This document shows positions 1 to 64,000 of a DNA stretch of 64,000 bases, piece after piece. The notes beneath the pieces are model-generated. The model saw only the letters and a list, made by a program, of their open reading frames with translations, was not told the origin of the DNA and did not search any database. Position 1 is the stretch's first letter, and every line of letters begins with the position of its first letter. The translations under genes and the position numbers were made by a program. The DNA comes from Bacteroidetes Order II. bacterium (GTDB lineage Bacteria > Bacteroidota > Rhodothermia > Rhodothermales > UBA2364), in contig JAEUSQ010000030.1 in assembly GCA_016788705.1 (NCBI GenBank), positions 1 through 64,000 of the forward strand. Reading direction: 5' to 3'.

Positions 1-141
1 GAAATGATTATGCCTGGTGACAATACCCAATTCAAGGTGGATCTCATCCAACCGATTGCGATGGAAGTAGGTCTCCGCTTTGCCATCCGCGAAGGTGGAC
101 GCACCGTTGGGGCTGGTGTGGTATCCAAAATCCTTGATTAA
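1..141 (+). CDS. tuf: Elongation factor Tu, C-terminal end (5' truncated by window)
   Basis: The window opens inside this gene. The first 46 codons read in frame to TAA and match the end of EF-Tu domain III (PGDN near the start, [17 protein letters not shown], then a C-terminus of SKILD). EF-Tu delivers aminoacyl-tRNA to the ribosomal A site as a GTP complex. Its position immediately before rpsJ is the standard str/S10 arrangement. Only about one tenth of the protein is present, so nothing can be said about the G domain. The identification is nearly certain from the C-terminal signature. Confidence 0.96.
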
Positions 142-152
142 GTCAGAGAATT

Positions 153-200
153 GTTGTCGGTGGTCGTGCGTGTTTGTATCGGCCACCGACTACCGACAAC
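153..200 (+). promoter_or_regulatory. Candidate S10-operon leader with two mutually exclusive hairpins
   Basis: The tuf-rpsJ gap holds two overlapping stems. GTTGTCGGT (153-161) pairs perfectly with ACCGACAAC (192-200). Alternatively 156-165 pairs with 181-190 through GTCGGTGG/CCACCGAC plus a wobble. They share bases, so only one can form at a time. No T-run follows, so this is not a simple terminator. S10 operons are known to be controlled through leader RNA in some bacteria; that this is such a switch is inference. Confidence 0.45.
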
Positions 201-218
201 TTGCATTCCAAAATACAT

Positions 219-530
219 ATGGCAAGCCAAAAAATTAGAATCAAGCTAAAGTCTTACGACCATACGCTGATTGACAAGAGCGCCGAAAAAATTATCAAAA
301 CGGTAAAAGCCACCGGTGCTGTTGTAAGCGGTCCTATTCCGCTCCCCACCGATAAGCAAATTCATACAGTTTTGCGCTCTCCACACGTAGATAAGAAGAG
401 CCGCGAACAGTTTGAGTCTCGCAGCCACAAGCGCCTTATTGACATCCTTTCTACTTCTTCCAAGACAGTAGATGCGCTTATGAAACTCGAATTGCCGAGT
501 GGAGTGGATGTCGAAATTAAGGTTCCTTAA
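219..530 (+). CDS. rpsJ: 30S ribosomal protein S10
   Basis: The product is 103 aa, the usual S10 size. It starts [15 protein letters not shown] and contains the conserved [13 protein letters not shown] stretch and the [13 protein letters not shown] loop. S10 is part of the 30S head and, as NusE, also joins transcription antitermination complexes. I chose the ATG at 219 over an in-frame start at 174, because the extra 15 residues match nothing in the family and would translate the leader hairpin. It is the first gene of the S10 operon, but it is separated from rplC by an unrelated lipoprotein gene. Confidence 0.97.
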
Positions 531-617
531 CATACCGCATTCAGTGTCTGACAGGCGTTCCACTTGTCCCATTGAATAAACCTCTTAATCCATTAAACCC
601 AAAAGCGAGGTAAAACC

Positions 618-1076
618 ATGAAAATTATTTCCCGCATGCTCGTATTTGCATTCTTAGCCATGGTAGCGGTAGGGTGCGACAGTGAACCAACGGACAGTGA
701 AAAACTCGTGGGCGCTTGGACGCTGACGAAGATCACAGACGGACGGGGCGACATAACGACAGCCTTTAAGCAAAGTGTAACCACGTTACGCGTTACGATG
801 AATGCTGATCTTAGCGATAAATTTGAAGTATTGTATTCTGCGGCTGCAAAAGCAGCAGGTGCAACCGATGTTTCGAATGTTGGTACCTATGTGGTTGTAG
901 AAGCCAGTAAGCAATTACAACTGAAAAATATGGGAACCACGCTTACGTTGAACTACGCATTCTCGGAAGGCAATAACAATGAAGTGACCTTCTCGCTGCC
1001 TGCCGCCGTGGTAAACGTAATCTTTAATAGCACTGCTTATCAGGGAACTGTTACCATTACGGCAACCAAGCCCTAA
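618..1076 (+). CDS. Small lipoprotein, lipocalin-like, inserted between rpsJ and rplC
   Basis: The product is 152 aa. Its N-terminus is a lipoprotein signal peptide (basic MKIISRM, hydrophobic LVFAFLAMVAV, lipobox VAVGC with Cys20), so it should be lipidated and exported. The mature part begins with a short acidic linker, then LVGAWTLTKI, the kind of opening strand seen in small lipocalin-like domains, followed by beta-rich sequence ending VTITATKP. A GAGG Shine-Dalgarno lies 7 nt before the ATG. It sits inside the S10 operon, where no envelope gene is expected, and is followed by a 12-bp hairpin before rplC. The precise function is unknown; the lipocalin-like assignment is tentative. Confidence 0.8.
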   Translation: MKIISRMLVFAFLAMVAVGCDSEPTDSEKLVGAWTLTKITDGRGDITTAFKQSVTTLRVTMNADLSDKFEVLYSAAAKAAGATDVSNVGTYVVVEASKQLQLKNMGTTLTLNYAFSEGNNNEVTFSLPAAVVNVIFNSTAYQGTVTITATKP

Positions 1077-1090
1077 TAAGCGAACTTGAC

Positions 1091-1130
1091 GGTGTTTGGG
1101 GCAGGCTCCAACGGAGAAGCCCCAAATACC
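1091..1130 (+). terminator. Strong hairpin between the embedded lipoprotein gene and rplC
   Basis: GGTGTTTGGGGC (1091-1102) pairs with GCCCCAAATACC (1119-1130), 12 bp with one G-U. No U-tract follows. It could be a partial terminator for the lipoprotein transcript, an RNA-stability element, or a leader structure for rplC. Which of these is correct cannot be decided from sequence. Confidence 0.5.
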
Positions 1131-1217
1131 ACCTCTTTGAAATACAAGAGCTTAACTTAATCAATAAGGCCCCGGTCTTAAAACTTATTAATGAGACCAA
1201 AGCACAAAACGATTACA

Positions 1218-1844
1218 ATGAGCGCTATCTTAGGAAAAAAAATCGGTATGACGAGCGTCTTTGACGCTGCCGGAAATCAGGTAATCTGTACCGTCGTCGA
1301 AGCCGGACCATGCGTCGTCACACAGGTGAGAACAGAAGAAGCAGACGGTTATACCGCTGTTCAACTCGCCTTTGGAGAAGCAAAAGAAAAAAACACCACG
1401 AAGGCCATGAAGGGCCACTTTCAGAAGGCAGGTACCACACCCAAACGCCATCTGGTGGAATTTCGGAACTACGAAAAAGAAGTATCTCTCGGAGACACGC
1501 TCTCGGCTGAGGACGTGCTGACGGAAGGCATGAAAGTAGATGTGTCTGGTACATCAAAAGGGAAAGGTTTTCAAGGGGTTGTAAAGCGTCACGGCTTTAG
1601 CGGCGTTGGGATGCGGACGCACGGTCAGCATAACCGGATGCGCGCCCCAGGTTCTTTGGGACAGTCTTCCGATCCTAGCCGCGTTTTCAAAGGAATGAAA
1701 ATGGCGGGCCGCACTGGTGGAGACCGGGTAACCCTCAAAAAACTGACGGTTGTTCGGGTATTGACGGATCAAAACTTGGTGCTCATCAAGGGCGCAATTC
1801 CAGGTGCAAAGAACAGTTTGGTTGAAATCCGTAAAGCCAAATAG
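1218..1844 (+). CDS. rplC: 50S ribosomal protein L3
   Basis: The product is 208 aa from [16 protein letters not shown], the standard L3 beginning. Family landmarks include [17 protein letters not shown] and the [18 protein letters not shown] loop that reaches the peptidyl-transferase area, then [12 protein letters not shown]3 is an early assembly protein of the 50S subunit. An in-frame ATG at 1191 would add nine residues with no family counterpart, so 1218 is preferred. It lies upstream of rplD with a 64-nt gap. Confidence 0.97.
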
Positions 1845-1908
1845 CAGGGCTTGTAGAAAGCCAAACAAGTTCTCCGTTTAACGACAGATTATCTAGACTC
1901 AGCATAAA

Positions 1909-2547
1909 ATGGAACTCACAGTTTATACACGAGACGGACAAAACGCAGGCCGCACCATTACACTGGATGACTCGGTGTTCGGTATTGCGCCCAATAACCA
2001 TGCAATTTGGTTAGATGTCCGCTCGATTCAAGCCGCAGGCCGTCAAGGCACGCATAAGTCAAAAGAACGAAGCGAGGTAGCACGTTCTACCCGTAAATTG
2101 TATCGCCAGAAAGGAACGGGTGGTGCTCGTTCTGGTGACTACAAGTCGCCTTTAAAACGGGGTGGTGGTACAGTTTTTGGACCACGGCCACATAAATATG
2201 TCGTGAGTGTGAACCGTAAAACCAAGCAATTGGCTCGCCGTTCTGCGCTCAGCTACAAAGCAACAGCCGATGCCCTGCGTGTGGTCGAAAACTTTGAAAT
2301 GGATGTACCACGCACCAAAGATATGGTGGCAGTATTGAATGCGCTTCAATTGGCAGGCCAAAAAGTATTGGTTCTTACGGGGAATCACGACGAGGTGATT
2401 TTCAAATCTGGACGTAACCTTCCGAAAGTAAGCGTTATGGAAGCCGCCAATGTTTCAACCCTAGATCTGATGAACGCACAAGTAGTGTTGATGCAAGAGA
2501 GTGCAGTGGAAGAACTCACTGCTCTTCTTTCTAAGCAAGCCCAATAA
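1909..2547 (+). CDS. rplD: 50S ribosomal protein L4
   Basis: The product is 212 aa. It carries the L4 extended loop signature (QKGTGGARSGDYKSPLKRGG, then GGTVFGPRPHKY) that lines the nascent peptide exit tunnel next to L22. L4 binds 23S rRNA and in some bacteria feeds back on its own operon. The C-terminal half has the Rossmann-like core (VLVLTGNHDEVIFKSGRNL). It is followed after 19 nt by rplW. Confidence 0.97.
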   Translation: MELTVYTRDGQNAGRTITLDDSVFGIAPNNHAIWLDVRSIQAAGRQGTHKSKERSEVARSTRKLYRQKGTGGARSGDYKSPLKRGGGTVFGPRPHKYVVSVNRKTKQLARRSALSYKATADALRVVENFEMDVPRTKDMVAVLNALQLAGQKVLVLTGNHDEVIFKSGRNLPKVSVMEAANVSTLDLMNAQVVLMQESAVEELTALLSKQAQ

Positions 2548-2566
2548 GCCTACAGGAGAAACAGCA

Positions 2567-2863
2567 ATGGATGCAACTAAAATTCTGATTCGGCCCGTAC
2601 TGACCGAAAAAATGACCGCACTGGGCGTTGCAAAACACTATGGATTTAAAGTGGCCAAAGAAGCCAATAAAATTCAGATTGCCCGTGCAGTGGAAGATTT
2701 CTATCCGGGTGTTCAGGTGAAAGAAGTTAGGACGATGATCGTTCGCGGGAAAGCACGACGCCAAATGACCAAACGTGGTGTACTTGCCGGACGCCGTGCT
2801 TCTTGGAAAAAGGCAATCGTCACCCTCGCATCGGGCGAAATCAACTTCTACGAGGAAATTTAA
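2567..2863 (+). CDS. rplW: 50S ribosomal protein L23
   Basis: The product is 98 aa beginning MDATKILIRPVLTEKMT, with the conserved LIRPVLTEK motif. L23 sits at the tunnel exit and docks trigger factor and SRP. The ATG at 2567 is preceded by a clear AGGAGA Shine-Dalgarno (2554-2559), which decides the start over an upstream in-frame codon at 2501 inside rplD. It belongs to the S10 operon. Confidence 0.96.
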   Translation: MDATKILIRPVLTEKMTALGVAKHYGFKVAKEANKIQIARAVEDFYPGVQVKEVRTMIVRGKARRQMTKRGVLAGRRASWKKAIVTLASGEINFYEEI

Positions 2864-2930
2864 ACCGAACCGTATCCTGCAAAACAAGGCCTGAAATTGC
2901 CTGTAAGAAAAGGATCAAACCAAATATAAA

Positions 2931-3758
2931 ATGGCACTGAGAACCTTAAAGCCCACGACACCAGGACAGCGCAGACGCTCGATGGCGGACTTTACGATGG
3001 TGACAAAATCCGCACCAGAGAAAAGTTTGTTGGATGAGTCTAAGCGAAAAGGTGGGCGGAATAATAATGGACGGATTACTGTTCGCCACCAAGGAGGGGG
3101 GCACAAACGCCGCTATCGTATCATTGATTTTAAGCGTAATAAAAAAGATATTCCGGCAACGGTAGCGAGTATAGAGTACGACCCAAATCGTTCTGCGCGG
3201 ATTGCCTTGCTCGTTTATGCCGACGGTGAAAAACGCTACATCATTGCCCCAGATAAACTGACGGTTGGTACGAAAGTAATATCGAGCGATACCGCCATGC
3301 CTGAAGTGGGGAATAACATCCCACTTGCGAAAATTCCGCTTGGTACGTTTGTTCATTGTATCGAAATGAAGCCAGGAAAAGGCGCCCAGATGGCACGGTC
3401 GGCCGGAACTTCGGCACAGTTGGCTGCAAAAGAGGGTGGGATGGCGACTCTTAAACTGCCCTCCGGAGAAATGCGCATGGTACCTGCCTTGTGTACGGCA
3501 ACTGTCGGTACAGTAAGTAACCCAGATCACATGAACGTGATTCTTGGAAAAGCCGGACGCAAGCGTTGGAAAGGTGTTCGTCCAAAGGTTCGTGGGGTCG
3601 CGATGAACCCAATAGATCACCCAATGGGTGGTGGTGAAGGCCGGGCTTCTGGGGGGCATCCACGCTCGCCTTGGGGACAACCAGCCAAAGGGTATAAAAC
3701 GCGTCGTGGTAAAAAACCTTCGGATCGTTTTATCGTTCGTAAGCGCAACAAAGCCTAA
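2931..3758 (+). CDS. rplB: 50S ribosomal protein L2
   Basis: The product is 275 aa, full family length. The C-terminal [20 protein letters not shown] segment holds the conserved histidine region needed for peptidyl-transferase activity and subunit association. The N-terminal [20 protein letters not shown] is also typical. It opens with [12 protein letters not shown] as in other L2 proteins of this phylum. The opposite strand is open over long stretches here; that is a shadow of L2 codon use. Confidence 0.98.
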
Positions 3759-3843
3759 GGTAGTTGGCCATAACCGTTTAACTTTTTCGCAAAGTTAGGG
3801 CGGTAATCAACCAAAATCTGATCATAATAATTGAATTCGAGTT

Positions 3844-4128
3844 ATGCCTCGTTCACTCAAAAAAGGACCGTTTGTATATCACAAACTCCTCAAAAAATTA
3901 GATGCGGTCAATGCATCGGGCAAAAAAAAGGTGATTAACACCTATAGCCGCGCCTCGATGATTGTGCCTGAAATGGTGGGTCACACATTTGGTGTACACA
4001 ACGGGAAGCAATTTATCCCGGTTTATGTGACCGAAATGATGGTGGGCCACAAACTGGGCGAGTTTTCGCTGACACGAACATTTCGGGGTCATGCTGGAGA
4101 CAAAAAAGACAAGCGCGGTAAGCGATAA
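3844..4128 (+). CDS. rpsS: 30S ribosomal protein S19
   Basis: The product is 94 aa beginning [19 protein letters not shown]. It contains the S19 core ([24 protein letters not shown]) and ends in a lysine/arginine tail. S19 forms the 30S head with S13 and contacts the A-site finger. An 85-nt gap to rplB and an 79-nt gap to rplV show the loose spacing seen throughout this operon. Confidence 0.97.
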
Positions 4129-4207
4129 GATGGTACGCGCGGAACAGACCATGTTGTCTGGGACTGCGATCACCTAACACCTGTATTTGACGAATTACCT
4201 AAATACG

Positions 4208-4564
4208 ATGGAAGCAAAAGCACGCCAAACCTATGTTCGGATGTCCCCTCTTAAAATGCGCATTATTGTAAATGAAGTGCGCGGGATGCGGGTTCCGGAT
4301 GCTCTGAACAAACTGCGCTTTATGCCTCAGATGGCTGCCAGAACGGTAGAAAAAACCATTGCCTCGGCATACAGCAATCTGCGCGATAAGTTTGGAGCAG
4401 AGTCTATTGACGAAAACGCGCTCTACATCCGCGAGATATTTGTGGACAGTGCACCTATGTTTAAACGGATTCAACCCGTTTCTAGAGGCCGGGCTTTCCG
4501 GATTAAGAAAAGAAATAGCCATCTTACGGTAGTAGTGGCCAATAAAGAAGAAGCATCCGAGTAA
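4208..4564 (+). CDS. rplV: 50S ribosomal protein L22
   Basis: The product is 118 aa from [18 protein letters not shown], matching the usual N-terminus. The tunnel beta-hairpin region ([20 protein letters not shown]) is present; this loop narrows the exit tunnel opposite L4. An in-frame TTG at 4187 would add seven residues absent from the family, so the ATG at 4208 is preferred. The gene is followed after 37 nt by rpsC. Confidence 0.96.
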
Positions 4565-4601
4565 ATCACCGTACCGCTGGGTACAAAAAAAGTGTACGAC
4601 T

Positions 4602-5393
4602 TTGGGACAAAAAACTAATCCTATCGGCCTGCGTCTTGGAATTATCCGCGGTTGGGAATCCAACTGGTACAGCAAGGATTTTGCCGATAAACTGATTGAA
4701 GACGAAGAAATTCGCAAATACCTTCGGGCACGTTTAAAAAAAGCCGGCCTCAGCCGTGTGATTATTGAGCGTACACCCAAACGGGTGATCCTAACGCTCC
4801 ATACCAGCCGTCCGGGTGTTGTCATCGGACGAAGTGGTCAGGAAGTAGAAAAACTTCGTGAAGAGCTAAAAAAGCTTACCAGCAAAGACGTCCAGATCAA
4901 TATCAATGAGATTAAACGTCCGGAATTGGATTCCAGTTTGGTAGCACAAACAATCGCACAGCAATTGGAAGGTCGTATCGCATTCCGTCGGGCAATGAAG
5001 CAAGGCGTTCAGGCTGCGATGCGCATGGGTGCAGAAGGGATCCGTGTTCGGGTTTCTGGACGTTTAGGTGGTGCAGAAATGAGCCGCACGGAGCAATATT
5101 TAGAGGGCCGGGTTCCGTTGCATACCCTCCGGGCAGATATTGACTATAGTGAAGCAACCGCCTTCACCATTTATGGTACCATGGGGGTTAAAGTTTGGAT
5201 ATTTAAGGGTGAAATTATTGGTCGTCCAGACCTTAGCCCTAATCTTCAGGCCCAACGCAATCCTGCAACAGGTGGAACGGAAGAACGTAATGAGCGTCCG
5301 GAGCGCCGTCGCCGTAATGACCGTGGCGACCGGGGTGATCGCGGAGGCGACCGAGGTGGACGCCGTGGTGGTAACAGGGGTGGTGATAGATAA
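4602..5393 (+). CDS. rpsC: 30S ribosomal protein S3 with RG-rich tail
   Basis: The product is 263 aa and starts at a TTG codon: TTG GGA CAA reads [14 protein letters not shown], the invariant S3 N-terminus, and no ATG fits. The type II KH domain has its GXXG loop at residues 76-79 (GRSG), followed by the C-terminal domain ([20 protein letters not shown]). S3 lines the mRNA entry tunnel and has helicase activity with S4 and S5. The last roughly 35 residues are a low-complexity Arg/Gly/Asp tail ([17 protein letters not shown]), unusually RGG-like for S3. Confidence 0.97.
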
Positions 5394-5450
5394 GCACCTG
5401 TGGGTTATTTTCAGGAATCTCATTCATAAAAGCATAAAAGGTAAGTAGCC

Positions 5451-5876
5451 ATGTTGATGCCTAAACGCGTGAAGCGCCGCAAAATGATGAAAGGTCGTAT
5501 GAACGGTAACTCCGGTCGTGGTACGCTCATCTCTTTCGGTGACTTCGCAATCAAGGCGCTTGAAGCCGGATGGATCACAAGTCGCCAGATAGAGGCCGCA
5601 CGTATTGCCATGACCCGTCATATGCGTCGTCAGGGCAAGGTTTGGATCCGGATTTTTCCGGACAAGCCCATCACCAAAAAACCAGCTGAAACCCGTATGG
5701 GTAGTGGTAAAGGTTCATTGGAGTATTGGGTTGCGGTAGTTAAGCCGGGGCGTATTTTATTTGAACTGGGAGATGGTGTTTCTTTCGATCTGGCCAAGGA
5801 GTCTATGAGACTGGCCCAGAACAAATTACCCATCAAAACCAAGTTCATCGTCCGGCCAGATTTTACGGAGAACTGA
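5451..5876 (+). CDS. rplP: 50S ribosomal protein L16
   Basis: The product is 141 aa with the family opening [11 protein letters not shown] and the arginine hydroxylation-type region RMGSGKGS. L16 organises the A- and P-site tRNA region of the 50S subunit. A second in-frame ATG at 5457 is possible (MPKRVKRR) and cannot be separated by sequence alone. It continues the S10 operon between rpsC and rpmC. Confidence 0.97.
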
Positions 5877-5949
5877 TCGGTATCAAGGGAACTCTCGGTT
5901 TATTCTTTTACCGTCCCCCCCATACATATAGCCGTAACCAAAACCAGCT

Positions 5950-6153
5950 ATGAAAACCAAGGAAATACGCGAAATGTCCGCCTCGGAAATTGAAGCCCAG
6001 ATTGCGGAACACGAAGCCCAGTATCGGAAACTAAAGTTTCAGCATACCATTGCCAATCTTGAAAACCCGATGCAAATGCGAAATACCCGTCGTGCAGTTG
6101 CACGGCTCAAGACCATTTTGGCAGAAAAATTGGCGGCAGCAGCCGAAGCATAA
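5950..6153 (+). CDS. rpmC: 50S ribosomal protein L29
   Basis: The product is 67 aa, a two-helix protein as expected for L29. It starts MKTKEIREMSASEIEAQI and has the core QHTIANLENPMQMRNTRRAV. L29 borders the tunnel exit near L23. Nine nucleotides separate it from rpsQ, the tightest spacing in this part of the cluster. Confidence 0.95.
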   Translation: MKTKEIREMSASEIEAQIAEHEAQYRKLKFQHTIANLENPMQMRNTRRAVARLKTILAEKLAAAAEA

Positions 6154-6162
6154 ACGGAAGAC

Positions 6163-6420
6163 ATGACCATGAGAAATGCACGCAAAGAACGGGTAGGCTT
6201 GGTGGTAAGCGACAAGATGGATAAAAGCATCGTTGTGGCCATTCAACGCCAAGTTAAGCACCCGATTTATGGGAAATTTGTTAAGAAAACGACCAAACTG
6301 ATGGCCCATGACGAGACCAATGATGCCCGTAAAGGGGATACGGTACGAATTATGGAGACCCGTCCGTTAAGCGCGAAAAAACGCTGGCGCCTCGTTGAGG
6401 TGGTAGAACGCGCAGAGTAG
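6163..6420 (+). CDS. rpsQ: 30S ribosomal protein S17
   Basis: The product is 85 aa with the OB-fold signature [19 protein letters not shown] and [20 protein letters not shown]17 is a primary 16S rRNA binding protein. The start could be ATG 6163 or ATG 6169 (MTM at the N-terminus). It is the last S10-operon gene before rplN. Confidence 0.96.
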
Positions 6421-6503
6421 TTTGTTGTGGATTGCGGGGGAGGCGCGCTCAATACCTCCTGTTTGACAACAGTTAGTACTGAAAAAGAAAGAGGTAATCA
6501 GTC

Positions 6504-6872
6504 ATGATTCAACAGGAATCCAGAATGGCCGTCGCCGATAACAGCGGGGCAAAAGAAGTGCTTTGCATCCGGGTACTCGGAGGAAGTGGCCGTCGTTACG
6601 CCCGCATCGGAGATGTGGTCGTTGTATCTGTAAAGTCTGCCATTCCCGGTGGAACGGCCAAAAAGAAAGATGTACAACGCGCAGTTGTTGTTCGGACGAA
6701 AAAGGAATTCCGTCGTCAAGATGGTTCTTACATTCGATTTGATGAAAATGCGGTTGTGCTCATTAATAAAGATGATGAGCCGATTGGCACGCGTATTTTT
6801 GGGCCCGTTGCACGCGAATTGCGGGACAAAGGCTTTATGCGGATTGTTTCACTCGCTCCGGAAGTACTCTGA
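6504..6872 (+). CDS. rplN: 50S ribosomal protein L14
   Basis: The product is 122 aa, the canonical length, starting [19 protein letters not shown]. It shows the basic [22 protein letters not shown]-like region (here [11 protein letters not shown]) and the C-terminal [24 protein letters not shown]-type ending. L14 bridges to the 30S and is the docking site for RsfS. A small CTGTT/AACAG hairpin lies just upstream (around 6460-6475). Confidence 0.97.
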
Positions 6873-6926
6873 CCGGGACTCCGTCTTGGGGCTGGCTCCC
6901 ACCGGATTCAAAAATAACAGAAAAAC

Positions 6927-7313
6927 ATGCCACGCACGACTAACAAACAAAATAAACTCCACGTCAAAAAAGGGGATATGGTGGCCTTAACCAAAGCTAT
7001 CACCTCTGCACAGTCGTTGGAAATGGATCGTCCGAAAGGATACACCGGCCGGGTACTTCGGGTTTTTCCAGCCAAACAAATGGTTTTGGTGGAAGGGGTA
7101 AATGTACGCTTGCGCCATACAAAGCCCAATAAAGACTATCCTAACGGTGGCATTATCCAGCGCGAAATGCCGATTCATGCTTCCAATGTATTACCATTAG
7201 ACAATAATGGTGCACCGACACGTGTTGGACGCAAATACGTAACGGATGCCAATACTGGTAAGGGGCGTTGGATACGCTTTGCGAAAACCACCGGACAAGA
7301 ACTGGATAAATAA
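6927..7313 (+). CDS. rplX: 50S ribosomal protein L24
   Basis: The product is 128 aa, a little longer than the common 100-110 aa. The KOW motif region is split by a family-specific insert: [19 protein letters not shown] then [24 protein letters not shown], followed by [14 protein letters not shown]24 starts 50S assembly. The N-terminal PRTTNKQNK extension and the C-terminal KTTGQELDK tail account for the extra length. Confidence 0.95.
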
Positions 7314-7398
7314 GATTTTATGGGTCTTGAGCCCGATTATCTACTCACGCGGGATACGTGAAAGCCAAATGCCTACACGCCCCACATACATTAATGCC

Positions 7399-7959
7399 AT
7401 GAGCTATACAGCACGCTTAAGAGCAAAATACCTAAATGAAGTTGTTCCGGCCCTCGTAAAGCAGTTCGGATACAAAAATATCATGGAAGTTCCCAAACTT
7501 GTTAAGATTAGTGTTAACAAAGGTTTGGGAGATGCCAACCAAAACAAAAAACTTCTGGATGACACGGTAGAAGAACTTCGTAAAATTACTGGCCAACATC
7601 CAGTCGTATCGAAGGCCAAAAAGTCTATCTCCAATTTTAAACTGCGTGAAGGGATGCCTGTCGGGGTATTTGTTACCCTTCGTGGAGATACGATGTATGA
7701 ATTTCTTGATCGGTTCATAACCCTTGCCCTTCCGCGCGAACGGGACTTTAAAGGGGTCTCAGACAAGAGTTTTGACGGGCGTGGGAATTACACGCTTGGC
7801 TTAAAAGAACAAATCATCTTTCCGGAGATTGATATAGATAAGGTTGAACGCATTGGGGGGATGGATATTTCTTTTGTTACGACAGCCAAGACCGATGCCG
7901 AAGCATACGCGCTGTTAAAAGAAATGGGCATTCCGTTTGTTCGTCGAGACCAAAAATAA
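7399..7959 (+). CDS. rplE: 50S ribosomal protein L5
   Basis: The product is 186 aa from [20 protein letters not shown]. Conserved segments include [37 protein letters not shown] and [19 protein letters not shown]5 binds 5S rRNA and contacts P-site tRNA. An in-frame ATG at 7369 would add ten residues ([10 protein letters not shown]); 7399 better matches the family N-terminus. Confidence 0.96.
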
Positions 7960-8039
7960 CAAACGTTCAAGTTTACGGGTACAGTTTTATTGGCTGATGC
8001 CCCAAGCCTCAAACCTTTGAACAACAGATAAATAAACCA

Positions 8040-8345
8040 ATGGCTAAGAAAAGCTGGATTGCCCGCCAAAAACTCCGTCAGGTAACCGTTGAAAAACACG
8101 CAGAAAAGCGGGCAGCGTTAAAAGCGATTATTGTAGATGGAAATGCCTCGGACGAAGCAAAGCTTGAGGCATCTGTTAAACTCCAAAAAATGCCGCGAAA
8201 CAGCAGTGCTACCCGTTTGCGTAATCGTTGCGCAGTTAGTGGGCGGCCGCGTGGTTATATGCGAAAATTTGGGGTGTCTCGTATTGCATTCCGAGATATG
8301 GCCCTTGCGGGTAAAATTCCGGGTGTTCGAAAGGCAAGCTGGTAA
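8040..8345 (+). CDS. rpsN: 30S ribosomal protein S14, zinc-free long form
   Basis: The product is 101 aa. It has the long S14 architecture, with an insert between the N-terminal helix and the C-terminal [20 protein letters not shown] core, and lacks the paired CxxC zinc ligands of the short form; only one cysteine is present. S14 is a late-assembling 30S head protein. The gene lies between rplE and rpsH as in the standard spc operon. Confidence 0.96.
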
Positions 8346-8439
8346 GTGCATATGCTCGCAACCTTAATAGTCTGAACAATCCATATACAGATTATAGAGG
8401 ATGTAATAACCAAGTTAATCAAGATAATTCTATAAAAAA

Positions 8440-8838
8440 ATGAGTGCAATTACAGATCCTGTAGCCGATTATCTGACCCGAATTCGGAATGCGCAAAAAG
8501 CCCGGCACCAATACACGGATATCCCGGCCTCTAAGTTGAAGCGCGCCATGACCCAAATTCTATTGGACAAAGGTTATGTAGCCAAGTACATTGATATCGA
8601 AGACGGTAAGCAAGGCCTGATTCGGGTATATTTGAAGTACAACAAAAATGTCCCCGTTATCCAAAGCCTTGAACGGGTGTCTAAGCCTGGCCATCGTCAG
8701 TTTGTTGGCGCAGATAACCTGCCGAAGGTCCGAAACGGTCTGGGTATCGCGATTCTTTCTACATCGAGTGGTGTCATGACCGATAAAGAAGCGCGTGATG
8801 CAGGGGTTGGTGGAGAAGTATTGGCCTATATTTATTAA
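8440..8838 (+). CDS. rpsH: 30S ribosomal protein S8
   Basis: The product is 132 aa beginning [20 protein letters not shown] and ending with the conserved [19 protein letters not shown] and GGEVLAYIY segments. S8 organises the 16S central domain and in enterobacteria represses the spc operon. The upstream gap (8346-8439) is AT-rich and shows no Shine-Dalgarno. Confidence 0.97.
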
Positions 8839-8943
8839 TTGTGTTGGCCAGACTATTTTCGTGCAGAACAAAATTTTGCACCTAAAAGTGTTCAATCGTC
8901 AAACTATTCCGGTCTATGCCGCCGGAAATAAACCGACAAAGAA

Positions 8944-9510
8944 ATGTCTCGTATTGGCAAAATGCCGGTCAAACTTGAAAAAGGAGTCTCTGTAAATATT
9001 GGTTCAGGAAACCTTGTTACAGTTAAAGGACCCAAAGGGGAACTAACCCTTCAGGTAGATCCGGACATCACGATATCTCAGGAAGACGGAACCATTCACG
9101 TTTCGCGTCCTACCGACCAAAACCGCCACCGGGCCATGCATGGCTTGTATCGTTCACTATTAACCAATATGGTAACGGGTGTCACAAAAGGATACCAAAT
9201 CCAGTTGGAAATTATCGGTGTTGGTTTCCGTGCACAAGTCATCTCCGGAAATGTTCTGGAAATTGCACTGGGCTATTCTCACCCAATTTATTTCGTCCCT
9301 CCAGCAGGAATTAGTGTGTCTGCGGAGCAAGCGCGTGGTCAAAACCCGATAATGACCATAGATGGGATTGACAAACAATTGGTAGGACAAGTTGCGGCGA
9401 AACTTCGTGCCCTTCGTCCACCAGAGCCTTATAAGGGTAAAGGTGTCCGTTATCGTGGAGAAGAAGTGCGCCGTAAAGCAGGTAAGACGGGTGGTAAGGG
9501 TAAAAAATAA
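8944..9510 (+). CDS. rplF: 50S ribosomal protein L6
   Basis: The product is 188 aa beginning MSRIGKMPVKLEKGVSVNI. The C-terminal signature PEPYKGKGVRYRGEEVRRKAG is intact and is followed by a glycine/lysine tail. The two L6 repeats are visible as successive beta-rich halves. L6 sits at the base of the GTPase stalk. The gap before it is 105 nt with no other gene. Confidence 0.97.
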   Translation: MSRIGKMPVKLEKGVSVNIGSGNLVTVKGPKGELTLQVDPDITISQEDGTIHVSRPTDQNRHRAMHGLYRSLLTNMVTGVTKGYQIQLEIIGVGFRAQVISGNVLEIALGYSHPIYFVPPAGISVSAEQARGQNPIMTIDGIDKQLVGQVAAKLRALRPPEPYKGKGVRYRGEEVRRKAGKTGGKGKK

Positions 9511-9585
9511 CCTATTCACCATACTTCATTGAGTTGAACATAAGGCCAGAGGGTCGGAAATCTTCTGGCGTAGCATCCAAAACCA

Positions 9586-9951
9586 ATGGCAATCAAGAAA
9601 ACAAAAAACAAAAAAGTTACTCGGCGGCAACGAATTCGTCGAAGCATCCGCAGCAAGATAAGCGGAACGGCATCACGCCCTCGGCTGGCTGTATTTCGTT
9701 CCAATGCACATATCTATGCCCAGTTAATTGACGACCATACTGGCCAAACCCTTGTTGCTGCTTCTACGGTTCAAGATAAAGGCATAACGGGAACTGGCTC
9801 GGAACAGGCCAAGTCGGTAGGGCTGACACTGGCTGGAAAAGCCAAAGAATCCGGCATCGAGACGTGTGTCTTCGATCGGGCGGGTTTTCCTTATCATGGT
9901 CGGGTCAAAGCACTCGCCGAGGGCGCCCGCGAAGGTGGCCTTAACTTCTGA
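9586..9951 (+). CDS. rplR: 50S ribosomal protein L18
   Basis: The product is 121 aa with the 5S rRNA-binding L18 pattern: a basic N-terminus ([20 protein letters not shown]), then [18 protein letters not shown] and the end [26 protein letters not shown]-type C-terminus. It directly precedes rpsE with a 26-nt gap. Confidence 0.97.
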
Positions 9952-9977
9952 TGTTCACATTCCAATATTGAATAGAA

Positions 9978-10508
9978 ATGGCAAAGGAAAGAAAAAATCG
10001 TAAGCAAGAGCGTGCAAACGAGGAGCAATCTCAGTTCATCGAAAAGCTCATTGCCGTAAACCGTACCGCAAAGGTGGTCAAAGGGGGGCGTCGCTTCTCC
10101 TTTAGTGCAGTTGTGGTGGTGGGAGATGGAAAAGGGATGATCGGTCGTGGATTAGGAAAAGCAGGCGAGGTGAGTGATGCCATCGCCAAAGCAACCGAAG
10201 CTGCAAAGAAAAATCTGGTTAAAATCCCCCTCCAGAATGGAACCATCCCACATGCAATTACTGGTCGTGCAGATGCAGGCAAGGTGTTTCTAAAACAAGC
10301 GGCACCGGGAACGGGAGTAATTGCTGGCAGTGCCGTACGTGCGGTATTGGAATGCGCGGGGGTAGAAAACGTGCTGTCGAAATCCATCGGCTCTTCTAAC
10401 CCGCACAACTTGGTCTCGGCCACCTTCGATGCCCTTACTCGCCTCGAAGATCCACTGGCCGTAGCCCGTCGTCGTGGAATTTCGCTCAAAAAGGTTTTTA
10501 ATGGTTAA
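9978..10508 (+). CDS. rpsE: 30S ribosomal protein S5
   Basis: The product is 176 aa. The dsRNA-binding-like N-terminal domain ([34 protein letters not shown]) and the C-terminal domain ([20 protein letters not shown]) are both complete. S5 contributes to decoding accuracy and mRNA unwinding with S3 and S4. It is followed by the short rpmD. Confidence 0.97.
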
Positions 10509-10567
10509 GGCTAAAGGTCTGAGAAGACTCAGTTGAATACCAATAATGCTTTGAATAGATTAAGATC

Positions 10568-10747
10568 ATGGCTCAAGTTAAAATTACCAAAGTCCGGAGC
10601 GTAATTAAACGCCCCAAAAACCAAAAGCTAACAATGGAAGCTTTAGGTCTCCGGAAAATGGGATCTTCCACTACTGTGGAACACACACCACAAATTCGGG
10701 GAATGATAACCGTTGTACGCCACTTGGTGAAGGTTGAAGAAGTGTAA
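10568..10747 (+). CDS. rpmD: 50S ribosomal protein L30
   Basis: The product is 59 aa (MAQVKITKVRSVIKRPKNQK, later LGLRKMGSSTTVEHTPQI, ending VVRHLVKVEEV). It is a classic short bacterial L30 and occupies the expected slot between rpsE and rplO. Many bacteria lack L30, so its presence is informative for the lineage. The length rules out chance because the whole family pattern is matched. Confidence 0.95.
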   Translation: MAQVKITKVRSVIKRPKNQKLTMEALGLRKMGSSTTVEHTPQIRGMITVVRHLVKVEEV

Positions 10748-10814
10748 TGCTTGTATTTTTACATAGCTTACAATAAAAATTAGACAAAACTTCGTCTTTA
10801 AGACCCTATATTGA

Positions 10815-10843
10815 AAGGCTTTCTGCGATGTTGCGAAAGCCTT
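10815..10843 (+). promoter_or_regulatory. Hairpin in the rpmD-rplO gap
   Basis: AAGGCTTTC (10815-10823) and GAAAGCCTT (10835-10843) form a 9-bp perfect stem with an 11-nt loop. CCTTGTTG follows, too weak for a clear terminator. A second small stem, AGTCC/GGACT, occurs at 10888-10901. The 186-nt gap is one of the longest within the cluster and may hold an attenuator or internal promoter. Confidence 0.4.
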
Positions 10844-10933
10844 CCTTGTTGCCCACCACGAGTGAGCGTTTAAGTTTTTAACATGCGAGTCCGGCGGGAC
10901 TGACCGTCTGGGCGACTAAAGCCAATTGAAACC

Positions 10934-11410
10934 ATGAACCTGAGTAATCTACAACCCGCAGCGGGTTCTACACGCAACCGTAAACGTGTAGGACGCGGCC
11001 AAGGGTCTGGGACAGGGAAAACATCTGCCCGAGGGCACAATGGTGCCAAAAGCCGTTCCGGTGCTAAATTTCGCGCTTGGTTTGAAGGGGGGCAAATGCC
11101 GCTCCAACGCCGTCTTCCAAAATTCGGCTTTAAAAACCGTTTCCGCGTTTCGTATAACCCCATTAATCTGACGCGTCTTTCTCAGTTAATTGAGGAAGGA
11201 CGTTTGAATCCGACAGAGCCTATTGTGCCGGAGACATTTGTGGCATTGGGTCTTGCTGGAAAATCAGACCTGATCAAGGTGTTGGGTTCTGGCGAAATCG
11301 CTGTGGCGCTTAATGTGACCGCTCACGCCTTCAGTGAGTCCGCAAAGGCGAAAATAGAAGGTGCTGGAGGTTCAGTAACCGTTGCGGGACAAGGAAAGGA
11401 AATATCCTGA
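10934..11410 (+). CDS. rplO: 50S ribosomal protein L15
   Basis: The product is 158 aa. It has the glycine/basic N-terminal extension typical of L15 (RKRVGRGQGSGTGKTSARG, then GAKSRSG) and the core GGQMPLQRRLPKFGFKN. The C-terminal half ends in the VTVAGQGKEIS region. L15 is an early 50S assembly protein. It immediately precedes secY, as in nearly all bacteria. Confidence 0.97.
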   Translation: MNLSNLQPAAGSTRNRKRVGRGQGSGTGKTSARGHNGAKSRSGAKFRAWFEGGQMPLQRRLPKFGFKNRFRVSYNPINLTRLSQLIEEGRLNPTEPIVPETFVALGLAGKSDLIKVLGSGEIAVALNVTAHAFSESAKAKIEGAGGSVTVAGQGKEIS

Positions 11411-11478
11411 AGTGGTTTAAGGCATTCAGGACGCTTCTGCTTATAATAATTATCTTCTGACTTTCATTCTCTACCTAT

Positions 11479-12789
11479 ATGGCTGGTTTTGTTGATAGCT
11501 TGCGAAATATGTGGCGCATAGAAGAGTTGCGGAAACGCATCATCTATACGCTTTCCTTGCTTGCTGTATATCGGATCGGTACTTATGTTACCTTGCCAGG
11601 TGTTGACCCGACGCAGTTGATAGCCGCTCAAAACACCCCGAACAACATCTTTGGTCTCATTGACCTTTTTGTGGGAGGGGCATTTGCAAAGGCAGGCATT
11701 TTTGCACTGGGGATTATGCCTTATATAACGGTGTCCATCATTGTGCAACTGATGGGTGCGGTGGTGCCCTATTTTCAAAAATTGCAACGCGAGGGCGAAG
11801 ACGGAAGGCGTAAAATTAACCAACTCACCCGTCAGGGTACCGTATTGATTACGGCCTTTCAGGCATATGGTTATGCCATTCAATTGTTGGGTACGGCAAG
11901 CCAAGCCATTACGGTAAACCACCTGATGTTCTATGTTTCTACGATTATCGTTTTGACAGCCGGAACGATCTTTGTAATGTGGCTTGGAGAACGGATTACG
12001 GAGGCTGGCATTGGTAATGGGATTTCGTTGATCATTACCATTGGGATTGTAGCACGCTTGCCGCATAGCCTTTATAACGAAGCCACGGCCGGGGTAAATG
12101 GTAACTTGTTTATCTTTATTATTGAAATTTTGATCTGGTTGCTGATTATTGCTGCGGTGGTCTGGGTTTCTCAGGGTGTTCGCCGTATTCCGGTACAGTA
12201 TGCCAAGCGGGTGGTAGGTCGTAAAGTTATGGGAGGCAGTACACAATACCTACCCATAAAGATTAATGCAGCGGGCGTAATGCCGATCATTTTTGCACAA
12301 TCCATCTTGTTTATTCCGACAACCATCGCACTATTCTTTCCAGACAGCGCGTTTTGGCAAAGTGTAGGTGCCATCTTTGGGGACTATACGGGCTTCTGGC
12401 ATGCTCTGTTCTTCTTTATTCTGATTGTCTTTTTTACGTACTTCTACACGGCCATTGCCGTGAATCCGAAGAGTATGGCAGATGACATGAAACGGAATGG
12501 TGGTTTTATTCCAGGTATTCGTCCGGGTAAGCAAACCAGTGAGTTTGTGGACAATATCCTTACCCGCGTAACGCTTCCGGGCGCTATCTTTTTGGGTTTT
12601 GTGGCGATCTTGCCGACTATTGCGACGGCTGTAGGTATTGATCAAGGCTGGGCCCAGTTTTTCGGGGGGACAAGTTTGTTGATCATGGTTCAGGTAACCT
12701 TGGATACCCTACAACAAATAGAGAGCCATTTGCTAATGCGACGTTATGACGGCTTCATGAAGAGTGGTCGGATGCGTGGTCGGATGTAA
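11479..12789 (+). CDS. secY: Preprotein translocase subunit SecY
   Basis: The product is 436 aa with the ten-helix SecY plan. Landmarks are the N-terminal FVDSLRNMWRIEELRKRI, the plug/TM2 region (FGLIDLFVGGAFAKAGIFAL), GIMPYITVSIIVQL, WLGERITEAGIGNGISLII, and the cytosolic loop RRIPVQYAKRVVGRK that binds SecA and the ribosome. It forms the inner-membrane protein-conducting channel with SecE and SecG. The C-terminal tail (LLMRRYDGFMKSGRMRGRM) is intact. Confidence 0.98.
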   Translation: MAGFVDSLRNMWRIEELRKRIIYTLSLLAVYRIGTYVTLPGVDPTQLIAAQNTPNNIFGLIDLFVGGAFAKAGIFALGIMPYITVSIIVQLMGAVVPYFQKLQREGEDGRRKINQLTRQGTVLITAFQAYGYAIQLLGTASQAITVNHLMFYVSTIIVLTAGTIFVMWLGERITEAGIGNGISLIITIGIVARLPHSLYNEATAGVNGNLFIFIIEILIWLLIIAAVVWVSQGVRRIPVQYAKRVVGRKVMGGSTQYLPIKINAAGVMPIIFAQSILFIPTTIALFFPDSAFWQSVGAIFGDYTGFWHALFFFILIVFFTYFYTAIAVNPKSMADDMKRNGGFIPGIRPGKQTSEFVDNILTRVTLPGAIFLGFVAILPTIATAVGIDQGWAQFFGGTSLLIMVQVTLDTLQQIESHLLMRRYDGFMKSGRMRGRM

Positions 12790-12823
12790 CGCGAAGTAGA
12801 TTTGCGAAAAGAACGGATTAGTT

Positions 12824-13624
12824 ATGATACACCTAAAGCTTCCGAACGAAATTGTTAGGCTTAGAAGCGCGGCAGAATTGGTAGGCAAAACCCTGGGTGA
12901 GGTTGCCAAATACGTGAAGCCGGGCGTAACCACTCTTGAGCTGGATGCGATTGCCGAAGACTACATCCGTACACGCAATGGACGTCCTGCTTTTAAAGGG
13001 TATCCAGGTACTAATCCAGAGAATCCTTTTCCAGGTACCCTCTGTCTATCGGTCAATGATGTGGTTGTGCATGGGATTCCGAGTACGTATGTGCTTCAAG
13101 AAGGAGATATTTTGTCGGTGGATTGTGGTGCAGAATTGGATGGTTATTTTGGAGACTTCGCTTACACCTTTGCCATTGGCGAAATATCGGAAGACAAGCG
13201 TGAACTCCTCAAAGTGACTGCCGCCTCATTGTTCGAGGGGATAGACCGTGCAAGGGTAGGAAACCGTGTGGGTGACATCGGATATGCGGTTCAAAACTAC
13301 TGTGAAAGCCGTGGTTTTGGTGTGGTGAAAGAGTTAGTAGGACATGGTGTAGGGCGGGAATTGCACGAAGAACCCCAAGTCCCTAATCATGGAAAAAGAG
13401 GGGACGGTAAAAAAATGAAAGAAGGCTTAACCATCTGCATTGAACCCATGATTAATGCAGGTACTGAAAAGGTTAAGTTTATGGAAGATGGCTGGACGGT
13501 AAAAACCGAAGACGGGAAAGCGGCGGCTCACTACGAGCATATGGTTTGCATACGGCGAGGCGCACCCGAAGTCATTAGCATGTGGGATTATATTGAAGAG
13601 GTGGTAACTCCACCTTATAAATAA
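12824..13624 (+). CDS. map: Type I methionine aminopeptidase
   Basis: The product is 266 aa. The pita-bread metal ligands are visible: the two aspartates in [19 protein letters not shown], the histidine in [15 protein letters not shown], the glutamate in [12 protein letters not shown] and the last glutamate in [11 protein letters not shown]. It removes the initiator methionine cotranslationally. Between secY and infA is its usual spot. There is no N-terminal zinc-finger extension, as in typical bacterial MetAP-I. Confidence 0.97.
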
Positions 13625-13646
13625 ACACCAGAAGAGGTGCACTAAA

Positions 13647-13865
13647 ATGGCCAAGCAAAACGCAATCAAACAAGATGGCTCTGTGGTAGAAGCCCTACCC
13701 AACGCCCAATTTAGGGTTCGTCTGGAAAATGGCCACGAAATCTTAGGCTTACTTTCCGGAAAAATGCGGATGCACTTTATCAAAATCCTGCCAGGGGATC
13801 GGGTAACGGTTGAACTTTCGCCGTATGACTTGAGCAAAGGTCGGATTGTGTATCGTTACAAATAA
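13647..13865 (+). CDS. infA: Translation initiation factor IF-1
   Basis: The product is 72 aa, one S1/OB domain, beginning [20 protein letters not shown] with the conserved [20 protein letters not shown] and [22 protein letters not shown]-1 occupies the 30S A site during initiation. It lies 22 nt after map. An AGAGGTG stretch before the ATG can serve as a Shine-Dalgarno. Confidence 0.97.
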
Positions 13866-13939
13866 ATTGAAAGGACGGATTTGTCTTTTTTGAAGTCATT
13901 TCCGATAGTTTCTCCGTAAGACATAATTGTATCAAAACA

Positions 13940-14056
13940 ATGAAAGTACGAGCAAGCGTAAAAAAGCGTTCTTCAGACGACAAAATTGTTCGTCGTAAGG
14001 GCCGTGTTTACATCATTAACAAGAAGAACCCGAAGCACAAACAGCGTCAGGGATAA
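13940..14056 (+). CDS. rpmJ: 50S ribosomal protein L36, zinc-free form
   Basis: The product is 38 aa ([20 protein letters not shown], ending NPKHKQRQG). The length and both ends match L36. The cysteine and histidine zinc ligands of the C+ form are replaced (SSDD where the CxxC would be, and no Cys later), so this is the zinc-independent paralogue type. It lies 15 nt before rpsM in the alpha operon. Confidence 0.95.
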
Positions 14057-14071
14057 AAAGCCAGAACGGAT

Positions 14072-14452
14072 ATGCCACGTATTGCAGGTGTAGATATTCC
14101 CGCTAATAAGCGCGGAGATATTTCGTTGAGTTACATTTTTGGAATTGGCGTAAACAATGCCAAAGAAGTACTCGCTAAAGCTGATATTGATCCAGACCGC
14201 AAAGCATCTTCCTGGAGTGAGGATGAAACGGCTACCATCCGCCGCATCGTTGAAGACGATTTTGTGGTTGAAGGCCAACTTCGTACCGAAATCCAGTTGA
14301 ACATCAAGCGGTTGATGGATATTAAGTCTTATCGCGGACTTCGCCACCGTAAAGGCTTGCCAGTTCGTGGACAGCGCACGAAAACCAATGCACGCACCCG
14401 TAAAGGGCGTCGTCGTACGGTTGCTGGAAAGAAAAAGGCACCGAAGAAATAA
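14072..14452 (+). CDS. rpsM: 30S ribosomal protein S13
   Basis: The product is 126 aa beginning [20 protein letters not shown], with the helix-hairpin-helix-like [19 protein letters not shown] and the C-terminal [20 protein letters not shown] motif that contacts tRNA. The tail ends in a run of lysines. S13 forms intersubunit bridges with L5. Confidence 0.97.
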
Positions 14453-14562
14453 CAGGAATTTTTCCGGCACTCTTTTTGGTGTCTATCGGAAAGATTTAAC
14501 AGCCTGCAATTCCCTATATCGGGTATATGGCTTAAGCATAGGAAAACCAGTTTATAAAAACC

Positions 14563-14973
14563 ATGGCAAAACAATCTGCTGCACAAAAAGCGGCGGCTGC
14601 GGCCCGGAAAAAGAAAAAAGCGAATGTCACCCCAGAGGGGTTTGCGTACATTCAGGCAACGTTCAACAACGTGCTGGTTACGCTTACAGACTCTTCGGGA
14701 AATGCAATTTCGTGGGCATCAGCCGGAAAAATGGGATTTAAGGGCAGTCGCAAAAATACACCTTACGCTGCGCAAGTTGCTGCTGCGAATGCAGCAAAAG
14801 AGGCCTATGATCTTGGTCTTCGCAAAGTAGATGTTTTTGTAAAAGGTCCCGGATCGGGCCGTGAGTCTGCAATACGTGCAATCGCTTCGGCGGGAATTGA
14901 TGTGTTAACGATTCGTGATACCACACCGATTCCACACAATGGATGCCGTCCGCCCAAGCGCCGACGTGTATAA
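14563..14973 (+). CDS. rpsK: 30S ribosomal protein S11
   Basis: The product is 136 aa with the S11 core ([37 protein letters not shown]) and the C-terminal signature ([20 protein letters not shown]). The alanine/lysine-rich N-terminus is phylum-typical. S11 lies in the 30S platform near the Shine-Dalgarno helix. Confidence 0.97.
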
Positions 14974-14997
14974 AAAATTGTATTCATCCAGCAACCT

Positions 14998-15022
14998 CCT
15001 GTTGTCAATATGAGACAACAGG
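14998..15022 (+). promoter_or_regulatory. Perfect hairpin upstream of rpsD, candidate S4 control site
   Basis: CCTGTTGTC (14998-15006) and GACAACAGG (15014-15022) form a perfect 9-bp stem with a 7-nt loop. No T-run follows. It lies about 80 nt upstream of rpsD. S4 represses alpha operons in other bacteria by binding leader structures; a role here is inference. The arm TGTTGTC also recurs in the rpsJ leader hairpin. Confidence 0.4.
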
Positions 15023-15099
15023 GTCTTCGGGTGCACTTTTGCTTCGTCTAACAAAACGTAGGTGATACCCCCGAAAGCCAACCAATCAGAGGAGATAAA

Positions 15100-15702
15100 A
15101 TGGCTCGTTACAGAGGCCCCAAACAAAAATTGGCCAGACGGTTTCGAGAACCGATTTTTGGCCCCAGCAAATCGCTTGAGCGTAAGCCTTATCCGCCCGG
15201 ACAACATGGTCCTTCGCGGCGTGGTAAAGAAAGCGAATACTCGATTCAGCTGAAAGAAAAACAAAAAGCCAAACACATTTATGGTTTGTTGGAGCGCCAG
15301 TTCCGCAATCTTTTTGAGAAGGCGCACCGTCGGAAAGGAGTTACAGGTGAAAACCTACTCCAATTTTTGGAAGCCCGATTAGACAATGTGGTATTCCGCC
15401 TCGGCTTCGGTCGTACCCGCCGTCAAGCGCGGCAGTTGGTTACACACTGTCATGTCACCGTCAATGATCATCCGGTAAATATTCCTTCCTATCAGGTTCG
15501 TCCGGGGGATGTCATTGCGATTCGTCCTAAAAGCCGTCAACTTACGGTGGTTTTGGATAACCTGAGCCGTAATCGTCGGACGGTAGCTTGGATGGAAGTT
15601 GACCGCAACTTGTTGACCGGAAAGTATTTAGAAAATCCGCGTCGTGAAGACATTCCGGAAAACATTAAGGAACAACTCATCGTCGAACTTTACTCCAAGT
15701 AA
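15100..15702 (+). CDS. rpsD: 30S ribosomal protein S4, zinc-free form
   Basis: The product is 200 aa. The N-terminus (MARYRGPKQKLARRFREPIF) lacks the CxxC-type zinc knuckle. The S4 RNA-binding domain is clear (FLEARLDNVVFRLGFGRTRR, then ARQLVTHCHVTVN). A strong GAGGAGA Shine-Dalgarno lies right before the ATG at 15100. S4 nucleates 30S assembly and is a likely autoregulator of this segment. Confidence 0.97.
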   Translation: MARYRGPKQKLARRFREPIFGPSKSLERKPYPPGQHGPSRRGKESEYSIQLKEKQKAKHIYGLLERQFRNLFEKAHRRKGVTGENLLQFLEARLDNVVFRLGFGRTRRQARQLVTHCHVTVNDHPVNIPSYQVRPGDVIAIRPKSRQLTVVLDNLSRNRRTVAWMEVDRNLLTGKYLENPRREDIPENIKEQLIVELYSK

Positions 15703-15796
15703 TTCTGTTGTCAGTATTACAGGGGTCTTGTTCACTCAAGGTGCTATGGTAGAAGGTCTAAAAATTTACTTCTACCCATTTTCTTAGGATAAAAAC

Positions 15797-16786
15797 ATGC
15801 AATTGAATACTATGAGCACCACAGCCCTTAAAATGCCGGAAGGCGTACAAGTAGAAGAGTTAACCCCGCAATACGGTCGTTTTGCGATTCAGCCGCTCGA
15901 AAGAGGATTTGGTGTGACGATCGGAAACGCCTTTCGTCGGGTATTGTTGTCTTCATTAGAAGGGACGGCAATCACGGCACTTAAAATAGACGGGGTACAA
16001 CATGAATTTTCCACCATACCGGGCGTATCGGAAGATGTGGTGGAAATTATTCTAAACCTGAAAGGGGTACGGTTAAAGTATGACGATGAGCCGGAAAATC
16101 CCATTTTCCTGACCCTCAAGGGGCCTGGGAACTGGACGGCCAAGGATATTGCCGAGGCAACTGGTGAATACGAGGTGTTAAACCAAAATCATCATATTGC
16201 CACCCTTGCCGATTCCGCACGGTTGATCGTTGAGCTACGTTTGGGCCGTGGGCGTGGATATATACCAGCATCCGATAACAAGCGGGCAGATGATCCTATT
16301 GGGGTGATCGCCATAGACGCCATCTATACGCCTATCAAGTCGGTTCAATACCACGTAACGCCTACTCGTGTAGGCCAGCGGGTGGACTATGAGCGTTTAT
16401 CGCTTGAGTTGGAAACCGATGGGTCTATCTCGCCGGAAGAAGCCATTACCGAAGCGGCTAAAATTCTACGAGATCACATCAACCTTTTTGTGCGGATGGA
16501 TGAAGAGCCTGAGCCAATGGTGGCGGTTAAAGAGGTGGATGAAGAAGTTCAGCGTGTTCGTTCATTGCTTTTGCAAAGTGTGGATGAGCTTGAGCTGTCT
16601 GTACGGGCGCACAATTGCCTGAAAGCTGCCAACATCAAAACCATTGGTGATCTGGTACGACGCGAAGAGTCCGAAATGCTCAAGTTCCGCAATTTTGGCC
16701 GTAAGTCCCTTATGGAATTGGCACAAGTCTTGGAGGAACGCAATCTTCGCTTCGGAACGGAAGTAGATAAGTACCTCGAAGACTAA
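15797..16786 (+). CDS. rpoA: DNA-directed RNA polymerase subunit alpha
   Basis: The product is 329 aa. The N-terminal dimerisation domain has FAIQPLERGFGVTIGNAFRR and VLLSSLEGTAITALKIDGV. The C-terminal UP-element-binding domain starts near residue 260 (LELSVRAHNCLKAANIKTIG, then LKFRNFGRKSL). An internal ATG at 15812 (MSTTALKMPEG) is an alternative start. Position between rpsD and rplQ is canonical. Confidence 0.98.
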   Translation: MQLNTMSTTALKMPEGVQVEELTPQYGRFAIQPLERGFGVTIGNAFRRVLLSSLEGTAITALKIDGVQHEFSTIPGVSEDVVEIILNLKGVRLKYDDEPENPIFLTLKGPGNWTAKDIAEATGEYEVLNQNHHIATLADSARLIVELRLGRGRGYIPASDNKRADDPIGVIAIDAIYTPIKSVQYHVTPTRVGQRVDYERLSLELETDGSISPEEAITEAAKILRDHINLFVRMDEEPEPMVAVKEVDEEVQRVRSLLLQSVDELELSVRAHNCLKAANIKTIGDLVRREESEMLKFRNFGRKSLMELAQVLEERNLRFGTEVDKYLED

Positions 16787-16868
16787 CCTTATTCGTGTGC
16801 GGTGTACGGGCTTTTACGCCTCCAACCTGCACACCCTATACCTGCACACGATATACTGCTGAAAAAAC

Positions 16869-17327
16869 ATGAGACACGGAGTTAAAGAATCCCGACTTGG
16901 CCGTACCGCATCGCACCGCAAAGCGACGATGATGGCTCTTTCTACGGCACTGATTCAACATAAACGGATTACCACAACCTTGCCTAAGGCGAAAGCGCTT
17001 CGGCAGCATGTGGAGTCTATCATCAACCGCGCAAAGGCCGATACGATGCACAACCGCCGCGAGGCATTCCGCAATTTACAAGACAAAGAGGCTGTAAAAG
17101 AACTTTTTGGCGAAGTTGCGGAAAAAATTAGTGGTCGCAACGGTGGTTATACCCGCGTGATTCGTTTGGGCTTGCGGAAAGGGGATGCGGCTGAAATGGC
17201 CATGATTGAATTGGTGGACTATAATGATGTCCGTCCAGATGGTGCTTCCACTGCAAAGAAGAAGACGCGCCGTTCCCGCCGTGGAAAAGCAGCTTCCAAG
17301 CAAGAAAGTCCTTCAACGGAAGAATAA
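16869..17327 (+). CDS. rplQ: 50S ribosomal protein L17
   Basis: The product is 152 aa beginning MRHGVKESRLGRTASHRKAT, with the L17 core (LIQHKRITTTLPKAKALRQH, then GGYTRVIRLGLRKGDAAEMA). The roughly 30-residue C-terminal Ser/Lys/Arg tail is an extension over the shortest L17 proteins. It is the last gene of the translation cluster, followed at once by a strong terminator. Confidence 0.97.
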   Translation: MRHGVKESRLGRTASHRKATMMALSTALIQHKRITTTLPKAKALRQHVESIINRAKADTMHNRREAFRNLQDKEAVKELFGEVAEKISGRNGGYTRVIRLGLRKGDAAEMAMIELVDYNDVRPDGASTAKKKTRRSRRGKAASKQESPSTEE

Positions 17328-17351
17328 CGGATTATTATCTGACTAAGATTG

Positions 17352-17381
17352 GGCTGTTCATCTGGCATGAACAGCCTTTTT
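17352..17381 (+). terminator. Intrinsic terminator closing the ribosomal protein cluster
   Basis: GGCTGTTCAT (17352-17361) and ATGAACAGCC (17367-17376) form a perfect 10-bp stem with a 5-nt loop, followed by five T residues. This is a textbook Rho-independent terminator 24 nt after rplQ. Confidence 0.93.
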
Positions 17382-17505
17382 GTGTTGTCAATTCAAGTCT
17401 AAAATTGGGCGAAAAATTCCTGTTCGGACGGCTTAAAAACAGTAGTTTATGGCGTTATCGGGAATTGTTCCGGTTATGTGCAACCTTAAATAACAAATAA
17501 ATAAC

Positions 17506-18726
17506 ATGTCTGATGTATTGATCATCGGCGCAGGGGGCGTCGGGAATGTTGTGACCAAGAAATGTGCCATGAATCCGGAAGTTTTTGGCAAAATTACATT
17601 GGCCAGTCGGACCCTTTCCAAATGCGACGCCATAGCACAGGATTGTGCCAAAATGGGCTTGTCGCAAGTAAACACGGCCAAAGTGGATGCCGACGATGCC
17701 CGGCAAGTAGCTGCGTTGATTGAAAAGGTGCAGCCAAAATTGGTCATTAATGTGGCTTTACCTTATCAGGATTTACCTATTATGGATGCTTGTCTCGATA
17801 CAGGTGTCCATTATTTAGATACGGCCAATTATGAACCCAAAGAGGTTGCGAAATTTGAATATTCATGGCAATGGGCCTATCGGGAGCGATACGAGAAGGC
17901 TGGTATAATGGCCTTGCTCGGCTGTGGATTTGATCCGGGCGTAACACAAGTGTTTACGGCATATGCGAACAAGCATCATTTCTCCGAAATGCACTATCTG
18001 GATATCATAGATTGTAATGCGGGAGATCATGGAAAAGCATTTGCCACGAATTTTAATCCTGAAATCAATATACGGGAAATAACGCAGCCAGGCCGATATT
18101 GGGAAAACGGAGAATGGGTGGAAATTCCGGCCATGAGTATCCACAAACCCATATCTTATCCTGGTATTGGTCCGAAAGAAAGCTATGTACTTTATCACGA
18201 GGAGTTGGAGTCGCTGGTAAAGAATTTCCCAACACTGAAGCGGGCTCGTTTTTGGATGACTTTTGGTGAGGCATACATCACCCACTTAAACGTATTACAG
18301 AATGTAGGGATGACGAGTATTGCCCCAGTAAAATTTCAGGGCATGGACATCATACCTTTAGAATTTCTAAAAGCAGTTTTGCCAGAACCAGGTACATTGG
18401 GTGAAAACTATACGGGCGAAACCTCAATTGGCTGTCAGATCAAAGGGCTGGGGAAACAAGGGGAAGAGACTACGTATTATGTTTGGAATAATTGCAAGCA
18501 TCAGGATGCGTGGCGAGAAGTACAGGCGCAAGGGGTTTCCTACACCACTGGTGTCCCCGCGACAATCGGGGCGATGCTTCTGTTGACCCATTCGGACTGG
18601 ATGAAACCGGGCGTATGGAATTGTGAAGAACTAAATCCGGATCCTTTTATGGACTTGCTCAATCGGCATGGCCTTCCTTGGAACGAAGCGGTAAATGTGG
18701 CTTTGCCGCATGAGTACCCAGCATAG
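17506..18726 (+). CDS. Saccharopine dehydrogenase family protein, likely carboxynorspermidine dehydrogenase
   Basis: The product is 406 aa. A Rossmann dinucleotide site opens the protein (VLIIGAGGVG, glycines at 8-13), and the middle and C-terminal regions follow the Lys1-like carboxynorspermidine synthase pattern (TGVHYLDTANYEP, LGCGFDPGVTQVFTAYA, VSYTTGVPATIGAMLL). Such enzymes reductively condense aspartate semialdehyde with a diamine to make carboxy(nor)spermidine for polyamine synthesis. The decarboxylase that normally completes the route is not in this window. It is monocistronic between two terminators. Family membership is firm; the exact substrate is inferred. Confidence 0.85.
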   Translation: MSDVLIIGAGGVGNVVTKKCAMNPEVFGKITLASRTLSKCDAIAQDCAKMGLSQVNTAKVDADDARQVAALIEKVQPKLVINVALPYQDLPIMDACLDTGVHYLDTANYEPKEVAKFEYSWQWAYRERYEKAGIMALLGCGFDPGVTQVFTAYANKHHFSEMHYLDIIDCNAGDHGKAFATNFNPEINIREITQPGRYWENGEWVEIPAMSIHKPISYPGIGPKESYVLYHEELESLVKNFPTLKRARFWMTFGEAYITHLNVLQNVGMTSIAPVKFQGMDIIPLEFLKAVLPEPGTLGENYTGETSIGCQIKGLGKQGEETTYYVWNNCKHQDAWREVQAQGVSYTTGVPATIGAMLLLTHSDWMKPGVWNCEELNPDPFMDLLNRHGLPWNEAVNVALPHEYPA

Positions 18727-18767
18727 CTTTAAGTGGATCGTCGGAGGAGACAGCCTTGAACGGATAG

Positions 18768-18808
18768 AAAAGCGGGCCGTACACAACCAAACGTGTATGG
18801 CCCGCTTT
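18768..18808. terminator. Bidirectional terminator between convergent genes
   Basis: AAAGCGGGCCGTACAC (18769-18784) pairs with GTGTATGGCCCGCTTT (18793-18808), 16 bp with one G-U. It sits between the plus-strand dehydrogenase and minus-strand mreD. A/T runs flank both ends, so it can serve both directions. Confidence 0.85.
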
Positions 18809-18828
18809 ATGTTGGGTGAGAGTGCAGG

Positions 18829-19305
18829 CTATCGGGTCCTATACAAAAAGAGGGAAATAAGCGTTCCTACTATGGCGGTGTATAAGGCAGAACCCAGCCA
18901 AAGCGTGCCAATATGATACCCACTTCTAACTTGGGTTGTCAGTACCAAAAAAATGACCATAAGACCATTGTGGAACAGGGAGATAATGAGGGCCGCAGAG
19001 AATACTTGCTGCGGCATCATCATAGGACGGTCGCGGCTTTCAGGTGGAAAAAATCCCATGAGAAAACCTACCAATGTTTTAATAAACATGGAAACGCCCC
19101 ACGTTTGATAAATGGCATCGGTAATGAAGCCCAGTACAAACCCAGCAAACATGCCTACTGTCCGACCATACTGCAACGCAATAAAGATCAGATAAATCAA
19201 AATGACATCTGGATAAGCACCCATGATGGGAAGGCGGCGGAACAGCAACCAGTCCAGCAAGAGGACCAGAATGCCCGTTAGTATGTGTCGTACAATGGGG
19301 GGCAT
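18829..19305 (-). CDS. mreD: Rod shape-determining protein MreD
   Basis: The product is 158 aa and almost entirely hydrophobic, with about five membrane segments (ILTGILVLLLDWLLF, VILIYLIFIALQYG, MFAGFVLGFITDAI and others). The order and the short charged turns (DAIYQTWGVSMFIKTLVGFL) fit MreD, an inner-membrane part of the elongasome. Normally it follows mreB and mreC; here it stands alone, convergent with the dehydrogenase gene. The MreD call rests on topology and local motifs, since the family is poorly conserved. Confidence 0.75.
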   Translation of the reverse strand: MPPIVRHILTGILVLLLDWLLFRRLPIMGAYPDVILIYLIFIALQYGRTVGMFAGFVLGFITDAIYQTWGVSMFIKTLVGFLMGFFPPESRDRPMMMPQQVFSAALIISLFHNGLMVIFLVLTTQVRSGYHIGTLWLGSALYTAIVGTLISLFLYRTR

Positions 19306-19486
19306 GGTATATTTTTGCAGCGAGAAAAAGTCTTAAAATCATTGAAGCAAGGGAAGCAAAAGCAATGATGGACATCCGGCAGCGATCTGTTTCCCTTACA
19401 TCACAACGGTAGGAGCAAATTACAAAGATTCTTTCCAGAATGAATAACAAAAAATAAAGAGAAACAGAAGTTTCTTTGTCTTCTAT

Positions 19487-19516
19487 TTGACAAATTACCG
19501 GAACTGCATGTATGTT
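19487..19516 (+). promoter_or_regulatory. Candidate sigma-70-type promoter for the DUF3098 gene
   Basis: TTGACA (19487-19492) is followed after 18 nt by TATGTT (19511-19516). The ATG of the next gene lies 60 nt downstream. The rest of 19306-19575 holds no gene, and the same stretch is also upstream of minus-strand mreD. Confidence 0.45.
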
Positions 19517-19575
19517 AGCTTGTTAGATAAATAAAACGCCAACTTTTGTGACTCCATTTACTTTAGATCACCCCT

Positions 19576-19911
19576 ATGGCCAAGCAAAACCGTCCGAAAA
19601 ATACGCCTAAATCCGTAGTAACCCCGTTGGGAAATCCCATGGTTACCGAAGAACCCAATCGTCGGGCAGAAAGACGTATGAATACTGCTCTAAATAAAAA
19701 AGGTGCGGTGCAGATGCCTTTTGATCGGCAAAACTATCTGATCTTGTTGGTATGTGTGGCCCTGCTGGTGGTCGGCTATGGAATCATGCGGATGGAGAAC
19801 GAGGCTTTTGGATTTATCAGCCTCTATGTTTCCCCCTTATTACTTTTGGCCGGATACTTTGGCATTGTTTATGCCATTCTAAAGCGCCCTACTCAGGAAG
19901 AAGTACACTAA
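19576..19911 (+). CDS. DUF3098 family small membrane protein
   Basis: The product is 111 aa. A polar, basic N-terminal third (PNRRAERRMN) precedes the signature MPFDRQNYLILLVCVALLVV, followed by a second membrane segment (SLYVSPLLLLAGYFGIVYAI) and a short KRPTQEEVH end. This two-helix layout matches the Bacteroidota DUF3098 family. Its function is not known. In this phylum it often neighbours cell-division genes; that is not the case here. Confidence 0.75.
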   Translation: MAKQNRPKNTPKSVVTPLGNPMVTEEPNRRAERRMNTALNKKGAVQMPFDRQNYLILLVCVALLVVGYGIMRMENEAFGFISLYVSPLLLLAGYFGIVYAILKRPTQEEVH

Positions 19912-20205
19912 GGGCCGCCTTAATCTTGAACCGTCACCTGTTTATAAAGGGACAAGCAAATCAAACAGGGTATTGCGGTGCTTGTCCTATGGGGTTCGAC
20001 TCCCCGTTTGCGTTGGTTGCAAATGCGTCTTACTACGCGCAGCCCTTTATGGCATCAACAAAGGTAAAGAACAGGGCTAAACCCAAGCCAAGGCAGAGCT
20101 TGCAAAATGGGAGATACCGCATAGGAATGAACCCGTGCTCACCCTGTTTTCCCTCTGCTTTGGCGTTCTTTACTTTTGATTTAATCAGATAAAACCGTCT
20201 GAGAG
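19912..20205 (+). ncRNA. Candidate structured RNA in a gene-free interval (multiple hairpins, T-arm sequence, long helix)
   Basis: No credible gene lies here. The interval contains, in order: a 9-bp stem (19950-19958/19979-19987); GGGG-TTCGACT-CCCC (19991-20005), a canonical T-arm sequence; TTTGC/GCAAA (20007-20011/20019-20023); GCGT/ACGC (20025-20028/20035-20038); AGCCCT/AGGGCT (20041-20046/20073-20078); and a long helix in which 20060-20072 and 20087-20098 pair with 20165-20177 and 20153-20164 (about 25 bp with few wobbles). The 20041/20073 stem crosses the long helix, implying a pseudoknot. It could be an independent ncRNA, a tmRNA-like remnant, or a leader of the SPFH gene that starts at 20206. 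The strand is assumed from the T-arm and the downstream gene. Confidence 0.5.
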
Positions 20206-20934
20206 ATGAAACCATTCAAAAAACTATATCAAGTAAAACCCAATACTAGCGGCTATTTATTCCGAGATCATGTATTGGAACAGGTTTGGGCAGCGGGATA
20301 TTATGAAGTGTGGGATTGGAAAAACCGGACCGAGTTGGTCTTGCTACCGGAAACTTCAAAACTGGTGACCGTTACCAACCAAGAAGTGCTGACCAAAGAC
20401 AATATCGCCCTTCGGTTTTCGTTCAACCTTGTTTACCGCATCGCTGACGGAAAGAAGTTTTTGGGCTGTTTTGTGCTTGATCGGCCAATTTATGCCCTGA
20501 TTCAAGAAGCGGAACAACGGATTTGCAACATTGCGCAATTATACCTTCGTAACCGCATCACGGCATTAGACAGCGAAACCCTAAATGAAAAGCGGAATGA
20601 ATTACTCGACTTTAAGACCGAAGAAATGGCAGCGGAAGCGGCAATATTTGGGATTACAATAGAGCAAGCACAACTCCGAGACCTCACCTTTCCCAAATCT
20701 ATTCAGGATTTGTTTTCCAAACACTTAGAATCCAAAATTCGATCAAAATCGGATCTCGAAAATGCCCGAACCGCTGTGGCCACCGCCCGTGCCCTCAAAA
20801 ATGCTTCGGAATTGATGAAGGACGATGAGAACATCAAATTCTTCCAATTGCTTGAAACCATTTCTAAAATTGCTGAAAAAGGCAAGCATACGTTTATGAT
20901 TGGTGACTTGCAGCAACTGGCCAAAAAAACGTAG
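20206..20934 (+). CDS. SPFH/band 7 domain protein
   Basis: The product is 242 aa. The SPFH/PHB domain spans most of the protein: VKPNTSGYLFRDHVLEQV, the strand ELVLLPETSKLVTVTNQEVL, then TKDNIALRFSFNLVYRIAD, and an AEQRICNIAQLYLRNRIT helix. A charged helical region follows (LESKIRSKSDLENARTAVAT), likely the oligomerising coiled coil. Unlike most stomatins there is no N-terminal membrane anchor, so it may be soluble or peripheral. GAGAG just before the ATG could act as ribosome binding site. It directly follows the structured interval. Confidence 0.8.
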   Translation: MKPFKKLYQVKPNTSGYLFRDHVLEQVWAAGYYEVWDWKNRTELVLLPETSKLVTVTNQEVLTKDNIALRFSFNLVYRIADGKKFLGCFVLDRPIYALIQEAEQRICNIAQLYLRNRITALDSETLNEKRNELLDFKTEEMAAEAAIFGITIEQAQLRDLTFPKSIQDLFSKHLESKIRSKSDLENARTAVATARALKNASELMKDDENIKFFQLLETISKIAEKGKHTFMIGDLQQLAKKT

Positions 20935-20960
20935 AGACGCGAAAGCCCCACGTCTCTACG
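20923..20960 (-). terminator. Intrinsic terminator of the minus-strand LolA-like gene
   Basis: On the minus strand, CGTAGAGACG (20960-20951) pairs with CGTCTCTACG (20939-20930), a perfect 10-bp stem, followed by seven T residues (complement of A 20923-20929). It overlaps the last codons of the convergent SPFH gene. Confidence 0.85.
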
Positions 20961-20973
20961 AAAAAAACCGTCA

Positions 20974-21717
20974 TCACAACCAATAAGGCTGATCAATCGT
21001 CCATTGTTGAGGATCAAACAAAGAAGCTGGTAGCGTTTTATGTGCACGAATATTCCGATAATACTCTTCCTGTGCTAACTTTCCGTTCAGATAAATCATC
21101 ATGGCTTCTTCTTGCCACACTTTGCCCATCTTACGGTATCCCGTCACATGAACCTCCAACAAGAGGTTGCCCTTCGGCTCAATCACCCGAACAAGGGTTT
21201 TGCGCTCTTTATCTACCCAGAATTGTGCGGCCTTGTTGTCATCCTTTGCAGCACCAACCACATAGACCTTACGACCATTCCAATCATCTTCCCGAAATAC
21301 ATTCAGGTTGAATTTTAGGCTGTCTAAGACAAAAAGGGTACGTTCCGGCTTGTCTTGATGAATATCCATTAAAAGGGTTTGAAGGATGTTCTGATCGGGA
21401 GCGGTGTTCACCAATTTATGATTTCTGAACATCATGCGTTTGTTGCGGAAATAAAAAACCCCATTTCCGTCTTTTATAGGGGCAAAATCTATGCGGAGTT
21501 TGCCCGGAACAGCCGCCTCGTACCAAGTAACGGTGTCGGCCTTTCCATTAGGACGATGGAAAATGGTTTTTTGCTCAAACGTGAGTGCAGGCTTCCGGTG
21601 CTTTCCGGCGGCTTTCATCGCTAATACTACACTGCGGCCATCCTTAATTTTTTGTGCTGATGCAACGGGTGAAAAACAAAAAGATAGGGTAAGGAAAAAC
21701 AGAATTTTGGAAAACAT
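20974..21717 (-). CDS. Secreted LolA-like outer-membrane lipoprotein carrier family protein
   Basis: The product is 247 aa from the ATG at 21717. A Sec signal peptide (MFSKILFFLTLSFCFSPVASAQ) leads to a beta-rich domain with the LolA-like march of strands (LTFEQKTIFHRPNGKADT, LRIDFAPIKDGNGVFYF, KVYVVGAAKDDNKAAQFWVD, LLEVHVTGYRKMG). LolA-type folds bind acyl chains in the periplasm. An upstream start at 21864 would precede the signal peptide with 49 unlikely residues, so 21717 is chosen. The LolA assignment is by pattern only; the family is diverse. Confidence 0.6.
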   Translation of the reverse strand: MFSKILFFLTLSFCFSPVASAQKIKDGRSVVLAMKAAGKHRKPALTFEQKTIFHRPNGKADTVTWYEAAVPGKLRIDFAPIKDGNGVFYFRNKRMMFRNHKLVNTAPDQNILQTLLMDIHQDKPERTLFVLDSLKFNLNVFREDDWNGRKVYVVGAAKDDNKAAQFWVDKERKTLVRVIEPKGNLLLEVHVTGYRKMGKVWQEEAMMIYLNGKLAQEEYYRNIRAHKTLPASLFDPQQWTIDQPYWL

Positions 21718-22034
21718 ATGGGTATCATTGGAGTGAAGAAAATCAGGAAGAACACCTGTGAACCTTATGCAGACGGGAAGTGGCCAAGAATGGTAACGCC
21801 AAAATAAAAAACGGTATCTAAAACGGAACTTTCTCGTTTTTTGAAAGCTCGGAGCTTGTCTCAATGCATTGTTCGACCCTTACAAAATAACTCGGTCTAA
21901 TGACGATAGGCCAGGACAAATTTGCGGGGATTAGATTTGTCTTCTTTTCCAATCCATTTTGTAGCGGTATAGCAACCCAAGCCGATTGCCTAAAATCTCC
22001 TTATATTAGGCTTGCCGAACAACCCGTTAATGCT

Positions 22035-22502
22035 ATGGATATATTGTCTCAATACACCATCCCCTATTTACACCCATTGGCGGTGCATTTTCCTTTGGTG
22101 TTGCTCTTGTTGTGTGTGCCTACCTCGGCCATGTGGCTCCTGACTAAGCGCGAAATGTGGCAACAAGGCACGTTCTACCTGAGCGTATTGGCGCTTGTTT
22201 CTTCGGTGTTCGCTAAGAAAACAGGTGAGGCGCTTGCCGAGGGGGTGGAGGGAGAACCTATGGTGGAACAAATTTTAGGCGCACACGCCGCCGCTGCCGA
22301 CTTTGTGATTGTGGCGAACTTGGTCTTGGTTTTTCTCCTGATACTCGTTTGGTACGCTGATCGAAACGCAAAATGGGGTTTTGTCCAAAAAACACCCTTC
22401 CGCATGGCCGTATTGCTGGTAGCGGTCTTTGCTGCTGGCTTGGTGGCATATGTGGCGCATCTGGGCGGATTGATGACGTGGGGTGTCCCCGTAACGCCAT
22501 AA
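22035..22502 (+). CDS. DUF2231-like polytopic membrane protein
   Basis: The product is 155 aa from the ATG at 22035. Four hydrophobic segments are visible, and the first contains the family hallmark LHPLAVHFPLVLLLLCVPTS (HPxxVHFP). A KTGEALAEGVEG linker and an HAAAADF segment follow, where conserved histidines often lie. The last segment has VAYVAHLGGLMTWGV. DUF2231 proteins are found near respiratory and oxidative genes; the function is unknown. An upstream in-frame start at 21900 is rejected because it adds 45 polar residues. Confidence 0.75.
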   Translation: MDILSQYTIPYLHPLAVHFPLVLLLLCVPTSAMWLLTKREMWQQGTFYLSVLALVSSVFAKKTGEALAEGVEGEPMVEQILGAHAAAADFVIVANLVLVFLLILVWYADRNAKWGFVQKTPFRMAVLLVAVFAAGLVAYVAHLGGLMTWGVPVTP

Positions 22503-22512
22503 AGCCAAAGAT

Positions 22513-22536
22513 TCCCCGCACAAGAACGCACGGGGA
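22513..22536. terminator. Weak hairpin between convergent genes
   Basis: TCCCCG (22513-22518) pairs with CGGGGA (22531-22536) around a 12-nt loop in the 39-nt gap between convergent stops. There is no clean T-run, so terminator function is uncertain. Confidence 0.35.
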
Positions 22537-22541
22537 CTTGC

Positions 22542-23198
22542 TTATTTGCTTCGCTTAAACCGCAGGCCAAAGGCAATATTCCAGTACCCGACAGCATTGT
22601 ACCAGTCGGAATAGAGCACCTCGCCTTTGGTGGCATAATACTTCCCAAATTGCGCCTGAAAAAAGTAGATCCACTTGGGACGCTTGTTTAAGGAAGCCCC
22701 TGCCCCTATATGCCAACCCGGCAAGAGTACATTATCAGGTTTGTCAATCTTTATATTATTCGGATTGTTAGGATCTCTCCATTCGTTGGCGGTGACGGTA
22801 TGGAAAGACAATCCCGTTCCTCCAAAGGCATAGGCGGCCACGCCGTTCATGTCTTCTTTGGTTTGATGGGCATAACTTACCAAGAGATTGCCAATCCGTT
22901 GAACAGATGGAGAAACTACCCACTGCTGATTAATCTGTTCTCCATCTGGAATAGAAATTGCGCTATATCCAAACCTCCCACCATCACTATAAAATACACT
23001 ATACCGTGCCGTTGCCCTTACTTCGCCGTACCGGTGGACAGGAAACCCAACCCCCAGACCAATTGCTTCCCGACTAAAACCTTGAACATCATAGTTATCA
23101 TAAGCATAAGGCGTACCTACGTCTATGGAGAAATTGGTTTGGGCAAAAAGTGGGGAGGCAAATAGCAGAAAGGATAAACAAAAGAATAAAGATTTCAT
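22542..23198 (-). CDS. Secreted outer-membrane beta-barrel-like protein
   Basis: The product is 218 aa. A signal peptide (MKSLFFCLSFLLFASPLFAQ) is followed by alternating strands such as EVRATARYSVFYSDG, RIGNLLVSYAHQT, GVAAYAFGGTGLSFHTV and LLPGWHIGAGASLN. The protein ends YWNIAFGLRFKRSK, an amphipathic last strand. This resembles small 8-stranded outer-membrane barrels, though the terminal residue is Lys rather than Phe. I cannot name a specific family. It is monocistronic between convergent and codirectional neighbours. Confidence 0.65.
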   Translation of the reverse strand: MKSLFFCLSFLLFASPLFAQTNFSIDVGTPYAYDNYDVQGFSREAIGLGVGFPVHRYGEVRATARYSVFYSDGGRFGYSAISIPDGEQINQQWVVSPSVQRIGNLLVSYAHQTKEDMNGVAAYAFGGTGLSFHTVTANEWRDPNNPNNIKIDKPDNVLLPGWHIGAGASLNKRPKWIYFFQAQFGKYYATKGEVLYSDWYNAVGYWNIAFGLRFKRSK

Positions 23199-23286
23199 GG
23201 CATTTTTTATAAAAGTGAAGGGCTATTGCATTTTCTCCCTTTAGGTCAACGTATGATTTAGATGCAATAGCCCCATGAAGTGTGTC

Positions 23287-24349
23287 TTATTGTCCGTAAT
23301 ACCCGACGGTGTAGCGATATAAATTCGTGCTTGGCATCTCGAATCTACCTGTTACCCACGTAAGAGGTTGGTTACACCCTCCACCAGTTACTGTGATGTC
23401 ATGATCATTGTCACTCTGAGAAGAGGCTAAACGCATGGAGTCAATACATCCTCCTGTTACTTGCCCCAGAAGGTTCACTTGCTTGGTGCTAAATTCCAAC
23501 TCGGCCTTGTGTGTTGCCTGCATGCCCGAAAAACCAAGATCAGCACTTTGTGTGAATGAACAGTCAATTTTAGCATAAACATCATACCGTCTATCACCAA
23601 AGTATAGACCTGTATGCCCTCTTACATACCTACGTTTGAAGATAATACCCTCTACTTTCTCACCAGAACAAGCCCGTAAAGTTACGCTGGTTCCATTAAG
23701 AGAAAACACGATCGCAGAACCATAGCTTGTTGTGGTTTTGGAAAGGGGCAAATGGGTGCTTGCTGTTGCAGATACCTCGCCTTGTTGACCTGTTTTTAGG
23801 TTTTGAAACAATACTTTCCCTTCTGTTAGTGTGAATAAAGAATCAGAAACGATGATTTGGCCTTTTTCATTTAGAAGAGAGGCTTCTGCGGTAAGTTCTC
23901 CTTTGCCGTCAACCCACGCTTTCAAAGTGGACGGAACCCTATAAACATGCGCCCCAACACTGGAAAGGAGTTCTAATGCTGTCAAGGTGTTTTCTAATTC
24001 CGAACGATTTTGGAAGTATAAGACAGGACGTTGTTCGGTTGTATATCGCACCACGGGGTCTTTGATGGTTAAGAAATTCAGGTCGTCGTTAGAGAGCTTA
24101 TCCGTTTTACTCAGTCCTTTTTGAATGGCCTTATATCGGATGGAAAGGGATTGCAAGCGTTCTTGTGCAGCGACGGCTTCCTTTAATTGGGAGGTTTCAA
24201 GGGCACCAGAAGCAATCTTTAGGTTTTTGGCATACGGGAAGTCTGGGATGCCATTAACCAAGTTGCTCTGTTGCTGGTCACATCCTGCAACCAATAAGAT
24301 TAGGAACAAAAAAAGAAACGTGCGGGGGGGGGGGGAGAAAATTACACAT
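23287..24349 (-). CDS. Lipoprotein of unknown function, start out of frame across a poly-C tract (probable phase-variable, OFF here)
   Basis: The continuous reading frame runs from 24309 (a TTG) to 23287, 340 codons. That start gives a poor signal (only eight residues before the lipobox LVAGC). An ATG at 24349 is separated from it by 12 Cs on the coding strand. As assembled, that ATG is one base out of frame and ends after 24 codons. With 11 or 14 Cs it would read MCNFLPPPRTFLFLFLILLV-AGC, an ideal lipoprotein signal with an arginine n-region. The mature part has an early helical region (LKEAVAAQERLQSLSIRYKA) and a beta-rich C-terminal half with paired cysteines (e.g. GGCID, GGGCNQ). The function is unrecognised. 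Confidence 0.65.
24324..24335. repeat. Homopolymer tract of 12 G (12 C on the coding strand)
   Basis: Twelve consecutive G residues lie between the ATG and the signal-peptide core of the minus-strand lipoprotein gene. Tracts of this length slip readily during replication. No other homopolymer of similar length stands out in the window. An A7 run (24308-24314) lies close by inside the same signal-peptide region. Confidence 0.95.
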
Positions 24350-24855
24350 GATGTTTAAAAGTTTAAATGATTGTGGAATAAAAGAAGGGTTAGGCTTGAA
24401 TAAAACTAAGTCTTTATCTATTGCTTTTCCGTATAGATGAGTAGATAATAGATAAAGCACATTATACAGCCTTTAGCACAACAAAGTCAATAGAAAGACT
24501 TTAAAAAGTTATTTTTTACTTTTTTTAAAGACACTAAACTATTGTAAATAGTATTTTTATAATAAATCAAAAAGTAGCCATGGTGGCTTCCTGTATTGGC
24601 TACCAAGCTTTCTCAAACAGTATGAATGTGCTGGTGTGATGAGGATAAAATACAGATAGGTAACCCATTTGACGCTGTATTTAGGTTTCTCGCATAATTT
24701 CAATCATACTCGCCAAAAACCATACGATCCCGTCATGCAATGCGTCTGAATCCATTCGCTATCTGTTCACCGATGTTTAGGAGGAACAGCAGATCAAATA
24801 CGGAAAACGGTTGTATCTTGTTTTCAGCATACAACACCTGAAACAGTTTTGCCCT
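24350..24855. other. AT-rich intergenic region
   Basis: About 500 nt without a credible gene, markedly AT-rich at 24350-24570. It contains a GTAGCCA/TGGCTAC inverted repeat (24574-24580/24597-24603) and an imperfect A/T-rich palindrome around 24498-24530. It presumably holds the divergent promoters of the lipoprotein and tocopherol-cyclase-like genes. I cannot assign promoter boxes with confidence. Confidence 0.5.
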
Positions 24856-25827
24856 ATGCCCTTCCTGAACATCTATCATCCTGAACGATTTCACGGGTTT
24901 AACGTGCGTCCGCCCTATTTTGAGGGTTGGTTCTACAAAATAGTGACGGCGGATAAGTCGGAGGTTTTTGCTTTTATCCCCGGCGTTTTTTTGGACAAAG
25001 ATCCGGCCCGTTCCCATAGCTTCATTCAAGTTTTGGATGGACACCATCGGGCGACCTACCATCGTTTTCCGGTATCATCGTTTTCCGCCGAAAAAGACCA
25101 GTTTTCAGTACGTATTGGGGAATCCCATTTCGACTGGGAGCAATGTTCTATTGTATTAAACAGCGAAGGACGTACCATTAAGGGTACGGTAAACCTGCAC
25201 GGAGTCACGCCGTGGCCGGTATCAGCGCTTTCTCCGGGTATTATGGGACCTTTTGGGTTGTTGCCGTTTATGCAGTGTTATCATGGGGTTCCGAGTCTCT
25301 ATCATACGCTTTCCGGCAGCCTGTCAGTTGATGGTCGAGAAATCAACTTTGATGGGGGAATCGGTTACTTGGAAAAGGACTGGGGGAGCGGTTTTCCGGA
25401 GGCTTACGTTTGGATGCAATGCAACCACTTCGAAACACCGCGTATGTGCCTAAGTGCTTCTGTGGCCAAAATTCCATTTCCGACGGGTACTTTTCGAGGG
25501 TTCATTATTGGTCTTTTATTGCCGGATGGACGATTGCAGAAATGGACTACCTATTCGGGGGCACGTCTTTACAATGTAGAAATAACCGATACAACTGTTG
25601 CATTCGAGGTGGCAGATCGGCACTTCCGGATGATTGTTGCCGCCGAACGTACCGAAGGGGGCTTGCTTCATGCGCCCTATGCCCGCGATATGATTCAAAA
25701 AATATCGGAAACGCTTCGCTCCACCCTTCGGATACAAGTTTGGGAAAAAGGCCGCCTCCTGTTCGAGGAAACAGGGGAGGTGGCAGGCTTAGACGTAAAT
25801 GGTGATTCGGCTTGGGTAACTGACTAA
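24856..25827 (+). CDS. Tocopherol cyclase-like (VTE1-type lipocalin/CrtC-like fold) protein
   Basis: The product is 323 aa from ATG 24856 (MPFLNIYHPERFHGFNV). Tocopherol-cyclase family features are present: PPYFEGWFYKIV near the start, the SFIQVLDG strand, LHGVTPWP, GIMGPFGLLPFMQCYHGV, and GYLEKDWGSGFPEAYVWMQC. Plant and cyanobacterial members close the chromanol ring of vitamin E; bacterial homologues of the broader family are mostly uncharacterised. An in-frame start at 24811 is less likely. No other tocopherol pathway genes are in the window, so enzymatic identity is not established. Confidence 0.75.
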   Translation: MPFLNIYHPERFHGFNVRPPYFEGWFYKIVTADKSEVFAFIPGVFLDKDPARSHSFIQVLDGHHRATYHRFPVSSFSAEKDQFSVRIGESHFDWEQCSIVLNSEGRTIKGTVNLHGVTPWPVSALSPGIMGPFGLLPFMQCYHGVPSLYHTLSGSLSVDGREINFDGGIGYLEKDWGSGFPEAYVWMQCNHFETPRMCLSASVAKIPFPTGTFRGFIIGLLLPDGRLQKWTTYSGARLYNVEITDTTVAFEVADRHFRMIVAAERTEGGLLHAPYARDMIQKISETLRSTLRIQVWEKGRLLFEETGEVAGLDVNGDSAWVTD

Positions 25828-25915
25828 AGCGTCATTTTCCCAAAAACCCCATTTTTAAAACCTCAATTTGCCCTTAATTTATCTTTCTCCGTTTGACTCA
25901 TAAACCCCAATCACA

Positions 25916-26266
25916 ATGGACTTTAGCAACCTCAATATGGCCGATATGTTTGGAAAAATGGCCGATATGCAACAAAAGATGAAAGAGGCGCAGGAAAATC
26001 TGGAAAAACAAACCACAACCGCAGAAGCAGGCGGTGGCATGGTTAAGGTGACAGTAAATGGCAAAATGCAGGTAACCTCGGTCAAAATTGAAAAAGAAGT
26101 TGTGGATCCAACCGACGTAGAACTACTTGAGGACTTGATCGTCGCCGGGGTAAACAAGGCTTTGGCCGATGCGAGCGAGCGAGCCAAAGACGCCATGCAA
26201 CAAGCAGCAGGGCTTCCCACAGGCTTAGACCTCAATAATTTGGATCTCGGAAAATTCGGATTCTAA
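25916..26266 (+). CDS. YbaB/EbfC family nucleoid-associated protein
   Basis: The product is 116 aa. The N-terminal helix is rich in Met/Lys/Gln (MADMFGKMADMQQKMKEAQE), then the core strand set GGGMVKVTVNGKMQVTSVKI and a C-terminal helix (EDLIVAGVNKALADASERAK). This is the YbaB fold, a small dimeric DNA-binding protein usually encoded with recR or dnaX; neither is adjacent here. It lies 9 nt before the flavin reductase gene. Confidence 0.9.
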   Translation: MDFSNLNMADMFGKMADMQQKMKEAQENLEKQTTTAEAGGGMVKVTVNGKMQVTSVKIEKEVVDPTDVELLEDLIVAGVNKALADASERAKDAMQQAAGLPTGLDLNNLDLGKFGF

Positions 26267-26275
26267 TACACAGAT

Positions 26276-26911
26276 ATGCCACATATAGACTTTTCTAAAG
26301 AAGTACCACCGAATATTTACAAGATGCTCATTGGGTCGGTGGTACCACGTCCTATCGCTTGGGTGTCTTCTATAAGTGAAGACGGCATTCCAAACCTCGC
26401 CCCTTTTTCCTATTTCAATATTGCCTCCATCAATCCGCCCATTCTTAGCTTTTCACCACTGAACGCACCAACTGGGCATCCTGGAGAAAGCCGCCGGAAA
26501 GACACCCTCCAGAATGTACGGGCAACGGGGCAATGTGTCATTCATATCGTCCCTCATGCACTACAAGACCAAATGAACTTAAGTGCTGCCAATTGGCCAC
26601 CCGAAGTGGATGAATTTGAGAAAACAGGCTTGACACGGGTAGATTCCTTATTCGTTAAGCCCCAGAGAATTGCATCTGCCCCCATTGCTTTCGAGTGCGA
26701 GGTGGATCAGATTGTTTCTTGGGGAGACCAGCCAATGGGAGGAAATGTGGTATTTTGCCGTGTGATGATCGGGCATTTTGCAGATCACCTCTTTCAAGAT
26801 TACAAGATAAACCTCGCGTTGCTGGATCCTGTCTCGCGGTTGGGAGGACCAGACTACAGTCGCGTTAAAACCGATGTATATGCCCTACCTCGCCCCGAAG
26901 ATTTGTTATGA
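26276..26911 (+). CDS. Flavin reductase-like (DIM6/NTAB) family protein
   Basis: The product is 211 aa. The FMN-binding split-barrel signature is clear: GSVVPRPIAWVSSISEDGIP, then APFSYFNIASINPPILSFSP, and FECEVDQIVSWGDQPMGGNV. Members bind FMN and many act as NAD(P)H:flavin oxidoreductases. Its 3' end overlaps the next gene by 4 nt, suggesting translational coupling. Confidence 0.88.
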   Translation: MPHIDFSKEVPPNIYKMLIGSVVPRPIAWVSSISEDGIPNLAPFSYFNIASINPPILSFSPLNAPTGHPGESRRKDTLQNVRATGQCVIHIVPHALQDQMNLSAANWPPEVDEFEKTGLTRVDSLFVKPQRIASAPIAFECEVDQIVSWGDQPMGGNVVFCRVMIGHFADHLFQDYKINLALLDPVSRLGGPDYSRVKTDVYALPRPEDLL

Positions 26912-27729
26912 CCCCAGTTACAAAACCGGATCGTGCGCGACTGATCCGGTGGCTCGATGAGCAGGTAGCACGGTTTGAACAGCCAGCCTTTATTGAAAAC
27001 GATCCGATTTCGGTTCCGCACGCCTTTGAAGACCCTCAGGACCGCGCCGTTATTGGTTTTTTTGCAGCCTCGCTGGCTTGGGGACAACGCAAGACAACGC
27101 TAAACAAAATGGCGGAGTTGTGTGAACGCATGGGATACCGGCCCATGCAATTTGTGTATGACTTCCGCATAGAAAAAGATGCGGCTACGCTTAAGGGCTT
27201 CAAACACCGAACGTTTACAGAAGAGGACGCCTATTGGATGGTTTTGTCCCTCTCTGCCCTGATCCGTAAATACGGCAGAATGGAGTACGTTTTTCGACAT
27301 TTTTTGCCCCCAAATGCCACTGATGTAGGCTCGGCGATTCAAGGATTTTCCACTGAAATGATGTATGCCGTACCGGGAACACCTACACGGCTTCAGAAAC
27401 ACCTTGCCAGACCCGATGCGGGAAGCGCCTGTAAGCGGCTGAACATGTTCCTCCGATGGATGGTGCGTACAGGATCGGTGGACTTTGGCATCTGGAAAGG
27501 TATCCGTTCAGATCAGTTGGTAATGCCGCTGGATGTCCATGTGGGTCGGGTTGCCCGTCATTTGGGGATGCTTCTTCGTCCCGTCAATGACTGGAAAGCG
27601 GCACTGGAGTTAACGGAATGCTGTAGGGAACTTTCTCCGCATGATCCTGTTCGCTACGACTTTGCCTTGTTTGGATGGGGCGTGAACGAAAAGAGTGGCG
27701 CACTACCGAATCTTATGTTACCCGAATAG
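26908..27729 (+). CDS. TIGR02757 (DUF2400) family protein
   Basis: The product is 273 aa. The family pattern is matched: DPISVPHAFEDPQDRAVIGF, then FFAASLAWGQRKTTLNKMAE, KRLNMFLRWMVRT and LVMPLDVHVGRVARHLGML, with the late CCRELSPHDPVRYDFALFG. The helical layout resembles HhH DNA glycosylases, but no function is established. It is coupled to the preceding flavin reductase gene by an ATGA-type overlap. Confidence 0.88.
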   Translation: MTPVTKPDRARLIRWLDEQVARFEQPAFIENDPISVPHAFEDPQDRAVIGFFAASLAWGQRKTTLNKMAELCERMGYRPMQFVYDFRIEKDAATLKGFKHRTFTEEDAYWMVLSLSALIRKYGRMEYVFRHFLPPNATDVGSAIQGFSTEMMYAVPGTPTRLQKHLARPDAGSACKRLNMFLRWMVRTGSVDFGIWKGIRSDQLVMPLDVHVGRVARHLGMLLRPVNDWKAALELTECCRELSPHDPVRYDFALFGWGVNEKSGALPNLMLPE

Positions 27730-28133
27730 GTAAACGGTGATCAAGAATACTGCTACCGTCCCAGTACGTTGATTTTCGGGTCAAGTTTATCTCCAGTGCT
27801 GTACAGGAGAGGTAAAGCCCTCGTTTTAATGGTGATGGGTGTCACCTTATTCAAGTCTTAATGTTATCTTTTTTTGTTTGTAAGTTATTGTTTTTATGTG
27901 ATTTATGTGTCATTAGAGGATAAGTTAAATCCTAATAATACGATAAGCATCTTAGTCGGTCGTGATTGACTAAGATGCTATATCACCTGTTGTACTCAGT
28001 AGGTGTGGTATCATTATGCGGCCTTGGGCTCGCCTACATTCCGCAAGAATGGTAAATGGCCGGAAATATTGATCTAATCCAATCACATTTTTTTATATTG
28101 TTTCCTGAACCCTTATCCAGAACGAGCCACGAT
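27730..28133. other. Intergenic region with a perfect 12-bp inverted repeat
   Basis: About 400 nt without a credible gene. AGCATCTTAGTC (27946-27957) and GACTAAGATGCT (27968-27979) form a perfect 12-bp stem with a 10-nt loop but no T-run. The rest is AT-rich around 27840-27940. It likely contains the promoter of the envelope operon that starts at 28134. Confidence 0.55.
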
Positions 28134-29156
28134 ATGCGCGAGGTTGTTTTTCTGCGTCAAAATGCAGACAAGTGGAAAAAATACGAATCGCTTTATGAGC
28201 AAAATAGTCAGGTCTCGGCAGATGCTCTGACAGAGGTTTATCTGGAATTAACCGATGACCTGGCTTATGCCAAAACGTATTACCCCAACAGCAAGACCAC
28301 CGAGTTTCTTAATGTCTTAACGGGCAAATATCACCGCTTTATTTACCAGAATAAACGCGAAGACAAAAATCGTCTGATTCGCTTTTGGGCAGACGAAGTA
28401 CCAGAAATGATGTACGCTTACCGCTACAATCTTTTGCTGGCTTTTGGGATTTTTATGTTGGCGGTGGGTATTGGCGTGGTATCGGTATTGGAAGACGAGC
28501 GGTTTGTACGCATTGTGCTTGGCGATGCCTATGTGGACATGACCTTGGACAACATTGCTAAGGGCGATCCCATGGGCGTGTATAAATTTTCTGGCGAGTG
28601 GGATATGTTTTTTTCTATTGCCTATAACAATGTGATGGTAGCCTTACGGGCATATGCTTTCGGCTTGTTGATTTCGTTCGGGACAGGTATGTTCATGTTT
28701 TATAATGGTGTAATGTTGGGCTCTTTTCTCACCTTTTTTGCCATGCGCAACCTGCTTTGGGAATCTACGCTTGTCATTTGGATACATGGAACATTAGAGA
28801 TTTCGGTAATTGTAGTGGCGGGATGTGCTGGTTTTGTCTTGGGCAATAGCATTCTTTTCCCCGGAACCTTTCCACGGGGTACCTCGTTGATGCGGGGCGC
28901 AAAAGAAGGCATGAAGATCGTTATCGGAACAGTGCCCATCTTTATTGTAGCGGCTTTTCTGGAAGGTTTTGTAACCCGCCACACCGAAATGCCCGTCCTT
29001 TTATCGCTTGCTATCATCGGTGGATCGGCGGCGTTCATTTTGTGGTATTTTGTGTGGTATCCGTATCACCGCTTCGGCCAAGGCCATTGGATGGAAAAGA
29101 TAAAAAATCAATTGGCCGGAATTTTGTCTTTAAATAATTCAAAAACAACTACATAA
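28134..29156 (+). CDS. Stage II sporulation protein M (SpoIIM) family membrane protein
   Basis: The product is 340 aa from ATG 28134. A soluble N-terminal part (MREVVFLRQNADKWKKYESL, with LTDDLAYAKTYYPNS) is followed by the SpoIIM membrane core. That core includes the NNVMVALRAYAFGLLISFGT helix, GSFLTFFAMRNLLWESTLVI and the WIHGTLEISVIVVAGCAGFV motif. In non-spore-formers this family travels with MoxR, DUF4129 and DUF4350 genes, as here. An in-frame ATG at 28056 adds 26 residues without family support. The cellular role is unproven. Confidence 0.88.
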   Translation: MREVVFLRQNADKWKKYESLYEQNSQVSADALTEVYLELTDDLAYAKTYYPNSKTTEFLNVLTGKYHRFIYQNKREDKNRLIRFWADEVPEMMYAYRYNLLLAFGIFMLAVGIGVVSVLEDERFVRIVLGDAYVDMTLDNIAKGDPMGVYKFSGEWDMFFSIAYNNVMVALRAYAFGLLISFGTGMFMFYNGVMLGSFLTFFAMRNLLWESTLVIWIHGTLEISVIVVAGCAGFVLGNSILFPGTFPRGTSLMRGAKEGMKIVIGTVPIFIVAAFLEGFVTRHTEMPVLLSLAIIGGSAAFILWYFVWYPYHRFGQGHWMEKIKNQLAGILSLNNSKTTT

Positions 29157-29162
29157 ACATCC

Positions 29163-30119
29163 ATGAGATCTGTTGACTTTAAAAAAACACGGGCATTAGG
29201 TGATGTGATCAACGACACCTTTACCTTTGTTCGGGAGAACCTGCAACCGTTAGGACGGGCTTTGATCCTGTTTGTGCTCCCCCCTTTGCTTTTTGGAGCA
29301 GTGATTGCCACGGGTATGTCGGGCGAGTTATTGTCTAAGATGATGAACCCCAAAATGATGGAAGAAAACCCGGGGGCATTGCTGGAACTGTATCGCCAAA
29401 CCTTCCTTACGCCTTACTTTGCCTTGTCGCTATTGGCCTTATTAATCGGATATTTATTGCTCTATGGCGTAACGATTACGTTCATCCAACAATACATACG
29501 AGGCGGCTCCTTGGAGTCTTCTGATATTTGGCAAAATATGCAAGGTAAATTGGGGCGTATCCTCTCTACGGTTCTTGGTGGGGGGATTTTGTTCTTCCTG
29601 GTGTTTCTGGTCTTTTATGTGATATTGATTTTGGCCATTGTAGGATTATCAGCCTTGGGAGGGGGGGGTGCATTTGCAGCAGGACTTTTTGCCTGTTGTG
29701 GCGTTATTTTGTTGATCATAACAGTCCTTTTTGCAGGATTACTCTTTCAACTCATGATCCCTATTCGGATGGAGAATCCAGAAATAGGACTTTTGGCATC
29801 TATTTCTTATGGGAGGGGCTTGTTGGCAGGTCGTTGGTGGCAAGGTGTGGGTTTGCTTTTCTTGATGTATGTGATCGTGATGGTGATGGGGTTGGTCTTT
29901 ACTATTCCAGCAACCATTATTACCACGATTGCAGGTGTGGCCGTGGTATCGGAAATGGGGATTGTCTGGAAAATACTCTTCTACATCACCAATGTCATTA
30001 GTCAAGTGGGCAGTTTATTACAGGCGATGATTATTATTTCGTTTTTCCTTTATTTCTATAGCTTGTTGGAAGAAAAAGAAGGCGCGGGGTTATCGGAACG
30101 AATTGACGAGATGCTGTGA
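29163..30119 (+). CDS. Polytopic membrane protein of the SpoIIM-MoxR operon
   Basis: The product is 318 aa. A short cytosolic start (MRSVDFKKTRALGDVINDTF, typical of proteins described as having an integral-membrane glycerophosphodiester phosphodiesterase-like domain) precedes about six membrane segments. One of these has a striking GLSALGGGGAFAAGLFACCG stretch. It starts 7 nt after the SpoIIM gene and overlaps the DUF4129 gene by 4 nt, so it is cotranslated. I see no catalytic residues. It may be a membrane partner in the same complex. Confidence 0.7.
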   Translation: MRSVDFKKTRALGDVINDTFTFVRENLQPLGRALILFVLPPLLFGAVIATGMSGELLSKMMNPKMMEENPGALLELYRQTFLTPYFALSLLALLIGYLLLYGVTITFIQQYIRGGSLESSDIWQNMQGKLGRILSTVLGGGILFFLVFLVFYVILILAIVGLSALGGGGAFAAGLFACCGVILLIITVLFAGLLFQLMIPIRMENPEIGLLASISYGRGLLAGRWWQGVGLLFLMYVIVMVMGLVFTIPATIITTIAGVAVVSEMGIVWKILFYITNVISQVGSLLQAMIIISFFLYFYSLLEEKEGAGLSERIDEML

Positions 30120-30823
30120 TGCAAAAAATGTGGCTTTGGTGGTGGTTTTGGATTTTCTGGCCATGTATGACAACGGCCCAAGAAGCGGTTTTGCCTGATT
30201 CGGTGGCTTGGCGCACCCCCGACCCGATGACATTAGACCGCCTCAAGACGGATATTCCGTTGCCTGTTGTGAAGCCCATTACACCATCACCCACCTTTTG
30301 GACCAACCTCTTTGATGGCATAAACTGGATATTGGAACAGGTGTTTGGGTCACGCGGCAAACAGACCTTTTGGAAAACTGTGCCCATTGTTTTTCTCTTT
30401 ATGCTGCTGATTTTCCTTTTGTGGCGTGCAACGGGCATGGACCGTACAGGGCTTTTTTACGGAACGGGTGGCCCATCTGGGGTGGGCAAAATGGTGGGAA
30501 TAGCGTCGTTAAGTCAGATCAACTTTGAGCAAGAAATCCGCAAAGCCGAGTCGCAAAGGCATTTCCGAGAAGCGGTCCGGTGGCAATACCTGCAACTCCT
30601 GCATCGGTTGGAAGTACAGGGGTTGATTGTCTGGAAACCGGACAAAACCAATGCCGATTATGTGGCCGAGATACGCGGTACATCGGTAATCCGGGCTTTT
30701 CAGGAAGCAACCAGGCACTTTGAATATGTCTGGTATGGTGAATACATACCAGACGAAGTGGACTACCGTAACATTGTAGAAACCTTTGATACCTTGAACA
30801 AGCCAAACCCACAGCCTGCATGA
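30116..30823 (+). CDS. DUF4129 domain protein
   Basis: The product is 235 aa. The N-terminus is an extremely Trp-rich signal/anchor (MWLWWWFWIFWPCMTTAQ). A periplasmic segment and a membrane helix (FWKTVPIVFLFMLLIFLLWR) follow, then the cytosolic DUF4129 helical domain. That domain shows QRHFREAVRWQYLQLLHRLE, LVWKPDKTNADYV-type residues (here LIVWKPDKTNADYVAEIR) and FEYVWYGEYIPDEVDYRNI. DUF4129 is a regular companion of MoxR AAA+ ATPases. Both ends overlap neighbours by 4 nt. Confidence 0.85.
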   Translation: MMQKMWLWWWFWIFWPCMTTAQEAVLPDSVAWRTPDPMTLDRLKTDIPLPVVKPITPSPTFWTNLFDGINWILEQVFGSRGKQTFWKTVPIVFLFMLLIFLLWRATGMDRTGLFYGTGGPSGVGKMVGIASLSQINFEQEIRKAESQRHFREAVRWQYLQLLHRLEVQGLIVWKPDKTNADYVAEIRGTSVIRAFQEATRHFEYVWYGEYIPDEVDYRNIVETFDTLNKPNPQPA

Positions 30824-32058
30824 ACCTTAGTCGCACAGACCGCATTTTATGGGCTTTGCTCGGGTTGGGCGTGGTGCTTTATGTGTGGTACGAACTGAGC
30901 CGTCCTGTTCCACCGGATTGGCGCCCTACGTTTTCGCCCAAAGACAAAATCCCTTATGGCCTTTATGCCTTAGACAACGTTTTGCCGCAGGCATTTACGA
31001 AGCAATCCATCCATCGCACCAAGAGATCGGCCTACGAAGTGCTTACCGAACTCAACGCACAAAAGAAGCAAAATACCAATTTTGTTTGGATCAATGTGGG
31101 TGTGGATATAACTCCTCCGACCATGAAAGCGTTAAAGCAATATGTCAAAAGGGGGAATGCGGCGCTTGTTTCCTCGTATTATTGGCCGTCAATCCTAAGC
31201 GACTCGCTAAAAGTGAAAGTGGGGTACGGAAATGAAATGCCGGGGGCCGAAACCATCAACCAATATACCAGAGCCGCTTCCGAGGTTTCCGACACATCGG
31301 CCGTTAAACTGCGGCACAATCGCTTTTCTGGAAAGAAGTTTTGGTTCCCATCCTTTATGTTACAGGTGCCCTTTAGCCGATTCGATTCCACACAAACCAA
31401 TATTTTGGGAGACTATTTGTTTGCTATGAACACCTCCGAAGGCGTTTCTCCCAATTTAATCCAGCTAAAAATAGGAAAAGGTAGGCTGTTGTTACACACC
31501 CATCCATACGCCTTTACAAACTATGGCTTGTTGAAAGGGCAGAATGCAGCGTATGCTTTTGGGGTATTGTCACAGTTGCCCCTTCGCGAAACGTATGTGG
31601 ACTTTTACCGCCGAGGAAGCGCCAGTGATGAGTCTCTTTTGCAATATGTATGGCGTTCGGAGGGGTTACGGTGGGCCATGTATGGCCTGTTCGTATTGCT
31701 TGGGCTTTACCTTTTCTCTGGCAGCAAGCGACGCCAGCGGGCCATTCCGGTTTGGGAAGCACCACGAAATACCACCCTTGATTTTGTACAGACGCTCGGA
31801 CGCTTATATTATCGAAAAAAAGACCACAAAGACTTGGCGGAACGGAAAATCATGTATTTTATGGAATCGGTCCGGCATCGGTATCAAGTACAAACAACCG
31901 ACCTAAGCGAGACTTTATTTGAGCAACTCGCGGCCAAGTCCGGTCACGGAAAAGAAGAGGTGGCTTCCCTATTCCGGTTCTTTGATCATCTTCGGGAAAA
32001 AACCACCCTCACCAATGAAGACTTGCGCGAGCTCACCCGCCGTCTTTATCGTTTCTGA
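30820..32058 (+). CDS. DUF4350 domain membrane protein
   Basis: The product is 412 aa. An N-terminal helix (RILWALLGLGVVLYVWY) is followed by a periplasmic GATase-like DUF4350 domain. That domain shows SPKDKIPYGLYALDNVLP, NFVWINVGVDITPPTMKALK, QYVKRGNAALVSS and IGKGRLLLHTHPYAFTNYGL. A second helix (MYGLFVLLGLYLFS) and a cytosolic tail follow. It overlaps the DUF4129 gene by 4 nt and precedes moxR by 31 nt. This is a standard member of MoxR-linked envelope clusters; the biochemical role is unknown. Confidence 0.85.
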   Translation: MNLSRTDRILWALLGLGVVLYVWYELSRPVPPDWRPTFSPKDKIPYGLYALDNVLPQAFTKQSIHRTKRSAYEVLTELNAQKKQNTNFVWINVGVDITPPTMKALKQYVKRGNAALVSSYYWPSILSDSLKVKVGYGNEMPGAETINQYTRAASEVSDTSAVKLRHNRFSGKKFWFPSFMLQVPFSRFDSTQTNILGDYLFAMNTSEGVSPNLIQLKIGKGRLLLHTHPYAFTNYGLLKGQNAAYAFGVLSQLPLRETYVDFYRRGSASDESLLQYVWRSEGLRWAMYGLFVLLGLYLFSGSKRRQRAIPVWEAPRNTTLDFVQTLGRLYYRKKDHKDLAERKIMYFMESVRHRYQVQTTDLSETLFEQLAAKSGHGKEEVASLFRFFDHLREKTTLTNEDLRELTRRLYRF

Positions 32059-32089
32059 ACCTCCATCATTTTAAGATACACCCAGTCCT

Positions 32090-33070
32090 ATGTCTCTTGA
32101 CCAAGCCTATGCCAATCGCACAGACCTCACTGCCCTAAGCGAGGCGGTGGAAAACATCAAACATGAAATCGGTAAAATCATCATTGGCCAAACAGGTATG
32201 GTGGATATGTTGATTGCTGCATTATTGGCCAATGGCCATGTTTTGATAGAAGGTGTGCCTGGCGTAGCCAAAACCATGACTGCCAAACTGCTTTCCCACA
32301 CGGTCTCTGTCGGGTTTTCGCGGATCCAGTTTACGCCCGATCTCTTGCCGTCCGATGTTCTTGGAACGGCCATTTTCGATCCCAAATCATTGGCTTTTAC
32401 CTTTCGGAGAGGTCCTATTTTTGGTAATTTGGTGCTTGTGGACGAGATAAACCGTGCCCCCGCCAAAACCCAAGCGGCACTTTTTGAGGTGATGGAAGAA
32501 CGACAAGTGACCGTGGATGGAACTACCTATCCAATGGAACAACCATTTATGGTATTGGCCACCCAAAACCCAGTGGAGCACGAAGGTACATACCGCCTAC
32601 CAGAAGCCCAATTAGACCGTTTCCTGTTTAAGATTTTGGTGGATTACCCCACACCAGAAGAGGAAGTACAGATTCTTTCAGGTTTTCATGCACGACATGG
32701 TATCAACAATGTGGCGTCTCTCACTCCCCTACTTTCTGGAAGCACCGTACAACAGCTCCAATCAGTGGTGCAGTCTTTGCATGTAGAGGAAAAAATCTTA
32801 CGCTACATGGCCCAAATCACCACCAATACCCGCAACAATCCTTCTTTATACCTTGGCGCATCGCCGCGCGCATCGTTGGCATTGCTCACTGGCTCGAAAG
32901 CCTTTGCAGCCCTTCGTGGACGCGACTTTGTGACTCCGGAGGATGTACAAACGGTGGCCTATCCGGTACTAAGACACCGGATCCAACTTTCGCCGGAGCG
33001 CGAAATGGAAGGCAGTACGCCCGACCAGGTGATAAAGTCCTTGATCGAAAAAGTGGAAGTGCCACGTTAA
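32090..33070 (+). CDS. MoxR family AAA+ ATPase
   Basis: The product is 326 aa. Walker A is GVPGVAKT (residues 55-62), Walker B LVLVDEINR, sensor 1 ATQNPVEHEGTYRLPEAQLD, and the lid domain carries YLGASPRASLALL. MoxR ATPases act as chaperones that remodel or activate membrane and secreted complexes, usually with a DUF58/VWA partner. Its neighbours here are SpoIIM, DUF4129 and DUF4350 proteins. No DUF58 gene follows. Confidence 0.95.
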   Translation: MSLDQAYANRTDLTALSEAVENIKHEIGKIIIGQTGMVDMLIAALLANGHVLIEGVPGVAKTMTAKLLSHTVSVGFSRIQFTPDLLPSDVLGTAIFDPKSLAFTFRRGPIFGNLVLVDEINRAPAKTQAALFEVMEERQVTVDGTTYPMEQPFMVLATQNPVEHEGTYRLPEAQLDRFLFKILVDYPTPEEEVQILSGFHARHGINNVASLTPLLSGSTVQQLQSVVQSLHVEEKILRYMAQITTNTRNNPSLYLGASPRASLALLTGSKAFAALRGRDFVTPEDVQTVAYPVLRHRIQLSPEREMEGSTPDQVIKSLIEKVEVPR

Positions 33071-33100
33071 AACCTTGTTTATCCTCAATCTTTCCGCCCT

Positions 33101-34579
33101 ATGAAGCGTCTTATTCTCTTTTTTTTGGTCTTTATGAGTGCCTGCACGGGCCTCCGACCGGGCCTAAACAACGAGTCCAAAACCCCACAAAAACGGGTCA
33201 TTGCCTCGATAGATTCGTTGTTCAATGATCCGGCGTTTGCCCACGCACATTGGGGTGTTTTGGTCAAATCGCTAAAAACAGGCGAGGTCTGGTACGAGCG
33301 AAATGCAGACAAGATGTTTATGCCTGCCTCCAACGAAAAAATAATTACGGGAGCCGTTTCTTTACAAACGTTAGGGCCAGACTTTCGGTATGTGACCACC
33401 ATTGGGCATCGGGGAAGCATTACAAATGGCATCCTTAAGGGCGATTTGGTGGTCTTTGGGAGTGGCGACCCTTCTTTTAATTTCCGCTTTTGGGGCGATA
33501 ATCGGGCGGTCTTGACAAAATGGGCCAAGGAATTAAAAGCAAGAGGCATACGCGCAATTTCTGGCGATCTGATTGGCGATGACAATGCCTTCGAAGATTA
33601 CCCCTACGGTAGTGGATGGCCTTATGATGACTTTGAATATTATTATTCTGCCGAAATTGGGGCTTTTCAATTAAATGAAAACTATGTAGATCTGGAAATT
33701 ACGCCTCCGCGCGTCGCTGGAGAAGCCATGAAGGTTCAGCCCAGTACACCCAGCAATTATTACACAGTAGAAAACAAGTTGAATGTTGTGCCCAATGGAA
33801 CCTCTACGGTAACCGTTTCACGCGCTTTTGGCACCAACCACATGGTACTAAAAGGCCAAGTGGTACTTGGTGGTCGAACCATCTCCGACGCCGTTACCAT
33901 TACCAATCCTACCTTGTTTTTCATGACGGTGCTAAAGGAAACCTTAGAGGCCGAAGGCATTAACGTCTCTGGTGTCGTGCGCGATTGTGACGACATTCCC
34001 GGCTATGCCCTTAAACCTACCGAGGTTACGGTTGTGCTAACGGAGCAATCCCCACCGTTCACCAAGTTACTCAGCGAAATGATGAAAGTAAGCCAAAACC
34101 TTTATGCCGAGACCTTTACCCATACCTTAGGATGGCACCGGACGGGCACGGGGAGTTTTGAGGCAGGTAAAACCATTGTTCAACAACAACTGGCGGATTG
34201 GGGTATTGCGGTAAATAGCTATGTGTATGCCGATGGAAGCGGCCTTTCGCGATACAACTACACCAACCCCCGAATATTGGTGACGGTCCTTTCGGCTATG
34301 CGTAATTCACCTCATTGGGTCGTTTTCCGCGATTCTATGCCCCTTGCCGGAGAAGATGGCACGCTCCGAAACCGCATGAAAACAGGCCCCGCTTTCAAAA
34401 ATGTGCGCGCCAAAACAGGAACCATTGCGAATACCCGTGGGCTTTCTGGCTACCTAACCACCGCTGACGGCGAAGAGTTGGCGTTTTCGTTCCTTGTAAA
34501 CGGTCATCTGCTTTCCTCCCGCGATACCGATCGCATCACCGATACCGCCGCTCAGATATTAGCCGGGCTAAAGCGATAA
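33101..34579 (+). CDS. D-alanyl-D-alanine carboxypeptidase/endopeptidase, PBP4 (DacB) family lipoprotein
   Basis: The product is 492 aa. It starts with a lipoprotein signal (MKRLILFFLVFMSACTG, Cys15). Serine-hydrolase motifs of peptidase family S13 are in order: SxxK as SNEK (Ser77-Lys80, in MFMPASNEKIITG), SxN as SQN (in MMKVSQNLYAETF), and KTG in RAKTGTIANTRGLSGYL. The insert between SxxK and SxN is long, as in PBP4. It trims or cleaves peptidoglycan in the periplasm. It sits 30 nt after moxR in what looks like the same operon. Confidence 0.93.
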   Translation: MKRLILFFLVFMSACTGLRPGLNNESKTPQKRVIASIDSLFNDPAFAHAHWGVLVKSLKTGEVWYERNADKMFMPASNEKIITGAVSLQTLGPDFRYVTTIGHRGSITNGILKGDLVVFGSGDPSFNFRFWGDNRAVLTKWAKELKARGIRAISGDLIGDDNAFEDYPYGSGWPYDDFEYYYSAEIGAFQLNENYVDLEITPPRVAGEAMKVQPSTPSNYYTVENKLNVVPNGTSTVTVSRAFGTNHMVLKGQVVLGGRTISDAVTITNPTLFFMTVLKETLEAEGINVSGVVRDCDDIPGYALKPTEVTVVLTEQSPPFTKLLSEMMKVSQNLYAETFTHTLGWHRTGTGSFEAGKTIVQQQLADWGIAVNSYVYADGSGLSRYNYTNPRILVTVLSAMRNSPHWVVFRDSMPLAGEDGTLRNRMKTGPAFKNVRAKTGTIANTRGLSGYLTTADGEELAFSFLVNGHLLSSRDTDRITDTAAQILAGLKR

Positions 34580-34679
34580 AAAATATCGTTGTATTCGTTC
34601 CACTGCAAGCCAGTCATTTGTAACCCTTTGGAGCTTGGGGCGTCTTGCAAGTGTTTATTTCTCTAAAAACCACTTAAAC

Positions 34680-36836
34680 ATGAACAAAATCCACATTTCG
34701 CTCTTCCTCATAGGGTTGTTGTGGGTCTTTACTCCCAAGACCCATGCCCAATATTGGGTTGATCCCGGTGATAACCGTTTGAATAATTCGCAATTCCGTC
34801 CGCTTTCCGACTGGCCAACCCCCACCGAGTACCGCACGGCCTCGGGGTCCCCTGGCCCAAAATACTGGCAACAACGGGTAGATTATAAAATTGAGGCCTC
34901 GTTAGACACCCTCAACCACCGGATTACAGGCAAGGAACGCATCACATACCGAAACAATTCGCCGGATGTGTTACGGTATATTTGGATGCAATTGGACCAA
35001 AACCTGATGTCTAAGGAGCATAGCCGTACCTATCAGACGGCGGGCGCATTGCCTCCGTCCATTCCACCTGCTGCAAGGCGTTTTCTGAATGTGGATCCAT
35101 TTGACGGTGGTTTTAATATCACCCGTGTGCAAGTGGTGGATGCCGCAGGGAAACGTCAAAATATGGACTACCGTATTAACAATACCATTATGAAGGTACA
35201 GTTATTGCAGCCACTCCAGCCGGGTGGAACAGTTGTTTTTGAGGTAGATTGGAATCATATTGTCCCCGACGATGGACGCGGTGCCAAGGAGAAAACGAAA
35301 TTCGGCTGGCACTATGTGAATGCACAATGGTATCCACGGGTCTCGGTATATGATGACGTTAATGGCTGGCAAACCGATCAATTTTTGGGACGGGGCGAGT
35401 TTTATCTGGAGTTTGGTAATTTCGATGTAAGCCTTACAGTACCTTGGAACGTAATTGTGGATGCCACTGGCGCTCTTCAAAACGCAGCCGAAACCTTGAC
35501 TGCCGAACAACGAAACCGCTTGGCCCAGGCCTATCAGGTAACAGACTTGGTAAAGAACAGCCCTGTTTTTATTATCAAACCCGAAGAAGTGGGGAAACCA
35601 TCTTCCCGACCCAAAACCTCCGGAACCATCACGTGGCGCTATAAGGCCGAAAACGTCCGAGATTTTGCATGGGTGGCCTCCCGTGTCTATGTCTGGGATG
35701 CTGCCGGATACCAATATAGCCCCACCGAAAAACCCATTGCCCTGCACTCGCTCTACCTAAAAGAATCCATGCCACTTTGGGATAAGGTCTCCACCCGTGC
35801 GATCTGGCAAACCATGGAAACCTATGGCGACATGTCGCTTAAATATCCATACCCGAAAGCCGTAAATGTGAACGGCCCTCCCACCGTTGGCGGAATGGAA
35901 TACCCCATGCTGGCCTTTTGTGCTGGCCGTCCGAATGCCGAGGGCAAATTTAGCGAAGTACAAGAACGCGGCCTCATCTCGGTCACCATCCACGAAGTGG
36001 GGCATAACTGGTTTCCGATGATCATTGCCTCCGATGAACGAAAATGGACGTGGCAGGACGAAGGGGTCAATTCGTTTGTGCAATACTACGCCGAGCAAGC
36101 CTATGCGAAACGATTTGGTGGGACGCCTTTTGGCGAACAGTTCAAAACAGGCGTTTATCCCAGCCGTCGCGGGCCTGCCAAAAACATTGTGCCCTATATG
36201 CGCGATGCCGACCAAGTGCCGATTATGACGCACTCCGACCTGATCCACAAGGACTTTGGGAATAATGGCTATGCGAAACCTGCCACGGCTTTGGTGATGC
36301 TGCGCGATCACATCGTTGGCCCAAAAGCATTCGACGAGGCGTTCCGTGAGTATTCACAAAAATGGGCCTTTAAACATCCCATGCCGTGGGACTTTTTCCG
36401 TACCATCGAGGACGGCGCAGGTGAGGACCTTGCTTACTTCTGGCGCGGCTGGTTCTATACGACCCATGCAAACGATCAGGCCATTACCGACGTAAAATCA
36501 CAAAAAGCAGCGGATTTGGTGGGCGATGACAAACGCGGTCAACATTACTGGCGCGTTACCATCGAGAACAAAGGCAAAATGGTTATGCCAGTACAGTTGG
36601 GGATTACCTATGACGACGGTTCTTCCGAAAAACTGAAAATCCCTGCCGATATTTGGCGGAACAATGAATTAAAGTTTGAAAAAGGCTTTTTCTCAAATAA
36701 AAATGTAGTAAAGGTGGTGTTAGATCCCGATGAGGTCTTTGCCGATGTGGATCGCGCCAATAACACTTGGGAGGCTCCCAAATTGGAACAGCCCAAAACA
36801 CAGGAAAGTCCCTCCTCTGGCGGACAAAAAAATTAA
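34680..36836 (+). CDS. M1 family aminopeptidase-like metallopeptidase, secreted
   Basis: The product is 718 aa from ATG 34680. A signal peptide (MNKIHISLFLIGLLWVFTP, cleavage near HAQ) is followed by the M1 N-terminal beta domain (ITGKERITYRNNSPD) and the gluzincin site HEVGH (His438, Glu439, His442) with the third ligand Glu461 exactly 18 residues on. The exopeptidase motif is GGMEYP rather than GAMEN, as in many Bacteroidota M1 homologues. A starting ATG at 34635 would hide the signal peptide. It acts in the periplasm or outside the cell. The C-terminal tail is Pro/Ser/Gln rich. Confidence 0.93.
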   Translation: MNKIHISLFLIGLLWVFTPKTHAQYWVDPGDNRLNNSQFRPLSDWPTPTEYRTASGSPGPKYWQQRVDYKIEASLDTLNHRITGKERITYRNNSPDVLRYIWMQLDQNLMSKEHSRTYQTAGALPPSIPPAARRFLNVDPFDGGFNITRVQVVDAAGKRQNMDYRINNTIMKVQLLQPLQPGGTVVFEVDWNHIVPDDGRGAKEKTKFGWHYVNAQWYPRVSVYDDVNGWQTDQFLGRGEFYLEFGNFDVSLTVPWNVIVDATGALQNAAETLTAEQRNRLAQAYQVTDLVKNSPVFIIKPEEVGKPSSRPKTSGTITWRYKAENVRDFAWVASRVYVWDAAGYQYSPTEKPIALHSLYLKESMPLWDKVSTRAIWQTMETYGDMSLKYPYPKAVNVNGPPTVGGMEYPMLAFCAGRPNAEGKFSEVQERGLISVTIHEVGHNWFPMIIASDERKWTWQDEGVNSFVQYYAEQAYAKRFGGTPFGEQFKTGVYPSRRGPAKNIVPYMRDADQVPIMTHSDLIHKDFGNNGYAKPATALVMLRDHIVGPKAFDEAFREYSQKWAFKHPMPWDFFRTIEDGAGEDLAYFWRGWFYTTHANDQAITDVKSQKAADLVGDDKRGQHYWRVTIENKGKMVMPVQLGITYDDGSSEKLKIPADIWRNNELKFEKGFFSNKNVVKVVLDPDEVFADVDRANNTWEAPKLEQPKTQESPSSGGQKN

Positions 36837-37139
36837 CGCCTTGTTATAGCCATCATGTCCTGAGAAGCTGTCTTGAATCCCATCGAGACAGCTTTTTTAT
36901 GGGTGATGATGATTTATATAAACATTCCTCAATTTGTCTTTCAATCTACGCATCAGCAAATGACCAGTCATTATCCGCGTGAATAGGGAACTTACTTCCT
37001 TGAACCATCGTTATATGATTTGCGATGCACCGTTTATAACAAACCAAACCAATTTTCACGCGCCATTCTGCCCTTATTGCTACTATTTTAAGATATCTCC
37101 TAAATCGCATTGGCTCCACGCCGATCATAGTAGCAAACC
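36837..37139. other. Gene-free interval with the M1 peptidase terminator
   Basis: This 303-nt gap contains the terminator listed separately and otherwise AT-rich DNA with no open frame worth calling. The lipoprotein at 37140 presumably has its promoter within 36990-37130, but I cannot place it. Confidence 0.5.
36865..36898 (+). terminator. Intrinsic terminator after the M1 peptidase gene
   Basis: AAGCTGTCT (36865-36873) pairs perfectly with AGACAGCTT (36886-36894). The T-run extends to 36898 (six T). It lies 28 nt after the stop codon. Confidence 0.92.
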
Positions 37140-37940
37140 ATGAAGTGCTTTCGTTTTTTTCCCGTTTTTATATTCGCTTTTTTCCTCACATCCTGTGATG
37201 AAGCCTCTGGTCCGTATCCCCTCAGTAGGAGACCTCCAGTATTGTCCGATTTTCAGTATTCGCCACAAGCAGTGAATCTGGCCGGATTACCCGCTTCACA
37301 GATTGAGGGCGAAAATGTGCGTATTCCCCTTGTGCTACAAACCACTGTCACCGATGCCGATAACACAGGCATAGAGGCGGTTTCGTATGGAATTTATGCC
37401 CCGGGACAATCGGTTACGCCAATCCTAAAAGGGACGTTGACGGGCAATGCTGGTCAATATACAGCCACCGCTAACCTCTTGATCGCCAAAGGAGCTGTTG
37501 GTGTGTATAGCATCCGCGTGCAGGCCATAGACCGTGACGGCCTTGTCAGCAATATGGCTTTTGGCTCCTTTGCCTATGCCGCCGCCGGAAGTCCGCCCGT
37601 ATTGGCCTCGATCGAGATGCCCGCCACCATTAAACGTCCTACCGCAGGACAGGCCACCAATAAGGTCGTGATTGTGGCCACCGTCTCGGATCCAGACGGC
37701 CTCTCGAATATCGAACGGGTGGTGCTAAGAACCCAAAGTGGTGCCGAACTCCCGCTCTTGGACGATGGACAAAAAACCGGACTCAGCGGCGACGAAACCG
37801 CTGGCGATGGCAAATTTACCCTCATCATTCAAGTAAATAGCAGCAATGCTCTTGGCATAAACACCTTCGACTTTCAGGCATTTGATCGGACTGGCTTGAC
37901 GAGCAATGTGATTCGTAAGTCCATCGAGGTGATAAACTAA
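37140..37940 (+). CDS. Lipoprotein with two Ig-like/cadherin-like beta domains
   Basis: The product is 266 aa. Its lipoprotein signal is MKCFRFFPVFIFAFFLTSC (Cys19). Two similar beta-sandwich halves follow, each with a DxDG-type loop: VTDADNTGIEAVSYGIY with AIDRDGLVSNMAFGSF, and VSDPDGLSNIERVVLRTQ with AFDRTGLTSNVIRKS. The SGDETAGDGKFTLII segment is the calcium-loop-like motif common in Bacteroidota surface proteins. It precedes the beta-propeller gene by 41 nt and is likely cotranscribed with it. The ligand is unknown. Confidence 0.75.
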   Translation: MKCFRFFPVFIFAFFLTSCDEASGPYPLSRRPPVLSDFQYSPQAVNLAGLPASQIEGENVRIPLVLQTTVTDADNTGIEAVSYGIYAPGQSVTPILKGTLTGNAGQYTATANLLIAKGAVGVYSIRVQAIDRDGLVSNMAFGSFAYAAAGSPPVLASIEMPATIKRPTAGQATNKVVIVATVSDPDGLSNIERVVLRTQSGAELPLLDDGQKTGLSGDETAGDGKFTLIIQVNSSNALGINTFDFQAFDRTGLTSNVIRKSIEVIN

Positions 37941-37981
37941 GTCCTGTACATTCTTTCTTAGCCGATTAATCCATCAAAATA

Positions 37982-39511
37982 ATGCGCATAAAGATTTGTT
38001 TTTTAATGCTCTTGGGCATGTTTTCTTTAGGCATTTCCTATGCCCAAATTCCGACCGTTAGCGGTATTAGCCGTAATACGGTTTCAAACTTACACGGCGA
38101 AGGCGGTCGTTTGTGGGTTGGGTCACAATTGAACTTTACCGACGATAATGGAACTACTTGGAAATTGGCGCCAGTGGATTCTATCCAAAAAGGGCGTGGT
38201 AGCGTGTATTCCTTAGATGCCGAAGGACAAGTAATTTGGGTAGGTTTAGGATATTCGCAACGCCAGAAGACCACCGATAGTGTAGAACCCGTTTCGCAAG
38301 GTTTTGCCTTTAGTGAGGACGGGGGGCAAACATGGAAATTCCGCCTGCCAGCGCTGGATGCGCCGCAGGATTCATTGCTCACCTATGGTGTTTCGGTGAT
38401 TAAGGCATTGCCCGTAACCACGCCCGTACAAAGCCCGCCCTACGACATAGACTACGATTCTGGGCGTGGATGGATATGGACTGCTGGATGGGCGGGTGGT
38501 ATTCGCGTCTCCAAAGACAAAGGCATCACGTGGCAACGTGCCATTCTCCCGCCCGATACCCAAGCCGAGACAAACCCAAACGTGCCACAAAACTTCTATC
38601 TTACACCAGTCCCCAGAGGAAAAAGCCGTCCCGGAAACGAAAACCATAAAGGCTTCGCGGTTTTGGTGGATGAAATGGGAACCATCTGGGCAGGCACTTC
38701 GGGAGGGCTTAATCGCTCTATGGATGGCCTTGCATGGACAAAATCTGTGTATAACGGTGGTGCCAATGGCCTTGTTGGTAATTGGATTACATCCATAGAG
38801 GAGCAACCCACCACAGGCCGCAATCCGGTTTGGGTGGCCTGTTGGAGAGCCGAACAAAAAGAAAACTTTGGCGTGGTCGTTACACGAGATGGTGGCCAAA
38901 CCTTTGAGCAAATGCTACATGGCGAAAAAATTTATGACTTTGCCTTTGAAGGCAATTCCATTTATGCCGCTGGCGATAACGGTTTGTTTATTTCTCATGA
39001 CAATGGCCGCTCGTGGCTTTCTGTCAGAGACTTTCGAGATACCACCCAGCCCGACCGCTACATCCGGCCAAATGCCAAAATTTATGCTGTTTCCATCGTC
39101 AACGAAGCGCTTTGGGTGGGGATGCAAGACGGATTGCTACGGAGTTTAGACAAAGGCAAAACCTGGAAACTCTTCCGAACCGAAATCCCCGTCAATCCAG
39201 CAACCCCCGCCAACGAAATCCCCAAGGTAGAAACCTATGCTTATCCGAATCCCTTTTCGCCCTCAACCGATCAAGTTATTCGGATTCGGTACGACTTAAT
39301 CAAGGCCGAATCTGTTACAATACGTATTTTTGATTTTGGGATGAACCTTGTCCGAACCCTTGTATCCGGGGAGGCCCGCAACCAAGGCAGCCGTGAAGAA
39401 CTCTGGGATGGTCGTGACAACCGAGGTGTTCAGGTTGCAAACGGGCCATACTTCTACACGGTTTCTTCTGGCGAAGGCACTTCCCGAGGGAAAATTCTGG
39501 TACTGGAATAA
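37982..39511 (+). CDS. Secreted BNR/sortilin-like beta-propeller protein with C-terminal sorting domain
   Basis: The product is 509 aa. A signal peptide (MRIKICFLMLLGMFSLGISY, cut near AQ) leads to repeated Asp-box/BNR motifs (SEDGGQTWKF, SKDKGITWQR, TRDGGQTFEQ, SHDNGRSWLS, SLDKGKTWKL), a photosynthesis-system-II-assembly/sortilin-type propeller. The C-terminal about 85 residues (AYPNPFSPSTDQVIRIRYDL to GKILVLE) match the FlgD-like/type IX sorting domain. It should be exported and surface-attached or released. It is coupled to the lipoprotein before it and the glycosyltransferase after it. Confidence 0.85.
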   Translation: MRIKICFLMLLGMFSLGISYAQIPTVSGISRNTVSNLHGEGGRLWVGSQLNFTDDNGTTWKLAPVDSIQKGRGSVYSLDAEGQVIWVGLGYSQRQKTTDSVEPVSQGFAFSEDGGQTWKFRLPALDAPQDSLLTYGVSVIKALPVTTPVQSPPYDIDYDSGRGWIWTAGWAGGIRVSKDKGITWQRAILPPDTQAETNPNVPQNFYLTPVPRGKSRPGNENHKGFAVLVDEMGTIWAGTSGGLNRSMDGLAWTKSVYNGGANGLVGNWITSIEEQPTTGRNPVWVACWRAEQKENFGVVVTRDGGQTFEQMLHGEKIYDFAFEGNSIYAAGDNGLFISHDNGRSWLSVRDFRDTTQPDRYIRPNAKIYAVSIVNEALWVGMQDGLLRSLDKGKTWKLFRTEIPVNPATPANEIPKVETYAYPNPFSPSTDQVIRIRYDLIKAESVTIRIFDFGMNLVRTLVSGEARNQGSREELWDGRDNRGVQVANGPYFYTVSSGEGTSRGKILVLE

Positions 39512-39516
39512 CCTCT

Positions 39517-40212
39517 ATGCAGCAAGCAAGGATTTTGGTCATCATTCCGGCTTTTAACGAAGCCGAAAGCATTTCACAGGTCATCGGTGATATCCCTGAT
39601 GGATTGGTGGACGAAGTGGTGGTGGTTAACAATGCTTCCACCGATGAAACCGAGAAAAATGCACGCGCCGCTGGAGCCACCGTGCTGACCGAAACGCGGC
39701 GTGGCTATGGCTATGCCTGTTTGGCTGGACTGGCCTATGCAGCCAAACAAAAGCCCGACATCATCGTTTTTTTGGACGGAGATTACAGCGATTTTCCCAA
39801 CGAAATGGATCAACTTGTCGCCCCTATTTTAGCAGATAAAGCGGATTTGGTCATCGGCTCGCGCACCCTCGGAAAGCGCGAGAAAGGGGCTATGCTCCCT
39901 CAAGCCCTCTTTGGTAATTGGCTGGCTTGTTCTCTGATGAGGTTGTTATGGAAAGGAGAATTTACCGATTTGGGGCCGTTCCGAGCAATTAGATACCCCG
40001 CACTCCTGACCCTCCAGATGCAAGACAAAACCTATGGTTGGACGATCGAGATGCAAATCAAAGCCTTACAGCAAAAGTTCCGATGCGCCGAAATCCCCAC
40101 TTCCTATCGAAAACGGATTGGGGTTTCTAAAATCACTGGAACCGTTTCGGGCACGATAAAGGCCAGTTATAAAATCTTATGGATGATTTTCCGGTATGCC
40201 ATTGCTCCGTAG
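39517..40212 (+). CDS. Family 2 glycosyltransferase
   Basis: The product is 231 aa. The GT-A nucleotide-sugar fold is visible: ILVIIPAFNEAESISQVIGD, DEVVVVNNASTDETEKNARA, and the metal-binding motif FLDGDYSDFPNEMDQL. The later DLGPFRAIRYPALLTLQMQD and YGWTIEMQIKALQ are typical of DPM1/UDP-glucose-type family 2 enzymes. There is no membrane helix. It starts 5 nt after the propeller gene, so it is in that operon and may decorate surface polymers or proteins; the acceptor is unknown. Confidence 0.9.
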   Translation: MQQARILVIIPAFNEAESISQVIGDIPDGLVDEVVVVNNASTDETEKNARAAGATVLTETRRGYGYACLAGLAYAAKQKPDIIVFLDGDYSDFPNEMDQLVAPILADKADLVIGSRTLGKREKGAMLPQALFGNWLACSLMRLLWKGEFTDLGPFRAIRYPALLTLQMQDKTYGWTIEMQIKALQQKFRCAEIPTSYRKRIGVSKITGTVSGTIKASYKILWMIFRYAIAP

Positions 40213-40291
40213 GAGTTTCATACCTAATTTATTAGGCGCACCGCGATGCCCTCATGTAAATCATTCATTTTAATCCATTCTGACCAATATA

Positions 40292-40720
40292 ATGAAAAAA
40301 CAGCTTTTCTTTTTGGCTTTTGTGGTCCTTCTGGGACTTTCTTCAGTTCAAGCCCAAAAAGTCTACGATCAGGTTTTTTATACGGGTAAAACCCAAAATA
40401 TTACCCTTCTGCTCACATTTGCACATGGGTACATGGGCGCCAGTGAAATCAAGACAACAGATCAAAAAACCAAAAAAACGTCCAAGTTTCTACCTGCTTC
40501 TGATAGCCCTGATGCAACGGGCAATATCCGTTTTGACCATATCTCGGTTTCTGGAAAAAAAATGAACGATTATATAGTGGTAAACGGTTTAGATGATGCT
40601 GTTTCAGCAGTTCCCACTTCGGTAAACGGGTATTACTTCTTTAATGGGAAGCGGTATTCGTTTAAACTCCTGAAGCGCAAAAGTAACCTGGCCCTAAACC
40701 GTTCGTGGCTTTGTGGTTAA
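40292..40720 (+). CDS. Small secreted protein of unknown function
   Basis: The product is 142 aa. A clear signal peptide (MKKQLFFLAFVVLLGLSSVQ, cut at AQA-type site) precedes a lysine-rich beta-type domain (MGASEIKTTDQKTKKTSKF, NIRFDHISVSGKKMNDYIVV). I recognise no family. It stands alone, 79 nt after the glycosyltransferase gene, and is followed by 180 nt of non-coding DNA. Exported location is well supported; function is not. Confidence 0.65.
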   Translation: MKKQLFFLAFVVLLGLSSVQAQKVYDQVFYTGKTQNITLLLTFAHGYMGASEIKTTDQKTKKTSKFLPASDSPDATGNIRFDHISVSGKKMNDYIVVNGLDDAVSAVPTSVNGYYFFNGKRYSFKLLKRKSNLALNRSWLCG

Positions 40721-40900
40721 GACATGAGCATCTGCCAGGTGCGTGATCAGAGAAGGATATTTAGGTTCGTTTTAATGCACGAACAGATGAGAATTTTCTA
40801 AAACCGAGACGTCTTGGGCCTTACCTTAACGGTGGCAGATGAATTCTGCTCGCAAGGACGGGTCAAAATCCTTCATTCACCGTATTGTTCATGTTGCTAT

Positions 40901-42028
40901 ATGGAAGAAAAGTTCTCGCTTAAAGATCATCTGTTCAATCCCGACAAAGTGGCCCAGTTGGCCCAACAGCTTGCCCGTGTATTCCCCGGCTTTCAATCCG
41001 CCGATTTTATAGCTGATGTGGTGGCTTCTTTTCCTGTTTTGGAACTTAAGCAACGGATTGTACACATACGAACTTGTCTGCACACCTATTTACCAAGCGA
41101 TTATCGTCAGGCCGTAGCCATTCTCTTGGAGGCCCTTCCAGCGCCTTTAGACGAGTGGAGGACAGACGATGATTTTGGCGACTTTATCCATGCTCCGTTT
41201 GGGGATTTTGTCGCACATTATGGATGTACCCAAGAACATCTGGCTTTTTCGATGGCTGCATTGCGTGAAATCACCAAACGTTTCTCTGCCGAAGATGCCA
41301 TCCGTTATTTCATCAATGCCTTCCCCGAAGAAGCATTCTCCACCTTGCTCGAGTGGACGCAAGACCCGAACTATCACGTCCGCCGCTTGTGCAGCGAGGG
41401 CAGCCGCCCCAAACTGCCGTGGTCCCAAAAACTCATTTCATCCCCCGAAAAAGCCCTCCCAATCCTCGATCGCCTTTATACCGACCCAACCCGCTACGTC
41501 ACCCGTAGTGTAGCCAATCATCTGAACGATCTCTCCAAAACCCACCCCGAAATCGTGCTCCAACGGCTTTCTGTATGGACCGAACAAGGCGGCCAGACAG
41601 CCACCGAGATGGCTTTTTTGCAAAAACATGCCTTGCGGACCTTGGTGAAAACGGGATTACCGGCCGCATTGGCATTATTGGGTTATGGAGACCATCGCGG
41701 GATCACACTAACGTCGGTGCAGCACAGCCTTGAGGTAAGAATGGGTGAAGCCCTGTGGTTTTCCTTTTGTCTGACAACAGAGGAAAGCAAAAACTTGGTG
41801 GTAGATTATGTTTTATACTTTCAAAGCAAATTAGGGCAGCGGGCCAACAAGAAAATCTTTAAGCTACGTACCATAAACCTGTCTGCTGGCGAAACCATTC
41901 ATGTCGAAAAAAGACACCCACTCCGACGAAACATGACCACACGCCCGCTTTTCTCCGGTACGCACAAGGTGGAAATCCAAGTGAATGGGAACGTCTTGGC
42001 ATATTTTTTCTTTGAACTAATCCCTTAA
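40901..42028 (+). CDS. AlkC-type DNA alkylation repair glycosylase with C-terminal Ig-like domain
   Basis: The product is 375 aa from ATG 40901 (MEEKFSLKDHLFNPDKVAQL). The N-terminal two thirds is an alpha-helical HEAT-like solenoid with the AlkC hallmark LEWTQDPNYHVRRLCSEGSR and PKLPWSQKL, then the next repeat YVTRSVANHLNDLSKTHPE. AlkC excises 3-methyladenine-type lesions without base flipping. The last about 55 residues (LSAGETIHVEKRHPLRRNMT to YFFFELIP) form the Ig-like domain found in the alpha subgroup. The upstream start at 40814 is rejected. Confidence 0.85.
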   Translation: MEEKFSLKDHLFNPDKVAQLAQQLARVFPGFQSADFIADVVASFPVLELKQRIVHIRTCLHTYLPSDYRQAVAILLEALPAPLDEWRTDDDFGDFIHAPFGDFVAHYGCTQEHLAFSMAALREITKRFSAEDAIRYFINAFPEEAFSTLLEWTQDPNYHVRRLCSEGSRPKLPWSQKLISSPEKALPILDRLYTDPTRYVTRSVANHLNDLSKTHPEIVLQRLSVWTEQGGQTATEMAFLQKHALRTLVKTGLPAALALLGYGDHRGITLTSVQHSLEVRMGEALWFSFCLTTEESKNLVVDYVLYFQSKLGQRANKKIFKLRTINLSAGETIHVEKRHPLRRNMTTRPLFSGTHKVEIQVNGNVLAYFFFELIP

Positions 42029-42254
42029 ATACGCACCAACGTTCCCTGTTCATCGCCAAACCATTATCTGTTTCTGGCTCGATCCGTTAGGGTTGTAAGT
42101 AGCCCGTTGTGAAGCCTAAAGAACATGCAGAAAAGGCGATTTATAGCCAATAAGACCGAAAACGGCTAAACGAATTAACCCGATCTTTTGTATCTTACAA
42201 ATGATTCTGCCCCAAAAAGCAGGGCGCACCCTCTTCAATAGACCATCACTCCCA

Positions 42255-43274
42255 ATGATTCAAGCCTGTATCCCACAATTTGGAAGCCCCAAAGTATTTA
42301 GGATCGAAGAAGTACCCGATCCTATGCCCGGAAAAAGGGAAGTTCGGGTAGCTGTGCGGGCAAGTGGGGTGAACTTTGCAGACATTCTGGCCCGGAAAGG
42401 GTTATACCCCGATGCCCCCAAGCCATTACCCATTGTGGTAGGATACGAAGTCAGTGGTGTCGTGGATGCCATTGGGGAAGGGATATCAGACGATTTGTTG
42501 GGAAAAGAGGTGATTGCCCTCACCCGATTTCGGGGGAATGCAACCAAGGTGTGCGTACCAGAGTCCGCGATTTTTCCGAAGTCCAAGGAAATAGGATTTG
42601 AACAGGCTGCCGCCATTCCAGTTAATTACCTTACGGCCTGGCAATTGATGGTGGTTATGGGGAGTCTTTCTGCAGATGAAACCGTATTGATCCACAATGC
42701 CGGAGGGGGGGTGGGTATGGCAGCGATACAAATTGGCAAAAAAATAGGCGCAACAATGATTGGAACGGCAAGTCCGGCCAAACATGAACGCCTAAAAGCT
42801 ATTGGATTGCACCATGCTGTGGATTATCGCAACGCCAATTGGCCCCAAGTAGTGAGTAGTCTTACAAATGGGAAAGGATTTGAACTAATTTTAGACCCGA
42901 TTGGCGGTTCTTATTGGAAGAAAAACTACCAACTTCTAAGACCCACAGGACGTCTTGGTATGTTCGGTGTCTCAGAAGTCACAGCGTCTCGCTTGCCCGG
43001 AATGCTACGTTTTATCCCCGTTCTACTGAAAGCACCTTTATGGTCACCATTGTCTTTGCTGGAAAATAGGGGCGCTTTTGGGGTAAATATGGGTCATTTG
43101 TGGGGCGAACAAACCAAAGTAGCCGCGTGGGGCCATGCCCTGATGAAAGGCGTTGAAGAAGGTTGGTTGGCCCCTCATGTAGATCGCACCTTCCCATTAG
43201 CCGACATTGCCGAAGCGCATCAATACATCGAAGACCGAAAAAACTTTGGCAAAGTAGTCCTGACTTGTACCTAA
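42255..43274 (+). CDS. Medium-chain dehydrogenase/reductase, quinone oxidoreductase-like
   Basis: The product is 339 aa from ATG 42255 (MIQACIPQFGSPKVFRIEEV). The GroES-like domain (SGVNFADILARKGLYPDAPK, VGYEVSGVVDAIGEG) is followed by the Rossmann domain with the NADPH motif HNAGGGVGMAAIQIGK and VVLDPIGG-like residues (LILDPIGGSYWKKNYQLL). No structural zinc cysteines are present, so it belongs to the zinc-free QOR/VAT-1 type. Substrate unknown. A start at 42201 is possible but adds a non-conserved 18 residues. Confidence 0.9.
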   Translation: MIQACIPQFGSPKVFRIEEVPDPMPGKREVRVAVRASGVNFADILARKGLYPDAPKPLPIVVGYEVSGVVDAIGEGISDDLLGKEVIALTRFRGNATKVCVPESAIFPKSKEIGFEQAAAIPVNYLTAWQLMVVMGSLSADETVLIHNAGGGVGMAAIQIGKKIGATMIGTASPAKHERLKAIGLHHAVDYRNANWPQVVSSLTNGKGFELILDPIGGSYWKKNYQLLRPTGRLGMFGVSEVTASRLPGMLRFIPVLLKAPLWSPLSLLENRGAFGVNMGHLWGEQTKVAAWGHALMKGVEEGWLAPHVDRTFPLADIAEAHQYIEDRKNFGKVVLTCT

Positions 43275-43381
43275 ATCGAGGTATAGTAACAGGAACAGAC
43301 CTCCCAAGCTTGTATTCAGATGGAACCCTGAGTCGTTAGAATCTGGCTACAAATAGAAGAGGTATATACAACGGAAATGTC

Positions 43382-44329
43382 TCAATTCGCGACACCTCCA
43401 CCTCCTCCTTGATAGGCCACACGCCAGTCGTTCCCCTGCTTTTTATAGATTGCGAAGTCGTAAGACTCGGCCATATTCCGCCGTGCGATCACCTCGAATA
43501 CTCCGTCTCCATCCACATCCAATACATCGATCAGGTCTATCATCTGGGAGTCCTCGGTGGCAAATTCTCCACTACTGCCAAAAGCTGAAACGCGCATCAC
43601 AAAGTTGCCTTGTACCTTTTCGGCGATGACAAAGAGCAGTTCTCGGCTAATGGTTGCTTCCCCTTCGACGGAAGAAGACCGATGTTCAATTATAAAATCA
43701 CCGATAACGGTTTCCACACCTTTTCCATTCAGATCATACACCCGAATGGCTTGGGTTTGGATACTGTCCAATAGGGCCGGACTTACACCATTTTCGCTAA
43801 ATGCCGATCTGGCTAAGGGTAAAATTGCCTGTTCTTCTTGCGATGTTAGTTTGCGCGTCTTTCGTCCCGGGGCATTAAACTGCTCCGAGTTTGCGGCAAT
43901 GGCAAAGCGCTCGGCGTTTAACGCATTGGTAATGATTTTTACCGGATTTGCCAATCCAGCAGAATCACCACCTTCACCCTCGTTGTTGGCGGTTATTTGT
44001 ACTTTTCCACTTAGGACCCCACCTATGTACAAACTAAACTTACCATTAGCCGGAAAAAAACGGCTTATGGCTTTGTTAAGTGCCTGATCAAATGCCTCTG
44101 TGGTGCTGTTTTCCGGTAAATTAGGGATAGGCTTTTCAAAGTTCCCCCCTTTAAGAACGACAATGGGTTCCATCAATGGCTCAGCAGCAAAGGTACTGTC
44201 GGCGCCAGTAGTAACCGCATAAAGCGTTACTGAACCATCGGTGGAAGGAGTAGATTCCGTTGGAGTACAGGCAGCGAAAAACATCATCGTCGCGCATGTT
44301 ATCCAAGATGTGAACATATTTCGCAACAT
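43382..44329 (-). CDS. Lipoprotein of unknown function
   Basis: The product is 315 aa. The lipoprotein signal is WITCATMMFFAACTP with lipobox FAAC (Cys21). Mature features are an acidic, low-complexity linker after the Cys (TPTESTPSTDG), a beta-rich body, and a C-terminal segment DLIDVLDVDGDGVFEVIARR that reads like an FG-GAP/EF-type DxDGDG calcium loop, ending in a Gly run (YQGGGGGVAN). ATG 44329 or ATG 44317 could start translation. No family recognised. Confidence 0.65.
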   Translation of the reverse strand: MLRNMFTSWITCATMMFFAACTPTESTPSTDGSVTLYAVTTGADSTFAAEPLMEPIVVLKGGNFEKPIPNLPENSTTEAFDQALNKAISRFFPANGKFSLYIGGVLSGKVQITANNEGEGGDSAGLANPVKIITNALNAERFAIAANSEQFNAPGRKTRKLTSQEEQAILPLARSAFSENGVSPALLDSIQTQAIRVYDLNGKGVETVIGDFIIEHRSSSVEGEATISRELLFVIAEKVQGNFVMRVSAFGSSGEFATEDSQMIDLIDVLDVDGDGVFEVIARRNMAESYDFAIYKKQGNDWRVAYQGGGGGVAN

Positions 44330-44643
44330 ACTTGCTCAGAATATGTGGATGAAGGTAGAAATCTGGCCTATTCGCCAACGTCTCCCAACAACACAACCAC
44401 GAGAAGCATACTGGTTTGAACAATGCCATTTCAGGATGCTCCATGTCAAAATTTGGTAATATTGGGATATAACATACAAAATATTGCCCCAAGTTGCCGC
44501 AAAAAAATCCAACATAGCTATAAAAAATATCTCAAGATCCGTATTGTGATAAATTAAGTAGGTAATAAATATTTTTTTCTGTGTAATGCGACACATACAG
44601 CCGATAGGGCAAACAACATAGAAGTATCATCATGGAGCATACG
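44330..44643. other. Intergenic region, no gene seen
   Basis: 314 nt between two minus-strand genes. The part near 44500-44600 is very AT-rich. Frames that cross it on both strands are short, lack family resemblance and run into neighbouring genes. TTGACA (complement near 44450) could be part of the promoter for the lipoprotein at 44329. Confidence 0.4.
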
Positions 44644-45276
44644 TTACATAGACTCAGGCGGACCATCAGGAACAAGATCATCAGGTCGCGAGGGCTCCCA
44701 TCCCACACATTTTCGCCACCTCTCATAGGTTGCCAGACGTTCCGCGCGGTTTTTTGGGGGGATTTGGTGTTCAGCCTTGGCCCTTTCACGCATAAGGACT
44801 GTCTGCTCTTCAAGCGCACACAGTCCAATGGCGGCCCGCCGTTGGTTAACGGCCTCTAAGGTGTCATAGGGAGATGGTGACAGTTCTCCATGCTCATCCC
44901 AATCGAACTGGGTTCCATAAGGCTGGGGCCTCCCTTCAAAAACAGCAATCCGATCGGTGATATAGGCCAGTTTAACCGGACTTTCACGGCCTTCTTGTAC
45001 CACTTGTGCCAACAAAGCAGCTCCTTTTCTCATTAATCTTGGATTGGCAATGGCGTGTTGGAGAATTAGCCAGGCAGCCTCGCTTGCATCCTCTCCCACT
45101 TTTTCGGAAGAGGGGTACCCGATTTGGTCTATGATTTCTTCTAAAACAGCACCATTACGGTTATGTAATGCCTCCATTTCTGTATGGTATCCCTGAAAAA
45201 GCACGCCTTCATTGAGCAATTTTTGCCGGAGGTTGTCATCTTCACGTTTTAGTTGTAAGAGTTTCTGCGTGTACAT
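44644..45276 (-). CDS. DUF6624 family protein
   Basis: The product is 210 aa. A helical N-terminal part (KLLQLKREDDNLRQKLLNEG) leads to the family core: GYPSSEKVGEDASEAAWLIL, QHAIANPRLMRKGAALLAQ, LAYITDRIAVFEGRPQPYGT and QFDWDEHGELSPSPYDTLE. DUF6624 proteins are widespread in Bacteroidota with unknown function; no signal peptide here, so likely cytoplasmic. It is 30 nt downstream of the metallopeptidase-like gene on the same strand. Confidence 0.75.
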   Translation of the reverse strand: MYTQKLLQLKREDDNLRQKLLNEGVLFQGYHTEMEALHNRNGAVLEEIIDQIGYPSSEKVGEDASEAAWLILQHAIANPRLMRKGAALLAQVVQEGRESPVKLAYITDRIAVFEGRPQPYGTQFDWDEHGELSPSPYDTLEAVNQRRAAIGLCALEEQTVLMRERAKAEHQIPPKNRAERLATYERWRKCVGWEPSRPDDLVPDGPPESM

Positions 45277-45306
45277 TTTTAACTATAAACACTATTTTTT
45301 AAAAAA

Positions 45307-46059
45307 TTATTGATTTGGTTTCAATGACCATATTTTTCGGGTAAGCACATCGTCATTAGGAATACGTTTATAAAGGTCTTTTATTGACTTTTTTTGTTTA
45401 TCTAATAGATATGAAATTTTTAAATGATATAACCTGTATAAACCTTTAGAAGGGTCAAGTTCTGGCGCATCCTTATGCCATAAGTGTAGGTTTTGATCAA
45501 AATCAAAATTTCCTCCCTTTCCGATGTAGTCGGCATAGCCTTCAGTGAGCCATGCGGGATATCTCCAACTCCCCCTACCTGTATATCTTGATTGCAAGAT
45601 ATGTGTCATTTCATGTGCAAAGTAATAGGAAAGGGGTCTGTCCTGAAATGAAAAGGGTTTATTAGCAGAATACCATTCATCCGGAGGAATTATTTTGTTC
45701 TCTCTAATATTACTTGTTCTTATGAAAATATCACGTGTAAAATTGTATTGTGCAATCCCTCCTGCTAAGGTATTTCCTTGTGTAAAAAAGCCTAACCTCC
45801 AAAGGTCGTTACAGATATAGATATCAAAATGGATTTCATTATTATATAATTCAGATCTTTTAATCCTGGTTAAAGCATCTTCAACGACTGCATAAATATT
45901 CTTGTCTATTTTACGGTCAGAATAAACCGAGACTTGTTTGTAAGTTACTGAATATGCAAAAATAAAACCTGGAAACATCAAAATAAACAAATAAGTTAAT
46001 GTCAAACAAGACGTTAAATAGGTTAGCTTTTTTAAAAAGAGTATTGATTTATTTTTCAT
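45307..46059 (-). CDS. Membrane-anchored gluzincin (HExxH) peptidase-like protein
   Basis: The product is 250 aa. A hydrophobic anchor (SCLTLTYLFILMFPGFIFAY) near the N-terminus suggests export or membrane attachment. The metal site is FAHEMTHILQ, then WLTEGYADYIG supplies the third Glu, as in the peptidase-MA/gluzincin clan. A body with YKQVSVYSDRKIDKNIYAVV precedes it. The gene is conspicuously AT-rich relative to its neighbours, suggesting recent transfer. Substrate unknown. Confidence 0.7.
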   Translation of the reverse strand: MKNKSILFLKKLTYLTSCLTLTYLFILMFPGFIFAYSVTYKQVSVYSDRKIDKNIYAVVEDALTRIKRSELYNNEIHFDIYICNDLWRLGFFTQGNTLAGGIAQYNFTRDIFIRTSNIRENKIIPPDEWYSANKPFSFQDRPLSYYFAHEMTHILQSRYTGRGSWRYPAWLTEGYADYIGKGGNFDFDQNLHLWHKDAPELDPSKGLYRLYHLKISYLLDKQKKSIKDLYKRIPNDDVLTRKIWSLKPNQ

Positions 46060-46125
46060 TACTTTATTGCGTTAGGTTACATTCCTTTCTGCATATCTTA
46101 TCTGTTTTTGCAACGGAATAACAAT

Positions 46126-47430
46126 TCATGGCGCCCCTTTCAGAGATGCAGCAATGCGCTCTGCTTCGGCTAAAACACGAAGGCTATTCCCACCCAAAAT
46201 TTTTCGGACCTCCACTTCAGAAAACCCCGCTTTAAGGAGTTTATAAGTGATATAGGGCAGTTTTGTGACATCTTCGAGTCCATCCGGCATGGTAGCCCCG
46301 TCAAAGTCGGACCCTAAACCCACGTGATCCACTCCGGCAATGCGGGCGATATGGATAATGTGTGCAATTACATCATCTAAGTTGCCTGGTCGTAAACCCT
46401 TTTCGCGCTGCACCATCGAAATCACTTGCCACATCATGTAATAATTATTGTTATAGTCGTTTCGGAGCCGTTCATAGACCTCCTCCATCACGGCTTTGGT
46501 CATTTGGCGGTTCACCACACTTTCCATAAAGTTCACCATCACCACTCCCCCCCGTTGGCCCAAGGCCCGAATCATGTCGTCGGTCATGTTGCGTACATTC
46601 TCGGTCAGCGCCCGAGCAGAAGAATGCGAGGCAATCATGGGGGATTTGGAGACCGCAAGTGCATCCCAGAACGTAGAATCTGCCACATGCGAGAGGTCCA
46701 CCAAAATACCGAGTCGGTTCATTTCCTGTACCAGATTTCGTCCGGCTTCATTGAGTCCACCCCATTTCGGTGGTGATTGTGAAGCGTCGGCAAAAGAGTT
46801 TGTATTTACATGGCTCAGGGTAATGTATCGAACACCTTCATTATGGAAGTGGCGAAGTACCTCGAAGTCGGCATTTGCGATGGCGTGCCCCCCTTCAATG
46901 CCCAATAGGATTGCCTTTTTACCTGTGCTTGTGACATTTCGGAGGTCAGCGGCAGAAGTAACGATACGTACAGAGTCTTCAAGCCCCTCTAATTGCCGCC
47001 GTAGATAAAAAATCTCTTCCTTCGCCCTGTTGATGGATTCTCGGCCCTCTGGATATTCCGATCCCACATAAATCGAGAAAAAAGCAGCATCCAACCCCCC
47101 TTCCACCATACGCGGTAAGTCCACATGCGGCGGTGTTTTATGACGCCTGCGAAATTGATAATTGGGATCCGATACCATCAGGGTGGGGACGTCTATGTGT
47201 CCGTCCATTACAAAGGCATCATAATGCAACCCAATCGCCCTTCGCCAAAGCGGGTCTTGGCGAATGAGTGTTGCTTGTTGTGAACGAGGCATGGTCGTTT
47301 TTCCGCCATCACGAAACGGTACATCGGGGTTATCCTGCACCAAGGGGACATTTCGTTTCGAACGCCAAGGAGTTTGTGCATGACACGCGGGCAGTGTCAA
47401 CACCATAAGTAGAATAGATAAACGGAGCAT
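46126..47430 (-). CDS. Membrane dipeptidase (renal dipeptidase, peptidase family M19)
   Basis: The product is 434 aa from ATG 47430; an ATG six codons earlier (47448) overlaps the doxX stop and is the alternative. A signal peptide with lipobox-like LPAC (MLRLSILLMVLTLPACHAQ) exports it. M19 landmarks are FVMDGHIDVPTLMV (zinc HxD), GIEGGHAIANADFEVLRHF, LVDLSHVADSTFWDAL, PMIASHSSARALTENVRNMT, and HVGLGSDFDGATMPDGLED. It cleaves dipeptides, including D-amino-acid ones, in the periplasm. Probably cotranscribed with doxX. Confidence 0.93.
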   Translation of the reverse strand: MLRLSILLMVLTLPACHAQTPWRSKRNVPLVQDNPDVPFRDGGKTTMPRSQQATLIRQDPLWRRAIGLHYDAFVMDGHIDVPTLMVSDPNYQFRRRHKTPPHVDLPRMVEGGLDAAFFSIYVGSEYPEGRESINRAKEEIFYLRRQLEGLEDSVRIVTSAADLRNVTSTGKKAILLGIEGGHAIANADFEVLRHFHNEGVRYITLSHVNTNSFADASQSPPKWGGLNEAGRNLVQEMNRLGILVDLSHVADSTFWDALAVSKSPMIASHSSARALTENVRNMTDDMIRALGQRGGVVMVNFMESVVNRQMTKAVMEEVYERLRNDYNNNYYMMWQVISMVQREKGLRPGNLDDVIAHIIHIARIAGVDHVGLGSDFDGATMPDGLEDVTKLPYITYKLLKAGFSEVEVRKILGGNSLRVLAEAERIAASLKGAP

Positions 47431-47440
47431 GTTGAAACGG

Positions 47441-47878
47441 TCAATCATCGGCAGGTTGATCGGTGCGAGAGGTAAAGAACATCCGATCTAAACTATAAGC
47501 CCCCCCGCCTATACATAAAATCAATAAAAATCCCAAACCAGTTTCAATGGCATGGGCGGCTTCCATGAAGGGTTCTCCTTTTCCAAGGTGTGCCATTGCA
47601 GCCACCATCATGGTCATGACCACAAATGCGGCAGCAATCCGCGTTCCAAGCCCCACAGCCACCAGTATTCCTCCCAGAAATTCGGCAATTGCTCCCATAA
47701 ACCCCCAGAAAACCGGAAAAAAGTAGATTCCAAAGTTTTCCATTGCGGCACCTAACGAGTTCCATTTTTCTATCCCGCCAGATATTTTGGGCCAACCATG
47801 GAGCATCATCATCATGCCCAGCGAAAAACGGGCGATGGCATAAACATAAGGCTTCATTTTTTTCATCTGGGGTATCAT
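47441..47878 (-). CDS. DoxX family membrane protein
   Basis: The product is 145 aa with four membrane segments. The first contains the DoxX pattern ARFSLGMMMMLHGWPKISGG, and later FWGFMGAIAEFLGGILVAVG and GTRIAAAFVVMTMMVAAMAH. DoxX proteins are small integral membrane proteins, some linked to thiosulfate:quinone oxidoreduction or oxidative stress; the function here is unknown. The 3' end abuts or overlaps the M19 dipeptidase start. Confidence 0.88.
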   Translation of the reverse strand: MIPQMKKMKPYVYAIARFSLGMMMMLHGWPKISGGIEKWNSLGAAMENFGIYFFPVFWGFMGAIAEFLGGILVAVGLGTRIAAAFVVMTMMVAAMAHLGKGEPFMEAAHAIETGLGFLLILCIGGGAYSLDRMFFTSRTDQPADD

Positions 47879-47968
47879 GTTTAGCTTTTGGGTGACGTTA
47901 GAAAAATTGTTTGGGTTTTACTCTTTACCATTTTGGATAAAAAACAGGGTGGAGCCACTATAATATAC

Positions 47969-48001
47969 AAAAAAGCCGCAGGATTGATTCTGGCGGCTTT
48001 T
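47969..48001 (-). terminator. Intrinsic terminator of the Spy-like gene
   Basis: On the minus strand, AAAAGCCGC (48001-47993) pairs with GCGGCTTTT (47979-47971), 9 bp, and a T-run continues to 47969. It lies 31 nt after the stop of the minus-strand gene ending at 48032. Confidence 0.85.
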
Positions 48002-48031
48002 GGGTGGATGCCTATCTATCTGGAGAATGGC

Positions 48032-48778
48032 TTAAAAACGGCCTCTCATTCCCCTAAAACCGCGGCCACGGTTTTGCATAAATCCTGAACGCTCCTGCCG
48101 CATTCCTGCTTTCCGCATACGTTGGTTTGGTGCGGCATCGCGGTTCATCTTTTTTCCCGCAACCATTGCACGATGAATTTTGACCGTTTCGAGTTGTTGC
48201 GGCGTTAGAATGCGTGCATGGGCGGCTTCGGCTTCTTCCATAATTTGTTGCATTGCTGTACGGTTGGCAGGACGATTGCCGGACTTGGCATTCTCCCGCA
48301 GTGCCTGCATTTTATTTTGGGTTTCGGCCCTAAGCGCTGCCAATTGTTCTTGCTGGCGGGCTGTAAGATTGAGGGCTTCGGCCATTGCCCGCTGATGCGC
48401 TTCCCGCATTTGGTTACCTGGCATTTCGGCATGGTATTTTTGCATCAAGGCTTGTTTTTGTTCTTGGGTTAATACATTACCGACCGGCCCTAGCGGGGTG
48501 ATACCCGCACCACGACCTGCTTGACGCGCCCCCATCAAAGGGCCTCCAGAGCCGATCGCGTCTTTATGGTGTCCTTTGACGCGTTCCATGCGTTCAAAAA
48601 GTTGGACTTTCTGCTCTTTGGTAAGGGTGGACTGTAAATCGGCGGCTAAACGCCACGAGAGGGCTGCACGATCTGGTCGCATTTCCTGACGAGGATTTTG
48701 TGCGGTGACAAAATTGGGTAAAAGGGTAAGTACAAAAGCAAAGACGCTGAGGGTGTACGTAAAGATTTTGGTTTTCAT
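48032..48778 (-). CDS. Periplasmic Spy/CpxP-like helical protein, Met/Arg/Gln-rich
   Basis: The product is 248 aa. A signal peptide (MKTKIFTYTLSVFAFVLTLL, cut near TAQ) precedes alpha-helical repeats with three LTxxQ-type motifs: STLTKEQKVQLFERMERVK, NVLTQEQKQALMQKYHAEM and LNLTARQQEQLAALRAETQ, then LTPQQLETVKIH. This resembles the LTxxQ family of periplasmic chaperones and metal-responsive proteins. The C-terminal tail is Arg/Gly/Met-rich (GRGFRGMRGRF). Monocistronic, with its own terminator. Confidence 0.75.
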   Translation of the reverse strand: MKTKIFTYTLSVFAFVLTLLPNFVTAQNPRQEMRPDRAALSWRLAADLQSTLTKEQKVQLFERMERVKGHHKDAIGSGGPLMGARQAGRGAGITPLGPVGNVLTQEQKQALMQKYHAEMPGNQMREAHQRAMAEALNLTARQQEQLAALRAETQNKMQALRENAKSGNRPANRTAMQQIMEEAEAAHARILTPQQLETVKIHRAMVAGKKMNRDAAPNQRMRKAGMRQERSGFMQNRGRGFRGMRGRF

Positions 48779-48951
48779 AACAGTATTATTTAAAGTGGAA
48801 TATCTTGTATTGCTACACCCAATTTAACGAGGCCGAAACCCGCAAGTTGTCACAGAGCTGTTTCACTTTTACGCCAATGCTGTAAGAGAAATGGTGTCAG
48901 ATTTATGGCAATTTCCATAAAGAATATCGAACACCATGGGCTTGGTTCCGA

Positions 48952-49911
48952 TCATCCGGTTTCCGCAAGAGAAGCCGGATTTTGTCCTCCCGCGAGCAAA
49001 TACAGACAGGCCATTCGGGTAGCGACCCCATTTGTTACCTGATCCAATATAACGGCCCGCTCATGATCCACTACTTCGCTGGCCAATTCCACTCCCCGAT
49101 TTACAGGCCCCGGATGCATGATCCGCAAGTCGGGATACCGATCCAAGTGTTCCCGCTTAATACCAAACTGGTTATGGTATTCACGCAAACTGGGGTAAAG
49201 GCTCGTGTCTTGTCGCTCCAACTGGATGCGGAGCGCCATAGCAACGTCACACCCTTCGAGAGCTTCCTCCAGACGGTGCGTAACACGGCAACCAAATTGT
49301 GAAACGCCAAATGGCATCATGGTTTTGGGACCACAGAGCGTAACATTAACCCCCATTTTCGTCAGGCCATACAGGTTGGAGCGTGCCACACGGCTGTGCA
49401 TGATGTCGCCAATGATGGATACATTTAAGCCTTCCAAACGGGGCGAAATGTCAGAAATTGTAAGGAGGTCTAACAAGGCCTGTGTGGGATGTTCATGTGC
49501 ACCGTCACCAGCATTAAGTACCACGGCATCTATACACTGCGTCAAAAAATACGCCGCTCCAGGAGACCTATGACGGATAACCGCAATATCCACCTTCATG
49601 GCCTCTATGTTCCGTGCTGTGTCTTTGAGGGTTTCCCCTTTTGAAACCGACGAGCCTGAGGAGGCAAAATTCACGGTATCCGCAGAGAGTCGTTTCTCTG
49701 CCAACTCAAACGAGATGCGGGTGCGGGTGGAAGGTTCAAAAAAAAGATTTACCACCGTTAGGCCGCGCAGAGACGGGACACGGGGAATCTGGCGCCGGAG
49801 CACCTCCCGAAACGCTCGTGCCGTAGAAAGAATCAGGGCAATTTCTTCCGGACTGTATGTGGCCAAGCCCAATAGGTGCCGATGGTGGAGCGTGGTAAGC
49901 GGTTGTGTCAT
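48952..49911 (-). CDS. pyrB: Aspartate carbamoyltransferase catalytic subunit
   Basis: The product is 319 aa from ATG 49911. The carbamoyl-phosphate site [18 protein letters not shown], the lysine loop [25 protein letters not shown] and the late [16 protein letters not shown] are all present. It makes carbamoyl-L-aspartate, the first committed pyrimidine step. The start overlaps the stop of pyrR by one base (TGATG), indicating translational coupling in a pyrRB unit. No regulatory pyrI is adjacent. A TTG one codon earlier is not needed. Confidence 0.96.
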
Positions 49912-50531
49912 CAATGCTTGTGTACTCGTTGGCCAAAATCAGGATTGTTTCCGCTTTTGCGTTTGTGTGTGGGGACATCAACCAACCAAACCCCCTCTTC
50001 TTTGTCATATTCTTGTAGTTTCACCCGCACTTCTTCTCCGAGGGTTGTTGGAACAAAACGCCCCACAATATCTGCCTGAAGGGGTAACTCGCGCAATCCC
50101 CGATCTACCAGTACCAAAAGCCGAATGGTTGACGGGCGGCCCAGGTCGAGCAGGGCGTCTAACGCCGCACGCACTGTACGTCCGGTGAACAGTACATCGT
50201 CCACCAATACAATATGCGCATCATTAACATCAAATAAAATCTCGGTACGCCGTACCAGTGGTTGGTGGAGGCGTTTCCGCACGTCGTCGCGGTAGAGGGT
50301 GGGGTCAAGAATACCCAAATTAACCGAAGTGTTTTCTGCCTCCCGAATTTTACGGTGCAATCGTCGGGCCAAATATACCCCACGGGTCTGCATCCCCACC
50401 AATGCCAGATTAGATGCGGAGAGTGTGCTAGGCTCAAATACTTCAGTCACTTCACGAGCCATCCGCGACAACGTCCGGTCTAAGTCCGCAGCATCCATTA
50501 GTTGAGCCTTAATATGGTCTTCGGTTTGCAT
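49911..50531 (-). CDS. pyrR: Bifunctional PyrR: pyr operon regulator / uracil phosphoribosyltransferase
   Basis: The product is 206 aa from ATG 50531; an ATG at 50498 ([16 protein letters not shown]) would give the more usual length and is a real alternative. The PRPP-binding motif is [19 protein letters not shown], preceded by [15 protein letters not shown]. PyrR binds pyr mRNA leaders in Gram-positives and converts uracil to UMP. Coupled directly to pyrB. Whether it regulates by RNA binding here cannot be judged: I see no obvious attenuator in the 130-nt gap before it. Confidence 0.93.
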
Positions 50532-50663
50532 CATAACCAGAAAGGTACAACATGTGGATCGCACCGAGGCAAAAAAACTTGGTTAAGATCGTTGTATCGC
50601 AACAAAAAGTTCTACTTTGCGGTATGTTCGTTTTTACTTCGCCAAATATCGCGTTATCACCCC

Positions 50664-52793
50664 ATGGGTTTTCGATCTCTAAGCCTCCGTACACAACAAA
50701 TCATACTTGGCCTTTCAGCGGGTATATTGTTTGCCTGTACGGTTGTGTATCATATTCATCTTGAAGTCTGGGGTGGATGGAATGTACGGTGGCGCGAAGT
50801 ATTGGCCGAATTGGCCGTTGCTGCCACGTTTGGATTGGTATATCAACTGCTGGCAGATCATTTTCAGCAACGCAAACTGGGTCCCATTCGTGCGCTTTGG
50901 TCTCTGTCGTTGGTGATGCTGGGTATTGTATTTCTGAGCGGTCTTTTTGGGCTACACTACGAAAAGGGCATGTGGTTTTTTACCCACAAAATTCCAGACC
51001 GAACCATTCCAGGCGTTTTGGTGATTTGTGGTATGGCGTTTCTACAGGGTGCAGGCGGGGCCTTCTTATTGGTACAATTACGCGAATTGGTATTGTTTAA
51101 GCGCACCGCTGTTACCGTCCGAAACTGGTATATGTTGCTCTGGAGTTTGGTTGGTACCTTTGGTGCCGTGGTTTTAGAGAAGATGATTCCTATCCCTTAT
51201 GTGGTGGAGTTTGCCATCGTATTTGCAGGTGCAACCATTATTATCAATGTCTTCCGCCTTTCGTGGGTTGCCTATCTGCCGTTTCGACAAAAAATAATTG
51301 GGCTTGCCGTAAGTTTGGTTATGTTACTGGTTCTTTTTGCCGCCTTTAGCGAGGCCGTACCCATGCGCAAATGGAACTTTATTATCTGGGAAGCGGATCC
51401 CTTTGTAGCACAATATAGTTTTGCACTCAACTTAACGCTTACCTTGACCTTGGTTCTGGGGATTTTGTACAGTGTTACCACATTGCTTTCTCTTATTTTC
51501 CATCTTCCCACTTCAGGCGATTTTCAACGCAAGACCGACGACTTGGCCGCAATGCGTGCCCTTACGCAAATGGTCGGCCAAGTTTTTGATGCCCAGCATC
51601 TGCCCAAACTCGTTTTAGAGTCCGTCCGACAGTTTGTGGGAGAAGAACAAATAGCATGGCTCGCCCTCTCGGATGCCCGAACAGGTACGCTTCGTCCAAA
51701 AGTGGCTGCGATGACGGGTATTGCTGAATCACAGTTGACACGGTGGATAGACTTAGATGCGTTTTATGCAGAACTTCAAACCCGCCGTGAACCGCTGATT
51801 CTCAACCACGCCGTGCGCGACCATCGCATTCATACACCCGGTTACGAGATTGGTAGTTTGGCCATGATGCCCCTTATTACCCGAAACGAAGTAATCGGCG
51901 CATTATTTGTTGGCAAAACCTTGGCCGATGGATTCGACGAGGACGATGCAAAGAGTTTAGGCGCTTTTGCCGATCAGGTGGCGCTCGCTATAGACAATGC
52001 ACGCCTATTCGAAGAACGCATCGAGAAAGAACGGCTGGGGCGTGAGTTGGCGATTGCACGCGAAGTCCAAAAACGCTTGCTCCCCGACAAACTCCCGGAA
52101 ATCCCGGGCGCCTCCTTGTTTGCCTCGTATGAGTTTGCACATGAAGTGGGAGGCGACTATTTTGATTTTGTACAGGCAGATGCAAACCGTTATAGCTTTA
52201 TTATCGGCGATGTCTCTGGTAAAGGGACCTCGGCTGCCTTTTATATGGCCGCACTCAAAGGAACGTATCATGCCCTCGCCCGATCCGATGCAGACCCGCG
52301 AACGCTCTTGTTGAAAGCCAATGAAGCACTCTCGGTACAAAAAGAAAAAAATATTTTTATTACGGCCATTGCAGGGTTATTGGATGCAGATACGGAAACC
52401 TTAACCATGCTTAGGGCAGGACATTCACCAGCCATTCACATAGATCTTCACGGCCAAGTGAGGCAACTACGGGAAGGTGGATTGGGGCTGGGACTGACCA
52501 ATTCGAAGGTTCTCGCAAAAACATTTATTCCCATTACCCTCCCGCTAAGACCCGGTGATGTCTTTGTTTTATATACCGATGGCGTTATTGAAAGCCGTAA
52601 CGCAATGGGAGAGCCTTATGGCTATGAACGATTAACAGAAGCCCTCAAGAAGTGTCGGCAAGAAGATGCTGCGGGGATCCATGCCGCCCTCCTGGCAGAT
52701 TTAAACCAGTTTACAGGAGACCTCCGGTACTTTGATGACCTCACCTTGATTGTACTGAAATGGCATGGGCAATCTGTGCGGACACATATGTAA
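50664..52793 (+). CDS. Membrane GAF-SpoIIE (PP2C) phosphatase, RsbU-like
   Basis: The product is 709 aa from ATG 50664. The first about 270 residues form seven or eight membrane helices, e.g. LGLSAGILFACTVVYHIHLE and FAIVFAGATIIINVFRL. A GAF domain follows (LPKLVLESVRQFVGEEQIAW to FADQVALAIDNARLF). A short linker helix (REVQKRLLPDKLPEIPGA) leads to the PP2C/SpoIIE domain with GGDYFDF, IIGDVSGKGTSAAFYM, LYTDGVIESRNAMGE and YFDDLTLIVLK metal-binding aspartates. It would dephosphorylate the STAS protein encoded next. An in-frame start at 50502 overlaps pyrR and is rejected. Confidence 0.93.
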   Translation: MGFRSLSLRTQQIILGLSAGILFACTVVYHIHLEVWGGWNVRWREVLAELAVAATFGLVYQLLADHFQQRKLGPIRALWSLSLVMLGIVFLSGLFGLHYEKGMWFFTHKIPDRTIPGVLVICGMAFLQGAGGAFLLVQLRELVLFKRTAVTVRNWYMLLWSLVGTFGAVVLEKMIPIPYVVEFAIVFAGATIIINVFRLSWVAYLPFRQKIIGLAVSLVMLLVLFAAFSEAVPMRKWNFIIWEADPFVAQYSFALNLTLTLTLVLGILYSVTTLLSLIFHLPTSGDFQRKTDDLAAMRALTQMVGQVFDAQHLPKLVLESVRQFVGEEQIAWLALSDARTGTLRPKVAAMTGIAESQLTRWIDLDAFYAELQTRREPLILNHAVRDHRIHTPGYEIGSLAMMPLITRNEVIGALFVGKTLADGFDEDDAKSLGAFADQVALAIDNARLFEERIEKERLGRELAIAREVQKRLLPDKLPEIPGASLFASYEFAHEVGGDYFDFVQADANRYSFIIGDVSGKGTSAAFYMAALKGTYHALARSDADPRTLLLKANEALSVQKEKNIFITAIAGLLDADTETLTMLRAGHSPAIHIDLHGQVRQLREGGLGLGLTNSKVLAKTFIPITLPLRPGDVFVLYTDGVIESRNAMGEPYGYERLTEALKKCRQEDAAGIHAALLADLNQFTGDLRYFDDLTLIVLKWHGQSVRTHM

Positions 52794-52845
52794 CCTTCTT
52801 GAAAAATGTCCGTATATCCGAAACCTCCATTTACCCTTCATCCTC

Positions 52846-53208
52846 ATGAGTAGTTTTTCGGTTACGTTTAGAACCACGCCCGCCGCCCAAATCTTGGATT
52901 TGAATGGCGAATTAGACGCACACACGGCACAAGACTTAGAAGTGGCCATCCAGACCAGTTTAAGCAATGGCAAGTTTGCTTTGGTGATCAATGGCGCAAA
53001 CCTGCGTTATATCTCCAGTGCTGGTCTTGGTGTATTTATGGCCTTTGTCGAAGAAGTACGAGAAAGCGGTGGCGACATCAAAATTGTGGCCCTACAACCA
53101 CAGGTATATGACACCTTCGATCTGTTAGGCTTCCCACATTTATTTGATGTATTGCCAACCTTGGAAGAAGCTGAAGCTAAATTTATGGCCGGAGAATTGC
53201 GCCATTAA
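52846..53208 (+). CDS. STAS-domain anti-sigma factor antagonist, RsbV-like
   Basis: The product is 120 aa from ATG 52846. The STAS fold reads ILDLNGELDAHTAQDLEVAI, then LVINGANLRYISSAGLGVFM, where the SS pair includes the serine phosphorylated by RsbW-type kinases. Partner switching: dephosphorylated antagonist binds the anti-sigma kinase. Gene order RsbU-RsbV-RsbW, with 52 and 3 nt gaps, supports the role. No sigma factor gene follows, so the final target is elsewhere. Confidence 0.92.
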   Translation: MSSFSVTFRTTPAAQILDLNGELDAHTAQDLEVAIQTSLSNGKFALVINGANLRYISSAGLGVFMAFVEEVRESGGDIKIVALQPQVYDTFDLLGFPHLFDVLPTLEEAEAKFMAGELRH

Positions 53209-53211
53209 CCA

Positions 53212-53694
53212 ATGTCATTTTTAAAGTTCGCTGTCTTTAGCGACACTCTTATGATACAACAAACGATGCAATATAGCCTCCGAGTGCCGAGCGATAAACG
53301 CTACTTGGCAGACGTGCGTCGTTTTATCGAAGCCCACGCAAACATAGCTGGTTTTCCCGAATTTGCGATCGAACACATCAAATTGGCCGTAGATGAAGCT
53401 TGTACCAATATCATTGACCACGCCTATCAACGAAAAAACACCGAAGCCATCGAAGTAGTGGTCGTAGTGGATGTACTGGCCTTCCGGATCAGTCTGCGCC
53501 ACCGTGGCATTCCGTTTCAGCGGGAACAGTACCACCATCCACAAGACCTCCGTGCCTCGATCAATGCGCGAAAAGGGGGAGGTTGGGGCGTTTTCCTGAT
53601 GAACAAGCTTATGGATGAAGTAGATTATCGGATTTTTGACGGTTACAATGAAGTTTACTTGGTAAAGAAACGATTCTTGAACGGTAAATCTTGA
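53212..53694 (+). CDS. Anti-sigma regulatory factor/serine kinase, RsbW-like, atypical G1 box
   Basis: The product is 160 aa; ATG 53251 (MIQQTMQYSLRVPSDKRYL) is an alternative start. The HATPase_c fold is evident: the N box IKLAVDEACTNIIDHAYQ and the G2-like GGGWGVFLMNKLMDEVDY. The G1 region reads SLRHRGIPF, so the usual Asp that contacts the adenine (DxGxPF) is His here. It starts 3 nt after the STAS gene. It may bind ATP weakly or act mainly by binding, but this needs structure or assay. Confidence 0.88.
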   Translation: MSFLKFAVFSDTLMIQQTMQYSLRVPSDKRYLADVRRFIEAHANIAGFPEFAIEHIKLAVDEACTNIIDHAYQRKNTEAIEVVVVVDVLAFRISLRHRGIPFQREQYHHPQDLRASINARKGGGWGVFLMNKLMDEVDYRIFDGYNEVYLVKKRFLNGKS

Positions 53695-53943
53695 ACGCTC
53701 CTAAACGTTTTTCAATTTATTTTAAAGCAAGCACTTTCATTCGTACTGCATTATTTCGTATCCTTCGCCGTTCTTTTTTGTTTTTGGCAAAACTTTATCT
53801 TGCTACCAACGCCTTACCCACGGCTACTACACGCTATATTGTTGTTATTTTTAACTTTGCTCTGCATATGCCGAGTACTTTTCCCTATCCAAAATGGTGG
53901 GAAATAGCCAAAAAAAACCTCATCAAAGAACCTTATTAACCGT

Positions 53944-53972
53944 TTGACTTTTTTCTTTTTAACCATTATAGA
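53944..53972 (+). promoter_or_regulatory. Sigma-70-type promoter for the NYN gene
   Basis: TTGACT (53944-53949) and TATAGA (53967-53972) are spaced 17 nt apart. AAGGAGTGAT (53991-54000) is a good Shine-Dalgarno 8 nt before the ATG at 54009. This is the clearest consensus promoter in the window. Confidence 0.65.
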
Positions 53973-54008
53973 CGCATTATCGTGTTTATTAAGGAGTGAT
54001 TAAATCAT

Positions 54009-54833
54009 ATGAACAACCCAAGATCAGGCAACAAAGTCGGAATTTATGTGGACAGTAGCAACTTGTATTACAATGGTGGCTTTAAAATGCAGTATGACGT
54101 CCTTCGGGATTACGCCTGCCGGGATGGTTCGGAGCCTGTCCGCATGAACGCTTATGTGTCTTTTGATCGTGAACGTTCTTTAGAGGATCTGATGTACCGG
54201 AACAAGGCGTTGTCTTTCCATGATGCGCTTCGGGCACTTGGATACAAGGTGGTGATTAAAGATGTCATTCGGTACAAAGACGATGAAGGAAATACCTATA
54301 CAAAGGCCAATGCCGATATAGACATGGTGGTGGACATGATGTTACAGTCCGATTATTTAGACCGTGTTTTATTGGCCACTGGAGATGGTGATTTTGTCCG
54401 ACTGGTGGAGGCACTACAGAACAAGGGCGTTCGGGTAGAGGTATTGGCCTTCGAAAACATTTCCAATCAACTTCGTACAGAGGCCGACTACTTCACGTCC
54501 GGATATATCATTCCCAACTTGCTTCCGATGGCCAATATTCTGGAACGCGATAACTGGGGGGCATCTGGAACACGGGTTCGGGGCTGGTGTAGCCGCTATA
54601 ATCCCGACAAAGGCATTGGCTCGATGACCTTTCTCAAGCAGATTCCCCACTCGCTCTATTTAAATGATGTTCGCAATCCGGACTTTTTCGAGAGTGCCTT
54701 TTTCCATTTTTCAGAATTATACAATACCTCCGTGCAATATCAATTGCCGAGTAGTCGCCATATTTTTGAGTTTACGGTGGTAGAAAACGAACGTGGCTTG
54801 AAAGCGGAAGAAATAAAACTGCTCACGTGGTAG
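54009..54833 (+). CDS. NYN-domain nuclease fused to a cold-shock-like OB domain
   Basis: The product is 274 aa. The N-terminal about 165 residues are a NYN/PIN-like domain (LabA/DUF88 type) with acidic motifs: GIYVDSSNLYYNGG (Asp15), TKANADIDMVVDMMLQSDYL and LLATGDGDFVRLVEALQNKG. The C-terminal part reads RGWCSRYNPDKGIGSMTFL then FFESAFFHFSELYN, following the cold-shock domain pattern (FNPEKGFGFI ... FFHxS). This suggests an RNA nuclease with its own RNA-binding module. It has its own promoter and strong ribosome binding site. Confidence 0.82.
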   Translation: MNNPRSGNKVGIYVDSSNLYYNGGFKMQYDVLRDYACRDGSEPVRMNAYVSFDRERSLEDLMYRNKALSFHDALRALGYKVVIKDVIRYKDDEGNTYTKANADIDMVVDMMLQSDYLDRVLLATGDGDFVRLVEALQNKGVRVEVLAFENISNQLRTEADYFTSGYIIPNLLPMANILERDNWGASGTRVRGWCSRYNPDKGIGSMTFLKQIPHSLYLNDVRNPDFFESAFFHFSELYNTSVQYQLPSSRHIFEFTVVENERGLKAEEIKLLTW

Positions 54834-54986
54834 TGATAAGCAGTCTCCGTTAGAACGAACAAAGACTGTAGGGCGTTTCGATCTTTTCGTTGCGCCCCTT
54901 ATATTTACTGGCCCTTTACCGGTACATGCTTTGCTTCGAAAAAGGTATTCGCTTCGACTTTGGGGCATACTTTTAATTCTAAAAAA

Positions 54987-55727
54987 ATGACCTCACTTAA
55001 ACGTCGTTTGTCTGGCAGGCTTCGGTATGCACAGCGTAGGCTTCAGGATTTTGCTTCCGGAATAACACTAAGCAAAAAATGTGTCCCTCCTCGGTGGCCC
55101 GTCCGTCATGTCCTCCAGCAGCAAATCCGTCGAACCGAAAGTTTTGAGGCAAAGCACCACAATATTTATAAAGGCGCTGCTTGTATAAATGGCTTGGTTG
55201 TTGCGCCAGGCGAGGTCTTCTCTTTTTGGCATTTAGTGGGACGTCCTTCGCAACAACGGGGGTTTTTGCCCTCCCGTTCATTGGTGGAAGGTCGGCCAGT
55301 TCTCGATGACGGCGGCGGACTGTGCCAATTGGCTGGCATTCTGTACCACTTGGCGTTATGTTGCGATATTGAGATAGAGGAACGTCATGCCCACTCGCAA
55401 GACCTTTATACCGAGGCAGAACGGTTTACTCCGTTGGGGGCGGATGCAGCGGTCGCTTTCGGACACAAAGACCTACGGTTACGAAATCCATATGCAGAAC
55501 CATTGCAATTTCTGATTGAGGTAGGCAAAGAGCAATTAACCGCTTCGTTTTGTTATGCTTCGGATTGGGCACCCGTGGTTGTTTCGTTTATGCGCCTGCC
55601 CGATGAGAACCAGCGTCGTATTGTCCAAACCTACATCCAGAAGGACAAAGAGGCCGCTCCTCAACAGGCAGCGACCTCGGTATATCGGTTCAACCAATGT
55701 TATTCACCCGAAACCAATACTTTATAA
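54987..55727 (+). CDS. VanW family protein
   Basis: The product is 246 aa from ATG 54987. The VanW domain is clear: ESFEAKHHNIYKGAACINGL, VVAPGEVFSFWHLVGRPSQQ, GFLPSRSLVEGRPVLDDGGG and LCQLAGILYHLALCCDIEIE with the HSQDL motif. VanW is found in some vancomycin-resistance clusters, but its function is unknown and most members, like this one, have no resistance context. The last 28 nt overlap the 3' end of the convergent amylase gene. Confidence 0.88.
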   Translation: MTSLKRRLSGRLRYAQRRLQDFASGITLSKKCVPPRWPVRHVLQQQIRRTESFEAKHHNIYKGAACINGLVVAPGEVFSFWHLVGRPSQQRGFLPSRSLVEGRPVLDDGGGLCQLAGILYHLALCCDIEIEERHAHSQDLYTEAERFTPLGADAAVAFGHKDLRLRNPYAEPLQFLIEVGKEQLTASFCYASDWAPVVVSFMRLPDENQRRIVQTYIQKDKEAAPQQAATSVYRFNQCYSPETNTL

Positions 55728-57643
55728 CTTCGAGCGCCCAGATAAAACGAAATGTTTGGCTGCTCGGGGGTTACGGTATATTGTTCTGCTTCATTGAGTG
55801 GGTTAATAAACTTCATGGCCTGTTGAATATCTCCAACAAGGTTGCCATTCATCGGAATAGATCCGGCTCCTTTGTTAATAAAAATCAGTGCCATTTTATT
55901 GGAATTGGGCATTGCACGCCGATAGATCACGACATCCGAGCCGTCGCGGGCAAAGACTACTTCCATGGGGGCCTCCACAAAAAGATCTGCATAACGGGTG
56001 CGCATGGCAATTAATTTCTTATAAAAAGCCAATAAACCCGTATCAGGCGTCAACACGTCGTCCGAGCGAGTCATGTCCTTAAATGGGACGGATTTTTCGT
56101 TCTGGAAGGCGATATCGTCCCACAGCATCGGTTTACGGTTGTCCGGATCATCCGCACCCCACATGCCCACCTCGTCCCCATAAAAAATTTGAGGAGCGCC
56201 CGTGTATGTAAACTGCTGTACCAATAACATCTTTTGTCGCTCCACAGATACCGGATCTGGTTTCCCCACTTTAAAGCCTTTATTCTCCCGTGGATTAACC
56301 CCTACTTTATACCGTCCTTTGTTAAATAACGATGATTGTAAACGCTCGGTATCGTGGGTTCCGGTTACGTTCATCATGCCTTTTTGAAAGGGTTCGGCAA
56401 TGCCTTTTTTCAGGGCCTCCAACTCACGCGCATATTGTGCACCGCTCATGGCGGGGGTAATGTAACCGATAAACTCGCGGGTGCTCTTATACCAACGATA
56501 GTTCATCACGCCATCGAACACATCGCCCTGCAAATATGGCGCAGGGTCCGTCATGACATCCGGATATTTTTCCCACCAGATTTCGCCAATCAGCACCGCT
56601 TCCGGATTAAGGCCACGCACAAACCTGCGATACTCCCGCCAGAAGCCCAATGGCACTTGTTCGGCCACATCCAAACGGAAACCATCTACGCCATCCGAAG
56701 GGTCGCCATCACCGTTAGGATCCATCCAGCGGCTGGTGACGGCAAAAATATGCTGCTTCACTTCCGGATGTAGGTTGCCTTCATAGGCACGGCCCTGAAT
56801 GCGGTTTTTGACATCCACTTTTTTAAGTTCAGGCAACTCTTTCACATTCGCCCAGCCTCTATAAACAAACTCATTGGTATCGGGCGTTTCCACATCATCA
56901 AATTGGTCTATGTAGTACCAATCTGCAAATTTGGATTTTTTGCCGTTTTTCATGACATCTTGAAAAGCCCAGAATTGTTTCCCTGTATGGTTCCAAGAAT
57001 AATCCACCACCACCCGAATCCCATGTTTATGTGCCGTCTCGATGAGTTTAAGAAAGAGTTTGTCTGCCGATGTCCATTCCCATGTACTGGGGTCTTCTGG
57101 TTTTTCACGCTTCATCATGGCCATATCTCCGTCAGGATCTGTACCGAAGTTCCGGTCCATATGATGATAATTTCGGGCATCATACTTATGGAGCGAGGGT
57201 GAATCATTTACGGGATTGAGGTATATGGCATTAATGCCCAAGTCTTTGAGGTAATCCATTTTGTCTATAATGCCCTGAAAGTCGCCGCCATAACGCCTGG
57301 CTTGCACCGTAAAGTAAAAATCTTTGCCCGAGGTAAGCGCCCAATCTTCTTGCGCAAACCAGTCTTGCCCCCAAAAAGTAGGCTTCCATCCAGGAAACTT
57401 GGTATGTGGCCATGCGCCTTCCATATCAGCCATGCGAGGATCGTTGTTGGGATCACCATTGCGGAAACGTTCTGGAAAAATCTGGTACCAAATTGCTTTT
57501 TGGGCCCATTCAGGCACTTTTTTAAGAACATCTTCGGAAATTTCGGGAACCGAATAAACAGTGTTCTTGTCCACTTGGGGCCTTTTGCGGCATCCGGGTA
57601 CTACCAACACCACCAACAACAGGAGTAAAAGGCGATTTAGCAT
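55700..57643 (-). CDS. GH13 alpha-amylase family lipoprotein
   Basis: The product is 647 aa from ATG 57643. A lipoprotein signal (MLNRLLLLLLVVLVVPGC) anchors it to a membrane. The TIM barrel has KAIWYQIFPERFRNGDPNND, LKDLGINAIYLNPVNDSPS, VVVDYSWNHTGKQFW, the nucleophile region VDGFRLDVAEQVPLG, acid/base LIGEIWWEKYP and transition-state VTGTHDTERLQ. A C-terminal beta domain ends LGARSYKVLVSGE. It likely degrades maltodextrins at the cell surface, resembling neopullulanase/cyclomaltodextrinase types. Confidence 0.95.
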   Translation of the reverse strand: MLNRLLLLLLVVLVVPGCRKRPQVDKNTVYSVPEISEDVLKKVPEWAQKAIWYQIFPERFRNGDPNNDPRMADMEGAWPHTKFPGWKPTFWGQDWFAQEDWALTSGKDFYFTVQARRYGGDFQGIIDKMDYLKDLGINAIYLNPVNDSPSLHKYDARNYHHMDRNFGTDPDGDMAMMKREKPEDPSTWEWTSADKLFLKLIETAHKHGIRVVVDYSWNHTGKQFWAFQDVMKNGKKSKFADWYYIDQFDDVETPDTNEFVYRGWANVKELPELKKVDVKNRIQGRAYEGNLHPEVKQHIFAVTSRWMDPNGDGDPSDGVDGFRLDVAEQVPLGFWREYRRFVRGLNPEAVLIGEIWWEKYPDVMTDPAPYLQGDVFDGVMNYRWYKSTREFIGYITPAMSGAQYARELEALKKGIAEPFQKGMMNVTGTHDTERLQSSLFNKGRYKVGVNPRENKGFKVGKPDPVSVERQKMLLVQQFTYTGAPQIFYGDEVGMWGADDPDNRKPMLWDDIAFQNEKSVPFKDMTRSDDVLTPDTGLLAFYKKLIAMRTRYADLFVEAPMEVVFARDGSDVVIYRRAMPNSNKMALIFINKGAGSIPMNGNLVGDIQQAMKFINPLNEAEQYTVTPEQPNISFYLGARSYKVLVSGE

Positions 57644-57919
57644 GGGCGTTTCGGTTATTCTCGTTTGGAACATTCAATGAAAGGTTGTGAATGCTTAAGT
57701 TAATGGATTTATGACGGGTTTGGCAAAAAAATCCGACATATCCTTGGAAATGTGCTTCCCGATACTTTTTGGATGAATCAGCGCTGGTCAGAGGCACTAC
57801 TTTGGGAGTGGGTCTTGTATTTGATCGTCACCGCTAATCATGTAAAACAAGAACTTCAACGATTGATGTTTCAAAGGAAGGTATTCTTTGCATAAATGCA
57901 GCCGACTGTTTGCTCTGGC
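57644..57919. other. Intergenic region between the amylase and TPR genes
   Basis: 276 nt. It should include the amylase promoter on the minus strand. On the plus strand a small frame (57773-57895, 40 codons, MNQRWSEALLWEWVLYLIV...) is present but has no ribosome binding site and no recognisable family, so I do not call it a gene. Confidence 0.4.
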
Positions 57920-59203
57920 TTAGTTTCGTGGCTTGCTGGGTGTCGCTTGCGGCTTGGGAGGGCGAAGTTGTAATAACCGTTGTGTAGCCAAATTTTTGTA
58001 GATTACATTCCCGCCTTCGGCACGCAAAAAACGGTCAAAGTATTGAATTGCTTTGTTCTTTACTTGTTTATCGTCGTGCCATACCCCTAAAAAGAACAAG
58101 GCATTGGCGTTATTAGGATCTATATTGTGGGCAAGCTCATAAGTTTCTCTTGCTTTTTGTGACAGGCTTCGGCCGTCGTAGTTTTTCCCTAACTGGTTTA
58201 GAACATCTGGAAGCAAGCCTTTGGCCAGTTCCGTATAAAGCTTGTCCCACCAAGTAAATGCCTCATCATACCGTTTAAGTTGTTGAAAAGCACTTCCCAG
58301 ATAAAACGCCGCAACTTGATCTAAACCGCCAGCCTCGTTTTCTGTGAGCACTTTATGCAACAACGGAATGGCCTTTTCATATTGCCCCAGTCGGTAATGT
58401 GCAATGCCTTTTGCCCTTAGGAGCGAGTATGAAGTGTCTTTACGGGCATATGCTTCTTCATACTCGGCCAAAGCATTTTGGTACTGGTCTTGCAAGGCAT
58501 AAAGATCTCCACGGCGCTTGAGCAGTGCCGTTTGGTGTGGCATTGCCCGAAGACCATCGTCCATCACGCGCATGGCCGAAAGATAGGCTTTCCTTGCCGT
58601 ATAAAGCTGGAACAACTCCAAATAGGGCCGTACCTGGGTTGCCCGTATGCGTCTGACACGTTCATATCCGATAATGGCCGCATCTGCTTGGCCCAGTCCT
58701 TTGTAACAGTCGGCCAATTGGAGCATTAAATAGGCATTTGAGGAATCTCGTGCAATTAGTTTGTGGTAATAGCGGGCGGCGGCTTCAAACTCCCGAAGAC
58801 CTGCATGAAGGCGGGCCTTTTCAATTATCACGGCTTGGTGCGTAGAATCCATTTGAAGGGCCTGTGCATACACGTGCAAGGCTTCCTCGCGACGCCCCAA
58901 AGCAATAAATGATCTACCCAAACTCAGGTAAGTACGGATGGCTGGTTGCTGGCGAATTGCTTCCTGAAAGGTGGCAACTGCTTGGTCCAATTGAAGTGCG
59001 GAATGATACCCCACCCCCAGCCAATGAAGTACTTCGGGCGACTTTTGCCCAGAATCTGCCGCGCCCTTCAATAATTGAATAGCTGCTACATACTGCCCGT
59101 CTCCGATCAAAGTCCGCGCTTCCGTCACCACAGAAGTGGATTGTGCGTCCACCCTCCAAGAACACAGCCCCAACAGAGCCAGAAAAATGAAAAGGTTCTT
59201 CAT
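57920..59203 (-). CDS. Secreted tetratricopeptide repeat protein
   Basis: The product is 427 aa from ATG 59203; ATG 59215 is possible. A signal peptide (MKNLFIFLALLGLCSWRVDA) leads to about ten TPR-like repeats. Typical units are EVLHWLGVGYHSALQLDQAV, TYLSLGRSFIALGRREEALH, AYLMLQLADCYKGLGQADAA and ALFFLGVWHDDKQVKNKAIQ. It should be a periplasmic or envelope scaffold. It starts 15 nt after the unknown 572-aa gene (14 nt gap), so the two are probably one transcript. Confidence 0.85.
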   Translation of the reverse strand: MKNLFIFLALLGLCSWRVDAQSTSVVTEARTLIGDGQYVAAIQLLKGAADSGQKSPEVLHWLGVGYHSALQLDQAVATFQEAIRQQPAIRTYLSLGRSFIALGRREEALHVYAQALQMDSTHQAVIIEKARLHAGLREFEAAARYYHKLIARDSSNAYLMLQLADCYKGLGQADAAIIGYERVRRIRATQVRPYLELFQLYTARKAYLSAMRVMDDGLRAMPHQTALLKRRGDLYALQDQYQNALAEYEEAYARKDTSYSLLRAKGIAHYRLGQYEKAIPLLHKVLTENEAGGLDQVAAFYLGSAFQQLKRYDEAFTWWDKLYTELAKGLLPDVLNQLGKNYDGRSLSQKARETYELAHNIDPNNANALFFLGVWHDDKQVKNKAIQYFDRFLRAEGGNVIYKNLATQRLLQLRPPKPQATPSKPRN

Positions 59204-59217
59204 GTTGTTGTGCATGG

Positions 59218-60936
59218 TTATACCCCAAGCCCGGCTTCCCAGACCGGATGAAGCCGGCTATCAATGTTACTTTTCGCTTGTTCCCAATGATCTGAAGTTA
59301 AATGTTGTAAAAAGCCAGATGTTTTTTCCATATGGAGTTTGTCCCAATCCCTAAATCCATGCATAAACGCATATCCCAACAATGTCGCCGCTTGAGTGGG
59401 CGCGGTAGAGGCTTTGTAACAAGCTGCGCCAAAATAGATATCGGCATAGTCTTGTTCCTTTTCAAAAGGGCTGTCTATGTCTCGAAAAGACTTGATTAGG
59501 TTATTCGCATCTCCGGTTAAGAAGCGCATTAGGTTGCTTTCGCAGCGGTCCAATTCGTTATAGTCATCTGAAAACAGTTGGATTTTGCGGCTTACCAAGT
59601 TGTCAAATGCTCCTTCAGCGGGAATCAAAATGGCCCGTCCGGCTAACGGCTGTTTGCGGTCATTGGCGGATACAAAAGTTCCAAAGATTCGTTTAATATC
59701 CGAGCGTGGTGTATTGGTGGCATAGAACAGAAAGTATCCCGAATACGGTTGGTCTTGCTCGTCTGTACGGGTGTGAAACCGAATGGAGAGCAGCATATCG
59801 TTTAGTTTTACGGCACGCCCTCTATAAAGCGCCGTGGGCGGCGTAGCCAAACGCATCATCGCAATGCCATTGGGCTGAATACAGACGGGGCGTTCAAAGA
59901 TCGTTTTACGATCGCTTGCCAGCGTATAACACAAATAACAACCTGCCACGTTCTTGATTCCTGCAACCGGATGGGTTTTTTCGATTAATTCTAATTGTTC
60001 AAACAGGGCCACAGATTCCATAAAATCATCCCTGTTGCCGGAAAAAAAGGGAATCAACTCTTTTTTATCCCGTATCTCATCAAAGAAATCAGGATTCTGA
60101 AGCGATATTTCTTTAGGCTCATAAGCCATAAAATCATCTTCAATTCCATCATATTCCTCTTTAACCCGGTACAAACGAATTCTCCCTGCCATCGGATCCT
60201 CGCTACGCTTGCCCTTCCCAGCATAAACCCCGGTAATTACCCCTTTAGGCCAAGGCGATCTCACTTCAAAGCGATCTCGGAGGACAAAAAAGTATTTGTA
60301 ATATTTATGCTTCTCAAAATCAGGATCTTTAAGTTCGAATGCTCCCAACAAAATCCGGCTGCGAGGTACCAATTCTAATGTACCCTTATAAAAACGGTTT
60401 ATAGCGGTTAATTTAGAACGTATTTGTACTTTACCTTCCTTATTCAGCAGTACAACCAACACAGACATGGTGCGCGTTTGAGGCAATACGATGTATGCTT
60501 CGTATAAACCTGCTAATTCTGCAAAGGGGTTCAGGAGGCTTCCTATATTGCTTTTTGCTGGTACAACCGGAGGCAAACGATTGATGTGTGATGCCGCAAA
60601 CGCCGCAAAATCTGTGAAATCGAGGTATTGTGCAAGACCATCGTATAAGATTTTGTTGTCGAGCGTCACTATAAAATGACCTGTTGCATTTTTCTGCCCT
60701 TCTAAGACCCGTTTATACAGCCATTCTTTGCTGAACCTGACCCCCGTCTTTTGACGAACCGCCACTTGGAGCGTCGGCAATTCCGCTGCAAACGTTCCAC
60801 GACCATAAAGCTGGCTTTTACTTATCTTCGTATCACCAAATTTTGATTGATAAAACTCCGATGTTTCAAACGCACGCACTACCTGATCATGCAATTCTTT
60901 AAACAATGATTCTGGATATTTATCATCGGGTGTCAT
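59218..60936 (-). CDS. Large protein of unknown family, in tandem with the TPR gene
   Basis: The product is 572 aa with no signal peptide or membrane segment. It has a well-placed AAAGGAG Shine-Dalgarno 8 nt before the ATG. The N-terminus is helical (LFKELHDQVVRAFETSEFYQ) with a KISKSQLYGRGTFAAELPTL stretch, then long alternating strand/helix segments (HFIVTLDNKILYDGLAQYL, MSVLVVLLNKEGKVQIRSKL). A late region has SSxYxxG-free, acidic surfaces and a final helical part around KTSGFLQHLTSDHWEQ. I cannot place it in a known family. Its role with the secreted TPR protein is unclear, since it appears cytoplasmic. Confidence 0.75.
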   Translation of the reverse strand: MTPDDKYPESLFKELHDQVVRAFETSEFYQSKFGDTKISKSQLYGRGTFAAELPTLQVAVRQKTGVRFSKEWLYKRVLEGQKNATGHFIVTLDNKILYDGLAQYLDFTDFAAFAASHINRLPPVVPAKSNIGSLLNPFAELAGLYEAYIVLPQTRTMSVLVVLLNKEGKVQIRSKLTAINRFYKGTLELVPRSRILLGAFELKDPDFEKHKYYKYFFVLRDRFEVRSPWPKGVITGVYAGKGKRSEDPMAGRIRLYRVKEEYDGIEDDFMAYEPKEISLQNPDFFDEIRDKKELIPFFSGNRDDFMESVALFEQLELIEKTHPVAGIKNVAGCYLCYTLASDRKTIFERPVCIQPNGIAMMRLATPPTALYRGRAVKLNDMLLSIRFHTRTDEQDQPYSGYFLFYATNTPRSDIKRIFGTFVSANDRKQPLAGRAILIPAEGAFDNLVSRKIQLFSDDYNELDRCESNLMRFLTGDANNLIKSFRDIDSPFEKEQDYADIYFGAACYKASTAPTQAATLLGYAFMHGFRDWDKLHMEKTSGFLQHLTSDHWEQAKSNIDSRLHPVWEAGLGV

Positions 60937-61158
60937 AGCTATAACTCCTTTTGGTCATGAAACGAATGTGTAAAATATGCCAAAAATTACATAGATATTA
61001 AATTTTTTGTACGTGACTGTGGCTTATGAAACCTCTATAAACCAAAATCGTCTATTCACTGTTATTTCAATGTAATATTATCCTGTGTGTGTCATGTGCG
61101 CACAAATAGTTTTTAAAGTGCAGATTGTGCGTCATATGGTGTACACATTTTCCAAGTC

Positions 61159-61187
61159 TTGACACTGGGAACGTTCCCATATTAGCT
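61159..61187 (+). promoter_or_regulatory. Promoter with a perfect 14-bp LacI/CelR-type palindrome
   Basis: TTGACA (61159-61164) is followed by TGGGAACGTTCCCA (61166-61179), a perfect palindrome, and then a TATTAG/TTAGCT -10-like box (61180-61187). The palindrome lies between -35 and -10, ideal for repression. It closely resembles CelR-type LacI-family operators (TGGGAGCGCTCCCA). The region 60937-61237 is otherwise gene-free and also serves the divergent 572-aa gene. Confidence 0.7.
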
Positions 61188-61237
61188 TCTCGCTAAGTCA
61201 AAGATGACTTCGTTTTACCAACAAACCAAAAACCAAC

Positions 61238-61405
61238 ATGTTCCACACCGCAACCCCGTCTGCAACTGCCGAACCCTGCAACCGCCACGCCCACCAAAAC
61301 GTGAACGCGCCTAATTCTTTATATGACGATTCTGCACTGGCTGCGTTAGTGACTGTAACCGAACTGTATTGCCACAATCATGATCCGTCACCTCCTAAAC
61401 TATAA
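61238..61405 (+). CDS. Small Cys/His-rich ORF upstream of the coiled-coil gene
   Basis: The product would be 55 aa (MFHTATPSATAEPCNRHAHQ ... ELYCHNHDPSPPKL). It has two clusters that could bind a metal: C14-x2-H17-x-H19 and C45-H46-x-H48. It begins 51 nt after the candidate -10 box and ends 5 nt before the next ATG. No Shine-Dalgarno is visible, so it might be a leader peptide or non-coding. Only position and composition support it. Confidence 0.35.
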   Translation: MFHTATPSATAEPCNRHAHQNVNAPNSLYDDSALAALVTVTELYCHNHDPSPPKL

Positions 61406-61410
61406 CCGCC

Positions 61411-62142
61411 ATGTTTCCATTTCCACAACATTACCTTGCCTACCACGGCAACCGCAACGGCTGGAAATTCAAGGCATTTTTAGTTGTTGTGATCACATTC
61501 TTTCCCATCCTCATTATCGTCGGTTCAGGATGGTTGCTCATCCAATTTATACAATGGGTTTACAGGACGTTCCGTCCCCCAGAGTCTCGGAAGCCCAAAC
61601 ATGTAATCTCTCACGCTACTCAAAAGAGTGGTAGTTTAAATCCTCACTTTGGTAGAATACCTAAAGTTGAAGCAAAGCCTGTCAACCAAATAACTCAGGC
61701 TCAACATCGTGCCCACCAAACTGCCCACGCTCCCCCACCATTAGCAGACCCTGAGGAACTCCGCGTTGCGAATAAGACCATCCTCGCCCAAGCGGAAAAA
61801 ATTCGAAAGCAAAACGAGATTATCGGCTATCTGCGTGAGAATGAAGCCCTGTTCCAAGCCTTGAAAGAAAAGTACACTAAAAAAATTCGACGCTATCGAG
61901 AACGCATTTCCAAGCTCGAACAACTGCAACACCGACAGGTTGTCAGAATTTCAGACCTGAAAGAGTTGCTCGAAAACGCACTTAAAAACAATCTAAGGCT
62001 AAAAAGAAGGCTTGAGATATTGGAACGTGAAAACTGGCTTGCGAAAGCAAAACAGGGATCACGAGATGGCTCGCCACTTGATCCAACGGATATTCGGATT
62101 AATCCTTCCGACACAGATACCACCCACTTAGCAGCGACTTAA
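61411..62142 (+). CDS. Single-pass membrane protein with long coiled coil
   Basis: The product is 243 aa. A basic start and one membrane helix (FKAFLVVVITFFPILIIVGS, WLLIQFIQWVYRTF) are followed by a Pro/His-rich linker (VKPVNQITQ-type, here KPVNQITQAQHRAHQTAHAP). A roughly 110-residue coiled coil follows: RVANKTILAQAEKIRKQNE, EKYTKKIRRYRERISKLEQL, LLENALKNNLRLKRRLEILE. It is the main gene under the palindromic promoter. I recognise no family; it could be a membrane tether or sensor component. Confidence 0.7.
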   Translation: MFPFPQHYLAYHGNRNGWKFKAFLVVVITFFPILIIVGSGWLLIQFIQWVYRTFRPPESRKPKHVISHATQKSGSLNPHFGRIPKVEAKPVNQITQAQHRAHQTAHAPPPLADPEELRVANKTILAQAEKIRKQNEIIGYLRENEALFQALKEKYTKKIRRYRERISKLEQLQHRQVVRISDLKELLENALKNNLRLKRRLEILERENWLAKAKQGSRDGSPLDPTDIRINPSDTDTTHLAAT

Positions 62143-62157
62143 AGCTTCTTTTCTATT

Positions 62158-62199
62158 AAGCGCACTGCTTTCTCGGATTCGGGAAGGCGGTGTGCTTTT
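62158..62199 (+). terminator. Terminator-like hairpin after the coiled-coil gene
   Basis: AAGCGCAC (62158-62165) pairs with GTGTGCTT (62190-62197) with one wobble. The intervening bases can add further pairs (GCTTTC/GGGAAGGC). Four T residues end the structure (62196-62199). Confidence 0.6.
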
Positions 62200-62320
62200 C
62201 GATGAAATTATCTGGTCTATCTATTTTTAAAGTAAGGCACAAATTCCTATCTTGACGCCAAGACATTTTCACCCTTCGGCGCACACTATCCAGTTGTCGT
62301 CACGCACCACATAAAGATCA

Positions 62321-64000
62321 ATGAACGCCCCTCAAAGAAGTTTTTTTCTGCGTCGCCAAATTTTTCTGGCGTACCACCTCCCGCCTACTCCAATAGGAGA
62401 TTTTCAGGATCTGCATACTGCACGAGTGATCGCAAATAAATTGAATGCAGACCGCTCCCCAGAACAATCTATACGTGCCAGCGACCTCAGTGCAGGTGCG
62501 CTTATATTGGACTCCCTGGGTAGTATTATTACGTGGTACAAGCAGAAATCCGGGCGCGACATCATGCTGGAATCTTACCATGCCCTGCGTAACCGGATTG
62601 GAGAAGTTGCCTTACAAAAAACCTTTTTGGCATTTGTAGAACAGTTTCCGCCAGATAGGGTTTTGAGTGGTCAAGTAACACCCCGTCAATACATCGAAGG
62701 GCGGGAGGGTGCCTTGCTGGAGGAATTAACCTTGTTGCGGTTGGCCAACCAAAATCCTGCCTTTGCGCCGCTTAAGGAGTTGTTCGACGACGCTGACTTG
62801 ATTCAACATACCCCATACCTACAGGTTTGGGAAACTTTGCAGACCTATTGGGTTTCCAAAGCACCGCGTATAACTGCCGACGCACCGTCGGAAGAGATAG
62901 GTAATGAAGAAGCAGATTTATTAGAAATGCTGACCCATCTGTTCCGGCATTACCCCCATTCTTTGGCTGAACAATTGGCCTATCTCCGTGGACGTTGGGG
63001 GCATCGTCTTTCGGACTTAAACCCTTCTTTTCTGGTTCGTCTTCTGCGCGGTGAAGACTATATTCGCGAAGAAATACGTCCTTTTTTTTCCATGACGCCC
63101 GATGCACCTCCGCCTTCCTTCCCTGCGGGACGCGATTGGCAGAAAGGCATGCGGGCCATTATCGAGGAAGATGGCGCACATGAACCAGAAGCCTTTAGTG
63201 AAGACTTGGATTGGATGCCGAATGTGGTGATGATCGCAAAGTCCACATTAGTCTGGCTTTACCAATTATCCCAACAATATGGGCATGAAATTAGCCGATT
63301 AGACCAGATCCCAGACGAAGAATTGGACAAACTCCGAACATGGGGCATTACAGCACTTTGGTTTATCGGCATTTGGGAGCGCTCCAAGGCTTCGGAACGT
63401 TTTAAGCAACGCATGGGAAACCCTGAAGCCACGGCTTCGGCATATTCGCTTTATGATTACGAAGTGGCCGCTTCGTTGGGTGGACGTGAAGCCTTTCTTA
63501 ACTTAAAGGCCCGTGCATGGAAGCGGGGAATCCGCATTGCCTCAGACATGGTTCCGAACCATACAGGCTTAGACGGTGATTGGGTTTTACATCACCCCGA
63601 TCGGTTCATCCAATTACCACAGTCACCATACCCGTCCTATTCTTTCACGCATGAGGATTTATCGGACGATCCTCATATCGGCATTTTTATGGAGGATCAC
63701 TATTATGACAGAACGGATGCGGCGGTGGTATTTAAACGGTTAGACCGCAGAACAGGGGAAGAGCGATATTTGTATCATGGAAACGACGGAACAGGACTGG
63801 CATGGAATGATACCGCACAAATCAACTTCCTGAACCCAGAGGCAAAAGAAGCCGTCATTCAAACTATTTTACGAGTCGCACAGGATTTTCCGGTTATTAG
63901 ATTGGATGCTGCAATGGTGTTGGCCAAACGCCACATCCATCGCTTGTGGTTTCCGGAGCCAGGAAAAGGGGGAGATGTGGCAAGCCGATCGGAGTACGGG
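62321..64000 (+). CDS. GH13 alpha-amylase family protein with large N-terminal extension (3' truncated by window)
   Basis: The frame is open for 560 codons from ATG 62321 to the window end. The first about 335 residues are mostly helical with no clear family match. The GH13 barrel then begins: WLYQLSQQYGHEISRLDQIP, LRTWGITALWFIGIWERS, RIASDMVPNHTGLDGDWVLH, and the nucleophile segment VIRLDAAMVLAKRH. The acid/base and later parts lie beyond the window. There is no signal peptide, so it is likely cytoplasmic and acts on glycogen or maltodextrin. It may belong to the large Chloroflexi/Bacteroidota GH13 proteins with a long N-terminal region. Confidence 0.9.
   Translation, partial: MNAPQRSFFLRRQIFLAYHLPPTPIGDFQDLHTARVIANKLNADRSPEQSIRASDLSAGALILDSLGSIITWYKQKSGRDIMLESYHALRNRIGEVALQKTFLAFVEQFPPDRVLSGQVTPRQYIEGREGALLEELTLLRLANQNPAFAPLKELFDDADLIQHTPYLQVWETLQTYWVSKAPRITADAPSEEIGNEEADLLEMLTHLFRHYPHSLAEQLAYLRGRWGHRLSDLNPSFLVRLLRGEDYIREEIRPFFSMTPDAPPPSFPAGRDWQKGMRAIIEEDGAHEPEAFSEDLDWMPNVVMIAKSTLVWLYQLSQQYGHEISRLDQIPDEELDKLRTWGITALWFIGIWERSKASERFKQRMGNPEATASAYSLYDYEVAASLGGREAFLNLKARAWKRGIRIASDMVPNHTGLDGDWVLHHPDRFIQLPQSPYPSYSFTHEDLSDDPHIGIFMEDHYYDRTDAAVVFKRLDRRTGEERYLYHGNDGTGLAWNDTAQINFLNPEAKEAVIQTILRVAQDFPVIRLDAAMVLAKRHIHRLWFPEPGKGGDVASRSEYG

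What the first reader, a model, noticed from the sequence alone, without database searches (positions are those of the whole stretch)
19912..20205. Gene-free interval full of compensating helices, a T-arm sequence and a possible pseudoknot
Seen: six inverted repeats within 290 nt, including a 25-bp composite helix (20060-20098 with 20153-20177) and a stem (20041-20046/20073-20078) that crosses it, so a pseudoknot is implied. GGGGTTCGACTCCCC fits the GGTTCGANTCC T-arm consensus exactly, but no tRNA or complete tmRNA can be built around it. Inferred: an ncRNA, a tmRNA-like remnant, or a cis-acting leader for the SPFH gene that begins 28 nt after the helix.
Basis: partly seen in the sequence, partly recalled or inferred. 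Interest (0 to 1): 0.65.

Follow-up and report, generated by a model that had tools for sequence, protein, structure and literature searches.

The report
Mobile RNA paired with stomatin-like gene
The gap holds a previously uncatalogued folded RNA of about 250 letters, part of it shaped like a piece of transfer RNA, that travels between very different bacteria together with one stomatin-like protein gene, which suggests an unknown RNA-protein partnership.

Summary
Window 19929-20178 (+) is a structured RNA with no Rfam 15 match, ending 27 nt before a Band_7/SPFH gene (20206-20934). With the SPFH protein as bait, the same RNA was found directly upstream of the same gene in 26 loci from several phyla (Bacteroidota, Cyanobacteria, Spirochaetes, Chlorobi/Ignavibacteria, Acidobacteria). 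In 394 sampled genomes of the phylum, 6 have the protein; the RNA search hit 5 of those 6 and nothing else. Covariation proves the helices: 63 of 66 pairs show double changes, with 143 and 276 compensatory cells against 17-36 and 49-59 in slid controls. One helix of an H-type pseudoknot was left out of the search model and covaries anyway. Anatomy: pseudoknot, T-arm (GGTTCRANTCC in 21 of 25), hairpin with a D-loop-like GG, further hairpins, long hairpin with invariant AUACCG. A -10-like box stands just before the first conserved base in 17 of 24 loci. Most likely it is the RNA partner of a soluble stomatin-like oligomer; an autoregulatory leader is the main rival. Function is untested.

The parts
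19929..20178 (+). the whole structured RNA, from the conserved AACCG to the end of P1
   Evidence: R1 hit 19929-20027 and R2 hit 20057-20181; homologues upstream of SPFH in 26 loci
19937..19969 (+). pseudoknot helix a: CCTGTTT 19937-19943 with AAACAGG 19963-19969
   Evidence: 90.7% of cells paired, 5 of 7 pairs with double changes, although this helix was not in the search model
19949..19988 (+). pseudoknot helix b, crossing helix a: GGGACAAGC 19949-19957 with GCTTGTCCT 19980-19988
   Evidence: 96-97% of cells paired, all 9 pairs with double changes
19975..19978 (+). conserved GCGG, able to pair with CCG of the 5' AACCG (19929-19933) or with ACCG 20116-20119; choice unresolved
   Evidence: near-invariant in the 26-row alignment; no covariation to decide
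19989..20007 (+). T-arm: stem 19989-19994/20002-20007, loop TTCGACT 19995-20001
   Evidence: GGTTCRANTCC in 21 of 25 homologues; stem covaries
20007..20023 (+). D-arm-like hairpin TTTGC / GTTGGTT / GCAAA, GG in the loop
   Evidence: next hairpin after the T-arm has GG in its loop in at least 14 of 21 homologues; inner stem pairs covary
20024..20053 (+). variable hairpins (TGCGT/ACGCG 20024-20039; GCC/GGC 20042-20053, at the place where some homologues have anticodon-arm-like hairpins)
   Evidence: read from the sequence; anticodon-like loops in other loci, not in the window copy
20059..20178 (+). long hairpin: P1 20059-20072/20165-20178, side hairpin 20074-20084, P2 20087-20098/20153-20164, P3 20104-20111/20143-20150, P4 20119-20122/20135-20138
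   Evidence: 93.1% of cells paired, 40 of 41 pairs with double changes
20114..20119 (+). AUACCG in the internal loop between P3 and P4
   Evidence: identical in all 25 rows of the R2 alignment
20206..20934 (+). soluble stomatin-like SPFH (Band_7) protein, 242 aa, the constant partner gene
   Evidence: Pfam Band_7 E 7.9e-18; AlphaFold2 and Foldseek; co-occurrence with the RNA

Best explanation
A new family of structured RNA (about 250 nt) forms a two-part, horizontally moving module with one soluble stomatin-like SPFH gene. SHOWN: the fold, including an H-type pseudoknot; the strict pairing with this SPFH family; the order RNA then gene, with a 13-36 nt gap in most loci; a distribution that needs transfer between phyla. 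STRONGLY SUGGESTED: in most lineages transcription starts at the first conserved base, and the 3' end often carries a U-run. INFERRED: the RNA acts as a molecule in its own right, bound by or assembled with the SPFH oligomer. Its T-arm and D-arm-like hairpins stand in circularly permuted order (T before D, no open acceptor stem) and imitate a tRNA elbow, so that the particle can engage something that recognises tRNA, for example in translation stress, sensing of tRNA damage, or defence. The protein is made by read-through of the same transcript.
For: All 26 loci with the SPFH gene carry the RNA by R1, R2 or both, same strand, just upstream. In 394 genomes the RNA was found in 5 of the 6 with the protein and nowhere else. 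Covariation. RNA core motifs (AACCGYCACCUGU, GUAUUGCGG, GGAUACCG) stay near-invariant while the protein drops to 50% identity. T-arm in 21 of 25 and GG hairpin. -10-like box before the first base in 17 of 24, shuffled mean 4.8, maximum 10 in 500; TTGACA-17-TATGCT in L029. U-run of 4 or more after P1 in 15 of 18 loci. Spirochaete protein nested among Bacteroidota; patchy presence. No conserved competing pairing that would sequester the start site was seen; visible Shine-Dalgarno sites (L033, L036) lie free downstream of P1.
Against: No transcript or binding data. The constant short distance to the start codon also fits a leader. The tRNA resemblance is partial: four homologues lack the T-loop consensus, and the anticodon-like arm is seen only in some. 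In the window's own genus no -10 box stands at the RNA start. RNA binding by SPFH proteins is not an established activity to my knowledge.
Confidence: 0.5

Rival explanations
1. The RNA is a cis-regulatory leader of the SPFH mRNA: an autoregulatory element bound by its own protein, or a sensor of tRNA or translation state that controls termination at the P1 U-run or translation start.
For: Always directly upstream, same strand, 13-36 nt from the start codon in most loci; promoter-like box at its 5' end; terminator-like U-run at its 3' end; GCGG has two mutually exclusive conserved partners.
Against: P1 to P4 all covary as one hairpin with no conserved antiterminator; free Shine-Dalgarno sites in L033 and L036; size, and a core more conserved than the protein, are unusual for an autoregulatory leader; only one gene family is ever downstream.
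Confidence: 0.35
2. tRNA decoy or bait within a defence or toxin-response module: the tRNA-like part is meant to be bound or cut by anticodon nucleases or repaired by RNA ligases, and the SPFH protein is effector or scaffold.
For: Anticodon-arm-like 7-nt loops in 7 of 18 against 1.7 expected, P = 6e-4; literal tRNA D-arm in L026; PNKP_ligase next to L029 and baeRF_family3 next to L028; patchy, mobile distribution; a slipin in Anabaena is co-regulated with rtcB and a tRNA array (PMC10272220; orthology not verified).
Against: RtcB in only 12 of 20 hosts; no shared neighbours; no PADLOC match; not on phages or viral contigs and no close plasmid relative; anticodon-like arm absent in the window copy.
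Confidence: 0.12
3. Remnant or variant of tmRNA or tRNA.
For: T-arm consensus next to a pseudoknot; the T-arm alone scores weakly on the tmRNA model in L029 (E 0.081).
Against: A complete tmRNA exists elsewhere; no acceptor stem with CCA and no tag frame seen; no ARAGORN match at these loci and no Rfam match; the family is conserved, not decaying.
Confidence: 0.02

Closest known systems
Bacterial Y RNA (YrlA) with Ro60/Rsr
   Same: A bacterial ncRNA with a tRNA-like domain that partners a ring- or cage-forming protein (YrlA tRNA-like domain: PMC7790460, citing Chen 2014)
   Different: Partner is SPFH, not TROVE; two RNA-bearing congeners have no TROVE protein; larger, with an H-type pseudoknot and long hairpin; no Rfam match
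tmRNA
   Same: T-arm beside a pseudoknot
   Different: No acceptor stem with CCA, no tag frame, no SmpB-type context; the genome has a normal tmRNA
RNA plus gene modules (retrons, OMEGA RNAs, type III toxin-antitoxin RNAs)
   Same: A structured RNA directly upstream of one cognate gene, patchy and mobile
   Different: The protein is SPFH, not a reverse transcriptase, nuclease or ToxN; no tandem repeats in the RNA
Stomatin / HflK-HflC / prohibitin (SPFH superfamily)
   Same: Band_7 domain and fold
   Different: About 17% identity in fold matches, no N-terminal membrane segment, and an RNA partner, which is not known for these families (own knowledge)
Vault particle (MVP with vault RNA)
   Same: SPFH-like fold match and an RNA partner; analogy only
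   Different: No MVP repeats; vault RNA is about 100 nt with polymerase III boxes; no homology shown

Membership tests
tmRNA (RF00023) | covariance-model match at the gathering score | tested here: not met
tmRNA (RF00023) | is the genome's tmRNA | tested here: not met
   tmRNA at G000:C7:115458-115840, 176.7 bits
tRNA | cloverleaf with open acceptor stem | tested here: not met
   ARAGORN finds none in the window or at the homologous RNAs
Bacterial Y RNA | Ro/TROVE partner in the genome | tested here: not met
   TROVE absent in G001 (99% complete) and G002 (100%), both with the RNA
Bacterial Y RNA | tRNA-like T-arm and D-arm | tested here: inconclusive
   T-arm and GG hairpin present, in permuted order; no Y RNA structure at hand to compare
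Any Rfam 15 family | match at the curated score | tested here: not met
Riboswitch or protein leader | expression platform with alternative pairing | tested here: inconclusive
   U-run after P1 but no conserved antiterminator; GCGG has two possible partners
SPFH/Band_7 (partner protein) | Band_7 domain and SPFH fold | tested here: met
Membrane stomatin | N-terminal hydrophobic hairpin | tested here: not met
   the sequence starts MKPFKKLYQV and enters a strand at residue 5; judged by eye and model, no TM predictor run
Retron | reverse transcriptase beside the RNA | tested here: not met
   the gene beside the RNA is always SPFH; flanking window genes are DUF3098, MreD and LolA-like

The most novel reading that the evidence does not exclude
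A new kind of bacterial ribonucleoprotein: a soluble stomatin-like oligomer or cage built with, or controlled by, its own RNA, which presents a circularly permuted tRNA mimic. It would sense or decoy tRNA-directed events (anticodon nucleases, stalled translation) and spread between phyla as an RNA-plus-gene module.
Probability: 0.3. Interest if true: 0.93.

Novelty: categorically new. Interest (0 to 1): 0.82.

Why it matters
Large conserved bacterial RNAs with an obligate protein partner are few, and several turned out to be central machines or defence systems. SPFH proteins form large cages whose roles are poorly understood; an RNA partner would give a direct handle on one. The family comes with a covariation-proven structure and a usable covariance model, and its hosts include named isolates (Epilithonimonas lactis, Vaginella massiliensis, Flammeovirga aprica), so it can be tested at once.

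Tried and rejected
tmRNA or remnant: rejected. Y RNA of a resident Ro protein: rejected, TROVE is missing in two RNA-bearing congeners. Known Rfam family: none. Phage or plasmid carriage: none, or only below 27% identity. Link to RtcB repair: only 12 of 20 hosts. An SPFH-associated RNA in the literature: none found in the open library; subscription papers are not held. CM search of the order hit only the genus; the wider family appeared only with the protein as bait. Coding: the 146-aa ORF 19752-20192 over the interval looks spurious; the alignment of the three congeners has frame-breaking indels and the helices covary.

Full report
CHECK. The interval between DUF3098 (19576-19911) and a Band_7/SPFH gene (20206-20934) is gene-free. 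It occurs once in the genome, has no Rfam or ARAGORN match, and folds far better than shuffles on the + strand (z -4.45; - strand -2.85). The listed inverted repeats exist.

CLOSE RELATIVES. By blastn only the two other species of the genus share it among 60 relatives; the genus includes Bacteroidetes bacterium UBA2364. The three copies already show compensatory changes. Two covariance models were built: R1 (pseudoknot helix b, T-arm, next hairpin; pseudoknot helix a left out) and R2 (the long hairpin). Over the 114 genomes of the order they hit only the three congeners.

THE WIDER FAMILY. The SPFH protein was then used as bait. It has relatives at 50-76% identity in Lentimicrobium, Epilithonimonas, Vaginella, Flammeovirga, a spirochaete, Chlorobiales, Ignavibacteriaceae, Cyanobacteria, Pyrinomonadaceae and a Leptospiraceae MAG. 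R1 and R2 hit directly upstream of the gene. With further loci from the phylum sample, one order and Cyanobacteria (9 of 390 genomes), all 26 loci tested carry the RNA by R1, R2 or both. A few R1 scores are weak (L031, L033, L068); there R2 carries the assignment. Truncated SPFH copies L039 and L040 lack it. The RNA search of the phylum sample, made without the protein, found the RNA in 5 of the 6 SPFH genomes and in no other of 394. The sixth, G365 (locus L046), has a strong R2 match.

STRUCTURE. On the R1 alignment 23 of 25 pairs show double changes: 143 compensatory cells against 40.7 in shuffles and 17-36 in slid controls. Pseudoknot helix a, not in the model, is 90.7% paired with 5 of 7 pairs covarying. 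On the R2 alignment 40 of 41 pairs covary: 276 cells against 88.0 in shuffles and 49-59 in slid controls. Alignments fitted to a model lean towards it, and one row of the R1 alignment (L030 4228-4316) is a chance hit, but helix a is free of the first bias and the margins are large. Near-invariant unpaired or doubly pairable elements are AACCG at the 5' end, UUGCGG after the pseudoknot and AUACCG in the long hairpin; GCGG could pair with either ACCG, which might be a switch or a tertiary contact (unresolved).

tRNA RESEMBLANCE. After the pseudoknot comes a T-arm with GGTTCRANTCC in 21 of 25 homologues, followed by a hairpin whose loop usually holds GG, as a tRNA D-loop does. T then D without an open acceptor stem is the order of a circularly permuted tRNA core. 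In some homologues the next hairpin looks like an anticodon arm (L027 CTTCGAA, L031 CTGTGAA, L037 CTCCAAC; 7 of 18 against 1.7 expected; two or three of the seven look accidental), and L026 carries a literal tRNA-type D-arm. In the window's own copy only the T-arm and the GG hairpin are clear. What the mimicry is for is inference.

TRANSCRIPTION. A -10-like box lies 4-10 nt before AACCG in 17 of 24 loci (shuffled mean 4.8, maximum 10 of 500); the spirochaete copy has TTGACA-17-TATGCT. U-runs of 4 or more follow P1 in 15 of 18 loci. The RNA thus looks like the first thing transcribed, with the gene behind it. In the window's genus no such box stands at the start, so cotranscription with DUF3098 is possible there.

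PARTNER PROTEIN. 242 aa, Band_7, AlphaFold2 pLDDT 80, closest solved folds stomatin, HflK/C and prohibitin, without the usual N-terminal membrane segment. The protein tree puts the spirochaete among Bacteroidota with short branches, and presence is patchy: 6 of 394 in the phylum sample, 9 of 390 cyanobacteria, 1 of 9 in one family. This points to horizontal transfer of RNA and gene together.

CONTEXT LEADS. Neighbours are not shared, but two loci sit by RNA-repair or translation-conflict genes (PNKP_ligase near L029, baeRF family 3 near L028). In Anabaena a slipin operon, alr0739-alr0740, is repressed by TrcR together with rtcB, rimK, rsgA and a tRNA array (PMC10272220). Another paper calls alr0739 a YdeI homologue (PMC9938897). 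Whether alr0740 belongs to this family was not verified.

VERDICT. A real RNA family, undescribed in Rfam 15 and in the open literature searched, in apparently obligate partnership with a soluble SPFH protein. A ncRNA acting with its protein is favoured (0.5) over a cis leader (0.35); transcript and binding data would decide.

Noticed in passing
L040 2339-2748 and 2986-3258: Flammeovirga sp. OC4 has four tandem tRNA-Leu(CAA) genes just upstream of a truncated SPFH remnant without the RNA.
   Followed up: no
L044 1486-2230 (G240): The SPFH gene has two in-frame stop codons (TAG and TAA) while the RNA upstream is well preserved.
   Followed up: partly
L026 665-730: In the Lentimicrobium copy the insert after the T-arm contains a literal tRNA-type D-arm (TAGCTCAGTTGGTAGAGC) and a 7-bp anticodon-like arm, as if a piece of a real tRNA gene had been taken in.
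   Followed up: partly
L029 573-1736; L028 1330-2403: Genes near the module encode a PNKP RNA ligase (spirochaete MAG) and a baeRF family 3 protein (Vaginella), both linked with RNA repair or translation conflict.
   Followed up: partly
G000:C39:1146-1877 (L014, L017): The window's genome encodes a TROVE (Ro60-like) protein that its two congeners lack; a genuine Y RNA may lie near it.
   Followed up: no
L031, L033, L062, L068: Homologues that lost the T-loop consensus mostly also lack a clear GG hairpin, as expected if the two loops touch.
   Followed up: partly
L032 and L034, bases just before the RNA: Two cyanobacterial copies share TATAGTAGAAACC at the putative -10; its TAGTA core recalls the TrcR-type site TGTAGTAT reported for Anabaena.
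   Followed up: no
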